Below, in pieces: positions 1-64,000 of a DNA stretch of 64,000 bases. The stretch is from positions 1,798,001 through 1,862,000 of the forward strand of contig CM074698.1 in the NCBI GenBank assembly GCA_037367355.1, in the 5' to 3' direction. The stretch's first letter is position 1. Each line of letters begins with the position of its first letter. Source of the stretch: Neoscytalidium dimidiatum (Eukaryota; Ascomycota; Dothideomycetes; Botryosphaeriales; Botryosphaeriaceae). Position numbers and translations under genes: made by a program. The notes below the pieces were generated by a model, which worked only from the letters and a program-made list of their open reading frames with translations, had not been told where the DNA came from and made no database searches.

Positions 1-2768
1 GTGAAGACGCTGTACGCGAAGATTGTCGGGGTTGTTGGAGCAGCTGTGGACCTGCCTCAGCAAAGCTTGATGCTGATGCTGAAAAGCGGAAGTTGAAACG
101 GATGATGTCTGTTGAAGAACGAGTTTTTACGCGTCAACGAAACGAAGAAGGCGCAGCAATAGAGTGCAGTCGATCTTTCAGGTAAGAACGAGAAAAAGAA
201 GAGAGGTAGAAATGAGCCTATGTTTGAGGCATCAGCGTCTTTCTTGTGATAATCGCGCTAGACCATGACTTACGTGACAAGACGGTTCATGGGGAGTGCA
301 GTTCGCGAGTGTGGGTGTTAGAGAGAGAAGATCTTGAACAGACGAAGCGACAGAAGCGGTTCTATTGTTGTTCACGACATGGTGGTTTACCGAATATTCC
401 CCGCAAAAGTGTCATATCACGTGGGTTGTCAATTCCGGGCCCTCGGTACATGAGGCCTCCATATAGCACGACAGTGAGAGACATTATGATTCCAAGACTC
501 TCAAGTAGATGAACATATTTTACGCAGAGGACAGGAAATATCTGCAAGGACCTGCTACGTCGTAAATTGATGGGTAAACGTACCAGAGGCTTGAGTCTTG
601 GACAAGGGAATTGGGAATGGAACAAAATCTAGGAGGGAGCAAACATTACGGCTGCGGCTCTCTCTCCTTAATCAACAACCAGAGGACTCCAGTCAACTAT
701 TGCAATGCATTGAAGCGGACAAGTTTTACTCTCAACAGATAGAAAAAGCCTTGATCTAGCTGAAGGTAGCGAGTCGGTAATAGATGTTGCTGTAGTGTGG
801 CACTGAGGGGAAATGGAAGATGTGGGCAGTTGGGAGAGTCCTGGGGACGTTAGCAACTTAGCAATCAAATGCACATTCGGATGACTACTTCTGCACTCCT
901 CATGTGGAATCTGTATGTCGATCTACCTGTTGCGCGTGGCATTGGGTACTGCTGTTTCACTAAGCGTAGAAAGGGTGATGCGGTGAAGACGGTGGAGCTT
1001 GCCATACAGAATCAAAGCATCCATTAATTCGACAGTACAGGACAGACAGGCAGAATAGGGAAGCGAGATACGACGGAGCAGGGACAGCGTTGAGGGATGA
1101 CCGTGGGGCAAAGGGAAGAGTCTACACAAGGCCACGAAGCTCGTGTGTACGGCATGACGCGTAGGAAGAGAGCGTAATGGAAACGAGTGCGTAGATGGCA
1201 GCACGCAATGGATCGACGCGTAAGGGTGCAGCAGAAACCAGCAACTGGCGCGGAGAGGCGGGGATCAGCTGGTGGTACGGAGGTCGGAGTGGAATGGAGA
1301 TACGAAAAATGCGAGAGGACGGAGTCGGGTTTGCGGAGATCGTTGGTGTTGAGAAGCTTGCGAGGTCGGTGGAGGCGGTCAGGACGCGTTTCAGGGATCA
1401 GGTGCGGAGGAAGGCGAGTGGGTGGGGACGTTGCACGGGCGCCTGAGGCCCGCGCCAGCGGGAGCAAGCGACAGCCAATCGATGCTGCAAATCGCGAAGT
1501 CGCTGCCGCCGCCGCCTTCGTGCTGCGAGAATCAGGATTGCGGAAAAAACCCCCATCGCGTGTGAAGCCTCGGCCTCCTCAACACCAGCGTGCCGGGCGA
1601 CGAAGCTCACGACGGCGGCGTCTTCGTCATGAGCACCCTCTGAAGAGTCTGTTTGCAGCGGGTGAATTCTGAACGGCGACATGATTTCAGGCACTGTGCG
1701 CTCGGTTCTCCGCGCCGACGAGACAATGACGTCTGCGGGCGCTGTGAAAAACAGGGTTTGCACACTGCCGCGAGCTGCTTCAGCCACGAATGAGTGCCAG
1801 CCTCGACCGCGCTGCCACACTACTTAACAGCTCGCCTGACCCGCGCGCGCCCGCCTTTTGCTGAGATGGGCGCCCCGTACGTGACAGTCCTGCCGCTACG
1901 GTGCTGTCCCCTTGCGACCACAACCTCCCCGCAGCAGCTCTCTGGAGCCCGGCAGCACCGCGACCCGCGGCCTCGTGTCGTCTGAGTGTCGCGGTGCCGC
2001 CCGGGCTGCCAAAGTCTGCTGTCCGCGTCGCAAGCCGGAGCGCGCAGGTCACGACCGGCCAGTGAGGCGGCCGAGACGCGCTGTCGCGCTGGCATCGTGC
2101 TGCAGCGCACTGTCCACGCCCTCCTCCAGACTGACCGCTCCGCCGAGAAACGGTTGGCTCTCCGCCTCCAGTCGACCTCCGAGGGCGGCTATCTGCGCCG
2201 CGCCACCACCAGAGCCGCAGAGCCCAGAATAGAGGCCTGATCGACCGCATGTCTCTGAAACGGCCTCGTCCAAGCGATCTGCTCGTTTCACAAACCGGCA
2301 GCAAGCCACTGCCGCCAGGTCGCTGCTCGGGCCATCATGTCGCCCAAGGTACGTCAAATCTCTATTGTTGCTTGTCTCTTATTGCCGCCCACGCCCACGC
2401 CCACGCCCATCTGCAGCTTCCTTTCACCCTCGCCCTTCACCTTTCTCTCTCGCCTGCACCTCTTTGTTTGCCATCGAGTCATGTGCCTTTCTACGCTTCC
2501 ATTTTCTTTGTAATAGAATAATCCTCGCGGCTCTGTTGCTATTGTTCACGAACCAGGTCTCGTGCTCGAGCCCTTCTTCCCCCTTCCAGTTCTTTTCTTC
2601 CATTCCTCTCTACGCCTTACGGGCCTCCGACTTTCTCCCCTTTTGCATTTTGCATTACCGTTTACGACTCTCACGACTGCATCGGCTGCACCATTTTGCC
2701 GCTGGCTGGCATCCCACAATCTCTAATTTACCTACTCCAGGCGAGCCTTTCAAGACCTTTAGGTCATC
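1..2768. other. Intergenic region upstream of PRM1, no gene recognised
   Basis: Open frames here are short, overlap on both strands and show no family motif. The stretch from about 1.2 to 2.3 kb is GC-rich and the part just before PRM1 is pyrimidine-rich, as expected for a fungal promoter and 5' leader. A short in-frame ATG at 2337 is followed directly by a good splice donor (GTACGT at 2349). An acceptor at 2761-2762 would join it in frame to the PRM1 start, so part of this stretch may be a 5' intron. The left window edge cuts through sequence that cannot be assigned. Confidence 0.6.
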
Positions 2769-5075
2769 ATGTCTTCCGCAGCGAACCAACGCTTCGCCTT
2801 TCCGGACGTACCTCCATCTCACTCCGCTGGCGATCATGAGATGCGGGACTACTACGTTCCCCAGGACGCACCGCGACCTGTCACAAACCAAGCACCATAC
2901 CTCACACCATACCTCGGCCTTCGAGCTAGGCTCTCGCAGGTCTGGATCAACCGCTGGACTATTCTCCTCCTTCTCGTCCTCGTTCGCGTACTCATTGCCA
3001 CTGCCAACCTCAACGACAACCTCAGCTCCGCACGTACTGAAGCTCTGTCAGCATGCACCAGCGTCGAGTCCGTTGGCAGTGCTATGGCCTCTATGCCGCA
3101 CTACATGTCCAAGGGGGTCAACGAACTTGCTGTCTCGGGTATTGAGAAGACGGTTAACGGGTTGATGTCCATGCTCGACCTCATCGTCACCGGTGTGGAA
3201 GAGATTGTCGTCTTCTACATCAATCTGCTCACTTCTACCTACGTCTGCCTCATCACCCTGGCAGTCCGCGGCAGTCTCCATACTGTTATCGAGGCTGCCC
3301 AGTTCATTGGCGATGGCTTGAACAAGACGTTGGACTCAATTGGAGATAATATCGCCGATGTCGCCGACAAGTTCCAGGACGAAGTCAACAAACTGATCGA
3401 TGGCATAAACAGCATCCCCCAAATCTTCGGCGGCGATGGCATGGACAAGCTGAACCTGACTTCAGAGATTGATGACCTCAAGAACCTCCAGATCCCTGCA
3501 GGATACGACCAGGGTTTGGAGAAGCTCAACAACTCCATTCCAACTTTCGACCAGGTTCAGAACCTTACCAACAGTGCCATTCGCGCTCCGTTTGAACTGG
3601 TCAAGCAGCTCATCAACGAGAAGACTGGCAACTACACGGTCAACAACTCCTTGTTCCCAGTCCCTGCCAAGGAAAAGCTCACTTTCTGCTCTGACAACAA
3701 TGGCATCAATGACTTCTTTGACGGCCTCGTCAAGACCGAGATTGTTGCCAAGCGAGCTTTCATTGCTGTCCTCGTCATCCTTGCTGTTCTCGTCTGCGTG
3801 CCGGTAACCTGGAGGGAGATTAAGCGCTGGCAGAAAATGCAGAGACGTGCTCAGCTGGTGAGCCAGACTGCATATGACCCTCTTGATGTCGTGTACATCG
3901 CCTCCAGGCCCTACTCATCATCCATCGGTATTTGGCTCGCCAACCGCTTCGGCTCCACTCGCCGTCAGACCGCCGTGCGCTGGGCTGTCGCCTATGCTAC
4001 GTCCACGCCGGCGCTCCTGGTTCTTTCTCTGGGACTCGCGGGCCTCTTTGCCTGCCTATGCCAATATATCCTCCTCAAGACAATTGAGAAGGAAGTTCCA
4101 GAGCTGACCCAGCAGGTCGGTGACTTTGCCGACAAAGTCGTCTTCGCGCTGAACAATGCATCGGAGTCGTGGGCCAACAGTACTAACGACGCCATCGGAG
4201 CGATGAACACGGATCTCAACGATGACTTGTTCAGCTGGGTCAACACTAGCACCAAGGCTGTCAACGAGACTTTAAACGTGTTCGTGGATGGGATGACCGA
4301 AGCTCTCAACACAACCTTTGGTGGCACGGTCCTGTACGACCCCATCAAAGATGTTCTGAACTGTCTTGTCCTCATGAAGATCGAAGGCGTTCAGAAAGGG
4401 CTCACTTGGGTCCACGACCACGCCCACGTCGATTTCCCGACGCTGCCCAACAACACCTTTTCGATTGGCGCAGCGGCAGCAATGACGGATGACTCCTCAG
4501 ACGACTCATTCCTCGCAGCACCTGGTAGCGAGGCTGCCGACAAGGTTTCTGCTGCCATCGTCAAACTCGTCAACAAGCTCAAGGAAGGGGTCCGCATCGA
4601 AGCGATAATCTCCACTTGTGTTGTCCTCATCTGGGTCATCGTTCTCATCATCGGCATCATTCGTGCGCTCATGGTCTTCTCCGGCAGCGGCAAGACGCGT
4701 GCCGAGGGCGGTCAGCAGTACGTAGCTGACCCGGAGACCGATCGCTACCGTGGCCATGATGCTCCTATTGGTGTCGTCTCGCCACCGCGCCCAAGTGATG
4801 CCGCGCCCCCGTATGAGTACGTCAACAAAGCCGCACCCTACACCATCGTCCCACGACCTTTCCCAAATTTCAACCAGCAGCCACAGCCCCAGGAAAATTT
4901 CTCGGAAGTGCCTCTGGACAATGAGAAGGTCGGCGATGTGGGTGCATCGCACCCTGTCGGACTTGCCGTATCGCGCCCCACTCAAGAACGTACGAGCAAA
5001 GCCGGCAGTATTGACGAGACAACCCCAACAAACGAAAAGTCTAGCGGTGGTAGAAGCTGGAATCCATTCATATGA
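2769..5075 (+). CDS. PRM1: Plasma membrane fusion protein Prm1
   Basis: Single-exon gene of 768 residues. Prm1 is a multi-pass plasma-membrane glycoprotein that helps merge lipid bilayers when mating cells or fusing hyphae meet. Hydrophobic segments lie near residues 64-80, 145-167, 333-352, 408-438 and 613-637. Between them are two large loops with many NxS/T sites and amphipathic helices, which is the Prm1 layout. The length is close to that of other filamentous-fungal Prm1 proteins. The C-terminal 130 residues are Pro-rich, polar and probably cytosolic. The start (ATCATGTC) was chosen because it precedes a short polar N-terminus and the first membrane span. A six-residue N-terminal extension through an upstream exon at 2337-2348 is possible. 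Family assignment is from overall sequence pattern. Confidence 0.92.
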   Translation: MSSAANQRFAFPDVPPSHSAGDHEMRDYYVPQDAPRPVTNQAPYLTPYLGLRARLSQVWINRWTILLLLVLVRVLIATANLNDNLSSARTEALSACTSVESVGSAMASMPHYMSKGVNELAVSGIEKTVNGLMSMLDLIVTGVEEIVVFYINLLTSTYVCLITLAVRGSLHTVIEAAQFIGDGLNKTLDSIGDNIADVADKFQDEVNKLIDGINSIPQIFGGDGMDKLNLTSEIDDLKNLQIPAGYDQGLEKLNNSIPTFDQVQNLTNSAIRAPFELVKQLINEKTGNYTVNNSLFPVPAKEKLTFCSDNNGINDFFDGLVKTEIVAKRAFIAVLVILAVLVCVPVTWREIKRWQKMQRRAQLVSQTAYDPLDVVYIASRPYSSSIGIWLANRFGSTRRQTAVRWAVAYATSTPALLVLSLGLAGLFACLCQYILLKTIEKEVPELTQQVGDFADKVVFALNNASESWANSTNDAIGAMNTDLNDDLFSWVNTSTKAVNETLNVFVDGMTEALNTTFGGTVLYDPIKDVLNCLVLMKIEGVQKGLTWVHDHAHVDFPTLPNNTFSIGAAAAMTDDSSDDSFLAAPGSEAADKVSAAIVKLVNKLKEGVRIEAIISTCVVLIWVIVLIIGIIRALMVFSGSGKTRAEGGQQYVADPETDRYRGHDAPIGVVSPPRPSDAAPPYEYVNKAAPYTIVPRPFPNFNQQPQPQENFSEVPLDNEKVGDVGASHPVGLAVSRPTQERTSKAGSIDETTPTNEKSSGGRSWNPFI

Positions 5076-7605
5076 ACGGCAAGCGTGATTATCAACTGAC
5101 CTTTCCTCCGCTTCGGCGTGACGGAATGTCGTCTATTGAGGACCGCGCACCTGCTGTTCAAATTGCGACTGAGTTCGTAAATGCTCAGGTTCCGAATCTT
5201 GGTCCCTGAGGTCTCTTCTCTGCGCTCTTTTGCCGCGAGAAACCACTGGTTTGTAGGTCCTCTTGGATCTCGCCGCTGGAAAATGGTGTTTATTCTTCAA
5301 ATCTCTTATTTTACATACAACTTTCAAGCGGGGATTGGATCATTCCCACACAAGTCAAATACGAACGCGTTTTCCTACCTCTACATTGGAAGCCTCTGGA
5401 AATGTGCCTTTCTTTCGACCCGCTTCGATTCTAAGGGAAAAAAAGAGATGGGGTTTCATTGGTTTGCGTACCTGAGTTGCGTTTGCATGCGTCCTGGGGA
5501 CGTCTGTTGAGTAACCTCCACTTTCCCTCACCCCCCTTTCCTTTTTCGGAAGGCTAGTGGTGCAGAGTTGAAAGCAGTTGGTTCCGGTACTTTCGCCCTT
5601 GCCCTCCCGCTCCTCTCCAGCTCCCCCGCTCTCCGTCCCCGCCCCTCCATCGACCCGGATCCGCCTTCTCGCAAATCTCCCCGCCATAGCGTTTGGCTTG
5701 CCCCTTTGGCCGCGAGTTTTGCTTGTAGGAGAACGATTTCGGGTTGATGGTGATGGAGGCCGCGATGGAGGGCGGCTGTACTGATGCTGTGCACGAGCCG
5801 GACATCTTGGGTATGATCGCTCATTCGCCTGTCGTCTTTCTTTTGGGCCTCCCGCTCCGCGCGCATCGCCCTTCCTGCGATTGCATCCTCGGACCCGGGA
5901 CCGTGGCAGCGCACTATGCGGGGCGGAGCTGGATCTTTCCGGCAGCGCCTTACGGGTGCTGTTGATGCAAGGTCCGGAGGCCCCGACAGCCGCTGACTGG
6001 TAACGAGCGTCGGTTTCTTGACTCCTTGCCCGACTTATATTTTTTTTTTTCGGTTGTGGCGAGTGCAGACAAGACGAGTGGGATGCGCTGTTGTTCGCGT
6101 CTGATGCAGGTGTTAGCGATTTGGTTTTTAGCGCACTTTTTGCGCCGCTCCGGTTCTTGTTGATTTATTCCGGGATTATTCTGGTTCTGATTGGTTTTTC
6201 TTTTGGTGGTTCTCGAGCTTGCTGCCATGGCTGGCAGTAGCTCGATTCCTCGTCGAGAATGACGGAGGTGGTAGACTCATCGATTCTCACATGGCAACGA
6301 AAGCGGAGGTGATCAGCGGGAGGGATTTTGAGGGATGGGTAGATAGTTAATGGAACGCTCTCCCTCATCTATTGGACATGTGCACTGTTGTGGCTGGTGA
6401 GATGCGTGCTGGTGCTGACGGGGAGGTGTGCTGCTGTGGTCATGCGGAGGAATGAGCACATGGACACTCTGCTAAGTTAGGTGGACCGCAAGCTTTATAG
6501 AGGGCTGCAGTCCCCGAGCACGTTCTTGAATGCGGCCGTCTCATTCGCCTGTGGACGTATCTATCTCCCAGAGGGCGGTCTTCTCCACCTCGACGCCGAG
6601 AGAGCAATCTTCGATGTCTGGCAGCATGTCTCGCAGCAGGAACGGACGGGAAGGCGCGGCGTCCCGGCGCCTTACCCAAGGCAGCAGTGTGTCTGGCGAA
6701 CAAACACAGCATTCCCCACAAAGCTGGATTTTGACACCCTTCTCTGACAGCGAGGACAGTCGAAACACGGGCAGATGGGGGACGATGGAGATGCTGGGGA
6801 CAGGCGGTGCGGCTCCCGGACATCCGCGCGGCTAAACTTGTTGCAAGGCAGAGGCATGACGTCGAAAGCTCGCTACTCGCTCCTATCGCACCGCACCGGC
6901 AGCAGAGGAGCCCAGGGGATGCATGAGGCCCAGACGGCGTTGCGCAGGGACTCGCATCGCAAGTCACGCAGGAAAAGCAACAAGATAAGGGTTGCTGGCA
7001 GGGCACACCGCCGCGCGGAGTGCTCGGCGGCCATGGCCAGGCCCTGGAACTGCGCGCGAGGAGCCGCCACGCTGGGCGGGCTCGGCGCTGGGCCCAATTG
7101 CACTCCGGCCTTTACGCACGGCGTCGACCCTCTCTCTCGCTCGATGACAACAGCGCCCCCGGAAGCACGCCTCAGAAGCCGGCATCAACCCACACCTCCC
7201 GCGCGCCCTACTCGCCCACGCATGACGCCCCATCCCGCTACACTAGCCCGCATCCCTTCCGATCCCAATCCCGTCCTTCGCGCCCCACTCCCGCCGCCGC
7301 CTTACCTACTTGTAGTGGTGCCTGGCCACTGCAAGCCCACCGAAGTACAAATCACCCGTCCGCGACGCATCCAGTGACCGCCGCCCACCGCGACCCTGGA
7401 CGCCAGTGACAGCTCCCGTCTCCCTCCTCCCCTCCTCCCGCACGACGGCCACGACGACGCTTTTGAGCTTCAGGAACTCGCAGCACCCTCGTCGTCGGCG
7501 AACCCTCCGCATCTCCAGCCCTCCGCCGCGGCGAGCCCATCCTACAGCGAAAAACGCAGACGGCACCGCCTCTGGAAGCTCGAGCTCCTGCTCGACGAGG
7601 CCGAC
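5076..7605. other. Long intergenic region, no gene recognised
   Basis: About 2.5 kb between PRM1 and the phosphate transporter. It contains several overlapping open frames on both strands, none with a recognisable motif, signal peptide or frame-consistent exon chain. It probably holds the PRM1 3' UTR and the transporter promoter. The last 600 bases are strongly C/T-rich on the plus strand. A run of about ten T lies near 6041-6050. Confidence 0.55.
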
Positions 7606-10460
7606 ATGAAGTTCTCACACAGCATCCAGTTCAACGCCGTCCCGGACTGGAGCAGCCAATACATTAACTACAGCAACCTGAAAAAGCTGTAAGTAGCTTC
7701 CCGCCAGGGACAGAGGGAGAAGGGGGAAAAAAAAAAAGGCGAATCAACACGTCGCGATCCAGGAGATCGTGGTGCTGACAGGCAGCTTTTGCCGTGCGTT
7801 GCAGGATATATTCGCTCGAGAAGCGAATCCACCAGCGCGCCGGCCCAGAGACGCAGGATGCCGAATCATCTCCCCTGCTCGCCGGCACTATCGACGATCC
7901 CGATAAGACCTTCTCGAGCGCGCTAGACCACGAGCTGGAGAAGATATGCAATTTCTACAGGTCCAAGGAGCACGAGGTATACGCGGAGCTGGAATCTCTG
8001 CTCAGGGAGGCCGAGGAATACTTGGAGGAACACGAGGGCTTGGATGGAGAGGACAATGAGGATATACCGCCGCCCTCGCGCGCGACGAACCGGAGCAATG
8101 GACGCAAAGCAAGCGTTTTTGGAGGCTTTGGCCTGGGCAAGCGGCGGAGGAGCACCGTCAGCCGCCCCTCCCTGGCGGAGGAAGACGAGAGCGATGAGGA
8201 TGCGGATGAGCGCTCCGCCCTCCGGAAGACGACGTCGAGAAATAGGAGGAACTCGCGCGGGGAAGACCACATGTCCGGTTCAGGGATGATGTCCAGCGGA
8301 GTCTTGGGACGGAGGCGGCGGAGCTTGGCGTTTGACGACGAGAACGACATGTCGTTCGCCGTGCTGTACGACTCCGTCATCTCCCTCAAGAAGCGGACCA
8401 TCAGCCTCTACGTCAATATCTGCGAGCTGCGCTCGTACATCCAGCTGAACAAGACGGGTTTCAGCAAGGTGCTGAAGAAATACGACAAGATCCTCGACCG
8501 CAGCTTGAAGAGCGCCTATATCGAGCAAAATGTGGACACCGCATACCCCTTCCAACAGTCCACCATGGATAAGCTCGGCGACAGTATTTCCAAGATCGAG
8601 AACACTTACGCGAACCTCTGCACCCAAGGCGATATCGCAACTGCGAAACGGGAGCTTCGCCTGCACCTCCGCGAGCATGTCGTATGGGAACGGAACACGG
8701 TATGGCGCGAAATGATTGGAATCGAGCGGAAAGCCCAGGCCGCCAATCTGGGGATCAGACAGACCATTCTTGGCCGCGATGCAGACCCGAAGTCGAGGCT
8801 ACAGGGCGACGAGGCCGAGGTAGGGATGAAGGAGATCTCCACGCCTGTGGGACGCTATACGTGCCCGAGCTGGTTGCTCAGCTCAACCTTCTATACGATC
8901 ATTGGGATCTTGATAGTTTTTGCAGTCCTTCTGACTTATCCGATCATGAAAGAGCCGGAGCAGCAGAACTGTTTGGCGTTGGTTATTTTCGTGAGCTTGC
9001 TGTGGGCCACTGAGGTAAGAAACAGAGATATATCAATTGCATTTTTGGTACTGACTACATCAAGGCCATTCCGCTTTTCGTCACGTCTTTATTGGTTCCT
9101 TTCCTCGTGGTGGTCTTGCGTGTGGTCCGCACTGAATCGAAACCGCACGACCGCCTGGAATCGAAAGCGGCGGCAGGCTACATTTTTGCTGCCATGTGGA
9201 CGCCTGTCATTATGCTCCTGCTCGGTGGCTTTACAATTGCTGCTGCTCTTTCGAAGTACAACATCGCCAAGATTTTGGCAACCCTCGTCTTGAGCAAAGC
9301 AGGCACCAGACCAAGGACTGTTCTCCTGACCAGCATGTTTGTGGCCATGTTCGCCAGTATGTGGATTAGCAACGTTGCGGCGCCAGTCCTATGCTTCTCC
9401 ATCATTCAGCCGATTCTCAGGAATCTCCCTGCAGACTCTAGCATGTCGAAAGCCCTCCTCCTGGGCATTGCCCTTGCTTCCAACATCGGTGGTGCGGCGT
9501 CGCCCATTGCTTCCCCGCAGAACCTCATCGCCCTGCAAAATATGTCCCCCCAACCCGGCTGGGGTGTGTGGTTCTTCATCTCCCTTCCTGTGTGCATAAT
9601 AAGCATCATCATAATCTGGCTTCTCCTACTGGCTACCTTCCAGCCCGGCAAGGGCACCACCATCGTCCCCATCCGCCGCATGCGCGACCGCTTCACCGGC
9701 ATCCAATGGTTCATCTCCGTCGTCACCATCGTCACCATCGCCCTCTGGTGCGTCACGCACCAGCTCGAGCCCATCTTCGGCGACATGGGCGTCGTCGCCA
9801 TCATCCCCATCGTCCTCTTCTTCGGCACCGGCATCCTCACCAAGGAAGACTTCAACAACTTTCTGTGGACCATCATCATCCTCGCAGCGGGCGGCCTCGC
9901 GCTCGGCAAGGCGGTCAACAGCTCCGGCCTGCTGCACACGATCGCGACCGGCATCACGCAGAAGGTCGAGGGCATGAGCCTCTACGGCGTGCTGGTCGTG
10001 TTCTGCGGCCTGATCCTGGTCGTCGCGACGTTCATCAGCCACACGGTCGCGGCGCTGATCGTGCTGCCGCTCGTCAAGGAGGTCGGCCAGGGTATGGCGG
10101 AGCCGCATCCGAATCTGCTGGTCATGGGCAGCGTGCTGATGTGCTCGGCGGCGATGGGCCTGCCGACGAGCGGGTTCCCGAACATGAGTAAGCTTACCAT
10201 TTCTTTTGCCCCTCCTTTAATTCTTTAATAGCCATCAGAGATTTCTGGTCTCCGTGTTTCTCACCCTATCGTACACGAATGTCGGTGCTAACGAAGTTTT
10301 TTTTTTTTTTTTCGCAGCGGCCATCATGATGGAGGCCGAGACGGGCCAGCGGTACCTCCAGGTCAAGCACTTCATCACCAGAGGCGTGCCGGCGTCCGTC
10401 TTGGCGTTCTTTGTCGTCATTACCGTCGGGTACGGGTTGATGCTCGCGGTAGGGTTCTAG
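7606..10460 (+). CDS. PHO90: SPX-domain low-affinity phosphate transporter (Pho87/Pho90/Pho91 type)
   Basis: Four exons: 7606-7688, 7805-9014, 9065-10187 and 10318-10460, giving 852 residues. The N-terminus begins MKFSHSIQFN and contains the SPX signature (a tyrosine- and lysine-rich first helix, then a helix with LNKTGFSKVLKKYDK). SPX domains sense inositol pyrophosphates and phosphate status. After an acidic, Arg/Ser-rich insertion (about residues 95-190) comes a 12-span SLC13/divalent-anion transporter domain (about 370-850) with the SNIGGAASPI and LPTSGFPNM elements of the family. The protein would import inorganic phosphate at the plasma membrane (Pho87/90) or export it from the vacuole (Pho91); sequence alone does not separate these. 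The first intron is 116 nt and the last contains a long T run before its acceptor. Confidence 0.92.
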
Positions 10461-11047
10461 AGAATTGGCTTGGTTGTTGGTCGCCGTCCCATTGCTATGA
10501 TTTTTTTTTCCGTGCGTGCGTGTGTATGACTTGAGATGGATCGTGGATACTCGAGTAAATTGGTTCCGAAGCGTTTTTGGTTTCATGGTAGAATTGGAAA
10601 GATTGATGAATGCGTGGATAGGCTGGTGAGAGGGACGTGTTTATAGCATAGCATTAGAGGCGATTTTGTGACTACGTTCATGGTGTATATCGAATTGGTG
10701 TTGGTTGTGAGATATGGGGTAGTGCGGTATGTGAGTTGTTGAATAGATAGTGAGTCTCGAGTCTAACTGACAGTCGTTCCTGGAACTGTGACGAGAGACA
10801 GCCTTACCCGGCCCTTGTTGTAGGTGGCCAGCTAACTGTTCTTGTATGTATCCGCTTGTTATTCTTCACCTATACACGTTGAATCAGAACCAGCTCTGGT
10901 GCTTGGTCAGCGGCAGCATGCTGCACCCCGCTTTTCCTTCTTGTATGAACTGCATGGCTTCGGCCTCGCTCTTCTGACACTTCTCTTCGTCAATCGCACG
11001 CCTCTTTTGCACTCAACATCTGTTCCAGGGCTACCCTATAAACTATC
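10461..11047. other. Intergenic region
   Basis: Short gap between the phosphate transporter and the HET relic. It is G/T-rich and no coding signal was seen. Confidence 0.6.
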
Positions 11048-11464
11048 ATGACGGACTCAGCCAGCCTCGAAGAACGACTGCACGACATCCCCGAGCGTTT
11101 GCGGACTTGTCCGACCCATGACGCGTACTCGACGGTGCCGGATGATTTCGCCAACTATGACCTGGAGATTTTCCTTATAGACATGGAGAGGATGTGCTTG
11201 GTCAAGAAGAAGATTGTCATGGGATGGATACATCACACTAAGCTACTATGGGGCAGCGTCCAGCAGTACGAGCATACCAAGGAGCGGACGTCTTTCCTCT
11301 TGGCCGAAGGATCGCTACGTGAGGTTTGGTATCTGCTTCCTAGGACTATCCAAGGCGCGATTGATTCTGTTCGGAAGATTAGAGGCGTCTACCTGTGGAT
11401 CGTCTCACTATGCATCGTGCAAGAAGGTGCGGGGCGTGGGATGCTGTGGACGGTCGGATGCTGA
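11048..11464 (+). pseudogene. Truncated HET-domain (heterokaryon incompatibility) relic
   Basis: The 138-residue frame carries several blocks of the HET domain in the right order: LIDMERMCLV, then WGSVQQ, LPRTIQGAID and YLWIVSLCIVQ. The strand that normally precedes the WG block (GYITLSY) is found in another frame at 11226-11246. One inserted base before it and one missing base after it (at 11247-11248) therefore appear to compensate each other. The usual Asp of the WIDSLC block is Val. Homology ends at the CIVQ block and the frame stops 14 codons later, whereas intact HET proteins run for several hundred residues more. It is best read as a decayed fragment. It could instead be a short expressed paralog if the compensated frame is translated. 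Confidence 0.65.
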
Positions 11465-11857
11465 CGGAGTACGAGATGATGCGTGACCACGTCCGGTGAG
11501 AAGGTGTGACTGCCGGCGCTGGTGGTATGTGACTGTGGATTTCTGCTGGCTGTGGCGTATTTGGCGGTCGAGGGGATGCGTCTTTTGGTGCTGCGTGCTC
11601 GGCCAGCACTCCTTGTGTGCTATGTGGGGTGGTGACTGGGCAATTAGATTAGTGGTGGTGAGGGGGGGGAGAGGTAGATTGGACAATGTCGGTTAGTTGC
11701 TGAGAGTGCTTGAGCTTCTGAATGCTCATTGTTCATGTAAACCACCTATACAAAGTTCGTATCAAGACAGCCAGGTACTCACTGGCACCATTCATACACC
11801 GGATATCAAACCATCAAAACCACATCGACCCCCATCACCAACTCCCTTCGTACCTCC
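11465..11857. other. Intergenic region between the HET relic and VPS39
   Basis: No coding signal. The right part should hold the 3' UTR of the minus-strand VPS39 gene. Any further HET homology has been lost. Confidence 0.5.
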
Positions 11858-14800
11858 TCAACCAAACGTATCCCACCTCCTAATGCCCATCTCCAACCTT
11901 CCCAAATCCAAATCCTTCCTCACCGCTCCACCACCGAATCCCGCGCCTGCACCCGCTCTGTTGTAACACCCATAATGCACAACCTGCCCGTCCGGATACA
12001 CTCTGATAGCGCTATTTCCAAACCTCTTCCCGCAAACCCTACAGTGCCTATCCTCACCGATCACCACCCTCCTATTCCTACCGCCCACCGTCCCCGGCGG
12101 GCCCGTGCCGAGTAGTAACGCGCTCTCCACCTCCAGCTTCTCCACGGCGCGCAGCTGCGCAACGACGCGCTCCTCATTCATGACGCTGTTGGCAGAGCGG
12201 ATGCGGCCGCGGAAGTACGATTCGAGGTCCTTGATGGGGAGCACTGGCGGGATAATGTCGAGAGTGGATGATGCCGGTAGACGAGCGCCGTGTTTGGAGA
12301 GTAGGGAAAGGGCGGGTTCCCAGTTGGGCTTGTGGGGCGCGGGAGGGGTGAGGTAGAGGGAGAGCAGGGTGTGGTAGATGGATGGCTCAGCGTCTTCTGG
12401 GTCATGTTGGTGCGAACTGCCTTGCTGGCGGGATTGCGGCCGGCTGGAGGGTGCGGCGGGTACTGGTTGTTGCGATGCGGTAAGATAGACTTGGTTGCAG
12501 TAGCTGGTCTTTGTCAGCATCGTGGGGACAGCTCGAGAGCTTGTGGAGGCATACTCTTCCGCTTTGTTGTAGTCTTCAACTTGAAAGACGTAGATTTGAA
12601 GTGCTTGCTTGTGTTGGCCCATCTTGCTAAGGACAATGGCTCGCGATTCGTAGAAGTCGGGATCTGTGTTGTCCGTCAGTCTCTTGTTTCAAGGATTGCT
12701 CAAGGAGATACTTACCATCCGGGGGAAGAATTCGGAATATCCTGGCTTTATTGTATTGATGACTACTTCGTAAGAAGACTTCAAGCTTCTCTCGCCACTC
12801 TTGATGTTCTTCCTCACTCTCAAAAACCTTCTCGTCCTTGGCCTTGAGCAGCCGCTCCAGGTATTCGTCGACCAACCGTTGATGAAAATCCGGTGTCTGA
12901 TCTCCAAGTTCGTTAATTATGTGTTCTAAGTAGCGAACAGACAGCTTCGGGTCGATGCCATGGAGGAAGTCTAGCACCCGATCTCTGGGCAAGGTCTCCG
13001 CATTTTCCGAGTCGGCTAGGAAGATCTCCATGCCTTGCTCGGGATCTGCACGGATGGGCCACTCCGCATACTCGAGAATTAAGTCGATGAGCTCCGGTGG
13101 TAGCTGCTGAAGATATGCAATCGTCCTTTGCGGGCCGCGAAGGGCAGGACTGACGTTTTCTCCTTCCTCGTCCTTGCCAAACTTTTCGAGGAGCTCAAGC
13201 GCTTCGTGGTGCATCTTTTTGCCGTGCAAGAAATCAATGAGATCCGTGTATCGACCGCTCTCGTATAGCTTCTCTCTAACCACCTCAGGATCACAAAAGT
13301 TGTCGAGCCGGAACAAGGGACCTGCCATTCCAGGTCTCGCGAGCATGTAAGCACGGAATAATGTTGTATCGGTGATATTTGCCACTTTGTGCAGGCGCTC
13401 AGGCCAGTCGATCTCTTCGGGTTCTTCTGGAAGCAGTATAAACTTTGCGAAGGGAGGTTTGTAGCCTTCCGGTTGCTGTTCCTTTGGAGGTAGAGGTTGC
13501 TTGAGGGTCCCGTCATAATTGATGAATTTCTGGAGTTGGGCACGAGTCTGCGCAAGGAAACCAAAGAGCGCAGTGACGGCAACAATGAGGTCCTTCCCTT
13601 CTGTAACGGAAATTAGAGTGTGCCTAGAAAGTCATGCGTAGGGTCAACTTACGCAACGGTCTATCCTCCTCGGCCAGATTATCTGCTGACTTCTTTCCTC
13701 TGATGCTTGCAGTGTCACCATCACCCTTGAAAGATCGTATCGACGCAGTGTCGGAATCAGGTTTCTTCGGGTCGGCGACAAGTCTTCCAAACATGGCCCT
13801 GGTAAGAGTGTTTCCGGGCTGCTGTTTCTCAGTAGGGACAGCTTCTTCGTCGGTCTTTCCACCCTCATCCTCAGTCTCTGCCTCAGCTTCACTCTCTTTT
13901 GGTTCTTCGACGGTGGATAGATCACCAGCAATTGATTTCGGGTACAAGGCGATGACTTTCTCTGGCGGCGCGACAGCATCGGAGAAAAGATCCATGGCTT
14001 CTCGGTAGCGCCTCCGTTGAAACAGACTCTGGGCCTTGAGAATTTGCACCTCTCGGATGCGGCCTTCCTTGTCTTTGAGGAGGGTGTCTTCCAACATGTT
14101 GAGCAAGCTGACTGCTTCATCGTAACGTCCTTTGGCAATGAGCTCATCGATCTGCTCCTCATAGTGAAGAGCACCCATTCGCCAGATGCATCTGTCACTG
14201 GCTACCAAGAAGCCTTTCCCAGCGTGAGCCAGGCTGATGTTAGGCTGGGGAACGTGGAGAAAGGCAGCGTTGGGTACGTTAACTGTCTGAAGCAAGTTTA
14301 GAGTATCAGGATTGCGAACTTCGAGAGCACCCTTGGCAGGAGGTTGCAAGGCCAACATGTACGGGTAGGAGTAGCCTATGGCTTCAGGAGCAACAGTCCA
14401 TGGAATTTGCCGCTTCTCCAGGGCCTTGCCCTCAGTATTGATGAACAGGCTGTTCACGTCTTTTGCCAACAGCATTTCCCCCTCACCCAGTCTTGTCGCC
14501 ATCGGCTTGGGGACCCAGCTCCCCATAGCCATGTAGCCCATGCCCGAAGTGTTTACAGCTCCGAACCGATTGACCTGTTGACCAGCAGAATCACTCAGAG
14601 AACTAGGCTTCACAATGTCGGCAACCTCCTGGGACTCGATGTTGACCATGACGAAGCCCGGGTCCATACCAGCGACGAGACTGGTCCCCGTGGCCCATGT
14701 GAGCGACTTCACGGTAGAAATCAAGGTGATCTCGGCCGTGTCTTCCGACAACTCCATGTCCTGCCATGACCACAGTATTATCCTCCGTTTGACAGCGACT

Positions 14801-15299
14801 GCGAGGCGCGACACGATGGAGGGAATGCCGGTGGATGGATCCTTCACTATGTTTGAGGTCACGGCGAAGGTAGCAGCACCTTTTGTTTTCTCGAGGCGCT
14901 CCTGGAGCTCATAGGTATGCAGGTCGTAGATGGAGACATAGTTGTCACTCAAGGATACGAGGATATTTGACTCCTTTATCATGGCCAGCTGCTGAATTGG
15001 GCGGCGCGAGAACTTCTCGACCTCGCGCAGCAGGTCGGCAGGCTTCTGCTTGGGCTTGGGCGGGCCGTCTCCATCTTCGGCGGGGGCAGGCTCGGGTTCG
15101 GGTTCGTCATTGACCTCGTTGACCCTGTAGATGCGCAGACAGCCGGTGTTGAGACCGACTAGTAGGCGGTCGCCTGGTTCGGTCAGCACCCGCAGAGGTG
15201 TGGACGGAGGAGCATACCATAAGCAAGGATGGAGTCGATCTTGGACTTGTCGCGCTGGCGGAACTCGACGACTGGCCGAGCGATGAAGGCGGTCAGCAT
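11858..15299 (-). CDS. VPS39: HOPS complex subunit Vps39/Vam6
   Basis: Five exons on the minus strand: 15299-15218, 15173-13653, 13600-12716, 12663-12555 and 12503-11858, giving 1080 residues. The start follows a conserved MLTAFIARPV N-terminus. The first 330 residues form a citron-homology/beta-propeller domain with an acidic Pro-rich insertion near 50-75. The middle is alpha-solenoid (clathrin-repeat like) and holds the two Vps39 domains. The extreme C-terminus has a degenerate RING-like motif (CRVCGKRFG, then HYGC). Vps39 links Rab7/Ypt7 to the HOPS tether that drives fusion of late endosomes and autophagosomes with the vacuole. A polar low-complexity segment around residues 515-600 (Glu- and Ser-rich) is a species-variable insertion. 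Four introns of 46-53 nt all keep phase, which strongly supports the model. Confidence 0.93.
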
Positions 15300-16879
15300 G
15301 GTCGCGAGGTGGCGCTGGGGCGAGGCGTCTCAATCCATGCAGAGGCGGCGGGGAGAGCTCCCGAGGAGTTGGCGCGGTGCATGGGATGGGAGCAACAGCA
15401 GTTGAGCTGTCGGTCAAGCTCGGGCGATGACCAGTGACGATGCGATCGGCGTCTGCGCTCGCCGACACAGCGGCCTGCGGCCTGCGGCCTGACCTGCGGC
15501 GCGGCGCAGCGGCCAACGCCACGGCGCTCGGCCACTGCACTGCTCCCCGTCACCACCCTTTCCGCCTCAACACCTCGCCGCGCCGCCAACACCCTCATCC
15601 CGTCTCTTCCATGACGTGGCAACCTGCACCATGCCATGCACAGAGACTTAGAGCTGAAAGTCGCATCTGCGTGCCCCATTCCCATGCACTTGCGCGTTCT
15701 TCTGGGCCCCCTTCGGATGAAAGCTCCGCCACCCCCCAGCTAACCTTACGCAATTTGCACATCGGCAGTCAATATTGCAGCACTCCCGCTCCCGCCTGCC
15801 CGTGACGAGTCCGTCTCCAGCCTGGTGGCGGCAAGCACAAACACCAAAGGATCCTTCTCGAAATGCCTGTATTCTGCATGGAAATGGTGGCGGTCATCTT
15901 CCCGCCACGCCCAGGACCAAGGACTGTGTCGTGCCTCAAGCTCACTTTACTTTCCGCCAGCTTCCCTGCTGCCGGGTCGATTGCCTCAACTACACCTCGC
16001 TTTTCGAGCAATCGCGCCCTTCCCCTCATCCGGCGCCCCATCATGCCATCGAAAATCTGACCGTTGCAGGGTACTTCGCGCTTTCAATCGCCATCGCCAT
16101 CGCCATCGCCGCCTCTGCCCTATCATCTGCGGCCCGATGCTGAGCCTAAACCCGGTTGCAGAGAGCCTGCGGCTTTGCTCGGAAGCGCGTCCGTGCTGTG
16201 TCGTCTGCTAAAACTAAGGAGTTCCGTAAGCCCTGCGCTAACATCATTTCCCCTTTGGGCAACAAAGAGAGGTCGGCTGTGGCTGCTTCCCGCTGGCCGG
16301 ATTCCAGGGATGCTCAGCTGCTGTTGGCCGCATCTCGCCAAGTTCCGAAATTCTGCGAGACAAGCTCCCAGTTTCGGCAGTCGGATGCGTCCTGACCCTC
16401 CTCTGACTGCTTCTCAACCTTATTCGCCCCTCCAGACCGTATCCGATGTTCTGGTCGACTGGTAATGGCTCGTGCTCGCCTTCCTCTGCCCCGCCCTAGC
16501 GGTTCAGATGGACAGGGATTCCCGTCGAATGCGCAAGCGATCTGGGTTTGGGCTAGGGAATCGCCCTGCGTTAAGGCAATCTGGAATATATCTCTTCCCC
16601 CTTCTTCTGCTCAAGTATCTCCCAGCTCTCTGTTTCGCGCCTGCTGTCTTACATGCCCGTCTGGTGTTTCTTCCCGTAACTGCAAACGCTCACTGTCTGT
16701 GCCCGGACGGTGGCGACAGCCGGACATATGTCCCTCTCACACAATGTAATAAGTTCTGCTTCCCTTGTGGCAAACGTTTCCGCTCAAGATTCTCTCATAT
16801 CTAAGCAGCTGCCTGCTGGTCCCATCGTGACTAGGACGGTCCCTTTTTCTTTCCTGCAAACCCTTTCTCTTACTCCAAC
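15300..16879. other. Divergent promoter region of VPS39 and the rhodopsin-fold gene
   Basis: About 1.6 kb between two divergently transcribed genes. Short open frames on both strands show no motif. It includes a CATCGC hexamer-like run near 16088-16111 (CGCCATCGCCATCGCCAT), a short tandem repeat in non-coding DNA. The 150 bases before 16880 are C/T-rich, as in fungal leaders. Confidence 0.5.
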
Positions 16880-18824
16880 ATGACCCGAATGGATGGTCGG
16901 CAGTTGATCATGTGGGATCTGGCTATCGCACTGATTATCATCTCCAGCGTCTTCGTTGTTGGTCGCATCTATGTGAGATTTACCATGCTGAGGACCCCTG
17001 GGTGGGACGACTATTTTGCTATTGCCGCCTGGGTAAGTTATTGATCCGAATCCTTGGTAGCTGGCTGCTAATCTTGACTAGATATGCCTTTTGGGCCAGG
17101 CATCCATTGAGCTTGCCGGTAAGTTTCGGAGAATAACTCGTAGTGAATCATGCTAAGCATCCAAAGCTACCTACTACGGCTCCGGCAAGGCTATGAATCT
17201 AGTGCCTCCTGATCACATACATACGTATTTCATGGTACAAGCCGTTCAATCTATACTCGGCTCAGGGCGGCTGCTGATGGATCCGTAGCTCCTACCATCG
17301 GCTCAATTACTATATTTCCTGGGTACCGGATTTGTGCGACTATCAATCCTCGCTTTTCTGCCGCGTCTTAACAAAGAGAGTAAGTAACCTGATAAGTTAT
17401 TTGGCATATCACCCTGGATCTACAAAGTGCCTACAATCCGCTCACGCGTATCAAGGGATATTCATGGTCTGGGTCTACGCTGCTGGAGCTGGAATCATAG
17501 TCCTCACTTTCGGCTCGTTCTTCGTTCTCCTTTTCGAATGCAGGCCAATCAAGTAAGATTCCAGCTTCCTGAAGAAAAAGAAATTTCCTATCCTGATAAT
17601 AAGGCACAGAGCTCTCTGGGACAAGAAAATGCCGGGTGCAAAATGCCTGGCCCCACGTAACGAGGCTATCCTGATGTACACTCATAGTAAGAATCCCCAT
17701 TCAACGAGCGATGCAACACGACTAATACCCAATGTAGGCGGGCTGAGCATATTCTTCGATCTTGTACTATTGATCATGCCCATGTGGATTCTTCATAAAC
17801 GAATGATATTCAGCATCAGAACCATTAAGGTGGCTCTTGTCTTCGCTGTTGGTAAGGAGCACCATCCCATCACTCAACGGGCATAGCTGACAGACCAGGC
17901 ATCTTCACCATCATCACCGGAATCGTGCGCCTGTTAAGTAAGGAGGTCTCTATTCTCCACAATTCAATAGGCTAACATATCCCGAGCAATCACAACAATC
18001 AACATGGCCCACAACACGTACGTCCCCGTCTCCACCCTTTCCTTCACCCACCCGCTAACCCGCCTGCCCTCACCCGCAGCACCTACAACGTCACCTTCGC
18101 CGCCGTCTGGACCAACCTCGAAGGCCATTGCGGTCTCTGGGTCGCCTGCTTTCCCGCCCTCCAGCCCCTCGTCCGCCGTCTCGCAGCCCGTCTCGGCCTG
18201 CGCCCCGCTCCCGGGCCCAAGCGCTCTTCCACCAACGCGACAAACAAAATTCCCGCCAATAACACTGGGCCCTCTTCCAGCCAGGCCAGCCGCCTCTCGT
18301 CGTTCCTCCACGACTGGGCCCGCAGGCGCGCGGGCGCGCACAACAGCCCAATCGACGCGCCTGCGTCCTCGTCGGCAAAGGAGCTCGGTGTCGACAAGAG
18401 TGATCGCACGAGCGCGGCGGAGAGGAAATCGGCGGACACGGCTGACCGCGTGCCGCTCGGGCCCGCGGTCTTCTCGGCGTTCGTGAGTGGTGGCGGGAAG
18501 AGGGATTCGGGCGCGGCGGGCGATTTGGATGGGTTGGGTCGGCAGGATGAGGAGGAGGAGGAGGAGGAGGAGGAGGAAGAGCAGGAAGAAGAAGAGCGTT
18601 GGGATGATGTGGATTTCGTGGGTGGGGGCAGCGAAGAGGGTGATGGGGACGAGGATGAGGATGAGATCGATTTGGAGAGGGGGACGAGGACGGTGGCGAC
18701 GGCGACGGCCGCAAGTCTGGGGGGCATTATGCGCACGACGGTTGTGAGGCAGGACAGTGAGAGTCGCACGAGCTTGTATGACAGGGAGTGCATACGTGGG
18801 TGGCGGGAGGGGAACAGGCGTTGA
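16880..18824 (+). CDS. Fungal rhodopsin-fold (PTH11/SAT4-like) integral membrane protein
   Basis: Ten exons: 16880-17032, 17082-17118, 17167-17234, 17289-17379, 17456-17552, 17610-17686, 17738-17851, 17899-17937, 17987-18017 and 18080-18824, giving 483 residues. Seven hydrophobic segments occupy about residues 10-240. The family landmarks are present: a WDDYF motif after span 1, the FECRPI block before an extracellular Cys-containing loop, and GLSIFFDLVLL with a Pro-rich span. These match the fungal rhodopsin-domain family, which has many members of unknown function; some act in surface sensing. The C-terminal 240 residues are soluble, Arg/Ser-rich, then strongly acidic (about 20 Glu/Asp near residues 392-412 and again near 422-445), encoded by a GAG/GAA repeat. 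Exon 5 could use another acceptor, but only the chosen one keeps frame. Confidence 0.85.
18540..18600 (+). repeat. GAG/GAA triplet repeat coding poly-Glu
   Basis: An imperfect run of GAG/GAA triplets inside the last exon of the rhodopsin-fold gene encodes an acidic stretch of the cytosolic tail. Its length is likely to vary between strains. Confidence 0.8.
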
Positions 18825-20072
18825 GTGTTGTTCGGGTTTATGGTGTAATGGGCGGTTGAGGAGTACGTGGTACTCAAGGGCAAATGGCTCGGAAAATTAG
18901 GCGTTGTGGGTAGGTGCGAGGGTGTTATGGCCGGTGGGTGGATGGGTGGCTACGTGTTCGAGCATTTGGGTGTTGCGGTGTTCGTGACATGAGTAGCATC
19001 ATGGTCGGTGTTCAGATATGAGAAATGTTTTGTTCCTCGATGCGACGTCAAGAGTATCTTCTTTTCTTGTATACCCCTCATGATCCTCACTACGCTGACC
19101 TCGACACACTGAGAACTCTAAATAGAAGCGGCTGACGACATGTAGGTTTCGCAGCCATCTAGATATACACCCGACGACGATGCGGGGTTCTTGTGCGACG
19201 ACTGGCCGTGGCCCGCCACCTCTGATCAACACCGTCGAATGAAAAGACCGGGAACATGATTCCAGACACTCAATGTCCGCTATGAATACACTTCTGAGGT
19301 TTGGGCACCAGATTTGGGAGCAAAGGCAAGTAGGCTGGAGAGCGGTGTAGAGGCTCGGGGTGGTCGGGGAGCACGTCCGTCCTCCCTTGCATTCTGCAAC
19401 AAGTTTGAGGGGGGCGTGACCACGCGTTTTCGTGGAAATGTACCCGCCACCGCGGTACACAGCATACGGAAGACGTCCTTCAAGAACACTGCTTTCACTG
19501 CTTTTTCTGCCACGTCGAAGCGTCAGGTGTAGGTATCTGTCACCTTCGCTGCTTGTATTACAATAATGCGCGCTCGCCCTGCACGTCTTAAATGTGTGAT
19601 ATAACCGGCGGTTTAACCTAGAGCTTATGTAGCGTGAGACTAGGCCAAGATGGACAAAGCATCCTTGGCACGCTTAACCCATTTCCGGAAATTTCTGTGA
19701 TGGCGGGGAGGCGAGGGACGTAGAATGCGCCAGAGTATGATCGCCGGGCTGCCGGGTCCAGTGCACTCTGTACTTGTGTATGTGGAAATCTGTCGCTCAT
19801 GCTTTCGTGGAACTGGCTCACTTCATACGGGAACGGGATCGTGGGACTGACCGGTCAGTCAGGAATCGAACCAGCCCCCGTCTCGCAACTTGATGTTTTG
19901 CTGGTCTGGAGTAGCTTTGGTGACTATATATACGACTGGACCGTATCGATCTTAGTATTCATTCTCCTCGCTCATCGAAGATCTCCATCACTTCTAACGA
20001 AGACCTTCGTCAACTTTAGCCATTGCATGCATATGATAGTTTAACGTTATCGCCCCTAAACTTCTATTGATC
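18825..20072. other. Intergenic region
   Basis: No gene recognised. Open frames on both strands between 19.0 and 19.5 kb lack motifs and cannot be extended through introns into a convincing protein. Confidence 0.5.
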
Positions 20073-20765
20073 ATGCTCATCCGCCTCGTTATACTCCTTC
20101 TGTACTTTAGTCGGTACGCCACAAATGCGCACCCTGTCGTTCCGGACTCTGTACCAGATGTCGAATACAAACCAAGTGTAAGCATTTCACACAACCTTCT
20201 CCTCCTTGCAAAATCCACTCTGGAGATCGCGGGTGGAAAAAATCAATTCTTGAGCGCAGCCCGAAGGCAGGCTGACAAGCGCCTAGGTTCTCATGTGCAG
20301 CGGCGCCAACTACACCGGCGAATGCATGCATTGGATCACGCCCCTCGGAAACGACAAATGCTTTCTTGTAAACGGCACCGCGTTGTCCATACAACCTGAC
20401 AACGGATTGGACTGCACCTTCTACGTGTAAGTACTATCCAATCTTTCAAATCCGCTCTACTCTTCCAGACGTATTAGCATGAGTGCTTTACCGTTGTCTC
20501 AAAGCACTGAGAGATCTCTTAAAACTGTAGTAACGGCGTTTGCCGCACTTTCCTTGATCCCGCCGAGGAGTCCATTCGCATTTTCTACCCGGGGAATGCC
20601 GATCTCAGTGATACATGGAGCCCGCTGAGCTACAGCTGCGTTGAGTTAAACACGACAGACTTCGCCTGGTTGCCAACTATGTCATCGAATCACACGAGCG
20701 ACGCCGAAGGGGAGGACGAGAGGGAGGGGTTCCAGGGTGAAGAGATTGATGTGCATTCCGGATAA
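20073..20765 (+). CDS. Small secreted six-cysteine protein
   Basis: Three exons: 20073-20177, 20287-20426 and 20531-20765, giving 159 residues. The first 20 residues (MLIRLVILLLYFSRYATNA) look like a cleavable signal peptide. The mature part has six cysteines at regular spacing (contexts LMCSG, GECMH, DKCFL, LDCTF, GVCRT, YSCVE), enough for three disulfides, and three NxT/S sites. It ends with an acidic tail. The pattern (short, secreted, Cys-rich) resembles fungal small secreted proteins, some of which have crystallin-like folds or act as effectors. I recognise no named family. Phase is kept through both introns (109 and 104 nt), supporting a real gene. Its place beside a gene-poor accessory stretch fits a lineage-specific role. 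Confidence 0.72.
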
Positions 20766-23700
20766 CCAAATCTGGGAAGTTGCAGGGTGGCAAATCTAAT
20801 GATCAGGGGGATGTGCCCCGTGTTTCCGGCGTTGAAATTTCACGTGAATCTTCATTCAGGCTGGACAAGGGAGTTTTGTAGCAATTTTTCTTACTAAATG
20901 GTATTTCAAACATGGTATGGCATGATGGCAGCTACTAAGCTATACGACCTTATCTGAAGATAATGATCTTGAGTTCAGGGCCGCAGTTCGCCCCAGAAGG
21001 CCGTAGAAACCCTGCCTACGCCAAGTCTTTCGCGATAACAGTTGAGCCAATGGATCAACAATGATATGGAATCTCGGTCAACAAGATAAGCTCCGCTATT
21101 TTTTTTTTTTTTTTTGCTGCGGTAGTCCTCCAAATCCTCCGCATTATCATCAAACAAGACTCCGCGCTCTCGTGTAGGAAGTGAAGTAGCATCCACGAGA
21201 ATGAACGCAAGTATCTTGACTTCTATATTTGAACTATGAATTCGAAATCAGTAAGGCGCAGAGCTGCAGTGCAGATGAGAATAGTGTAGGCCTCAAGGAC
21301 GAGAAAGCCACCACTGATGCGCGGCCGTTCGAGCGGAATTGATATTTCATTATCTGTGACGTTGCTGTAGAGGTCATTTGTCGGATTCAGCACTCCGAAG
21401 GAATCAAACCCATCTTTTTTCCAGTAGCCTGACTGAAGATTCCGGACAAATCCGCTATGTGGTGCTGTAACGACGTCTCTGCGAGGAAAGAGAAATCTCT
21501 CGGCCCACCCCAGCCCATCCAACACCAACTAGGAATAAGTAGCTGCCAATAACAGCGTTTTCTCTGTGAAAAGGGCAGGTCATATGCCCAGAGAAGGGCA
21601 TAGTAGAGTATACCGCTCGGTATTCCCCAGACTATTCTGCAACCCGAAACGCCCTTGGGCCGTTCTGATGTGCCTGAGAAAACGGCGCAAATATCTTGAG
21701 ACAAGGATGGTTCTTTGCAATTGTAAAGTATGATAGCCACGACCCATTTTGTTGCGTGACCAACAAATGTAAGCAACCAAATCTCAAAATCATCGCGATT
21801 TGTCCGATATTTTCAACTGGATTACCGGAAATCCATCCAGAATTTTCGAAAGATTGTTGAAAAGTTCTTCTTGAGATAGGTTAAACTACCGATCAGGTTT
21901 CGGTGCTGACAGCTCTGGTCCGAAGATGGATTCGTACAGAGGAGTGTCGGGTTTAGGAGCCCATCCGGTGGAGCAATACCCCCTTCCCCAAAGCCCGGAG
22001 TTGCACCGTATGTAGATCTGATTCTGAAACGCGTAAAGGCGTTATGCGGATATGACTGTCCCTTGGAAAGTTCAGGCTCAGCCGATGTACAATTTGTTGC
22101 TTCGCGCACGTCTTCAGCTGTTCGCGAATCTCTCGAAGAGCAGCTGTGGACGCCTTTTCGACATATTCGTTGCCTTCTAGCATTTAGAGCACTACCGTAT
22201 CGTTCGATCTGATGCAAAGATTGCTGAAGCATATAGACAGAAGAGCACGAGGTTAGGAAGTATCAAGGGGCGGGAACAACGCACCGATGAGAGAAGAGAG
22301 GTATAGATGCATGTAAGCAAGGAGGAATTTAGTGTCGATCCTCAATTACGCCTACATTGACTGTGTGACGGTCACATTGAACACCAATTCCAGACTTCGA
22401 TGATTAAAACTCGCGAAAGTTTTGTTGGCAATTCCGAATTTTGCTGTGTAAGTATTCGGCGTCGCACTTTAGTCGCTCGATGCTAACCCTGGGCGACCCG
22501 AGCCTATTTTCTGTTCCATCTTCATTGCACGACCTCTGGAGCTCTGGTTAGAGGCATGCCTATAAATCGTTTGAATTCTTTCTCGCATGACTCAGTGCAA
22601 TTTGACGCCGATATTGCCGTTCTGTCTGCGGTGACTTTGTCTTTGGGGGCAATTGGACCTTCCTATTCTCTGCGGGAATTTGTACTGTATCCTTGCTTTG
22701 AAGAAATGGGATTGTAACGTGTTAGTACGCAGTTGTTATCCTTGCTCAAATACCTGTAGCCTCTGTGAAATCTATGAGTGGTGGCTAACAGAGCTGCCGC
22801 CTCGAAACTTGAGAACCGCGACCTCAAAATTTAAGCGCCTCAGCAAAAGCTTGACTACTCCTGCACCACTGCAGTTCAACCGCTTCTCCCCCTGTCTACA
22901 GTCGTCAGAACCTACCCCGGCGTCCACTGTAGACAGCCCACCATGTGCATTTATTTCTCCACACATACTTTCTATAGATACAGTTCCTCATGAGATTGAT
23001 CATGAGAGCGCTCTTCTACCTGATCCACCAAGCAAAGCGACAGCACGTCTTGAGGTCGACAATATTCGCAAAACAACGAGAGCATGCACCTTTATATCGA
23101 AGAAGTGCAGGCTATTCTCAAGAGGGAACTCATCAAAAATCCATATCCTGACGACAGCACTTGCAATGCCATCTCCGCAAACATCAATCTTGGAATTGAT
23201 CTCGTAAAGAATTAGTGTAGGTACAACTGGTCCAGTACGAATGAAAACATTTCCTTGTGCTTCGAGACTCTTCTAGCGCATTGATTGACTAGGGCTCCAT
23301 AAGTTTAAGGTGATACATGCGGGTAGCCAGCAACAAGGTGGCGTGTCTCGCGCTACAGATGAACAATTGTTGGCTCGTCTGCCAGTGGAGCGGACGTACC
23401 GGAATGGGACAGCGAATGCTCGGTTGACTTGTCCAAGTTCTTAAATGAAGACGCATTTCTCCCTGAGACTGTCCGGAATAGCGCATCTTTAGCAGGTTGC
23501 GCTCGAGCTCTTAGTTCCAACTCTTCGAGTAATGGGTCAATCAACCGCTGGACGGCAGACAAGTAGGGTGGAGCCAGTCCCGATGCAATCCGACGCGCGG
23601 CAGAGTCCGAATCTCCACTTTTTTTTCTGACATGTACGTGATTTGGGAATAGTTCGATAGAGATGAGTCACGCAGCGTAGGGGGTGCGTCCGGGTCTTCG

Positions 23701-23838
23701 GTATACACTACAGTTTCACGGTGGAGCTGCCACTCCTCGACCTCCAGGCTCAGCAGAGGTCGGCGTCAGGGGCGCAGACTGCATCCACCCTCCAAATCAC
23801 CGAGCAGGGACAGGACCTCAAGCTCCTTTGAGTCGTTT
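20766..23838. other. Gene-poor stretch with possible degraded coding fragments
   Basis: Minus-strand open frames at 22232-21822, 21776-21387 and 21528-21223 overlap or follow each other in different frames and have protein-like composition (for example blocks PLERPRISGGFLVLEAYTI and GLGWAERFLFPRRD). I could not join them by valid introns, which suggests either a decayed gene or an exon structure I cannot resolve. A plus-strand frame at 22653-23207 and a minus-strand frame at 23562-23353 also lack support. A 17-T run lies near 21100-21116. Confidence 0.4.
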
Positions 23839-24342
23839 ATGCCGCTGGAAGACATGTACTGGTGCACGTACTGTGGAGAGGGAGAAAAATTTCTAGATAA
23901 GGCGTCATGGTTGCGCTACGAGAGAACCATCCACAATCCCAAAGAAGTCTGGGTGTGTCCGGGCTGGGAGGATGGGAGATGTCTTTACTGTGGCTTCGAA
24001 GGGCCGAAAGAGGGCCTCGAGCGCTGCGGCTGTTCGACAATGTCCGAGGAGCGATGAACGTTTAACCGCCGCGAGAATTTCAGGCGATGCCTTCGCTCGT
24101 GCCACGGTTTCTCACAAACCGAGTACAGCCGAGGCGGATACAGCAAGGGTGGAAATTGGATATCCAACTTCATCAAAACATGTGAACGCCCTGTATCGCC
24201 ATTCGAGCCATGGGATGAGAGATGCCGGTGCCCAGTTGAAGATTGTCTCTTGTCACAACCGAATATGGAAACGAGGAATACGCATGTTATTGAGACCCAC
24301 TTCAATCTAGAGCGGCCACCAAAGACCCATCAAGACCAGTAA
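23839..24342 (+). pseudogene. C2H2-type zinc-finger protein gene interrupted by an in-frame stop
   Basis: The frame starting at the ATG encodes a finger-like block typical of fungal C2H2 factors (WCTYCGEG, then RYERTIHNPKEVWVCPG), followed by a second Cys pair (CLYCGF). It stops with TGA at 24055-24057, but the same frame runs on for 94 codons to 24342 with more Cys/His pairs (RCLRSCHG, RCRCPVEDC, THVIETHF). One nonsense change thus splits an otherwise continuous 167-codon reading frame. An Arg codon CGA converted to TGA would explain it and matches a C-to-T change of the RIP kind. The frame is also open upstream of the ATG to about 23730, so the true N-terminus may be longer. A role as a transcription factor is inferred from family only. 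Confidence 0.6.
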
Positions 24343-24634
24343 CCAACTTCGTGATCTCAAATCTGGGCGCAGGAAATGATGCGGAAATAGATTTACCAGT
24401 GCACCTGAAAGGACTATTTTTGGAATGGAGGCGAGTTACGGGACAGGGTTGAGACAGAGAAACCACTACAAGGAGCGAATTTAGTGGGGCTTGAGGAGAG
24501 AAAAAAAAATGCTATGGACATTAGGTCATTACTTTGGAGGACAGATAGGAAAGCAACAGGAGTAGATGATATCAAGTCTCTCCGTCCGCAACCCAGCGCA
24601 CCGCAGCCTTCTACCACCACCACAATCCCCTCCT
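24343..24634. other. Short 3' region of the DUF1752 gene
   Basis: Probably the 3' UTR of the minus-strand gene that follows. It contains a nine-A run near 24501-24509. Confidence 0.4.
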
Positions 24635-25153
24635 TCACTGCCCTTTCCGCCTCTTCCTCCCCGCGACCACAAAAGCCGACGACGACCTCCCCTGCCCCCA
24701 AAATCCCCCACCATCCCGCTCCCACACTCCTCCTCCTCCCCCTCCCCCCATCTCCCCACCAAACGCAAAATCGCCCTCGTACGCCCCACCAACCCCGAAC
24801 CCAACCTTCCGCTCCTCCACAAACTGGCGTGCTCCATCCCATTCCCCCCAGCCCTGCGGCTGCTGCTGCTGCTGCACGCTCCCGACGCCACCGCCGCCAT
24901 CCCCGCGCCCCCAAACCCCCTGCGCCTCACCGAGTCCCCCCGCAAACAACCACCCCTCCTCTTCCCCTGGCCCCTCACCCCTCACGCCGAATGACGGCTT
25001 CAACCCGTCTTCCTCTTCTTCCCGCTGCACCACCCGCTGCGATGCCGCCGCCGCCGCCGCCGCCGCCGCCGTACCCCCGCCGTACAGCGTCGGCCCGCCG
25101 AACGCTTCCTCCGCCCACCCGGGATCCCACGGGAGGACGTCGCCGTGGTGATT

Positions 25154-25187
<34 letters not shown>

Positions 25188-26156
25188 AACACGTGGTAGG
25201 CAGCGTGGTCGCTGGTGGTAAAGTGGGAGGAGGGGAGGAGGTACGTGGACGCGCCGTCGTGGCGGCGGAGGGAGACGTGCTGCGCGGGCGCTCCTGCTTG
25301 CGGCGGTGGCGGCTCGCGGAACTGCTGCCGGTCCGGGTCGGGTTTGGGGAAGGGCGGCACCTGCACGGTGCCGCGCGGGCCGGCGGCGTAGCGGATGTTG
25401 GAGGAGGAGGAGGTGGTGGTGGTGGTCCCGTGTTCGGGAGGCGGGCGTGCGTGGTGGATGGCGTGCGGTTGAGCGGTGGTGGCGGCGTTCGGATGGGGGG
25501 TTTGCGGGGTAGTAGTGGTGGTCGTGGTCGTCGGAGGGATGAAGTTGTAGGGGTAGGAGTCGAGGGCGAAAGGATGGGTGTCGAGATGGTTTGAGGGGGT
25601 GGCGTGGGGGTTGTGGTGATGCTGGTGGTGGGTTATGTGGCGTGGGCGGGTGTCTTCTCGCGCAGGCGCCTCTGCTTTCTGTGTTGAGGGCCGGGGATTT
25701 GGGTTGTAGGCCTGCTGGGTTGGCGTTTGAGAGTATCTGGAGGATTTTTTTTTTTTTTTAATTGAGAGTTCGAGTCTGATTTTGTAGAGAGCGTATCTAC
25801 CTTTGGCTTCGCTGTTGGATTTTGCGCAAGTTGATGGCCATCATTCTCCATGTCATGTTTTCCATACGACCTGCGTCTGGCAAACGTGTCTGCTTTCGGT
25901 AAAATTTCCACATGTCTACCCCTAGCGGATCTTCTTTTTGGTGCTCCTCGAGGTCTTTTTCTTCATCATTTTGGAATTCTGGGAAAACTGTGCCGTCGAG
26001 AACATCATCGCCGCCAGTATAACGGGAAGGCGATGCGTCAAGGCTGCTTCCAAGCGTGCTTGCTGGAGTCAGGGAGGGAATGTTCGTTGGAGAATCTGAT
26101 GTGTGAAAGGCTTCGTCGCGGTACGGAGTCTGTCCGACGTAGGTATTGGTCGGCAT
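24635..26156 (-). CDS. AreA/GATA-type N-terminal (DUF1752) domain protein without a GATA finger
   Basis: Two exons, 26156-25801 and 25736-24635, giving 485 residues. Residues 76-112 match the DUF1752/AreA-like motif (DPLGVDMWKFYRKQ, then RMENMTWRMMA), which in fungi sits at the N-terminus of nitrogen-regulating GATA factors and some other regulators. The remainder is low complexity: Thr runs, His-rich, Pro-rich, two poly-Gln runs, a nine-Ala run, and Gly/Glu-rich blocks. It ends with a basic GRKRRKG that could be a nuclear signal. No GATA zinc finger (CxNC...) is present. It may be a finger-less co-regulator, or the 3' part may be mis-modelled. The 64-nt intron has an A13 tract on the coding strand just before its acceptor. 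Confidence 0.7.
25140..25190 (-). repeat. CAG/CAA repeat coding poly-Gln
   Basis: A triplet run in the DUF1752 gene encodes about ten consecutive glutamines on the minus strand. A GCC/GGC-rich poly-Ala run lies close by near 25039-25070. Both are candidates for strain-to-strain length variation. Confidence 0.75.
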
Positions 26157-26970
26157 GATGAGAGCTGGTTTTTCTGATGATCTCCAACTTTCTGCGCCTT
26201 ATCACCGTTGAAACATGTATTCAGGCTGACGTGATTGTGGAATACAGGGATGACAGCAGATGAAGAAACCAGAAAAGGCGAGATGAATTTAACTGGCTAT
26301 TCAGTGTCTCCGAAAACCTCAAGATGGAGACTTGAAGACGTCTTGAGTCGACGGACAAGATTTAAGTGCATGCAACAAGTGAAGTGACATGGCGGTAGGA
26401 AGCGGCATGTGGGGTAGAGCCTAAATAAGGCGTGATGTTCGGTATGACTTGGCTTGAGTAACGCTAGTCGCCCGTGCAATTGCGTGGAGGGTTTCTATCG
26501 CGTAACTCTTTCGCTGGCGCCATTGAGCCACCCACGTGCGTGACGGGTCGCGCAGCTTCGCCGTCCGAGATCCCCCTCTCGCACACGATTCTAAGACAAC
26601 GGGATTCCATGATTTTGGGTCAGTGGAAGAGGAGTATGTGTTGATTTGATGGAATCGGAAGACAACTTATGCACGTCCAGCGAAACCCACTGCTGATGTG
26701 GATCCCTTGCAGGCTTCATGAATCGACGCGTGATCGCCTCCATCAAGGTAACGACAGCAAGCTGATCAAGAGCGCAGGGTGGACTAAAGCGAGAAAGCAG
26801 GAGTCATCTCCGACTGTCCTGACATTAGCACTTGCGGACTTGTGTCATTCTTGGTAGCATACCCCTGTATTGCATTCCAGCTTAGACCGACGTCGTCGCT
26901 ACTGAATAAATTCTTATTCACACTACAAACGCCGCACGCCATGCTTATAATACAAGCACCAAAGACTTAA
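26157..26970. other. Intergenic region
   Basis: Lies upstream of the DUF1752 gene and downstream of the MFS gene. No coding signal was seen. A small minus-strand frame at 26479-26297 is not supported. Confidence 0.5.
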
Positions 26971-28844
26971 TCAACCGTCAAAAGAACTCCAGGCCCGGAT
27001 CGCACGCCCATACCTCCAGAAGACCAACGGAGCAGGGATGCCAAGAACAACCGCCACCAATCCCAGGACACTTCCGCCGAGGCCATAGCCAAGCGAGTTG
27101 AAGAGGTACGGCACAAAAAGCGGGAAGCTGAAGGCGGCGAGCGAACGCAAGAAAGCCGATGCAGCGGAGGCAGACGCCGAATACTGGCCGTAGCAGTCGA
27201 CGATGTACGTTTGAATGCACTGGTACGAAATCATGCTACCACATGAAAAAAGCGCCGCGCCAATCTGGACTCGGACCTCCGTTAGCCTTCCGTTCGGAGT
27301 CGGAAATCCCGGTATTTGTAGGTGGAACTCACATTCGGCGCTATCCAGTGAAATTTCGCCTCGGCGGCCCAGGCGTACAGGAACAGACCGCAGGGGCTGA
27401 GCACCGACGCGGGAATCATGAGCGGGATGCGGAATTCTGGAGGTCCAGTCTTGTCTTCCGGGCAGCCGTAGCGGTGCATGAGACGTTTGTAGATGGCATC
27501 CATCAAGGGTCCGCAGAGCTGCGCGCCTGTGAGCGATCCGATTGCCAAGGAAATGTAGTTCAAACTGGCTACTCCTTTCGGCATGCCGTATCGGCCTTCC
27601 CAGAGGGTGGGAAAGCTGGAGATGAGGAGATACAGGAGACCGTAGTTGTAAGCTTGGTAGAGAGCTAAAAGCTGGATGATGGGTTGTGTGCCCAGAAGGC
27701 GCCAGGGCCGGGTAAGGGAAATATGCAGGAGCTTCGGAAGTGTGCGCTCATCGCGCTCCCACTGTGTGCGCAATTTTGGGTTTCCCGTTTTTGCGCGTAG
27801 TTTGCGAGCTTTGAGGAGTAGGATGCGAGGAGCGTATGTCTCGCGCAAGAAGAAGAGGCCGACGAGTTGGATGAATACGTTCAGTAGCGTGATGGACCAG
27901 AAAGACCATCTCCACGTGGTGTACTGAGAAATGAATCCGCCAGCTGGCTCATGTGAGTTGCATATTAGGCTTTGATTCAGTCTGAGGGGCTTACCAATGG
28001 GACCCAACGCTGGCCCGAGTACAGGCGCCAGCTGGTAAATGCTTGATCCTCGTCCACGTTCGGAAGGCTGCCAACAGTCGGAGAGCACACCAGCACCCAT
28101 CTTTCGCAGTTCAGTACCCAAATATCGAAGAGCCTTGCACAAGAGCACTTACACCGAGCATTGCGCTTCCACCGAACCCTGAGATGAAACGGAAAGTTGT
28201 GATTTGAGCTCTGGATTGGGCAAACCCACATGCAGTATTGAAGACGACGAACACAGCATTGCCAAAACGGATGATTCGAGAACGGCCCCACAGCTCCGAG
28301 CAAGGAGATAGAACAAAAGCTCCGAAAGAGTAAGCCAAAAGAAAGATGGAAAGAACGAGCTGAAGCTGGATGCCGTGGGGTATGTGTAGATCTCTTCCAA
28401 TGTGGTCCAACGCGGGAGCGGATGTTGAGGATGATAGAGGCGATATAAACGCGAATGCAGAGATGATGATGGTCACCTGCTCGTGGTAAGTCTTATTGTC
28501 ATGGAATAATCGTGGTTGAACCTACGGCCCACTTGCGGGGTTTGCTCCAGTTTCTCGGGTTTTCGGGGTCGTCGGGGCCGTCCCAGGTGACCTGTTAGAA
28601 AGTCAGCACCATGCCTATCGCTGCACCGTGAAGGTAGAGGTACTAAGGAAGCTCCACGTACCAAGTCTGCATCCACTTTCTCCTCCGACTCTGACTCAGA
28701 GCTACTGTTTGAAATGTTGCCAGATTCCTCATCGCTCCTTTTGAACTCCTGGGGGCAGCTCGCCTGGGAGGTTACGTCTGTTTTGGATGAGGCTTGCGAC
28801 TCAGAGAATAAAGCAGAACTAGAAGGAGAATTCACGCTGGACAT
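26971..28844 (-). CDS. MFS drug:H+ antiporter (DHA1-like)
   Basis: Six exons on the minus strand: 28844-28662, 28591-28526, 28476-28153, 28100-27995, 27943-27333 and 27264-26971, giving 527 residues. A Ser/Glu-rich cytosolic N-terminus (about 80 residues) is followed by the WDGPDDPENPRNW block that precedes span 1 in fungal DHA1 multidrug and polyamine transporters. Twelve hydrophobic spans follow, with motif A variant SELWGRSRI between spans 2 and 3 and the antiporter motif C (GPALGPIAGGFI) in span 5. A central cytosolic loop is rich in Lys/Arg. It is expected to export small toxic molecules or metabolites across the plasma membrane in exchange for protons. The substrate cannot be told. No biosynthetic genes stand next to it, although the neighbouring DUF1752 regulator could be related in function. 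Confidence 0.9.
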
Positions 28845-31115
28845 GATGAAGTGAATGACGAAAAGAACGACGATGAAAAGCGGCAGAAGATTTCCGAAGG
28901 AGAGACTGCTCGGAAAGTAAACTGCGGGATAAATCCATGTAGCAGCTCAGAGCTTTATGTATGGACTTTCTCAAAGGTGTAGCGTGAAGTGCTCTGGTCT
29001 GTTTTGCGGTGTCCTCCGAGAGACTCCAAAATGGTGGCTTCGGTGTCTCCCGTAATGGAACAAGAGGTGGCTTGTCTGGTCTCATGGATTCAAGCTGAGA
29101 TACGTCAAAGCGCAGGTTAAGCTCGGAAAAACGTCAACGTGCATGGCCCGTTACCTGCTGGGGGTGCAGGCATAGCGTTGCTCCTCATGTGATGGATGGG
29201 GCAGGGGTTAATTTGTAATCGTACGTTTCTGAGATACACAGCAAGTGCGAACACCCAGAGTTTTGATTTTAAAGCTACAGTGAATCACTCGAAAAGTACA
29301 ATGGGCGTAAGAAGTAGGCGCCGGCGAAAAAAAAAAAAAGAGAGAAGAGATGGGCCCGTGCTCACGTCAGAGAGAGGACTGAGACGTGGGCCGTGAGGCG
29401 GGGCGCGTGTGGCCGCCAGCAGAGCCATTTTCCGCTTCAATGGTTATTAACGCCGGGATTGAGTGATCTAACGGGGATGCCGTGATCGGTCCGAGCTTAA
29501 TGGTTGAGCTGGATCACAGAACAAGCTGCCGGCCCGGACCGTGACCCATTCAGGTTTTGCGATGGCTCGGAATGAAGCCCCCGAAGTCACATGTGCGGGG
29601 CTAAGGTGAGTTGGCAAGCCAGTCCTTCCCGTGGTTGAGGTTCGATGTATGCGATGTGAGCACCAGTGGTGTTCTGCACGCTTTCCTCTTCAAGGTACTA
29701 GGAGCTGAAAAAATCGGGCTCCACACGGCGGCAAACTGACCGCCTGGGCAACTGAGCACGCGACAGGATTCTGCACGGATGAAAAGCTGTGGGAATTGGT
29801 GAAGAGACCTAGCCACAATTACTAATTGAGACCAAATTGCGGCTGAGCACGGAGGGAGGCGCCGCCAGTGGCTGACCCCTGACAGGAAAAGCAAACCCCA
29901 CTTTGTTTGCGGACCTGGGAATGCCTCCTTTCGACGTCCGCTAGGAACTGATTGGTCGTCGGTTTCTCCCGTTGAAGTTGTTGAGCTTGGCTTCAGGAAC
30001 ATCTGTGGTCTGGAAGCTTTGAGTTAAGCAACGCGCAAGTGCGGGGGAATTCGCTTAGAAAGGAAACTAAGCAGCATCGGGAACTAGTCTAAACAAAAAG
30101 CAAGCTGTGAGATCTTTGCCCTTCAGGCGGCTCCCTCTTTGTCCATTGTTCCAAAAGATTGCCAGCACGCCATCTTACAAAGTCGACTGGAGGCTGCTCA
30201 CAGGAGGCTTTTAAACCAGGGCTGTCCGCGGCCTATCGGCCTCTGTTCGCCCATTACTCGTAAACATGTAACGCATGTCCTCAACATCATCAATACTAAT
30301 TTGCTCTGCCGCCGCATCAGCAGCTACGCTGTGCCGCTTAAGAGTACTACCGATAGCGGGGAGAGCGTGACTTGAGCGGCCTTCTGAGTTGATACACAAT
30401 AATAGTCCTGCGAAGATGACGCATTAGAATTGTCTGTCGATTGCGGCCGACAAAGCTGACATATCTATTGCAATCCGCATCTTTTTCTTTAGCCGGGGTA
30501 GCCTCAACGAGCTTTAGATATACCTACATCAAGTCGTCTGGGTGCACCTGTGAACGCGTATTCGTCCCCGCATGTAGGTGGAATGCCATACCACGTGTCT
30601 GGATGCCAAATCAAAATCGGAACACTGGTGATCAATTTAATTATCTGCGGGGGATTGAGCTTAAACCGCGCAATGACGACATGCTTATCAGGGATCAGCT
30701 GCAGGGAAGATCCGACGCCGCGGTATGTAATCCAGGCTCGAAACTCAGAGGTATCAAACCCTACCGTCGGAAATAGAATCTGCAGTGTCTGTTTACTGTG
30801 CAGCACCGGTCATTGTGCTGCTTCATTCTTTGGGCCGCGGATTATTTCCACCAACAGTCCGAGGCAGCTACACAGGCAGCAGCTCGCTGCCAGGCTGCAT
30901 CAAAGACGCCACACATGTACATACATACAAGATTCAAGCGGATCCGGGGCCTTTTCTGACGAGTAGAAGAGCAGCTGCCGAATCATCCTTCGCCGAGGAT
31001 CAACTCACATCAGGCGCCTCGCCGGGTACGCTCCCGACGCCAACAAGTTCGGCCGGATCGGATGCCTGTCCATCCCCAGCAACCGTCGGATCGACGGCAC
31101 ACCACACCACCAACA
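28845..31115. other. Long intergenic region, no confident gene
   Basis: About 2.3 kb. A 13-A run lies near 29326-29338. A minus-strand frame of 100 codons at 30806-30504 has protein-like composition (blocks HVVIARFKL and WHPDTWYGIPPT) but no recognised family and no supporting exons. The last 200 bases are GC-rich and form the promoter of the phosphoesterase gene. Confidence 0.45.
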
Positions 31116-31809
31116 ATGCCTCCCGCAGAAACAGTGCCAACCCGCATCCTCATCATCTCCGACACCCACACCGCGCCGCTCATCCCTCCGGCCCCGCCCA
31201 CCACCAGCCCGGACATCGACGATGATGAGGACCCGGAATACGACCAACCTTTCCGCGCGCCCCTCCCCTCCGCGGACGTGCTGCTGCACTGCGGCGACAT
31301 CACCATGATGGGCCACTTGGACGAATACGCGCGCGCGCTCGACATGCTCGGCCAGATCGACGCCCCGCTCAAGCTCGTCATCGCCGGCAACCACGACCTG
31401 AGCCTGGACGCCGACTTCTACCTCCGGAAGAGCCGCGGAGAAGCCCGGTGGACGAACGGCCAGCGCATGCACCTGAAAGACTACGACCCGGACCTGCCGC
31501 GCAAGGCCCGCGAGATGTGGACGGGCGAGCCCGCGCGCGCGCGCGGCGTGACTTACCTGGAGGAAGGCGTGCACGACTTCGTGTTGCAGAACGGAGCGAG
31601 GCTGAGGGTAAGTTGGGACAAAAACACCCCCAGTGCACGTGATCTCAGCATACCAACTCCCCGCGCAACCAGGTCTACGCCTCGCCCTGGCAGCCCGAGT
31701 TCTGGCAGTGGGCCTTCAACTACGACCACCGCGAGGACCGCTGGAACCCGCCGCACCTGGCGGCCAAGGACGCCGCCCGCCCCACCTCCGCATCCACCCC
31801 GCTGCCCGA

Positions 31810-31844
<35 letters not shown>

Positions 31845-32019
31845 CGCCCCCCATCGACGTCGTCATGACCCACGGCCCGCCCAAGGGCATCCTCGACGCC
31901 ACCGCGCATGGCCCCGTCGGCTGCCCGCACCTGCTGCGCGCCGTCGCCCGCGTCCGCCCGCGCCTGCACGCCTGGGGCCACATCCACGAGGCGTGGGGCG
32001 TGGAGCGCGTGGCGTGGGC

Positions 32020-32050
<31 letters not shown>

Positions 32051-32305
32051 AGCGCGTCGACCGACCGGCCGTGGGCGCTCACGCGCAGGGCGGACTTCGT
32101 CGGGAGTGCGGAGAGGCTGGTGTTCGAGGCGGCGGACGTGGCGCGCAGGCATGGCGCGTTCGTGGACGCGAGCAGCGCCGGGGCCGCGCCGTTGCGGGCC
32201 GGCCGGGAGACGCTGATGGTTAATGCGAGCATCATGGATCTCCATTACCATCCGACCAATGCGCCGGTGGTGGTGGATCTGGATCTGGTGAAGGCGGATG
32301 GCTGA
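31116..32305 (+). CDS. Calcineurin-like metallophosphoesterase
   Basis: Two exons, 31116-31607 and 31673-32305, giving 374 residues. The five metal-binding blocks of the superfamily are in order: IISDTH (residue ~12), LHCGDI (~55), AGNHD (~88), VMTHGPP (~248) and WGHIHEAWG (~285). It should hydrolyse phosphomonoesters or diesters using two metal ions. The layout resembles fungal cytosolic proteins annotated as Ser/Thr phosphatase-like or MPPED-type, and the natural substrate is unknown. Two homopolymer inserts, about eleven Thr (from ACG triplets near 31810) before the HGPP block and nine Gln (near 32023) after the last metal block, lie in surface loops. The start is the first ATG giving the DTH block near the N-terminus; an in-frame upstream ATG at 31062 adds 18 residues. 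Confidence 0.88.
31808..31845 (+). repeat. ACG triplet repeat coding poly-Thr
   Basis: About twelve ACG triplets in a row inside the phosphoesterase gene. Confidence 0.85.
32023..32050 (+). repeat. CAG triplet repeat coding poly-Gln
   Basis: Nine CAG triplets in a row inside the phosphoesterase gene, after the GHIHEAWG block. Confidence 0.85.
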
Positions 32306-32828
32306 GGTGAGGTTTTGGGGTGGGGAGGGGAGGATTATTGTTGGGGATGTGCAGATCTTTGAATTGCTGGAGGAAGGTGCGGAGTCTCTTCTATCTTAAT
32401 AGATGCGTTTAGGAAAGATAGCTTGGTAGAATGTCAGGCGGACGAATTGTGGGATCAGGACTGAGCACAGGACAGCCGATGATGAGTATTCGGGCCGGCC
32501 TAGGCGCAGCGATAATACACCATTATTTACGCTATTATGGCTTCTGATCAGCCGACAACAGGTTGAGTGACGAATGAAGACATTAATTACAACATTATTG
32601 ATGTAAATCTGGGGGCGTGCATTTACAGCATTCAGTCGTGGTCTGCGATGACCTTTTGAGTTTGGCGGACGTACGCCTCCTCACGAGTAAATCGTCCGTA
32701 ATAGTTTACCTCTTTCGAAGCCCCATAGGCACTCATGGACTACGTATCATTTAAATATAGTCTACCTCGAGCCACCTTCCAAGCGACATAATCCCAGCCT
32801 CCATTCTCTTTACGATACCAGTTCAGCC
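32306..32828. other. Intergenic region
   Basis: No coding signal was seen. The right half is AT-richer and probably holds the promoter of the next gene. Confidence 0.5.
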
Positions 32829-33645
32829 ATGTCTCGGTCCACGAAGCCAAGTTCTCTACAGAAGAATTGCCGGAGACTTGCAACCATACTCAAGCAAAAG
32901 CTCCGCAGAGCCTACAACCGTGAGAACCACTTCTCGAACTACCCTACCCAGTCTAATTGCTAATGTAGGGGTTTCGCGGCGAAGGCAACCCAACGGGAAC
33001 TTACCACTTGCTTGCCGATGCCAGCCCGAAATGCGGCTTTGCTTTCGAGAACGACCCACTTCCATTGTACAAGCGAGCAAGAAATTGAGCCAAGCCTTGG
33101 AAGTCCCAAGCGGAGCGTTGCGGAAAGAGGATATGCTCGGGCCGCCGTTGATAGACATGCGCCAGTTCATTGACAGCCGAGCGTTTGGTGCGGAGGACAC
33201 GTGTGGCGAAGTGCAAAACCAACTCTGCTGCCCGCCAGTGTACGTCAGGCTGGGCGCTCGCAACAGAATTACGTTCCAAGCACATCTCTCTGAGTACTTG
33301 CGGCTCCGCATGGGTAATTAATGGCGTGCTGTTCTCTACATTAAGCGTTAGTTGACGTGTCTGTCCGCAGGTTGGCCGACTGTAGGAAAACACGACACGC
33401 GAGCGCCACGAACGCTCGGCAACCCGGCAGCATCCAATATGCTCCCACTTCCGCAACGGATTTTCAGGTCCTGCGATTGGAGAAACCACAGAATGTATGG
33501 TGAATGGAGAATGAAACATCGGCAGTACTCCCAGTTACAGCCAATCCCCGAGCAGACAGAGGTTCTGACGTACGCATATGAATCGGCTGGCGGAGTCGAA
33601 ACATGTACTCTACCATTTGATAGCATTGTCGAGCTCGCCTATTAA
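32829..33645 (+). CDS. Putative three-exon gene of unknown function
   Basis: I do not recognise this protein. Three blocks in different frames join through two standard GT-AG introns: exons 32829-32919, 32969-33313 and 33371-33645. Introns are 49 and 57 nt, and the first contains GCTAATG near its acceptor. The result is an uninterrupted 236-residue protein. It begins with a Lys/Arg-rich helix (LATILKQKLRRAYN) and has a middle part with several cysteines (ACRCQPEMRLC, NQLCCPPVY). It ends with a Tyr-rich tail. There is no signal peptide or membrane span. The phase match over two introns is the main support. Minus-strand frames over the same stretch are an alternative. Confidence 0.45.
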
Positions 33646-34055
33646 TTTACAAGTTGAAATGTGGGCATAAGTCAGCCATCTGTGATCTCCTCGTGTTGTA
33701 GGGAAAATTAGAGCTGGCCTGTTTTTTTTTTTAAAAAAAAAAAAAAGCGCACGGCCCAGATAAGATGTTCTGTTTTCGTCCGAAAATTACGCCCCATGGT
33801 AGGGCGATGCGGATACACAGCCCACAAATTCTCGGCAAAGCTGACTCGACGTGGCCTCCGATTATCTTGAGTGGTATCCGAACGATGCACGAATCTTGGC
33901 GAGTTGTGGCCGTCGAGGGGTAAAGGCATGGCGTAGCCGACCTGCTCGCGAATGACGCGGCATTCCTTCTGGACCTTTCTCCAGGTATAAGGCTCGAATA
34001 AGTGTAAATTGCTGGGCGTGTCCCACAACCTTTTCAACGAAATGTGTAGCCGGAA
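33646..34055. other. Intergenic region with T/A palindrome
   Basis: Contains a run of 11 T followed directly by 14 A (33722-33746), a perfect self-complementary tract. Otherwise nothing was seen. Confidence 0.6.
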
Positions 34056-35524
34056 ATGGCCATCTCTAGCCCGCTGCACGCTCTTTCGACTTCTTCGTTT
34101 GTTTGCGGCGTTGCTTTGAGTCGCGGACTCCTCACGGCCACTCTTCTTTTAGCCAGATGCGCCACTTCCGAAAACCTACCATGGCACGGGTAAGCAAGAT
34201 TTGCGCTAGTTGTTTGCAGGTAAAGAGCTAATCACGACCCCAGAGTCAACCTCCCAGGTATGGATTTTGGCTCCCTTTCGGACGGAAGTGGCGGAATAAA
34301 AGATGGAGCAAAACCGCAGTACCCGCCGATGACAGATGTCGACGCCTGGCTGGATCTGAATGCAACACTGTTTCGATTTCCCGTACTGTGGAACTACATC
34401 CAGCCCAAGTCCTTTCCCACCAACGAAACGAGCGAAGCTGTTCTTGCGCATTTGGATAAGCTGATTGCCCGGGTAACGAACGATCAAACGGCGTATGCTG
34501 TCATTGATATTGTAAGCGCAAGTTGCGATTTCTTCCCGCTTTCATGTAAGAAGTTGAGTTGCTAATATTTACACTTCAGCACAACTATGCCAGATACGAT
34601 GGTGTCATCATCGGTCAGAGTGACGAGCGACCATTCAACGAAGACTTCGGCAACCTGTGGAGGATACTAGCGGAGCGGTACAGTAGCAACTCTCTCGTGG
34701 TATGTTTTCAGGCATTCTTATTGGAAAAGAGCCCATCTAAACATGAGAACAGATGTATGGCTTGATGAACGAGCGTAAGTTCGACTTGGCTACCTTTCGT
34801 GATGCTTGTGCTGAACTTGGATCACAGCGCATAACCTCAACACGGAGAAGTGGGCTGGTACTGTCAAACATGCAATTGATCAAATACGTACAGTCTCCAA
34901 AGACCAGTATATCTTGGTCCCAGGTACCGCTTATCAGGCAGTGAATACCTGGATGAAACAATCCCACAAGTATCTCTCGGATATCATTGACTCAGAAGAC
35001 AAGATACTCGTTGATGTGCATCAGGTATTTCTGTGCACTAAATAAAACCTTTCAGTATGACCAGGCTGATTTTGAGGCAGTATTTCGATGAGAAAGGCGG
35101 TCTCAGCGGCGACTGCGAAAACTTCTCCCCCATATACTCCAAGTTCTTCAAAGGCTTCACCTCTGCATTGAAGAAGCTCAAGGTCAAGGCCATCATGACT
35201 GAATTTGGCGGGCACAATACCACAAGCTGCATGAATGCATTGAACGACATGATCTCATTCATGGAAGACAATGAGGGCGAATGGTTTGGTTGGACGGTAT
35301 GGGGCCCGAGGCTGAAGAACTCGATCCTTTACTTGGATCCAAAGCGAGCAAACACGTCCGACACTGGAATTGTTATTGAGAGAGATGTGGTACTGGAACA
35401 CATGGTAGATGGTCAGCCTATACCAGGCGCATACAAGAGAGGAATTGGAAACAAATCTGAGGGCTTGTCGATGTTGTTTGTAATCTTAGCGCTGCTTATT
35501 GCACTCTTCATTACTTTAATGTAG
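34056..35524 (+). CDS. GH5-family glycoside hydrolase (cellulase/glucanase type), probably membrane- or GPI-anchored
   Basis: Six exons: 34056-34189, 34244-34511, 34580-34699, 34753-34774, 34828-35024 and 35081-35524, giving 394 residues. A hydrophobic leader ends near residue 36. The GH5 barrel starts with GVNLPGMDFG. It has a strand RFPVLWNYI, the acid/base Glu in YGLMNEPHN, VDVHQYFD, and the nucleophile Glu in IMTEFGGHN. Cleavage of beta-1,4- or beta-1,3-glucan chains with retention of configuration is the expected reaction; the subfamily is not resolved. The C-terminus has a short polar stretch then a strongly hydrophobic end (MLFVILALLIALF), as in GPI-anchor signals or a tail anchor, so the enzyme probably stays at the cell surface. 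The acid/base motif is split: Asn-Glu lie at the end of the 22-nt exon 4. The next gene is also a wall-polysaccharide enzyme on the same strand. Confidence 0.85.
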
Positions 35525-36373
35525 TACATAACGTGAGATTTTGAGGAGTTCCCTCATTATCGGGAGTAACTATATCTTTGTTACAACTCACGATCAATTC
35601 TGCCGCTAATTCGTTCCAGATCCTGCAGTTTCGGGTGCAGGCGTAAGACGAGACTGCAGCGTCGCTGATCAATGCTGATATTGAATCATCTCATCTTGCA
35701 AGATCTGAGATCGCCACTGTTTCTGCAAGCCTATCAGCTGATTCTGCGATGACGGGGCGGCGTGGGTGGAGGTGGCTGGGGCTTTGCGGGCGCTAATCCT
35801 GATGTTGTTCGACATCGCCCTACGAGGGCGATCAGGCACTGTAGCAACAACAACGCGTCAGCGGTCCACAGCCTAGCTCGGCTTCACGAAGCTACTAGAG
35901 AGAGCCGATGAGGTGGTTGGAAAAGAGGCGAGCTTAATAGAGCGGAGCGAAGACTTTCGATGCTGTAGGAACCAAGGACCGATCGTTCTGCCGGCTCGTT
36001 TGTTATTAACCTATTTCAGTATGATGACTTGCGCATCGCCATTCTAAGATAACCACAATTGAATGATCCAGCTGAGTATTGCTACTGTTGCCCTGGAAAT
36101 TGGAGCTATCAAGCTTCTCGATGTGGCTGTTTGCAATCTTGTGGTTAGAGCATGTAAATTTTCGTTACTTGCGCCACATCCGCCATGTTCCTCATTCTAT
36201 CGTCAGCCTAGAGTAAGCAAAATGTAGCCCTTTATTCCAGCCTCCGACAACCACCTGTTTTCTATTATGATTCTCTGAAGTCTACTTAAGCATGCTTACA
36301 CTCTGCGGTTTCTCTGCAATGCTGAGCAATCGCTCAACTTGGTCGCAACTTGAACGGCCAAATTGCAACGAAT
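35525..36373. other. Intergenic region between the GH5 and GH18-GH81 genes
   Basis: About 850 bases with no coding frame of note. It presumably holds the terminator of the GH5 gene and the promoter of the chitinase-glucanase gene. Confidence 0.55.
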
Positions 36374-39300
36374 ATGCGTCTTCGAAACACCTGCACGGCA
36401 CCTTCTCTTGCTCTTTTAGTGTTTTCTCGTCTTTCCACAGCAGCCTTCAATGCAGCATCCCAAGATAATGTTGCGGTCTATTGGGGTAAGATCATCCTTT
36501 GGAACCTTACCTCTTTGACACTGACATCCTGTGTAGGCCAAAACTCGTATGGAGCGAGCAGTGGCAGCCTGGCCCAACAAAGGCTCTCCACATATTGTGC
36601 TGGTAAGTATTTATAGAAAACGAACCATGACACCGGCTAAATACTGTGGCAGATTCAAACATTGACGTACGAACTACTAAACATGATGTGAAAATGGAGC
36701 TGACTTCGGATAGATAATTCCTCTGGCATTCATGACCGTCATCACCGACTCATACGGCGAACCGGAGATCAACTTTGCCAATCAAGGTGACAAATGTGCT
36801 GTCTTCTCTGGTACTAATCTACTTGACTGTTCTGAGCTTGAGTAAGTTTGATTGATCTTTACAATTTTGATGAGGATCTAACACGTCCCTCATTGCAGGG
36901 AAGACATTACCACTTGTCAGCAAATGTACGGCAAGACAATATTACTGTCCATTGGCGGGGCTACATACAGTGAGGGTGGCTTCAGCTCTGCGTCTGAAGC
37001 TCAGTCCGCCGCACAGTTGGTTTGGGCCACGGTTGGTCCGGAACAAGAAAGCAGCGTCACTTCCGACGGCACCAAAATATACAGACCTTTCGGGTCTGCA
37101 GCTGTCGATGGCTTTGACTTTGATTTCGAATCGACTGTCTCGAATATGGCTCCGTTTGTACAGGCTCTTCGTGACCTCATGGACGCGACGGAGGCTGCGG
37201 ATGGCAAGCACCGTTTGCTTACAGCTGCACCACAATGCCCGTACCCGGACGCTGCAGACGATCAATTTCTCTCTGGAACAACTGCTGTCAAGATGGATGC
37301 AATATTCATCCAATTTTATAACAATTACTGTGGCTTGACCAGCTTTGCATCTGGATCTTCCCTCCAGAACAACTTCAATTACGAAACTTGGGATGCCTGG
37401 GCAAAGTCCAGCGCAAACCCAAATGTGAAGGTATAACTACCATTACTCAGTATTTTGAGTCTTAGACTAATTGCAACAGATTCTCATTGGAGTGCCAGCT
37501 TCCTCAACAGCGGCAGGCTCTGGTTATATAACGGCGTCGGCTCTTGAGCCAATCATCGACTATGTGTCAACTTTCAACAGTTTTGGCGGTGTCATGATGT
37601 GGGACGCTTCCCAGGCTTACGCCAACACCGGATTCCTTCCTGCTGTCAAATCATACCTGGTCTCCCTTGCCGGTGGGGCATCAAATTCAGCCACTTCCAT
37701 CTCCACTACCTCTACTACTGCTACTGCTACTTCCTCGAGCCTGACCTTGACTTCAACAGTAGCTCAGACTTTCACAAGCCTTACAAATACGACTTCAAGC
37801 ACGACTCCAGGTTTAGCTTCAACTCCATCTGCCGATAGCCAATCACTCACAAGTGCGCCAATTTTCGCTGAATCCTCGAATGCGGCCACGTCCACCAGCG
37901 TCGCACAATCGGCCAGCACAGCGCTTTCATCAACGACAACTCTATCCGTGAGGAACATTACCAATGCAAGAACTTCTACGTCAACGTCACGAAAAGCATG
38001 TTCCGCACGCAGCAACAATACCTCGGCTGCAACTCCCTCAGTGGCCTTGACCCCTTCCGAGCCAGCAACACTGTCTGAGATTATGGCCTCTTCGGGAACC
38101 TGGACTCCGTCTGCTACCTTGACTCCCTTAAACCAGACAGCCGCCACAAGTGGTGTGGTCTCCACTATAAACAGCTTCACAACCCCCATGTATTCTATGA
38201 ACACTACAATAATTCCAGCGGCTTCCAACTCGGAGACTTCACCGTATATGAGCCTTGCCACGCCGCCTATCACTCAGAGCAGCTCGCGCAACGTCGGAAA
38301 CCTTTCTGGGCAGCCATCAGGGGGCTACAACACGACCCTTTTGCCCACTTCTTCGCTTGCCACCAGGAATGCAACGCTCACAACCTCTTCGACGCATCAA
38401 GGCACCTACACGGCTGGATACAACACGTCTATCATTGGCACAGATCCTGCTTCCTTCAGAAGCAGTACCTCGACGCCGCTCGTAACAACTGCTTTATCCC
38501 AGACCGTTGCCTTGTTCACACCGCCTTCCAATAGATCCGCTACTCCAGTGAGCTCGGTTGGTATCTACCAAAATGAGACCACAGCAAAATCATCTGCTTG
38601 GGCGCAGCTTAACATTACGATTCCCGCTACACCGCTTCAGACACCGTGGGGTAACGTGTCCGTTATTACCACGAATACCGGACCTTGGTTCACGAATTCT
38701 ACCAACACCGCGCTCTCGGCTACAGCATATTTCTCGACAACACCGAATAGCCGTTCCACCACTTCAACAAGTCGGCTTACTCTTTTTGTGAACTCCACTG
38801 CGCCCGTGCTGTCTACTCCATTACCGACAGAAGCATTGAGCCTTGCTTCAAGTACATCTACTGGGACCGGAAGTATCCTTGTTTCTTCAGCAGGTAGCTC
38901 AGCTCCGTACGGCAACAGGACTCAGACAAGTGGGATTATTCATTCTGTGACGCCGATCAGATCTGCACAGGATGCGGCCTCTTCGTCTTCATCCACAATC
39001 AGCGTCACCGTCACGTCTGTGAGTCTTGGTACAGGTAGTGCAACTGGTACTTTGGCGGGCGGTCAGACTTTAGGGGTCCAGTCTACTGCGTCATCGGGGC
39101 TGCTGGCTAGCTTTGATCCCACACTGGCCGCCTCAGTCTCTACCAGTACTTCGGTCGGCAGTACACACTCTACTGACTCAGTCCATCTGCCTGGAAGTAA
39201 TGGAGTTAGTCAGATGTCAACAATATCGGGTACCATTTCCACGCCGTTCACTTCATCTTCAGTGGCTTCAGGAGTAAACAGCGCATCCACAAATTCGAGC

Positions 39301-42300
39301 GGGTTGCCAGACGCCAATGCAGCCGGCGCATCACGTTCGCTATCTGTGTCCGCAAACAGAGGTTCCACTGCCAGCACCAGTCAACCCACTGGAGTTACTT
39401 TCATTAATGTAACTCCAACTGGAATCTCCTCGAGTTCTGCGGGAACCTCGATCCGGCCGGGCTCGTCTACTGCAGGGTCAACTGTTCTCGGCAACTCTGT
39501 TCAGATATCGATCGTTACCAGCTACATCACTATTACGACCGGTGCACAAAATATTTGTTCCAACACAAACAGCCTTTCTTTGGCGGGCCCCACAACGAGT
39601 AAGGCTCTGGTACTTGCTGAAACGACTGCAACGTCTACAACAAACCCCAACTCCGCTGTGTCGCCGGTTTCCACAGAGAGCCAAGGCACATTCACGGGGG
39701 AGACTCTTGTTAGCATATCAAGTAGTGCAAAACCTCTCACTACTAGCCAGAATTCAGTCTCTGCCGGAGCGACGGCGACTTCTACGACAAGTGCATCGAC
39801 TGACAATCAGGCAATCTCCACAACAGGCCAAGTTACGCCTATCACGCAGATTCCTACGAGCAAACCGAGTAGCACGGTGCCTCCTAGTACCTCTTGGCCA
39901 GTAACACTAGAGCCCTATCCGCAAGTGACTGTCCAACCACCATGGCCTACTCCTGCCTTAAACAACACCACCTCGGCTGCCCGTAAGTGTCAGCTTCTGG
40001 GAGCATTAAACAGAATTCAGAATTCCCCCAATGCAGAAACTGATAACATATTCCAGGAACCGCAACCACCGCTTCCGTAACCACCTGCAGCAGCAACTAC
40101 ACCTACTCGACCTCGCGCTTCTGTTCCGGTGACACCTGCACCGCCAACAACCTCACCTCACCCAATATTTTTGCATCCTCCTCCGACGCCGCCCCACCGT
40201 CCAACATCCCCCGCCGCGCCGACCATCCCGTATCCCGCTCGCACATCACCAACACGACCGGGCCCCTCCACACGAACAAATTCCACGCCAACCTCTTCCT
40301 CTCCTCCCAAACCTCCAGCGCCTGGACGCACCCCTACTCCGTCGCCTGGCCCTCCGGCACCGACGCCCTCCACTCGCACGGCCTCGCCATCTCGCACATC
40401 CCGCGCAGCCAGTTCGCCTTCGGCGACGCGACGACACACAACAGCTCGCGCTACTTCTTCGCGCCGCTGGGCATCCACTCGCTCATCCTCTCCGCGACCG
40501 AGCTCGAGCCGTCGTCGTCGGCGTCCTCATCCAACGCGACGCTCTCCGTCACCCCCAGCGCGAGCGGCATGGCCGCCAACGCTACCTTCTCCGGCTCCTC
40601 CTCCCCCGGCGAGCCGCTGCTCACGTTCCCGCTCGTGCAGGGCATGGCGTTCGTGACGGGCGTGTACCACGGGGCCACGCCGCTGGTCCAGAGCGGCGTG
40701 GGCTTCACTTCCGTCGAGGGTCCGCTGAACTTCACTTCCTCCTCCTCCTCCGCCGATGGCACCGGCAGCATGGTCAAGTACCGCGCCACCCTGGCAGACG
40801 GCACGACCTGGCTCCTCTACGCGGTCCCCGCGCCCGGCGCCACGGCCGCGGTCTTCGAGCTGGCGGACAGCACGGCGCTGACCGGGCCGGCGGGCTGGCG
40901 CGGGTCGCTCAGCGTCGCGAAGCTGCCGACGTCCGGCGGACGGGCGGGAGAGGAAGAGGAAGAAGAGGCGGTCTACGACGCCGCGGCGGGCGCGTATCCC
41001 GTCGACGTGGAAGTTTTCGGCAGCGTGGACGGCGGCGCCGGGGCGGCAACGTACGGCTTCCGCTTCGCGAAGGGTGGGCACGGCGTCGGCGCGGGCAGGG
41101 AGCTGCTGATGTACGCGCTGCCGCACCACGTGGCGAGCTTCGACGGCGCGACGGCGGCCGCCCGGACGGGCCTCTCGCTCGCGACGGTGACCAAGGGGTA
41201 CGCGACGGCGTACGTCGGCGACGCGTGGACGATGACGGAGGGCCAGGTGCCGGTCGGCATGGGCTTCGCGCCGTACGCGGCCGGCAGGGGGAGCGTGTCG
41301 TCGCTGTCGGCGGCGGCGGCGTGCGCCGTCCTGGACGCGGGCGCCGAGGAGCTGGCGCAGGACGTCGCCGCGCAGACGGACCTCGACTCGATGTACTTCT
41401 CCGGCAAGGCGCTGGCCAAGTTCGCGGCCGTCGTGTACGCCGTGCACGACCTGGGCGGCAGCGCGGAGCTGGCGGCGCAGGGGCTGAAGAAGCTGGTCGC
41501 TGCGCTCAAGGTCTTCGTCGACAACGAGCAGACGAATCCGCTGGTGTACGATGAGGTGTGGGGAGGCGTGGTGTCGAGTGCTGGGTATGCGGATTCCGGC
41601 GCGGACTTTGGGAATACGTATTACAACGACCATCACTTCCACTACGGGTATTTGTAAGTTCTTTGTCCTTGGATTCGATGCGGTGGATTTCAACTGACCT
41701 GGAGCACAGCCTTTACACCGCCGCCGTCATCGGCTACCTCGACCCGGACTGGCTCACGACCGGCACGAACAAAGCCTGGGTCGACATGCTAGCCGCCGAC
41801 TTCGCCAGCCCTACGCATAGCACCTACTACCCCTTCAGCCGCAGCTTCGACTGGTTCCACGGACACAGCTGGGCCAAGGGGCTCTTCTCCTCCGGCGACG
41901 GCAAGGACCAAGAATCGTCATCCGAGGACGCCTTCGCGTCGTACGCGCTCAAGCTGTGGGGCAAGGTGACGGGCGACGTCGCCATGGAGGCGCGCGCCAA
42001 CCTCATGCTGGCGGTCCAGGCGCGCAGCTTCCAGTCGTACTTCCTGATGACGAGCTCCAACACGATCCAGCCGCCCGAGATCATCAACAACAAGGTCACC
42101 GGCGTGCTGTTCGAGAACAAGGTCGACTGGGCCACCTACTTCGGCGACAAGTGGTACTACAAGGAGGGCATCCACATGATCCCCGTCCACGTGCCCTCCG
42201 CTCTCATCCGTACGTCCGAGTTCGTTGCCGAAGAGTACGACACGTATATGTCCGGTGGTCGCATCGACGAGGCAGAGGCCGGATGGCGGGGCATCTTGTA

Positions 42301-42436
42301 CGCGAATACGGCCCTGATCGAGGCGAAGGAAGCGTATGAGTACTTTGCCAGCGCGAATTTCAGCAGTGAATATCTGGACGGCGGCGCCAGTAGGACGTGG
42401 TATCTGGCATATACTGCTGCCTTGGCAGGACTATGA
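36374..42436 (+). CDS. Apparent GH18 chitinase - Ser/Thr linker - GH81 beta-1,3-glucanase fusion
   Basis: Eight exons: 36374-36485, 36537-36602, 36653-36666, 36714-36841, 36899-37430, 37480-39982, 40057-41653 and 41710-42436. All phases agree, giving 1892 residues. Residues 1-23 look like a signal peptide. Residues 27-350 are a class III (plant-type) GH18 chitinase with ILLSIGGATY and catalytic DGFDFDFE. Residues 351-1118 are Ser/Thr-rich with many NxT/S sites, a probable rod-like O-glycosylated linker. A short Cys cluster (near 1129-1146) precedes a complete GH81 domain (about 1155-1892) starting PPSNIPRRADHPV. It carries the family motifs ADFGNTYYNDHHFHYGYF, FDWFHGHSWAKGLF and DQESSSEDAF, which hold the proposed acidic catalytic residues. 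The expected activities are cleavage of chitin and of beta-1,3-glucan in one secreted protein. No Met with a signal peptide precedes the GH81 part. The alternative is two adjacent genes mis-joined. Confidence 0.8.
37681..39982 (+). other. Ser/Thr-rich linker-coding region of the GH18-GH81 gene
   Basis: This part of exon 6 encodes about 770 residues that are almost entirely Ser, Thr, Ala, Gly, Pro and Asn with scattered N-glycosylation sites. It has no stop. Such regions in fungal wall proteins are usually heavily O-mannosylated and hold catalytic domains away from the membrane or anchor them in the wall. Codon use here is mixed (A/T and G/C third bases), unlike the GC-rich GH81 exons downstream. 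Confidence 0.8.
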
Positions 42437-42769
42437 AGAAGAAGAAACGATCACGATAATGGATATACCTGTTCTGTTCCACGGCAGAGGTTTGACATCA
42501 ATGGGTGGGCTGACGACAGATCTAAATAGTTAATAGGTAGACACACGTATTTGAGCACTAATTAAATGATACTTTCCTTTGTATTTTACTTCGTCCTGCC
42601 TAGGCAACTGCCGGAAGGCTTTTGCAATTGCATGCGTACCGCAAGCCCTAATGAGAAAATTTTAGAGTGAAAGTGGACCACTAATCATGTCAGAACTCGC
42701 TAATCTCCAATTTTGGCCATCTTGGAATCGACAGAAACCCCCAGGCAGGTACTTGGCACGATCAAAACC
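42437..42769. other. Convergent intergenic region
   Basis: 3' ends of the GH81-containing gene (+) and a C2H2 gene (-) face each other. No coding signal was seen. Confidence 0.6.
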
Positions 42770-43735
42770 CTACTCATCTTCTGGGAAAATCTCCAAAAGT
42801 TTCCTGAGCATGTGACAGACCTCTTCCTTACTCACGACTTTCAGCTCCAAAGCATCACGGACAGCTCTCTTCAGACGATCCCTTGCAAATGCCACATGCA
42901 GCCTGTGGTACTTGACGCTGTCGATTTGTTCAAGACTACGTTCCAGATCCTCGATCCTTATATCACGCAGAGGAAATGTGCAGAGAAAGTCGAGATCGGT
43001 GATGGGGCCATGTGGAGATGATCGGCTGTCTTCATGCTCGTTTTTTGTGGAGGCTTTAGCATGAATCTCAGACTTCAATGCTTGAGGATTCCCCGATGCA
43101 CATGCCGCAGGGTATCGGGGTTCGTCAGAATTTGCAAGCGCTATGGCGTTGTCTTCAGAGCTCGATCCGGCAGTGGTTTTACTGGCAAGCGGTCCGGGTT
43201 CAAAGGTGCCGGGAGGACCAGAGAGGGTTGGAGTATCTGGATGTGGTTGTGCAATGCGAAAATTGTTAAAAAATTGGCTGGCTGGAGTGGTCTCATTGGA
43301 GTTCTCGGAATTGGGCGTCAAGTAAGCAGTAGGGTAATATGGATTTCCGGTCGCGTTTCCGCCGCCGTGAGCCGCGCTGTTGTAAGCTCCGCTATTATAG
43401 ATTCCGCTATGTTGGGGCGCGCCGTTGTAGAATCCGCGGTGGTGGACTACATTGTTATCAGATCCGAAGTTCATCGGTCCAGGCACCAGTTGCTGAACAT
43501 GTTTGAGAGCGGCTAGCGGATCAAACGGATCAAGACGATTCCCAGTGCGGACAATGATACCCATATCGCGGTGCTTCCATCTGACATGCTCCCGCAAAGC
43601 GCCTAAGTGAAAAAACGATTTCCCACAGAAGCCACACTCTCTTTCACACTTTCGGATGTACAGTATGCGTCCGCGGTCGGTGGGCCAATCGTGGGTTCCG
43701 CCGAAGCGACAATTCTTATTATGACAGGATGGCAT
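42770..43735 (-). CDS. C2H2 zinc-finger protein
   Basis: Single exon, 321 residues from the ATG at 43735. One finger, C-x2-C-x12-H-x4-H, lies at residues 34-55 (CGFCGKSFFHLGALREH...H). It is preceded by another Cys pair (SCHNKNC) that may form a second, atypical site. The middle is Asn/Gly/Ser-rich and disordered. The C-terminal 80 residues are charged and helical (IEDLERSLEQIDSV), a possible dimerisation segment. It is probably a DNA-binding regulator with unknown targets. The frame is open upstream to 43933 with another Met, giving a 387-residue alternative; the shorter start is preferred because the Cys-rich block then opens the protein. It is tail-to-tail with the GH18-GH81 gene. Confidence 0.75.
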   Translation of the reverse strand: MPSCHNKNCRFGGTHDWPTDRGRILYIRKCERECGFCGKSFFHLGALREHVRWKHRDMGIIVRTGNRLDPFDPLAALKHVQQLVPGPMNFGSDNNVVHHRGFYNGAPQHSGIYNSGAYNSAAHGGGNATGNPYYPTAYLTPNSENSNETTPASQFFNNFRIAQPHPDTPTLSGPPGTFEPGPLASKTTAGSSSEDNAIALANSDEPRYPAACASGNPQALKSEIHAKASTKNEHEDSRSSPHGPITDLDFLCTFPLRDIRIEDLERSLEQIDSVKYHRLHVAFARDRLKRAVRDALELKVVSKEEVCHMLRKLLEIFPEDE

Positions 43736-44062
43736 GTTACCGTAGCGCGAGACCGGAAAGATGACCGATTGAGTAGTGGGAAGCGATGCTGTTGTGATAG
43801 CGATGAATGAAACGACGGAAAACCGAAAGTAAAGACCTTCGTGCAATGACGAACGAGCTGTATTCTTTCGGCGAAGGCGAGTAACATGACAGTGAGAGGT
43901 TATGAAAAACTTCGGCCGTATGGCGAAAGGCATACCGAAGAAGGTGCGATCACGCTGAAATGCAGTGAAGTGGGAAAGCGCAGGCCGGACCCATACACCG
44001 TCTTATTTGGCCATATCTATATATCCACTCATGCAGAAAGATGTGTACTAACCGTCTATTGT
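43736..44062. other. Intergenic region
   Basis: Upstream of the C2H2 gene. Nothing else was seen. Confidence 0.5.
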
Positions 44063-45313
44063 TTAACGCTGACCGTTGATCCTCCTACCGATAATGTAGT
44101 TCATGTACCCAATGGGCCAGGTGTGCATCTCTCTTCCGCCTTTGAACACCCAGCCTTCGATCTCCGCCATACCTGTCTCTTGGAGCAGCTCCCTGACCGC
44201 CCTGCCTTGCGAGCTCTGCAATGCAGCTTCCAGACTCGGATCGACCAACGTCATGACCTCCAAGAATGTCCGTGTCCTCAAGCTGCTAACGAAGCCATCG
44301 AATGAGAGCGTAAACGGCAGGATGGGGAAGATGTAAGTGAAGATAAGTTGCAATGGGTCGTTCCAGAACCAAACCAGAGTGACAACGAACATGAGCCAGA
44401 AATCCAAGATCATCAGCAACATAGATGCTAAACGACGATCCTGCAGCTCAATGATAGCAAACCCATCAGAAGTGCTGATTGTTGATGCCAGTACCTTGCG
44501 GGCCAAGTCATCCGGGAAATGGTGAAAGGCCAAGCAATACAGACGAAAGACACGGGTACCGGAGCCAAACTCCGCATTTGCATCACTCGCAGTGGCCGTA
44601 GTGCTAATGACGGCGGGTGGAGGCTTAGTCGCATCCACGGGCTGCGGAAAATACTCAAGATTAGCGCTCCGGGCTGATGCGGCCATCCACGCATCGGTGT
44701 GAGGGCTAATGTCAGTCAGAGTAAACGTAATTGAGGTCTTCCCCTGCTCCGCTCGCTTCTTGTTGACAAGCTTCTCGATTACAGGAACAGGGCCTGCAAC
44801 ACGTGGTTAGCAACGAATAATGCAAGCCGTGCGAAGCGGACATAGATCTAACCTCCCCCACCGGAACAGAAATCCACGACGGTAAGCCTGGAGCCTTCAG
44901 TATCCTTGATCTCATCCAGAGCTTTGGCAATCAGGGTGGCAGCCATGTCCGCCGGGGCCTGCTGCTGGATGACTGGCAGCCGATGCGTCCACTCTGCTGC
45001 AAGCATTTCCTGACAGCGGCGCCGGAGAAATGGCGGGTAGCTGCGCGGTTAGCACCGACACAGTCTGACGGAGGCGCATACACACATCCATTGGTCGCAG
45101 ATCTCGAAGAGCCGCCAGGGAGCTGTGGTAACGATTGGATTTACCCGATCGATTGCGGATACGAGCCAAGTGTTGAGTTTCCTTAGTCGTGATCCAGCGG
45201 CAGGGCGCGACGAGGGGCCAACGAGCGGTGTTTCTTCACCTGCCAGGTCATCAGTTCCATTGGAAACGGTGAGTGAGTCGCATGGCACACTGACCCGCTG
45301 GTTGATGCGACAT
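44063..45313 (-). CDS. Methyltransferase-like protein with C-terminal membrane segments
   Basis: Four exons on the minus strand: 45313-45295, 45239-45086, 45040-44853 and 44793-44063, giving 363 residues. Exons 3-4 carry a Rossmann SAM-binding signature (TVVDFCSGGGGP), an acidic second strand (TLTDISPHTDAW) and a later FHHFPDD and FAIIELQD block. Together these resemble class I methyltransferases common but uncharacterised in filamentous ascomycetes. Two hydrophobic segments near residues 245-300 (LLMILDFWLMFVVTLVWFW and a following span) suggest membrane attachment. The substrate is unknown. Exon 1 is only 19 nt and depends on a weak donor (GTCAGT); it is the least certain part. Donor choice at 45085 (phase 2) was made to preserve the QW-YPPFLR block. 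Confidence 0.65.
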
Positions 45314-45781
45314 GTCGACGCTTCCAAATGGCTTCTCCCGTTGATCTACAGACAGGCGCCCTGGGTGAGAAGGGTTGAGAGGCGTTGTCGTTTCTTGGCC
45401 CCGCGAGCTGCCGCTCCTGGTGAGAGGCTCTCAGCGCTCCGAGCGTGGTGCGGCGTGACAAGCGCCCGGACGTTGCGTCTGTGGGTGAGGGTCGATGTTT
45501 TCCTACCTCGTGCCTGCGTCGTGTGCAGCGCGTGTCAGTAAGCGCCCATAGAGTACGCCATGGCAGCGCTGCGATTCGTCGAGAGGCCGTGAGAGCCTTG
45601 TCGGGTCCGAGAAACGCCGCGGAGAGTTGAAGTCGCACAACGCTGACTAGTGCGACTCTAACGTCATTGCTCCACGTCTCCTCGCTAGCAGCCGCTGTAA
45701 TTGCTCCCTTCGGCGTTTTCGGCACTCGCGTTTCATGTGCGCCCTCCACCAACCACTACGCCGCCGAGAAGATTCACGATC
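45314..45781. other. Intergenic region
   Basis: Region between the methyltransferase-like gene and the Zn2Cys6 gene. A minus-strand frame here (45752-45183) overlaps the first exons of the methyltransferase-like gene and has no motif. Confidence 0.5.
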
Positions 45782-47005
45782 TCATTCCAAGTCATATCTA
45801 GCAATGAGGGTTTTTCCTAGCCATGCGCCTGTGGTTTCCAATCCACGATGCGACGCCATGATGATCACCGCAAGCTCCTCCACATCGTCTGGCGCCGCCT
45901 CCGCCATATCCTCATCCCAATGCGCTATCCGGACCTCGAGCCTTCGCCTCTCATGGTATGCTATCTGCCAGCGATACTCTGACTGCGCATCCCAGAGAGC
46001 TGCTTGAGCAGTGAAACATAACCCACCGGCCGAAATTTTGTCGTAGCCGTATTTCAGAAAGTCGTACACCGCTTTCACCGTCAGCGTTGTGATAACGGTT
46101 CTCCGGATGCTTTCTTCAGATAGCCAGCGGAGCCAATCCGGCATGTGGTCTTGCGGGGCCATCAATGCTCCTGCCGCGGCAGGCAACGATGGAGCGATGG
46201 GCCGCATATACAGTCTCAGTTGCTTTACCCATGCCATAATCGTCGTCTCGTCCACTTCCGCTTGTGTCCTTAACCTGATGTCGCCATCAAAGAGCCTTAT
46301 TATTTGATATAGCAGGAGCGCTTGTAGCGCCGGCAGAAGCTCATTCTTCGAGATGCGGAACGGATCAATGCCGGCGACCAGCTGCTGTGCTTTGTGCTCC
46401 ACGTTGCGCAAAACCAGCGCCTGATTCTCCTTAGTTTTCATAGAGTACAGCGCGCAGGCGCTGAGTGCATCTTGCAAAGCCTGTGGGCTCTTTTCCTGAA
46501 ATAGGCGACGGTGGATGAACATGGTTTGTGCCGTCTCAGCGAATGTCTTTGGTATACCTGCAAGCCGTCTCGCAGTAAACTCCACGGGTCGTTGGTACAC
46601 AACATCGGCCGCGATGATCTCGAAATCGTCTGGATCCTGGTTGGCCATAATGTCTTCAAGCACAGCTGGGCTGAGCAGGCCATTTCCGGGTAGATCAGGG
46701 AGGTTGAAGGGGTCTGTTCCGAGCTCCAGGATAGCATCGTTGATGTAAGGTGTAAGCCCTCCCGCGGTTGGTGGACTTCGTTGTAGCTGCAGACTATTCG
46801 GTACGGAATCTTCCATCAACTCCGCAAATACGGAGACTGCTCCGTCATTTGTGCCGCTATCACTAGACGTGCGGCTCGCGTTACGCCCGACATATTCGCA
46901 GTCGATTTTTCTTGCAACGCAACGCCTGCATTTGGGGTACCCCTGATCGCATTTCCGCTTGGACCGGACGCATCCGACGCAAGACTTCTGACGTGTTGAG
47001 GACAT
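45782..47005 (-). CDS. Zn(II)2Cys6 fungal transcription factor
   Basis: Single exon, 407 residues. Residues 9-36 form the binuclear zinc cluster C-x2-C-x6-C-x6-C-x2-C-x6-C, with the expected basic residues between Cys 2 and Cys 3 (VRSKRK). The rest is helical and resembles the short regulatory domain of small pathway-type regulators rather than the long fungal middle homology region. It probably binds CGG-type half sites as a dimer and regulates local or dispersed metabolic genes. It has no obvious biosynthetic cluster beside it. The start is the first Met, nine residues before the first Cys, as usual in the family. Confidence 0.88.
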   Translation of the reverse strand: MSSTRQKSCVGCVRSKRKCDQGYPKCRRCVARKIDCEYVGRNASRTSSDSGTNDGAVSVFAELMEDSVPNSLQLQRSPPTAGGLTPYINDAILELGTDPFNLPDLPGNGLLSPAVLEDIMANQDPDDFEIIAADVVYQRPVEFTARRLAGIPKTFAETAQTMFIHRRLFQEKSPQALQDALSACALYSMKTKENQALVLRNVEHKAQQLVAGIDPFRISKNELLPALQALLLYQIIRLFDGDIRLRTQAEVDETTIMAWVKQLRLYMRPIAPSLPAAAGALMAPQDHMPDWLRWLSEESIRRTVITTLTVKAVYDFLKYGYDKISAGGLCFTAQAALWDAQSEYRWQIAYHERRRLEVRIAHWDEDMAEAAPDDVEELAVIIMASHRGLETTGAWLGKTLIARYDLE

Positions 47006-47461
47006 GTTACTGGATCGTCTTGCGGAGTATCATGGCAATCTCCTCGAGTTCTTGAGTCACAATGCAAAGTCCACAAGAGAGGCTGAGAAGTCCACGAGAG
47101 CGATGGCGTGAAGTTGCGGAGTTCCGCAGGGCGTGCGGAGTTCTGCCTCGCTAAATGCTCCCCATCAGGCACTAGGGCTTACCAGAACAGAACACTGATG
47201 CAATTCGTTTGCTCGCCATCACTAAACTCCGCATCTCACTGTCCGCAATCTTGCTCACTTTGGAATGAGAATATTCTCTGACTGGTTGATTTCACCATCA
47301 GGAGTCGATGGCGGAGGTATAAGACTGAGGTGGACAGCCATGGAGATGCAGTATCAACATCCACTTCATCTAATTGACTGCTTTACGCCGGACAATATAT
47401 CAAAGGCATGCTGTGGAGTTTGCGGTGCCATTATTTCCGCTAACTCAGATATAGATCAGTC
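47006..47461. other. Divergent promoter region
   Basis: Between the Zn2Cys6 gene (-) and a small conserved gene (+). No coding signal was seen. Confidence 0.55.
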
Positions 47462-47911
47462 ATGTCCTCTCAGCTCCAGCCTCTCGGTGACTGGGTTGAA
47501 CAGCTTTTCAACAAGATATTTTTTCAGTCTGACGATAGCCTCGCTGCCACTGCCTACGAAGGCAATGTCGACCCGAGCTTGGTCGTCAGGTAAGGATTAC
47601 GTCGCAAGTTTGGTCCGCATGAGCTGACAGAATTCATCAGAATCAACCACGACCGCTTCAACTTCGACCAGTACAAGGAAGCCATCGTCCAGACCCGCGC
47701 TGGGAACACTGTAACTCTACAGAGCAGCGATGAGATTTTGAAGTGGGATGATGCGGAGAAGAAAGGCGGGGCCGTGGCGCACCTTACCAAGTTCACCATC
47801 AAGAACAAGGCGACAGGCCAGGAGACCAAGAGCTCCAGTCTCATCCTCTCGGCGGTCAAGTGGATCGACGGCAAGAGGCGCCTCACGGAGATCACGGAAG
47901 TGTCCGTCTAA
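47462..47911 (+). CDS. Small conserved protein, possibly NTF2/SnoaL-like
   Basis: Two exons, 47462-47589 and 47641-47911, giving 132 residues. The N-terminal helix (GDWVEQLFNKIF) is followed by alternating strands (FTIKNKATGQE, SSLILSAVKWIDGKRRL, TEITEV). Length and helix-then-sheet order fit the NTF2-like/SnoaL-like fold. I cannot name a function, and the fold call is an inference. No signal peptide. The intron is 51 nt and keeps phase. The start ATG is the first in frame and has C at -1 and A at -3 (TCATGT context is average). Confidence 0.75.
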
Positions 47912-50900
47912 GCAGGCACGATGAGTTCGCCGGAAAGGCTACGTGCCGTCTACTTTAAATAGCTGTAACCGAATCTTGAGCTTTTACAGAACTTCACTAT
48001 CGAGCTTCCACGCGGACATGTTCGCCCTTCTGAAATATTGCCACGGTGCACTTGGGATGGTTTGCTTAGTTGCTTGAAGGATGCGCATCCCTATTGCGCT
48101 ACTATGCTGACGGGCAGGGATCGGCGCATCGAATGCGACATTGGGTTGCATGATGCACCGAGGACAAAATGTAGAAGGTCAAGTTGGATGCCACGCCGCA
48201 TGTGGTGGCTAACATACTCACGTTCGCGGCAGATCATCCAAACGTCTTGCACTGACATTACAGCGTAGGAGCGAACGCACTGTACTCTGTTGCATCCAAT
48301 AGACCCTACATGGTCCATCTCCGCATGATCGTCGCCCGAGCCCAGAATTAGCAAAATTCATGCATTGGCCAACGTGCCGCTTTCCTGAAACGGAAAGAAT
48401 GCAATCTTGGTATTTATGTTGCAAAAGCAAAGCGTCTACACCTCAAGGCTTCCAGCGCACACCCGGCAATGCCAACGTTCAGGAGCAGAACAAGCGCCAA
48501 TAAGACGCATCACAGACCAGAGACACGGCAAGCCAAGAGGCAACGGACAATAACCCGACGCGAGCACTTCAAGTGTCTCGCGACCTGAAGCATGTTGCCC
48601 GTTTCGTCTGCGGACACGAATCCGGCTGACCCTCCGCCGCTCAAAAAGCACCGCGAGTCTCCCCGATGTGGACAACAAGGCTGCCCATCGTCAGCTGCAG
48701 CTTCTTCTTAACCTAGGCCGGCTAGGCCCAAACGGCCTCATCTCCGGGGGTAAGCAGGAGAACGAACAACACGAACCACTTTTTTTTTTCCCCTACGCAC
48801 AGATGCACTGTTTCTCGTTTCCGAAGAGAGGGAATGATCGCCTCTCCTGCCACAAGTTGGGGATCCTCGTGAATAAGTCATACGTGCTATCGTAAGTGAG
48901 CGAGGAACACGCGGCGTGGGGAGAGAAGGGCGACCGTGTCTCGAGACTCGAGGGAATTTCGTATCAGCTAGCGGGCGAGGCCGACAGGAGCAAACCCGGA
49001 CAGCAGGTAATTGAGATCTTCGTATCGCCAGCGCCCAGAGCCTCTCACCATCCGGGACGCCCTGACCCGAACCTTCCAACCTGTCTTCCCACGTGGCTGC
49101 CGCGATGCTTTTTTTTTTTTTTTTTTAGGTTGGCTCTCCTTCCTACGATTTGCGGCGCATGGCGCTGAAAGCGGGCACTTATCTCCGACCCGCGAGCATC
49201 CGCGCGGCACAGCTGTCAGGGACGAGAGGAAAAGACGAGATGACGAAAATTTTTACGGAAGCCTGAGACAGAGGGAAAACGATAAACACGAGAAAAGCTG
49301 GAGAAGGTAAAACTCCGGATTGTTTCGTATCGACGAAGAATCTGTCGCGGACGAAGCTGACGTATGGACAAGAAAAATGCCCATGCTAAAACATACACGT
49401 GGGCTTTACCGCACCTTTCGCCGTGCGCATGTATCAGTTTCTGGAAACCGACAACTCTGACTATATTTACCGGCTCGACGCGCAAAATGGTCTTGCGACA
49501 CAACGGGCGTTCTCTTTTGTATCAGAACCTGAAGCATCGCAGCATGAAACAATGATCAGCGCGTCAGAGAACAACCGAACGGCATATGTGGTTCAGTTAA
49601 TAATAATATCGACGGGAAGCAATGGCCACCACCCCCAGTCACCACCGAACAGATTGCGGGCGCGACCGCGGTCTGTAATCGACAAGGAACAGGGGAGCAC
49701 CCGGACCGAGGACAAGGGGAGGTGGAGCTGGGAAGACGCAGTCGCCGCGCTAAAATAGGAAATAATCTCAAGACGCCTTCCCGCTCCACCAATGGCGCGA
49801 CGGAGCACTCATCTTCATTATTTATTTTTCCCCCTCCTTTCTGTCCCCGTCAAATTTGTCAGGTCGGAAGCACGAAAGGGACCGGGCTGCGAGACTAGGA
49901 CGTTCGGTTCCAAGATATGCCGGAAGATGCCAAGGCGCGCGTGCAGCTCACCAGAAGTCGGTGAGCGGTGCTGCTTAAAAGCGACATACGAAAAAAGAAC
50001 TATCGATAGGAAGGATGTGCGTGCGGCGCGCGCGAGCGAACGCCATAGCCTATACGAGGCTTTGCCCGTGCCGACCAGGGAAAAAGAGAGGCGGAAGGGG
50101 TGCGAACGCCATCCGTGCGCCCACCCACCCCGTCATCACATCACTCTTCATTCCCTCTCGTCCAGCTGGCATGGCCCTTGAAACGAGGGACGGCGGCTTT
50201 TCCGCATCGAGCTGGCCCCTCCGCACGCTGTCGCAAGGCAGCGTTTCCCGTTCTGGGCCCAAGCCCTTCCGCCCAACGAAAGCCCCATCACGCCCCCCCG
50301 GAAACGACGTGCGTCTGGAACTTTTGGAGCCGGGTCAGAAAAGAAATTACGCGACGCATATGGCGGGGGCTTTCATTGCCAATTGGAACATGACGACATG
50401 TTGGCGTTGTATCTTGCGCGGTGCGGTTGCATTGTGTGAGAAAGATGGGGGAAAAAAAAAGGCGCCGTGCCGTGAGCAGTCGGAGCACACAGACGCACGC
50501 ATTCGTATCCACGCAATACTCAAAAATTTGCTTCACTCTTCACTGCCTTATCCCACTCCGGCATTTGGCATTACGACGCACACGCATGCGCAAGACGACG
50601 AGGCTGTCGCGGCATTGCAAGGCGAACCAGACTAGATCGCGATAAGGCTGATATGATAGACTTGCGATTGCCGGTACGAGATTCTCGAACAGTCCGTCCC
50701 TCTGCCACAGCGCAAGCAAGCAAGGCAAGCCCCTCGCTTCAAACCGCCCGCGTCCGGTTCGCAGCTTGGCAACGGAGAGCGGGACAGACGGCACTGTGGT
50801 CATCACTGCATCGCCATCACGTATCTTGCACCTTGCAGCCGTGGCGTTTGATGAGCTCATGTCCTGAAACGTTATTTTTCATATTACATATCTAGATTCA

Positions 50901-51355
50901 TATCCTTCCAAATAGGAAAAAAAAAAACGCTGCGTCTATTAGTCGCTCTTCCTGCGCGACGACGGCACAGTACTTTAAATCTTCTCATAGACAGCCGCCC
51001 AAATTTCCCAGTTCGACCCATACCCTAAATCCCAGCCCAGATCCCCCAAAAAGCGCAGTAAAAAGACGTACTGAAGGATGGCTCGAGCGAGAGCCGTGGT
51101 ATCATACGAATATGAAACAGGAAAAGCAAAGGGATTAAATGAAAATATAGCCAGTCGTGTTGGCGAAGAATAACCAGATGACTCCCCATGTTGATGCATG
51201 TGATAAGTGGACGTGACGTTGGTCGTGGATAACGTCAGTCATGCGCGCGCGCCAAAAATAAACCCATGATAGAAATGCCGTGTAAAAACACCAGGTGTAG
51301 ATGCATCGCTAAATGTGTGAAGAATTGTCTTGATCGTGTCTTTGCTCGACGTCTG
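47912..51355. other. 3.4-kb gene-poor region
   Basis: Many short open frames on both strands, none with a motif or joinable exons. Features seen are a ten-T run near 48780-48789, an 18-T run near 49110-49127, a nine-A run near 50453-50461 and an A10 run near 50920-50929. GC content looks close to that of neighbouring DNA, so it is not a RIP block. It could hold long UTRs or non-coding RNA, but nothing shows this directly. Confidence 0.5.
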
Positions 51356-52453
51356 TCACCTGCGACTGTCGTCCTCGATGCTGCTGGTCGGGCTGGTGAC
51401 GCTGCACTCGTCGCTGGCGTCGCTCTGCCTCCTCTCGGCGTACTGCGCGAAGCGTTGCTGGCACGTCAAGCGATCCTGGTCAGGATCGCTATCGACCTCG
51501 TCTTCCTCGCGAAGGTACTTGGCATCCACCTGCTGGCCATCAATGGGCCCGAGCGTCCACTTCCACTCGCGCCTGCGCTTGCGACGTCCGGCGACTGGCG
51601 TCTCGGGACACGAGTCGCTGTCGGATTCCGAGTCCGACGGCGACTCGCGCTTTTGGCAGCGCGCGCGCTCGGTTGAGTGGTGCTGGGCAGTGGCAGTTGC
51701 GGTAGCGGCAGCAGGAGCAGTAGCAGGTTCCGTGGGCTTGGAGAGCTGGAGGTCGAGCTTGGAGGCCGCGCGAGAAGGCAGGGTGGTGACTTTGGATTCG
51801 CTCTCGGTCGTGTCTAATGCTAGCGAAGAAATGGTGGAAGATGAAGATGCAATGTCCGAGTGGGCCATGGTGTACTTGGTGGTGACAATCTCCTCGGTCA
51901 GGTTTGCGCGGAAGCTCACCCGCTTGGTGGCCGGGAACATGGGACGGGAGGCCATGGTGCGATGCCTGTGCACGGGAGGGAGCGGGCTGTTGGAGAGGAT
52001 GCTCTGCACGTTGTGCGGCAGCTTGTAGGGGATCTTTCCCAGGTCAGAGCCCAACGAGGAGTAGGAAGAGGCCGAGGTGCTGGAGTTGAAGGTTGAGGCT
52101 GAGCTGGGCGTGTCCGCCTCAGAACTCACGCGGGACCACGGCTTGGACTCGGATGCAGAGTGAGGCTGCGGCTCGTAGCCGTTGCTGAAGGTGTTGCGTG
52201 CAGTGGGAGAGACAGCGGAGAGGGTTTCCAGGCGGAGACTTGATCCCTTGCCAAAGGTGCGGACCTGGGCGCTGGCGGTGTTGAGAGAAAGCTTGGGGCG
52301 GCGCTGTGCAGCGGGCGCGGACTGGGAGAGCGGCGTGGACTGTGGCACTTGCACGGCGGGGGCATGGGACATCTGCGGCTGCTGAGGATGCGGCGCCGGA
52401 GGAGGTAATATGGCCAGAGAGGTGGTCATGCTGGGCGGGTGAAGAGCGATCAT
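51356..52453 (-). CDS. Disordered conserved protein with KRVSF motif
   Basis: Single exon, 365 residues from the ATG at 52453. The frame stays open upstream to 53092, but that part is Pro/Arg-rich and looks like leader sequence. The protein is Ser/Pro/Thr-rich. The best-conserved-looking block is KRVSFRANLTEEIVTTKYTM (residues ~165-184), which includes an RVxF-type sequence of the kind that docks protein phosphatase 1. Near the C-terminus is a basic RRKRRREWKW followed by a Trp-Thr-Leu-Gly-Pro block and an acidic tail. Similar proteins are common but unnamed in filamentous ascomycetes. A PP1-regulatory or nuclear role is only an inference. It is divergently transcribed from the DNA polymerase gene. 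Confidence 0.7.
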   Translation of the reverse strand: MIALHPPSMTTSLAILPPPAPHPQQPQMSHAPAVQVPQSTPLSQSAPAAQRRPKLSLNTASAQVRTFGKGSSLRLETLSAVSPTARNTFSNGYEPQPHSASESKPWSRVSSEADTPSSASTFNSSTSASSYSSLGSDLGKIPYKLPHNVQSILSNSPLPPVHRHRTMASRPMFPATKRVSFRANLTEEIVTTKYTMAHSDIASSSSTISSLALDTTESESKVTTLPSRAASKLDLQLSKPTEPATAPAAATATATAQHHSTERARCQKRESPSDSESDSDSCPETPVAGRRKRRREWKWTLGPIDGQQVDAKYLREEDEVDSDPDQDRLTCQQRFAQYAERRQSDASDECSVTSPTSSIEDDSRR

Positions 52454-53136
52454 GGGACGGGCGCTCGTGGACGGTGAGGCGGGTGGTGGTGGGAGAAATG
52501 TCTCTGGGATGTCTCTGGCGCGGATCTGATCGCGATGATAAGGTGAGGGGCCGATAGGACTATATGAGCGCAGTGCAGGACAGGCTCGTATTTGCGGAGA
52601 GCAGGCCGGGAGAGCGGTAGTGTCAGGTGATTGGCGGAGCGGGCGCGATCCAGGGCAGGAGGGTAGGGGAGCAGGCAGAGTGCGATCAGTACATTGCGGG
52701 ACAAAGCTCCTTGGATTCGTGCAGGCTGGAGGTAGATAGCGTTTGCGAGGGTGGACAGGGCCGTTTTGCAAGCTCTGGTTGCGGGCGGGCGCGAAAGTTA
52801 ATGAATAATGGAGGGGAGCGGCACTGGTGACGCGGCGCCTAAACCCTGCGCGCCGAGCCAATCCACGGCGTGTACCTATAAATAAAAATACAGCGCGCAG
52901 GCCATCAGCGGCGATCCGTTGGAACAAGGAGCTCCAATCGCAACCCTGGCCCGCCGCAGACCCGCCGCCGACTCGCGCACAGAGTGGCAACGCATCCTGC
53001 GCGCCCGTTTTTGGCTCAGCACCGACGCGCCCGCTCGCCCACACATGCCCTCCTAGTCTGGTCGCCCTCAACACCGCATTTTCGACTGCCACCCCTCCCC
53101 GCCTAACACGAGCCCCGACCTGCCAATGACGTCGTC
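52454..53136. other. Divergent promoter region
   Basis: GC-rich gap between the KRVSF protein gene (-) and the polymerase gene (+). No separate gene was seen. C/T-rich tracts precede the polymerase start. Confidence 0.55.
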
Positions 53137-55888
53137 ATGCAAGCGCCGCCGCTCGCTCCTCGCGCCCCGCGCCGCCGCGACGACCGCGTCGTGATCCATT
53201 TCGTGCGTGCCCATGCCCATGTCCATTCCGCCGCCGTGCCCGCGCCCGCGCCCGCCTCCCTCCCTCGCCGCGCAGCGGCTCTGCTGCTACTGCCGCCGCT
53301 GCTGTGCGGTCCGCCGCCCAGGTCTACGCGTGCTCACGTCTGCTGTCCGCTGTTGGTGGCTTGGGCTGCTCGTAATCCGCCCTCGCCCCAGGCCAGCCGC
53401 AAAACGCGCAACCCGACCCGAGCCCCCCCAACCTTCTCCTCTCTTTCGGCCGGAAAGCGTTATTTCGGTCGGTGGACACTGACTCTGCTCAGGACTACGA
53501 CGCCTTCTACTGCGCTGTTCTCGAGGCCGAGAATCCCCAGCTCAAGACGCTGCCGCTGGCTGTGCAACGCAAGTGCCGTCCGCCCATCCTTCGTGCAGCC
53601 TGCTTGCTGATGCGCCTCTCCTGCGCAGAAAAGCAGATCGTCGTCACGTGCGCGCTCCCCCGTCAGCACGCTCTCGTCAACCGGAATCCTTGCTGATGGG
53701 ATTGGTGTAGGTGCAACTACGAAGCCCGCCGCCGAGTAAGCCCTCTATGTAGCTTTGCTGCGCTACCGGAGCCTCGCTGAAAAGAAAAAAAAAATAACAA
53801 GGGCTTGCATAAGCTGCAACTTATCAAAGAAGCCAAACGCCTCTGTCCCGAAGTCGTAAGGCCGCGAGGACTCCCGCTTCTGCAGCGCGGCCCGTCCATC
53901 TTGCTGACGGGCGTGTCTCAGGTCATCGTGCTGGGCGAGGATCTCACCCGCTTCCGCAACGCCTCCAAGCTGCTCTATCGCTTTCTGCGCCAGTACTCCT
54001 GGAACGGCCGGGTTGAAAGTCAGTTCGCTTCTTGCTTTTTTGCATCAATTTACCCCAGATGAGGGCCGTCTTTGACTTTTGCGACAGGGCTCGGTTTCGA
54101 CGAGGTCAGAAAATGAACCTTGCTGCCGCTTGTCTTCTATGAATATCCCTCCCCGACGCTTCTGCGCTGACAGGGACTGTGCCTCGGCAGATATGGCTCG
54201 ACGTGACGGATCAGGTTGACTATAACGTCAATCTTCTCAACCCCCACGACCTCGAAAACGCTTATTTCTGCTTATCTAAAGACGACCCGACCCGTGGGTT
54301 TGTCTTCGACGCTACCCAATTTGCGGGCAATACATGGCCTGCCTCTGGCAAGCTGAGTAATGACATCAGCCAGGATCCGCTGCGCCTCCGCCTCCTCGTT
54401 GGCTCGCACCTGGCGCAGTATCTCCGAGCCGAACTGGAACACCAGAGAAACTATAGCGCCACAGTCGGCATTTCGACGAACAAGCTCCTCTCTAAGCTTG
54501 TCGGCAATGTCAAGAAGCCCAACGGTCAGACAACCCTGCTACCACCGCATGACTACACTGCGATTGACTTCATCGATGCTCATGACATCGGCAAAATCCC
54601 GGGTATCGGTTTCAAGCTTGCACAAAAGCTTCGAGAGTTCGTGCTCCAGCGCCCCGCCGAGTTCTCCGACGGGCTCGTCTACGGCGACACAAGGGAAGAA
54701 GTCGCCGCCGGTGACGTAAGGAAGCACGTGGGAGTAAGCGCCGAGAGCCTGGAAAGAATTCTAGGAGGCCCCGGATCGTCTCATGGGATCGGCGCTAGAG
54801 TTTGGGGGCTGCTCCATGGCGTCGATGATTCGGAAGTTGGCCAGGCACGCGATGTGCCTAAGCAGATCAGTATTGAAGACAGCTACATCCGGCTAGACAC
54901 CTTTGACGAGGTCACCAGAGAGCTGAGAATGCTGGCAGTCAGTCTCCTCAGACGAATGCACCTTGACCTTCTCAAGGATGAGGAAGGTGACGAGGAAGCT
55001 GAGCAAGGATATCACCTCGACTCAGAGATCTGCGCTCCTGGTTCTCCTGCTGAGGATGCGGAGGCAGTCGCAGCCACTTCAGCTCCCGTCAGATCTCCTG
55101 CGCCCTCACCGGCCAAGAAGCGTTGGATCGCACATCCCCGCACACTGCGCCTGTCGACGCGTCCGCGTCCGCCTATAGATCCTGTTACAAACACCCGCCC
55201 GCGCACGTTTGCACGCATATCCAGGTCGGCTCCCCTTGCTAATTTCGTCTTCAGTCTCACTACCCCTCTTGACTCTCTCGCTGAGCGTCTTGTCAATGAA
55301 GCGCTACTCCCGCTGTTCCGCAGGCTGCACCCCGAGAAGAGCGGGTGGAATCTCAGTCTTGTGAATGTGGCAGTGACCAACATGGCGGACGCGGGAGGGG
55401 ACGCGAAGACCAGCACTGGGAGAGACATAAGTCAAATGTTCAAGAAACAAAAGGAGGTGCTAAATCAGTGGAGGGTTACAGATGAGCAGGTCGCACCAGA
55501 TCCCGGCGAGGGCCCTGTCCCCGGAGTTGCCGATGGTGCTGGTGGTGCAGACGGCGATCTGTCCGATGCTGATGAATCTCACGAAGTCGCCACAAGGAAT
55601 CCTCACTCGCACCCGTGCTCTTCTAACCCGACATACGACAAGCAGCCAGAACCCGCCGTAGACGCGCGTCGTACGGGCTCAGAAGATCTTTTAGGTCCAG
55701 GCGCCTCGTCTCAAGACAGCCGCGCCACGCTTGGTGATAGCGAAGTCGAGCCCGGCTGGGTCGATGAGGCTGAGGAAAATGTTTCACCGGACGAGATCGA
55801 AGTGCACTCGGCCTGCGAGGTTTGCGGTGCACTCATGCCGGCATTTGCTGTGGTAGCGCATGCTAGATTCCATGCATTTGAAGAATAA
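53137..55888 (+). CDS. Y-family translesion DNA polymerase (iota/Rad30-like)
   Basis: Eight exons: 53137-53202, 53493-53568, 53629-53647, 53711-53735, 53802-53855, 53922-54018, 54088-54104 and 54191-55888, giving 683 residues. Catalytic Y-family motifs appear in order: HFDYDAFYC (first metal ligand), QKQIVVTCNYEARRRGL, VIVLGEDLTRFR, LGFDEIWLDVTD (Asp-Glu of the active site) and the helix-hairpin-like IGKIPGIGFKLAQKL. The little-finger domain follows. A C-terminal C-x2-C-x11-H-x3-H block (CEVCGALM...HARFH) matches a ubiquitin-binding UBZ-like finger, which recruits such enzymes to ubiquitinated PCNA. Fungal genes of this shape are usually called polymerase iota. The intron after exon 2 starts GCAAGT (53569), a GC-AG intron needed to give the family block AVQQKQ. 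Exons 3, 4 and 7 are 19, 25 and 17 nt. Confidence 0.88.
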
Positions 55889-58800
55889 GAAAAACGAAAT
55901 ACATGGCGCAATGTAGTTACTTGGTATCTAGGCGTCAGCCACTGTATGCGCGGGGATGCCATGGCTCGCTGTCTTCACTGCGCTATTTTTTTTTTTTCTT
56001 CTGCTGAGCCATGCGCCTTGTCTGAATGCCAAGAGATTATGCAGATGTGCGCATGTAGAAGAAGCAGCCTATGCAAGCGCCCTATTAGCGGCAAACGATG
56101 GTGTCTTTTTGCATATGGTTCTTTCGGGTCGGAATGCCTCGACCGGTGCTTGCTTACGCCCGAGTCTTCTTCTTCCCTGTGCTTTTCATGCCGGTCATCC
56201 CACACCTGCATACCGCGCTCAACTGCCGCAACCAAGCTATTTTCTCTGGTAAGTATGCAGTGATCATGACGGTCGCCGCCGAACGCCGTGCTCCGTATCG
56301 CAGACGAAGATATTGAAGAAGTCACGACGTACCCGAGCATCACGTGTGGCGATATTGTCTCAGTTGTGCAAAAAGCCGCAGGCGTAGCAAACGCGTCACG
56401 CAGGAAGCTTGACTCATCCCACAAGCGGGAAAGCGTCTAAATTCAGAAAGTACAATAGCTGACCCGAGGCCGATACGTCACTCTCGCATTCTTCCACCAG
56501 CCCTGCCCTCGTCATCAACCACACACAACGTTCAGCCTTCCACGTGAGTGGCCGCCGAAAGCCACCCGCGGCACTCCCGATCTCATCGACGGCAAGACAT
56601 GCTCGCATAAGAATAGGCTACGAGGAATAAGCCGTTGGGTACGGCAAGACATGCTCGCATAAGAATAGGCTACGAGGAATAAGCCGTTGGGTCTGCGCCT
56701 GACTGCTGATGTGACTACGAGGGAAAATTGTTGGTATGGCATTTGATCTGTGCAGATGATATGATACGATATGGGGTGTTCGGTCCTCCGTCGGTCGTTC
56801 TGAGATGAGAGCTCCGGGAAACAGAAAGTTGTTGCCTACAGCTCTCCTCATTCTCCCCCTCATCCACCATCCGTTCACCCATCCCTGCGGCAATGCAGCA
56901 CAGCAGATCATCCCTCCGCGGCCAATCAACCACGCGACACCAACATCTGCTCTTGCATCCTCTCGCTCACTACCAGTCTCCGCTCACCCAGCACTAGCCC
57001 CATCAGGCAACCAAGAAGCTTTTCTTACCTGCGCCTCCCCCTCTCCGATCGGATTCACTCGCTCCGCGAAATCCGCATCGCAGCAGAGATGGGGGCCGAA
57101 ATGCAGACCTGCTCGCCTGGCCGAGCCGATGTCTCGTTGCTTCGGAAACACCGACTCTACTTGTTGCTATTTTGATGGTTTGTCTCCTCGCGACTCTTTT
57201 TCTCCGCTGCGCCTGCGCTCCTCCTCTCTCGCCTCCGCATGGACGCTCTTTCGGTCCGCGTTCCGGCTGTGCGAACATCGCTGAGCCTCTCTGCTTGAAC
57301 GACGGCCCACATAGCGGAAAGGCCGAACAGCATGCTTTATCGCGAGCGGCGAGAAATAGACCAAAACGACCTCGCGCACCCCGAGCAAGGATTGCGCTGC
57401 ATCCACGGGATCGCGGGTTGCCATTTCGGGGAGAAGGTGACGGTCGTCGTCATCGTCGCGGGGCTGAACTCAGTTGCCTCTCTTTCTCTCTCTCTCTTTA
57501 CCGCTCCCGCGACGTCCTCCCTGTTCAAAGCTGAATGCTTTTCCATTTTTAATATTCGGGAAACCCTTGATGGTAAAGGGAAAAAAAAAAAAAAAAAGAA
57601 ACCGGCCCACACGACCTTGCTCGCCTTCCTCTACGTTGCCCTGAACCGAAGTGTCGGTTTTGACACGCGACGCGTATCAGCCGGAACGTTGTACCGACGG
57701 GATGTTACTGCTTCGTTCGCCCTGTCGCCAACACTTGTTCTTGTTTCTCTCTCATGCGACGTGTCGCATGCATCAAAAAGCATTATCAAAAAAGTAATTC
57801 ACAGAGTTCTATTTATTCGATGAGAAGACACTTCTATTAATACGCAGGGTTGGCGTTTCGGCCTGGTCAGGTCCGTTTCGGCGCGAGCTCCGTTGTTACT
57901 CTAAGACAGCCACTTGAGCTTGCATCCACCGGCCGGAAATCAGACTTCGAGAACCGGTGAATGAAGGGAAATGGAAGAGGACAAGGTATTTGGAACAGGC
58001 GAGGGAGAAGGGTTTCCCGCACGTGGGTGGGGGGGAGTCGAGTCCCTGCTTGTGACGTTGCAAGTAGAGTGCTGCACTCTGTGAAACCGGGCCTTCTCCG
58101 TTCTTCTATTTTGCTTCCACGCTTTCGATCGCAAGGCTTTCTTTCACGCGGACGGTCCGATTCGGAACCCTGGAATTCGGTGTCCCTGACTATCGTGGCC
58201 TGTCCCCGGATTGATTGCGGTCAGGTTGTTGCAGCCGTTGGTGTTGTCCCTGCGTTTTTCTGTAGCATGTACTTACTTTAGCCACCAGATATGGTGCAAC
58301 AGCGCATATGACGCAAACGAGGTCCGCGCCTCAGATAGACGACGCGTGAGGGACGACGTTTAAGTTGATGACTCTGACGTCACACCCGCAAAGGGTCCTC
58401 GCGTGTCCAACATCGAGCGTCCCTGCAACACAACCGAGCGCAAACAAGGTTCCGAACAGACTCGAGCGTTATAGCTGTGCGCGATACGCTCGGCCGGTTT
58501 TCACTTTCCCCACACCTATCGTGAGGAGCGGTTCCGCATATCGGGGTTGCCAAGGAAACCTTAACGGGCAAGATAGCGCTCTTACAAATGATGCTGTAAG
58601 CTGCTACTAAGACTGCCCCTGACGTCGTTTCGATATATTAGGCTCGTAGGGTTGAGTTTGGCGGGAGTCGGCACCTTTCGGCCGAGATTAGGCTTTATTC
58701 CCGCCGACGATCATGGACGACAAACACGTTATCGTGTTATTATAAGCTCGGATTCTTCGTTGATGGGGCATCAGAAGATTTTGCGGTGCGTGCGTTGTGT

Positions 58801-58999
58801 GGGGTGACACGGGGAAGAGCAAGGCTAATCACACAATGGAAAGAGACGGAGGAATTTTCGAGAAGGAAAAACTCTATTAGTTTCTAAATATTATGTCAAA
58901 TGAACAGTCAGCTAACTGTACTGTTCCCAGGTATACCACTTATTACCGCTCTTCAGCCACGTCTTCTCCGGCATTATGAAAGAGGAAGGAAATGATCGC
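55889..58999. other. 3.1-kb gene-poor region
   Basis: Overlapping short frames on both strands have no motif. Contents noted are a ten-T run near 55986-55995, the 52-bp tandem duplication listed separately, and a 16-A run near 57581-57596. No RNA gene could be identified by eye. Confidence 0.5.
56589..56692 (+). repeat. Perfect 2 x 52-bp tandem duplication
   Basis: The unit beginning ACGGCAAGACATGCTCGCAT occurs twice head to tail without mismatch (56589-56640 and 56641-56692). Perfect identity implies a recent duplication. It is too short to be a usual RIP target. Confidence 0.95.
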
Positions 59000-59578
59000 T
59001 TATTTACGAGTACCCCTGGGCGGGAGTCGTGGAGGCAGTGGATGGCGCCCTAACGAGTGGTCAGCATCAGAAACCTGCTTCCCCGCAATCGAAGACTTCG
59101 AGTTGTTCCTAGAGGAATATGATGGTCTTCTACGCGCGCCGTCGGGTACAGGGCCAGCAGCTTGAACAGAAATCCTTGATGCTACCGGAGAGTTCACCCG
59201 CCGCACTGCACCTCTGCGCTGCAAACCGCAGCTCTCCTGACGATCGGTTTTCGGTCCCTCCTCTGTCAGCTTCTTTGCCTCACGTTGCTGTCGTTGGTGC
59301 TCCCCTTCGATTAGCCACTCCACGTAGGAAGGTGTCTCACCCGACTCCTGTGTGCGCCCTTCAAGTATCGCAAGCGCATCAGCGCGGTTTCGTTCGACAT
59401 ACGCTCTGTCTTCATCTATACTCGAGTGGTTCTGATTAGTGAAAGCGCGTCTGAGGTCAGTAGGAGGATGGGATCTTTGCGGAGTGCGCAGGGACTGAGC
59501 CCTTATGGGGTTGGCCGAGCCCTTGCTGCCTTTCTGGTCCATATTCATGGTTTGTTCCTCTCTTTTTGGAAGCTTCAA
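59000..59578 (-). CDS. Small orphan protein
   Basis: Single frame of 192 residues, no recognised family. It is polar and Arg/Ser/Gln-rich, with a central charged helix (EDRAYVERNRADALAILEG) and a basic, Pro-ending tail. There is no signal peptide or membrane span. In-frame Met codons at 59548 and 59542 give alternative starts. Composition is protein-like and length is above the local background. It could be a lineage-specific gene at the edge of the AT-rich block. Confidence 0.45.
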   Translation of the reverse strand: MKLPKREEQTMNMDQKGSKGSANPIRAQSLRTPQRSHPPTDLRRAFTNQNHSSIDEDRAYVERNRADALAILEGRTQESGETPSYVEWLIEGEHQRQQREAKKLTEEGPKTDRQESCGLQRRGAVRRVNSPVASRISVQAAGPVPDGARRRPSYSSRNNSKSSIAGKQVSDADHSLGRHPLPPRLPPRGTRK

Positions 59579-59879
59579 GCGTGTACTGTCTGAAACGTGG
59601 AAGAGGTATACCGTTTAAATACACGGGAAATGGTAAGGCAAACTCGTCGGATGGACTTCATAATTCCCAGTTGATCGTTGAATTTATAACTGGTAAGTAG
59701 CTTGCGAGGTGGGTATCGAACATCGACAATTCCGTGTTAGAAGAACAAAGGCATTGTCCTGTTGAAGTGCTTCATCGTACTTACTTTGTTGCGTATAGCC
59801 GATCGGCTTCAGCTTCAATGCATAGACTCGTCACTTTGTTTGCAAACTCCTACCATGTATTTTCGAGAAGAAAAATTTG
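59579..59879. other. Intergenic flank of the AT-rich block
   Basis: Ordinary base composition upstream of the orphan gene. Nothing else was seen. Confidence 0.5.
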
Positions 59880-60830
59880 AAAAGGAAAATAGAAAAGAAA
59901 AAAGAAAGGAAAGGGATTATAGAAAGATACGGTTTCTTTAGCTGGCACTTCTAGTAAAATATCAGTAGATAGGAAATATTATAATATAAAAAGCGACTTT
60001 ATAAATTTAATAATAAAATTATAAAAACCCTTATTATAGACTATATATTAATCTATTAGCTATTTTCTATCTAAGTCTAATTATTATTAAAGATACTAAG
60101 ATTCTCTAAGATAAAAGTTTATTAAAAAACTTATTTAATAAAAATAAATAAAATTTATATTTTAAATAGTATCTTATTCTATATATATTATATAAATATT
60201 TTTTAAAGGGATTAAATATATTATTAAATAAACTTAGAGTTTTAAAGAGCTATAATAATAAATAAAGAAAACTTATATAATAATAAAATAAAAATTAATT
60301 AATAAATTAACTATATAAGAACTATATAATAAATAGAAAATTAATAGAAAAATAAAAGATCTATATTTATAAATAGATAATTTAATAAAGAGAATATTTT
60401 AATTAGCTAATTTTAGTTAGAATTTTACTTTTTACTTAGCTACTAGAATTCTATTAATAATATACTAGTAGTTTTTATTTATAATAGTCTATAGTAATCT
60501 ATTTATTTATAATTTAATATTTAATAATAATATATTAGCTAGTAGTTAGTTTAGCTTTTATTATAAATACTTTTTAAACTTTTCTAGTATTTTTATTTAA
60601 ATTACTAGTAAATTATTTTATACTAGAAGAGGTGGCTTACTATCTAATAAATTTAGAAAAAATAAAAGTATTTTATTATAGACTCTACTAATTATTCTAG
60701 TAGAAAAGGCCTTAAATATATTTATATAAGTTAAAGCTATATAGCTATGTAATATTATATATAGACCGGGGTAATACGATTCTACTAGAGTATTTATAGG
60801 CTATTTTATACTCTTACAGCAGCATAAGCT
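59880..60830. repeat. AT-rich block with RIP signature
   Basis: About 950 bases that are overwhelmingly A and T. The few remaining C and G sit almost only in CT and AG contexts, while CpA and TpG dinucleotides are nearly absent from about 59960 to 60740. This is the expected product of repeat-induced point mutation, which turns CpA into TpA on either strand of duplicated DNA. No open frame survives. The ancestor was probably a repeated sequence such as a transposon fragment, but its type cannot be told. Edges are fairly sharp: normal composition returns at about 60760-60830, within or next to the 3' end of the carboxylesterase gene. Confidence 0.85.
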
Positions 60831-62591
60831 CTAGTAAAAGAACTCTGCACTACGGCTCCTTATTAAGTGAATAGGGCCTGCTCGATAGTCGTCCCTCTCA
60901 AGATAAGAAGTTCTATTTCCATCAAATACCATATTCATTGGATTGCTTTTCGAATAGCGCGGCCATTCTTCCAAGAATGAAGAGACTGCAGTTTGTCAGC
61001 AAGGCGGACAAGTAAGGCTATCGAAGAGAAATGAGGACTTACCGCCGTGGAAGTTTGGCGACAGAGTAACCACAAAGCTGATCCACATGCGTGCCATTAG
61101 CAACGCAAGGGCTTCGTACCGGTCTTTTCGATCTGCAGGCTCTACTTCAAAGGGGTTGACGCCATATCCGTTACCAACTGTGTTCCGGAACACAAACGGG
61201 ATCTCCTGAAAGTGCGTTGCACCAAGCATTTCCGATGAAACTCCGGAAGGAACAGTGTTGAACCGATAGCTGTATACTGGTACGCCGTATTCGCTCCAAA
61301 TCTCGCTTGTCATCCTCCTGGCTGCATCAAAGATCACATCGCTAAAAGCGAGTGATGCTAGGCCAAAATAGGACCCAAAGGCATCGGCCTGTACAGGTCC
61401 AAGCTCTCTTGACAGATTCAGAGTTGAGTATTGTTGTAGGAGAAGCTGGATTGTTTCGTTTGACGCCATGAAAGAGCTCTGTGCCAACAAAGCCGCAACA
61501 TCATCGGAATTGTTCGCCCTCATGTTGGCCTGGCGCACGAATGTAGTCCCCTCATTCGCATTAGTTCCAATGAGGAGCGGAACTCGAGCAAAATTTCCGT
61601 CTTGCATGGGGCTATGTTGCGAAATGATTACTTCGTCGAACACAGGGCCCCAGGTTTGCCTATTGAAAACGCTGTCGAGAGTCTCCACAGGAACAGATCG
61701 TAAGCAAATTAGGCGGTTTGGATGATGTAGGCAGTCTGTTGCGTTAAGTAGGTCTTGGTACATGGTTTCGCGCGAACTCGGTGCAACGTAGGGAACCCGG
61801 AAGATCGGTGCGCCGCTTTCTGCAATGGCCGCACGGAATGGTTGAGCACCTAGCTTTCCGTATCCTCGCAACTGGTGACCGATCGAGATTGCTCCTGCTG
61901 ATTCGCCGTGGATGGTCACCCTTGTGGGATCGCCCCCAAATGCCGCGATATTCTCCTGGATCCAATCAAAAGCCTTCCTCTGGTCGTGCAAGGCCACATT
62001 CATCAGGCCAGCTTCGTCGATATCAGTGCCTCCTAAGAAGCCCCACCCTGATACCCTGTAATTTATACTGACCGCAATGATAGGTGTACCCATGCTAACA
62101 GAGGTGTCGACCAAATAGGACATATTGTATCGTTGATCGCGGCTGGCGCCCTCCTGGAATCCTCCACCGTACAGCCAGACTAACACTGGAAGTAGCTCCC
62201 CAGCTTGATCCAGATTCTCAGGGCTGCTTGGGCGCACAATATTTAGCGTGAGGCAATCCTCGCTTTGTGGAAACTGGTACTCCGTCTGGGAGAAACCTTC
62301 AAGATGAAGAGAATAGCCTCTACAGGCCGGGCCATAAGAGGTCGCGAAGAAAGATGTATTCCATGGTTTGATCAGAGGATGAGGGAGGTCAAACCGTAGT
62401 TCCCCCAGGGGCGGCTCAGCGAAAGGGATACCAAGAAAATAATCTTGATTGTAGAAGCTATTATAGCTTCCAAGAACTGTGCCGTTTCGTGTTTCGACGG
62501 ATGGCTTGTGTTGTAAAACGTTCACTGGGCTAACCGGGATAGCTAGGGCGAGGTAAGGGTAGGCGAGAAGAAATGATGCCGCTATCTTCAT
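60831..62591 (-). CDS. Secreted type-B carboxylesterase/lipase
   Basis: Two exons on the minus strand, 62591-61043 and 60985-60831, giving 567 residues. An N-terminal signal peptide (about residues 1-17) is followed by the alpha/beta-hydrolase fold of the family. Landmarks are EDCLTLNI (residue ~111), the oxyanion Gly loop (LVWLYGGGF), the nucleophile in GESAGAIS (Ser231), the acidic residue in TNANEGTTF, and the His region GATHFQEIPFVF. It should hydrolyse ester bonds of lipids or other carboxylic esters outside the cell. The second exon supplies the usual end (ERDDYRAGPIHLI). Without it the frame would stop 17 codons into the intron. The 3' end abuts the RIP block, so its terminator may be altered. 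Confidence 0.87.
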
Positions 62592-64000
62592 TTTGAACGA
62601 ACTTAGAAACAGTCTGTGGGTAGTTCGTAGAAGATGAGTGAATATCTCGCCGCTTTAAATATCATGGTATGCTGTGGTGCGATGTTCTCCATATTATCTC
62701 AGCCTCCGCCATTATTCTTGATAGCGGCGTATGCTCTCCAGTCCAGCGATGATCTGCAGTGTACATTGAGAACTCATTTCGTGAACACGAGATCCGTAGG
62801 ATAGAGAGTAAGCGAGAGTTACTGCCTGCTTACTGCCAAGAAAGCTCGATATCGCCACAAAAGCCATCATAGCAACAGTGCACATGAAGTGTTTGTAAAG
62901 GGCCAAAAGAAAAAAAAAAAAGAAACTGGCATGCTTTCGCAAATGTCCGACTAAGTCCGTAATCCTCACGGCGTTAAGTAACAAGCCGATAATTCCGCAA
63001 TAGCATACCGTATCCCAAGCGTTCCGGATGACAAATTGAGCCTTTGAAGACGTCCGTAGGTGAAAAGCATAGGCAGCTGCGGAAGAAGAGCAGTTAGAAG
63101 GATAGTACAATAGACCATTACGCTTCCGCCTCACGGTCCGAATAGGCCCACACTGTCGCTGATTCTTCTTGATATCGTCTACCTCACAGGACACCAATCG
63201 CGAATGAAAGAACGGCATATATTCAGTGGTATGACCCCAAGCGCCAATCAGATGGAGCAGCTTCCGCGCGAAGGATAACGGCGAGTCCCCTCGAGCGCTT
63301 CAAATGTCTCGATGTAAGATCTAATAGGCGTATCCATAGATACCACCATGAGCTGTGGTGCTATAATGAAAGATTAGCTCTAGAAACTGGCGAGGCATCA
63401 CGACTTCTTGGCCGTGCGCATTCTTTGGCCCTCAGCGGATCTCTCGCATCCGTATTCCACGTGCGCTTGATTCGGGCCGCTCCCTCCTCTTTTTTTTTAA
63501 GCTGCGGACAGATTTACCCTTTGCGATTGTGTTTTGGATCAGATCAAGAGGGAGGCCCGGACCGATGGCCCTCTCTTCAGAACCGATGGCCAGATACCGT
63601 ATTTAACCCTTGTGGAGAATTTTTCTAACATCTTCTACGAATCGGATTATTGCGGTACTCGAAATGCGCCCACTCCTATTCTATCGCTAAAGTGGATATT
63701 AATTTAGCACCTATCGGGGCGGGACTCGGCTAGAGGATTGCTCTCTGATTCCGCAATCGCAGTGACCTATCAGCTCATGGTTCGGCGAAGCATCAATGTG
63801 AACACCATCGTCCGGATCTCAGGGTTGGGAGACTTCAATTCTCGGACAGCTACATTAGCTGGGGTCATGAACTTTCCAAACAGTAGAGAAACTAATATGA
63901 GATCCCGTGATGAGTAGGGCTGCAATTACCGTCTCGATCCGCTCCTGCAGTACCCGGCATGGCTGCCACAGACCGCACCTATTGGTGTCAGTAACGATGT
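62592..64000. other. Intergenic region to the window end
   Basis: No confident gene. A minus-strand frame at 63218-62712 includes a run of Phe codons that comes from a long A tract on the plus strand (near 62909-62920) and is not supported. A nine-T run is at about 63491-63499. Confidence 0.45.

Follow-up and report, generated by a model that had tools for sequence, protein, structure and literature searches.

Yeast keeps in two separate genes the activities that concern us here, those of the chitinase Cts1, which cleaves the septum, and of the GH81 endo-beta-1,3-glucanase Eng1; the yeast GH81 protein Eng2/Acf2 is not secreted. Yeast Eng1 enzymes act in cell separation, and deletion of engl1 alone gave no phenotype in A. 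fumigatus (PMC3627985). Enzymes of this ENG1/Engl1 type (A. fumigatus Engl1, yeast Eng1) have both Pfam halves of the GH81 family, its catalytic motifs and a Ser/Thr-rich N-terminal region, all of which recur in the protein described below; that protein differs in having no signal peptide of its own before the glucanase and in carrying a chitinase in front of it. Class III chitinases of the Chit33 type (PDB 7zya) share the catalytic motif of its chitinase part, but the solved Chit33 chain is a GH18 domain alone, whereas the present chain adds a long linker and a GH81 enzyme.

Few fungal proteins combine several different catalytic domains, and a survey of 218 fungal genomes lists one GH18-GH81 protein, Macph1|905 of Macrophomina phaseolina MS6, in its Table 1, with a single clause on 'a potential chitinase GH18/endo-beta-1,3-glucanase GH81' (PMC5428031; Sci Rep 2017, 7:222). 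Among the open-licence PMC matches listed, the pairing was named in no other article, and no functional study of the architecture was found. A chitinase survey of 373 genomes reports relatively few in Botryosphaeriales, and GH81 is counted 0 times in its text (PMC8042737).

The gene considered here lies at 36374-42436 (+) of the window, by which is meant the whole 64,000-nucleotide stretch of Neoscytalidium dimidiatum DNA that was analysed. It fits the layout catalogued in the survey, with both domains in one predicted chain and GH18 first, the same two catalytic domains in the same listed order as in Macph1|905, a comparison made by table entry and one clause. To the author of the preliminary description this pairing was not familiar as an architecture on record; given the entry in PMC5428031 the architecture is not new, and the fused gene adds a new member to one catalogued once before in M. 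phaseolina. The two genes may be orthologous; an M. phaseolina chitinase, P0131, deposited as a GH18-only model, groups with the GH18 half of the fused gene. We consider the best explanation, at a probability of about 0.85, to be that the gene encodes one secreted two-headed wall lysin, which arose by duplication and fusion and serves in conditional wall lysis.

Gene model, domains and active sites

In the splice model the gene comprises eight exons and 5,679 nt, equal to 1,892 codons and a stop, and its frame of 1,893 codons including the stop contains no internal stop, just as the preliminary description had it; all seven introns (7/7) run GT..AG and measure 47-74 nt. Exon 1 (36374..36485) supplies the start codon and the beginning of the GH18 chitinase, with a hydrophobic N-terminus (hydropathy 1.95) that, judged by hydropathy only, is a putative signal peptide. 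GH18 sequence continues through exon 2 (36537..36602), the 14-nt microexon 3 (36653..36666), exon 4 (36714..36841) and exon 5 (36899..37430). Intron 1 falls at VYWG|QNSYG, as it does in the chitinase paralogue on contig C9, and the microexon is supported by this paralogue, whose best reading likewise includes a 14-nt exon at the same site. Exon 6 (37480..39982) completes the GH18 barrel and continues into a Ser/Thr-rich linker and a GH81-type N-terminal element, TLEPYPQVT..PW. It is followed by the phase-1 joining intron (39983..40056, GTAAGT..CCAG; labelled "intron 5"), by exon 7 (40057..41653), with the GH81 N domain and the first part of the C domain at a GC3 of ~0.9, and by exon 8 (41710..42436), with the remaining C domain, the GH81 catalytic motifs and the stop codon.

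A frame that matches GH5 weakly (E 8e-6) is found upstream of the gene, at 35042-35524 (+). Elsewhere in the window a 52-bp unit occurs as two perfect tandem copies (56589-56692), and a block of 20% GC (60001-61000; 56% GC in a genome sample) is adjoined by a carboxylesterase frame (60999-62654).

All 2,503 nt of exon 6 are stop-free in frame, against 27 and 25 stops in the other two forward frames, and Ser and Thr make up 40% of residues in frame as compared with 11% in either alternative. In 1,000 first-order Markov simulations of the exon no sequence was stop-free in frame, the longest open stretch in any of the three frames being 388 codons. The stop-free Ser/Thr linker of some 770 codons that had been noted earlier measures 773 codons (residues 346-1118), and over residues 346-1170 the Ser+Thr content is 41.6%, with 23 N-glycosylation sequons. 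GTAAGT occurs once in 37480-40056, as the donor of the joining intron. Among the eight AG sites in 39990-40120, only the acceptor at 40056 preserves the GH81 frame: splicing to any earlier site would lead into the TGA and TAA at 40041-40046, and the sites 40090 and 40093, worked out by hand, are out of the GH81 frame.

Searches with Pfam-A place GH18 (PF00704) at residues 33-294 (66.6 bits, cut-off 29.6) and the GH81 pair, PF03639 and PF17652, at residues 1175-1526 (N domain, 337 bits, cut-off 25.6) and 1535-1883 (C domain, 505 bits, cut-off 25.6), which together cover the GH81 enzyme nearly full length. No further Pfam-A domain, and no carbohydrate-binding domain, was found in the chain at E up to 1, and exons 6 and 7 gave no match in NCBIfam; the chain ends in YLAYTAALAGL, where no GPI-like tail is apparent by eye. 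The best PDB match to the chitinase is Endochitinase 33 (7zya; residues 24-340), at 316 bits against 188 for 2uy2, which we take to be yeast Cts1; a Cts1-type origin of the chitinase, entertained as a candidate, is weakened by this nearer match to Chit33. The GH18 motif DxxDxDxE is present as DGFDFDFE (residues 177-184, in exon 5), D182 and E184 matching the residues that differ between PDB 7zya and 7zy9. In the glucanase, D1698, E1719 and E1723 are spaced by 21 and 4, equal to D588, E609 and E613 among the catalytic acids of ScEng2 (D518, D588, E609, E613); assignment was by motif and spacing, using the ScEng2 residue numbers given in PMC3627985, and D1643 is put forward as the fourth acid from its motif only, since it lies 55 residues ahead of D1698 where the ScEng2 numbering gives 70. 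The two active sites appear intact, and the chain is predicted to combine the activities of a class III (Chit33-like) chitinase and an ENG1-type endo-beta-1,3-glucanase.

It had been proposed that the GH81 part depends on the upstream frame, and this agrees with our finding neither a start nor a signal-like sequence that would serve a separate GH81 protein. The accompanying statement that no Met precedes the GH81 catalytic domain is correct for exon 7 but not for the linker, where there are five in-frame Met (residues 486, 521, 524, 541 and 863). By hydropathy, the residues after each of the five fall short of the presumed signal peptides, the best 11-residue value being 1.13 against 1.95, 2.05 and 2.66 at the starts of the fused chain, the GH81 paralogue on contig C8 and the C9 chitinase, respectively. 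The highest value after an ATG in any frame of the exon-intron stretch, 1.56 at 40031, belongs to a frame of 33 codons only. A single chain joining both enzymes is well supported at the gene level, because the coding exon is continuous, the intron phases are common to a stand-alone GH81 gene and GH81 alone has no start or signal-like sequence; we take the fusion to be real at the DNA level, and a single protein product is very probable.

Relatives of the two halves and the place of the join

The genome (43.8 Mb, 40 contigs) contains at least two GH81 matches, in the window and on C8, and at least 13 GH18 matches, counted by exon. Stand-alone forms of both enzymes are present, the GH81 gene on C8 adjoining UTP14 and the chitinase on C9. 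The C8 glucanase (an 842-aa model, incomplete at the C-terminus) has its own start and a hydrophobic N-terminus, both absent from the fused GH81 copy. The C9 chitinase is identical to the fused one at 227 of 333 aligned residues, and its introns 1-4 and microexon are placed as in the fused gene; its tail is short.

The first exon of the C8 gene includes TTLELYPQVTTGDPW shortly before a phase-1 intron, and the fused gene includes VTLEPYPQVTVQPPW shortly before the phase-1 joining intron, the TLEPYPQVT..PW element being common to both, with similar flanks. The intron between exons 7 and 8 (labelled "intron 6"), of phase 2 at HFHYGY, is also present in the C8 gene. Within the linker, residues 991-1118 align with the C8 N-terminal region at a score of 89, a value attained in 4 of 2,000 shuffles, and the maximum over 32 further windows of the linker was 67; this match is modest. 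Because the GH81-type element and a same-phase intron are also found in C8, the joining intron looks like the GH81 gene's own old first intron, and the fusion breakpoint would then lie upstream of it, inside the exon 6 linker. The joining intron had itself been considered as the breakpoint from a step in GC3, an idea that was dropped when GH81-type sequence was found upstream of the intron.

A GH81 tree built on 37 domains (35 selected out of 99 database matches, plus the fused and C8 copies) joins the fused and C8 copies as sisters with support of 100/100 and branch lengths of 0.47 and 0.33, the residue make-up of the fused domain being flagged as unusual. This sister relation indicates that the GH81 part arose by duplication and fusion, not by transfer. 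GC3, which is ~0.5 in the chitinase and the linker, climbs over 40057-42300 by way of 0.76 until it reaches 0.9-1.0 in the GH81 exons. A sample of 53 ORFs of at least 300 codons, from 17 genome stretches and the window, has a mean of 0.65 (sd 0.09) with one at 0.93; the C8 GH81 gene has 0.58. Horizontal transfer of the GH81 part, hinted at by the GC3 of 0.9, was rejected in view of the C8 sister and the two common introns, and transfer is an unlikely cause of the high value.

For GH18 the tree comprised 32 domains (30 taken from 120 listed of 3,026 matches, plus the fused and C9 copies); the fused chitinase groups with P0131 of Macrophomina phaseolina and P0132 of Botryosphaeria dothidea (100/99), and the C9 chitinase with those of Neofusicoccum, Lasiodiplodia, Diplodia and another of B. 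dothidea (85/96). These chitinase relatives point to a host in the Botryosphaeriales. P0131 (364 aa) and P0132 (421 aa) are deposited as GH18-only models, which counts against a fusion in those records. P0132, whose model begins MAIIPLAFM and does not include the first exons, consists of GH18 and a Ser/Thr tail and is called 'endo-1,3-beta glucanase' at its source, a designation found for 1 of the 120 listed chitinase matches (3,026 in all) and for 8 of the 99 GH81 proteins; tail and name together suggest that its gene may also contain GH81 sequence.

Co-occurrence of the two domains, a point raised in the preliminary description, is seen in the one M. phaseolina protein of PMC5428031 (Table 1) and not in the database proteins, where none of 99 GH81 and none of 31 GH18 matches of 1,040-3,311 aa carries both Pfam labels. 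A motif check of these 130 proteins likewise gave none with both, the GH81 motif being present in 93 of 99 and the GH18 motifs in 30 of 31. About 8,000 candidates were scored in each search, and proteins below 1,040 aa fell outside the both-domain search, so that a short-linker fusion could be missed. One database protein, P0100 (source lgn), shows by eye three class III GH18 domains between Ser/Thr linkers.

Seven of the 99 long GH81 proteins (P0010, P0012, P0057, P0061, P0070, P0079 and P0094) are UTP14-GH81 joined models, which are probably annotation errors over a conserved neighbourhood. On C8 the stand-alone GH81 gene and UTP14 lie side by side (L015:427-3447 and L015 5618 to ~8875). Since UTP14 adjoins the C8 copy and recurs in the seven models, C8 may well be the ancestral GH81 locus; the same models suggest that gene callers can merge neighbours.

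Competing readings of the locus

It is possible, though unlikely, that the one locus has two outputs, retention of the joining intron or transcripts ending in the linker yielding a chitinase with a Ser/Thr tail only, and the ratio of chitinase to glucanase being set by splicing or polyadenylation. The frame does stay open through the joining intron (39983-40080), up to the stop at 40078-40080, so that read-through would yield chitinase and linker with no GH81 part, and P0132 combines GH18 and a Ser/Thr tail yet is named as a glucanase, as if a GH81 product were also made. However, the joining intron is expected to be removed efficiently, given its GTAAGT donor and the corresponding intron in C8, and P0132 may be a poor model because its first exons are missing. 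A further reading, that two genes have been read as one, the chitinase transcript ending in the linker and a non-secreted, Eng2/Acf2-like GH81 protein being expressed from an internal promoter, strikes us as distinctly improbable. The five in-frame linker Met would offer starts, the UTP14-GH81 models hint at a tendency of gene callers to merge neighbours, and the deposited relatives P0131 and P0132 are GH18-only; but no intergenic sequence is seen, the Ser/Thr-rich coding character continuing up to the GH81-type intron, nothing like a signal peptide comes after any of the linker Met (1.13 at best against 1.95-2.66), and the own start and hydrophobic N-terminus of the C8 paralogue are absent from the fused copy.

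That unrelated parts were united by an assembly or sequencing artefact is scarcely credible. The GC3 step from ~0.5 to ~0.9 after the joining intron is what such an artefact might leave, but the change is flanked on either side by GH81-type sequence, the contig (C4) extends over 4.2 Mb, and an M. phaseolina protein with this pairing is on record (PMC5428031, Table 1).

A candidate wall lysin and its meaning

The reading preferred here, a single two-headed lysin, can be put as a sequence of events. An ENG1-type GH81 gene would have been duplicated in the Botryosphaeriales lineage, and the duplicate, having lost its own start and signal peptide, would have become fused behind the tail of a chitinase that was itself a duplicate, with the breakpoint inside exon 6 and upstream of the GH81 gene's own first intron. 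Transcribed as one mRNA, the fused gene would encode a secreted, wall-directed chain of class III GH18 chitinase, long Ser/Thr-rich linker and ENG1-type GH81 glucanase, in which the linker is likely O-mannosylated and extended, the two heads acting on the chitin-glucan composite of the wall.

The most likely job of such a protein would be conditional wall lysis, whether in autolysis, in the separation of spores or hyphae, or in attacking other fungi. From sequence these roles, and the septum splitting proposed in the preliminary description, look alike and cannot be told apart. Because stand-alone copies of both parents persist in the genome, an added, conditional role may be favoured over a housekeeping one. 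GH16 and GH81 glucanases together are reportedly tied, by the title of a later paper, to conidial wall morphogenesis. One may go further and suppose a lineage-specific bifunctional wall lysin, conserved in several genera of the Botryosphaeriaceae, in which retention or removal of the old GH81 intron sets whether chitinase or chitinase-glucanase is made, and in which one chain couples lytic activities that come from different secreted proteins, each with its own gene, when yeast splits its septa; this is a proposal that we hold to be doubtful.

As the models of two relatives are chitinase-only and seven UTP14-GH81 models appear merged, catalogues may both under- and over-count fusions. The locus offers a testable case of duplication and fusion in which both kinds of parent are still present in the same genome. 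Two enzymes able together to dismantle the chitin-glucan composite of the fungal wall appear to have been linked by evolution.
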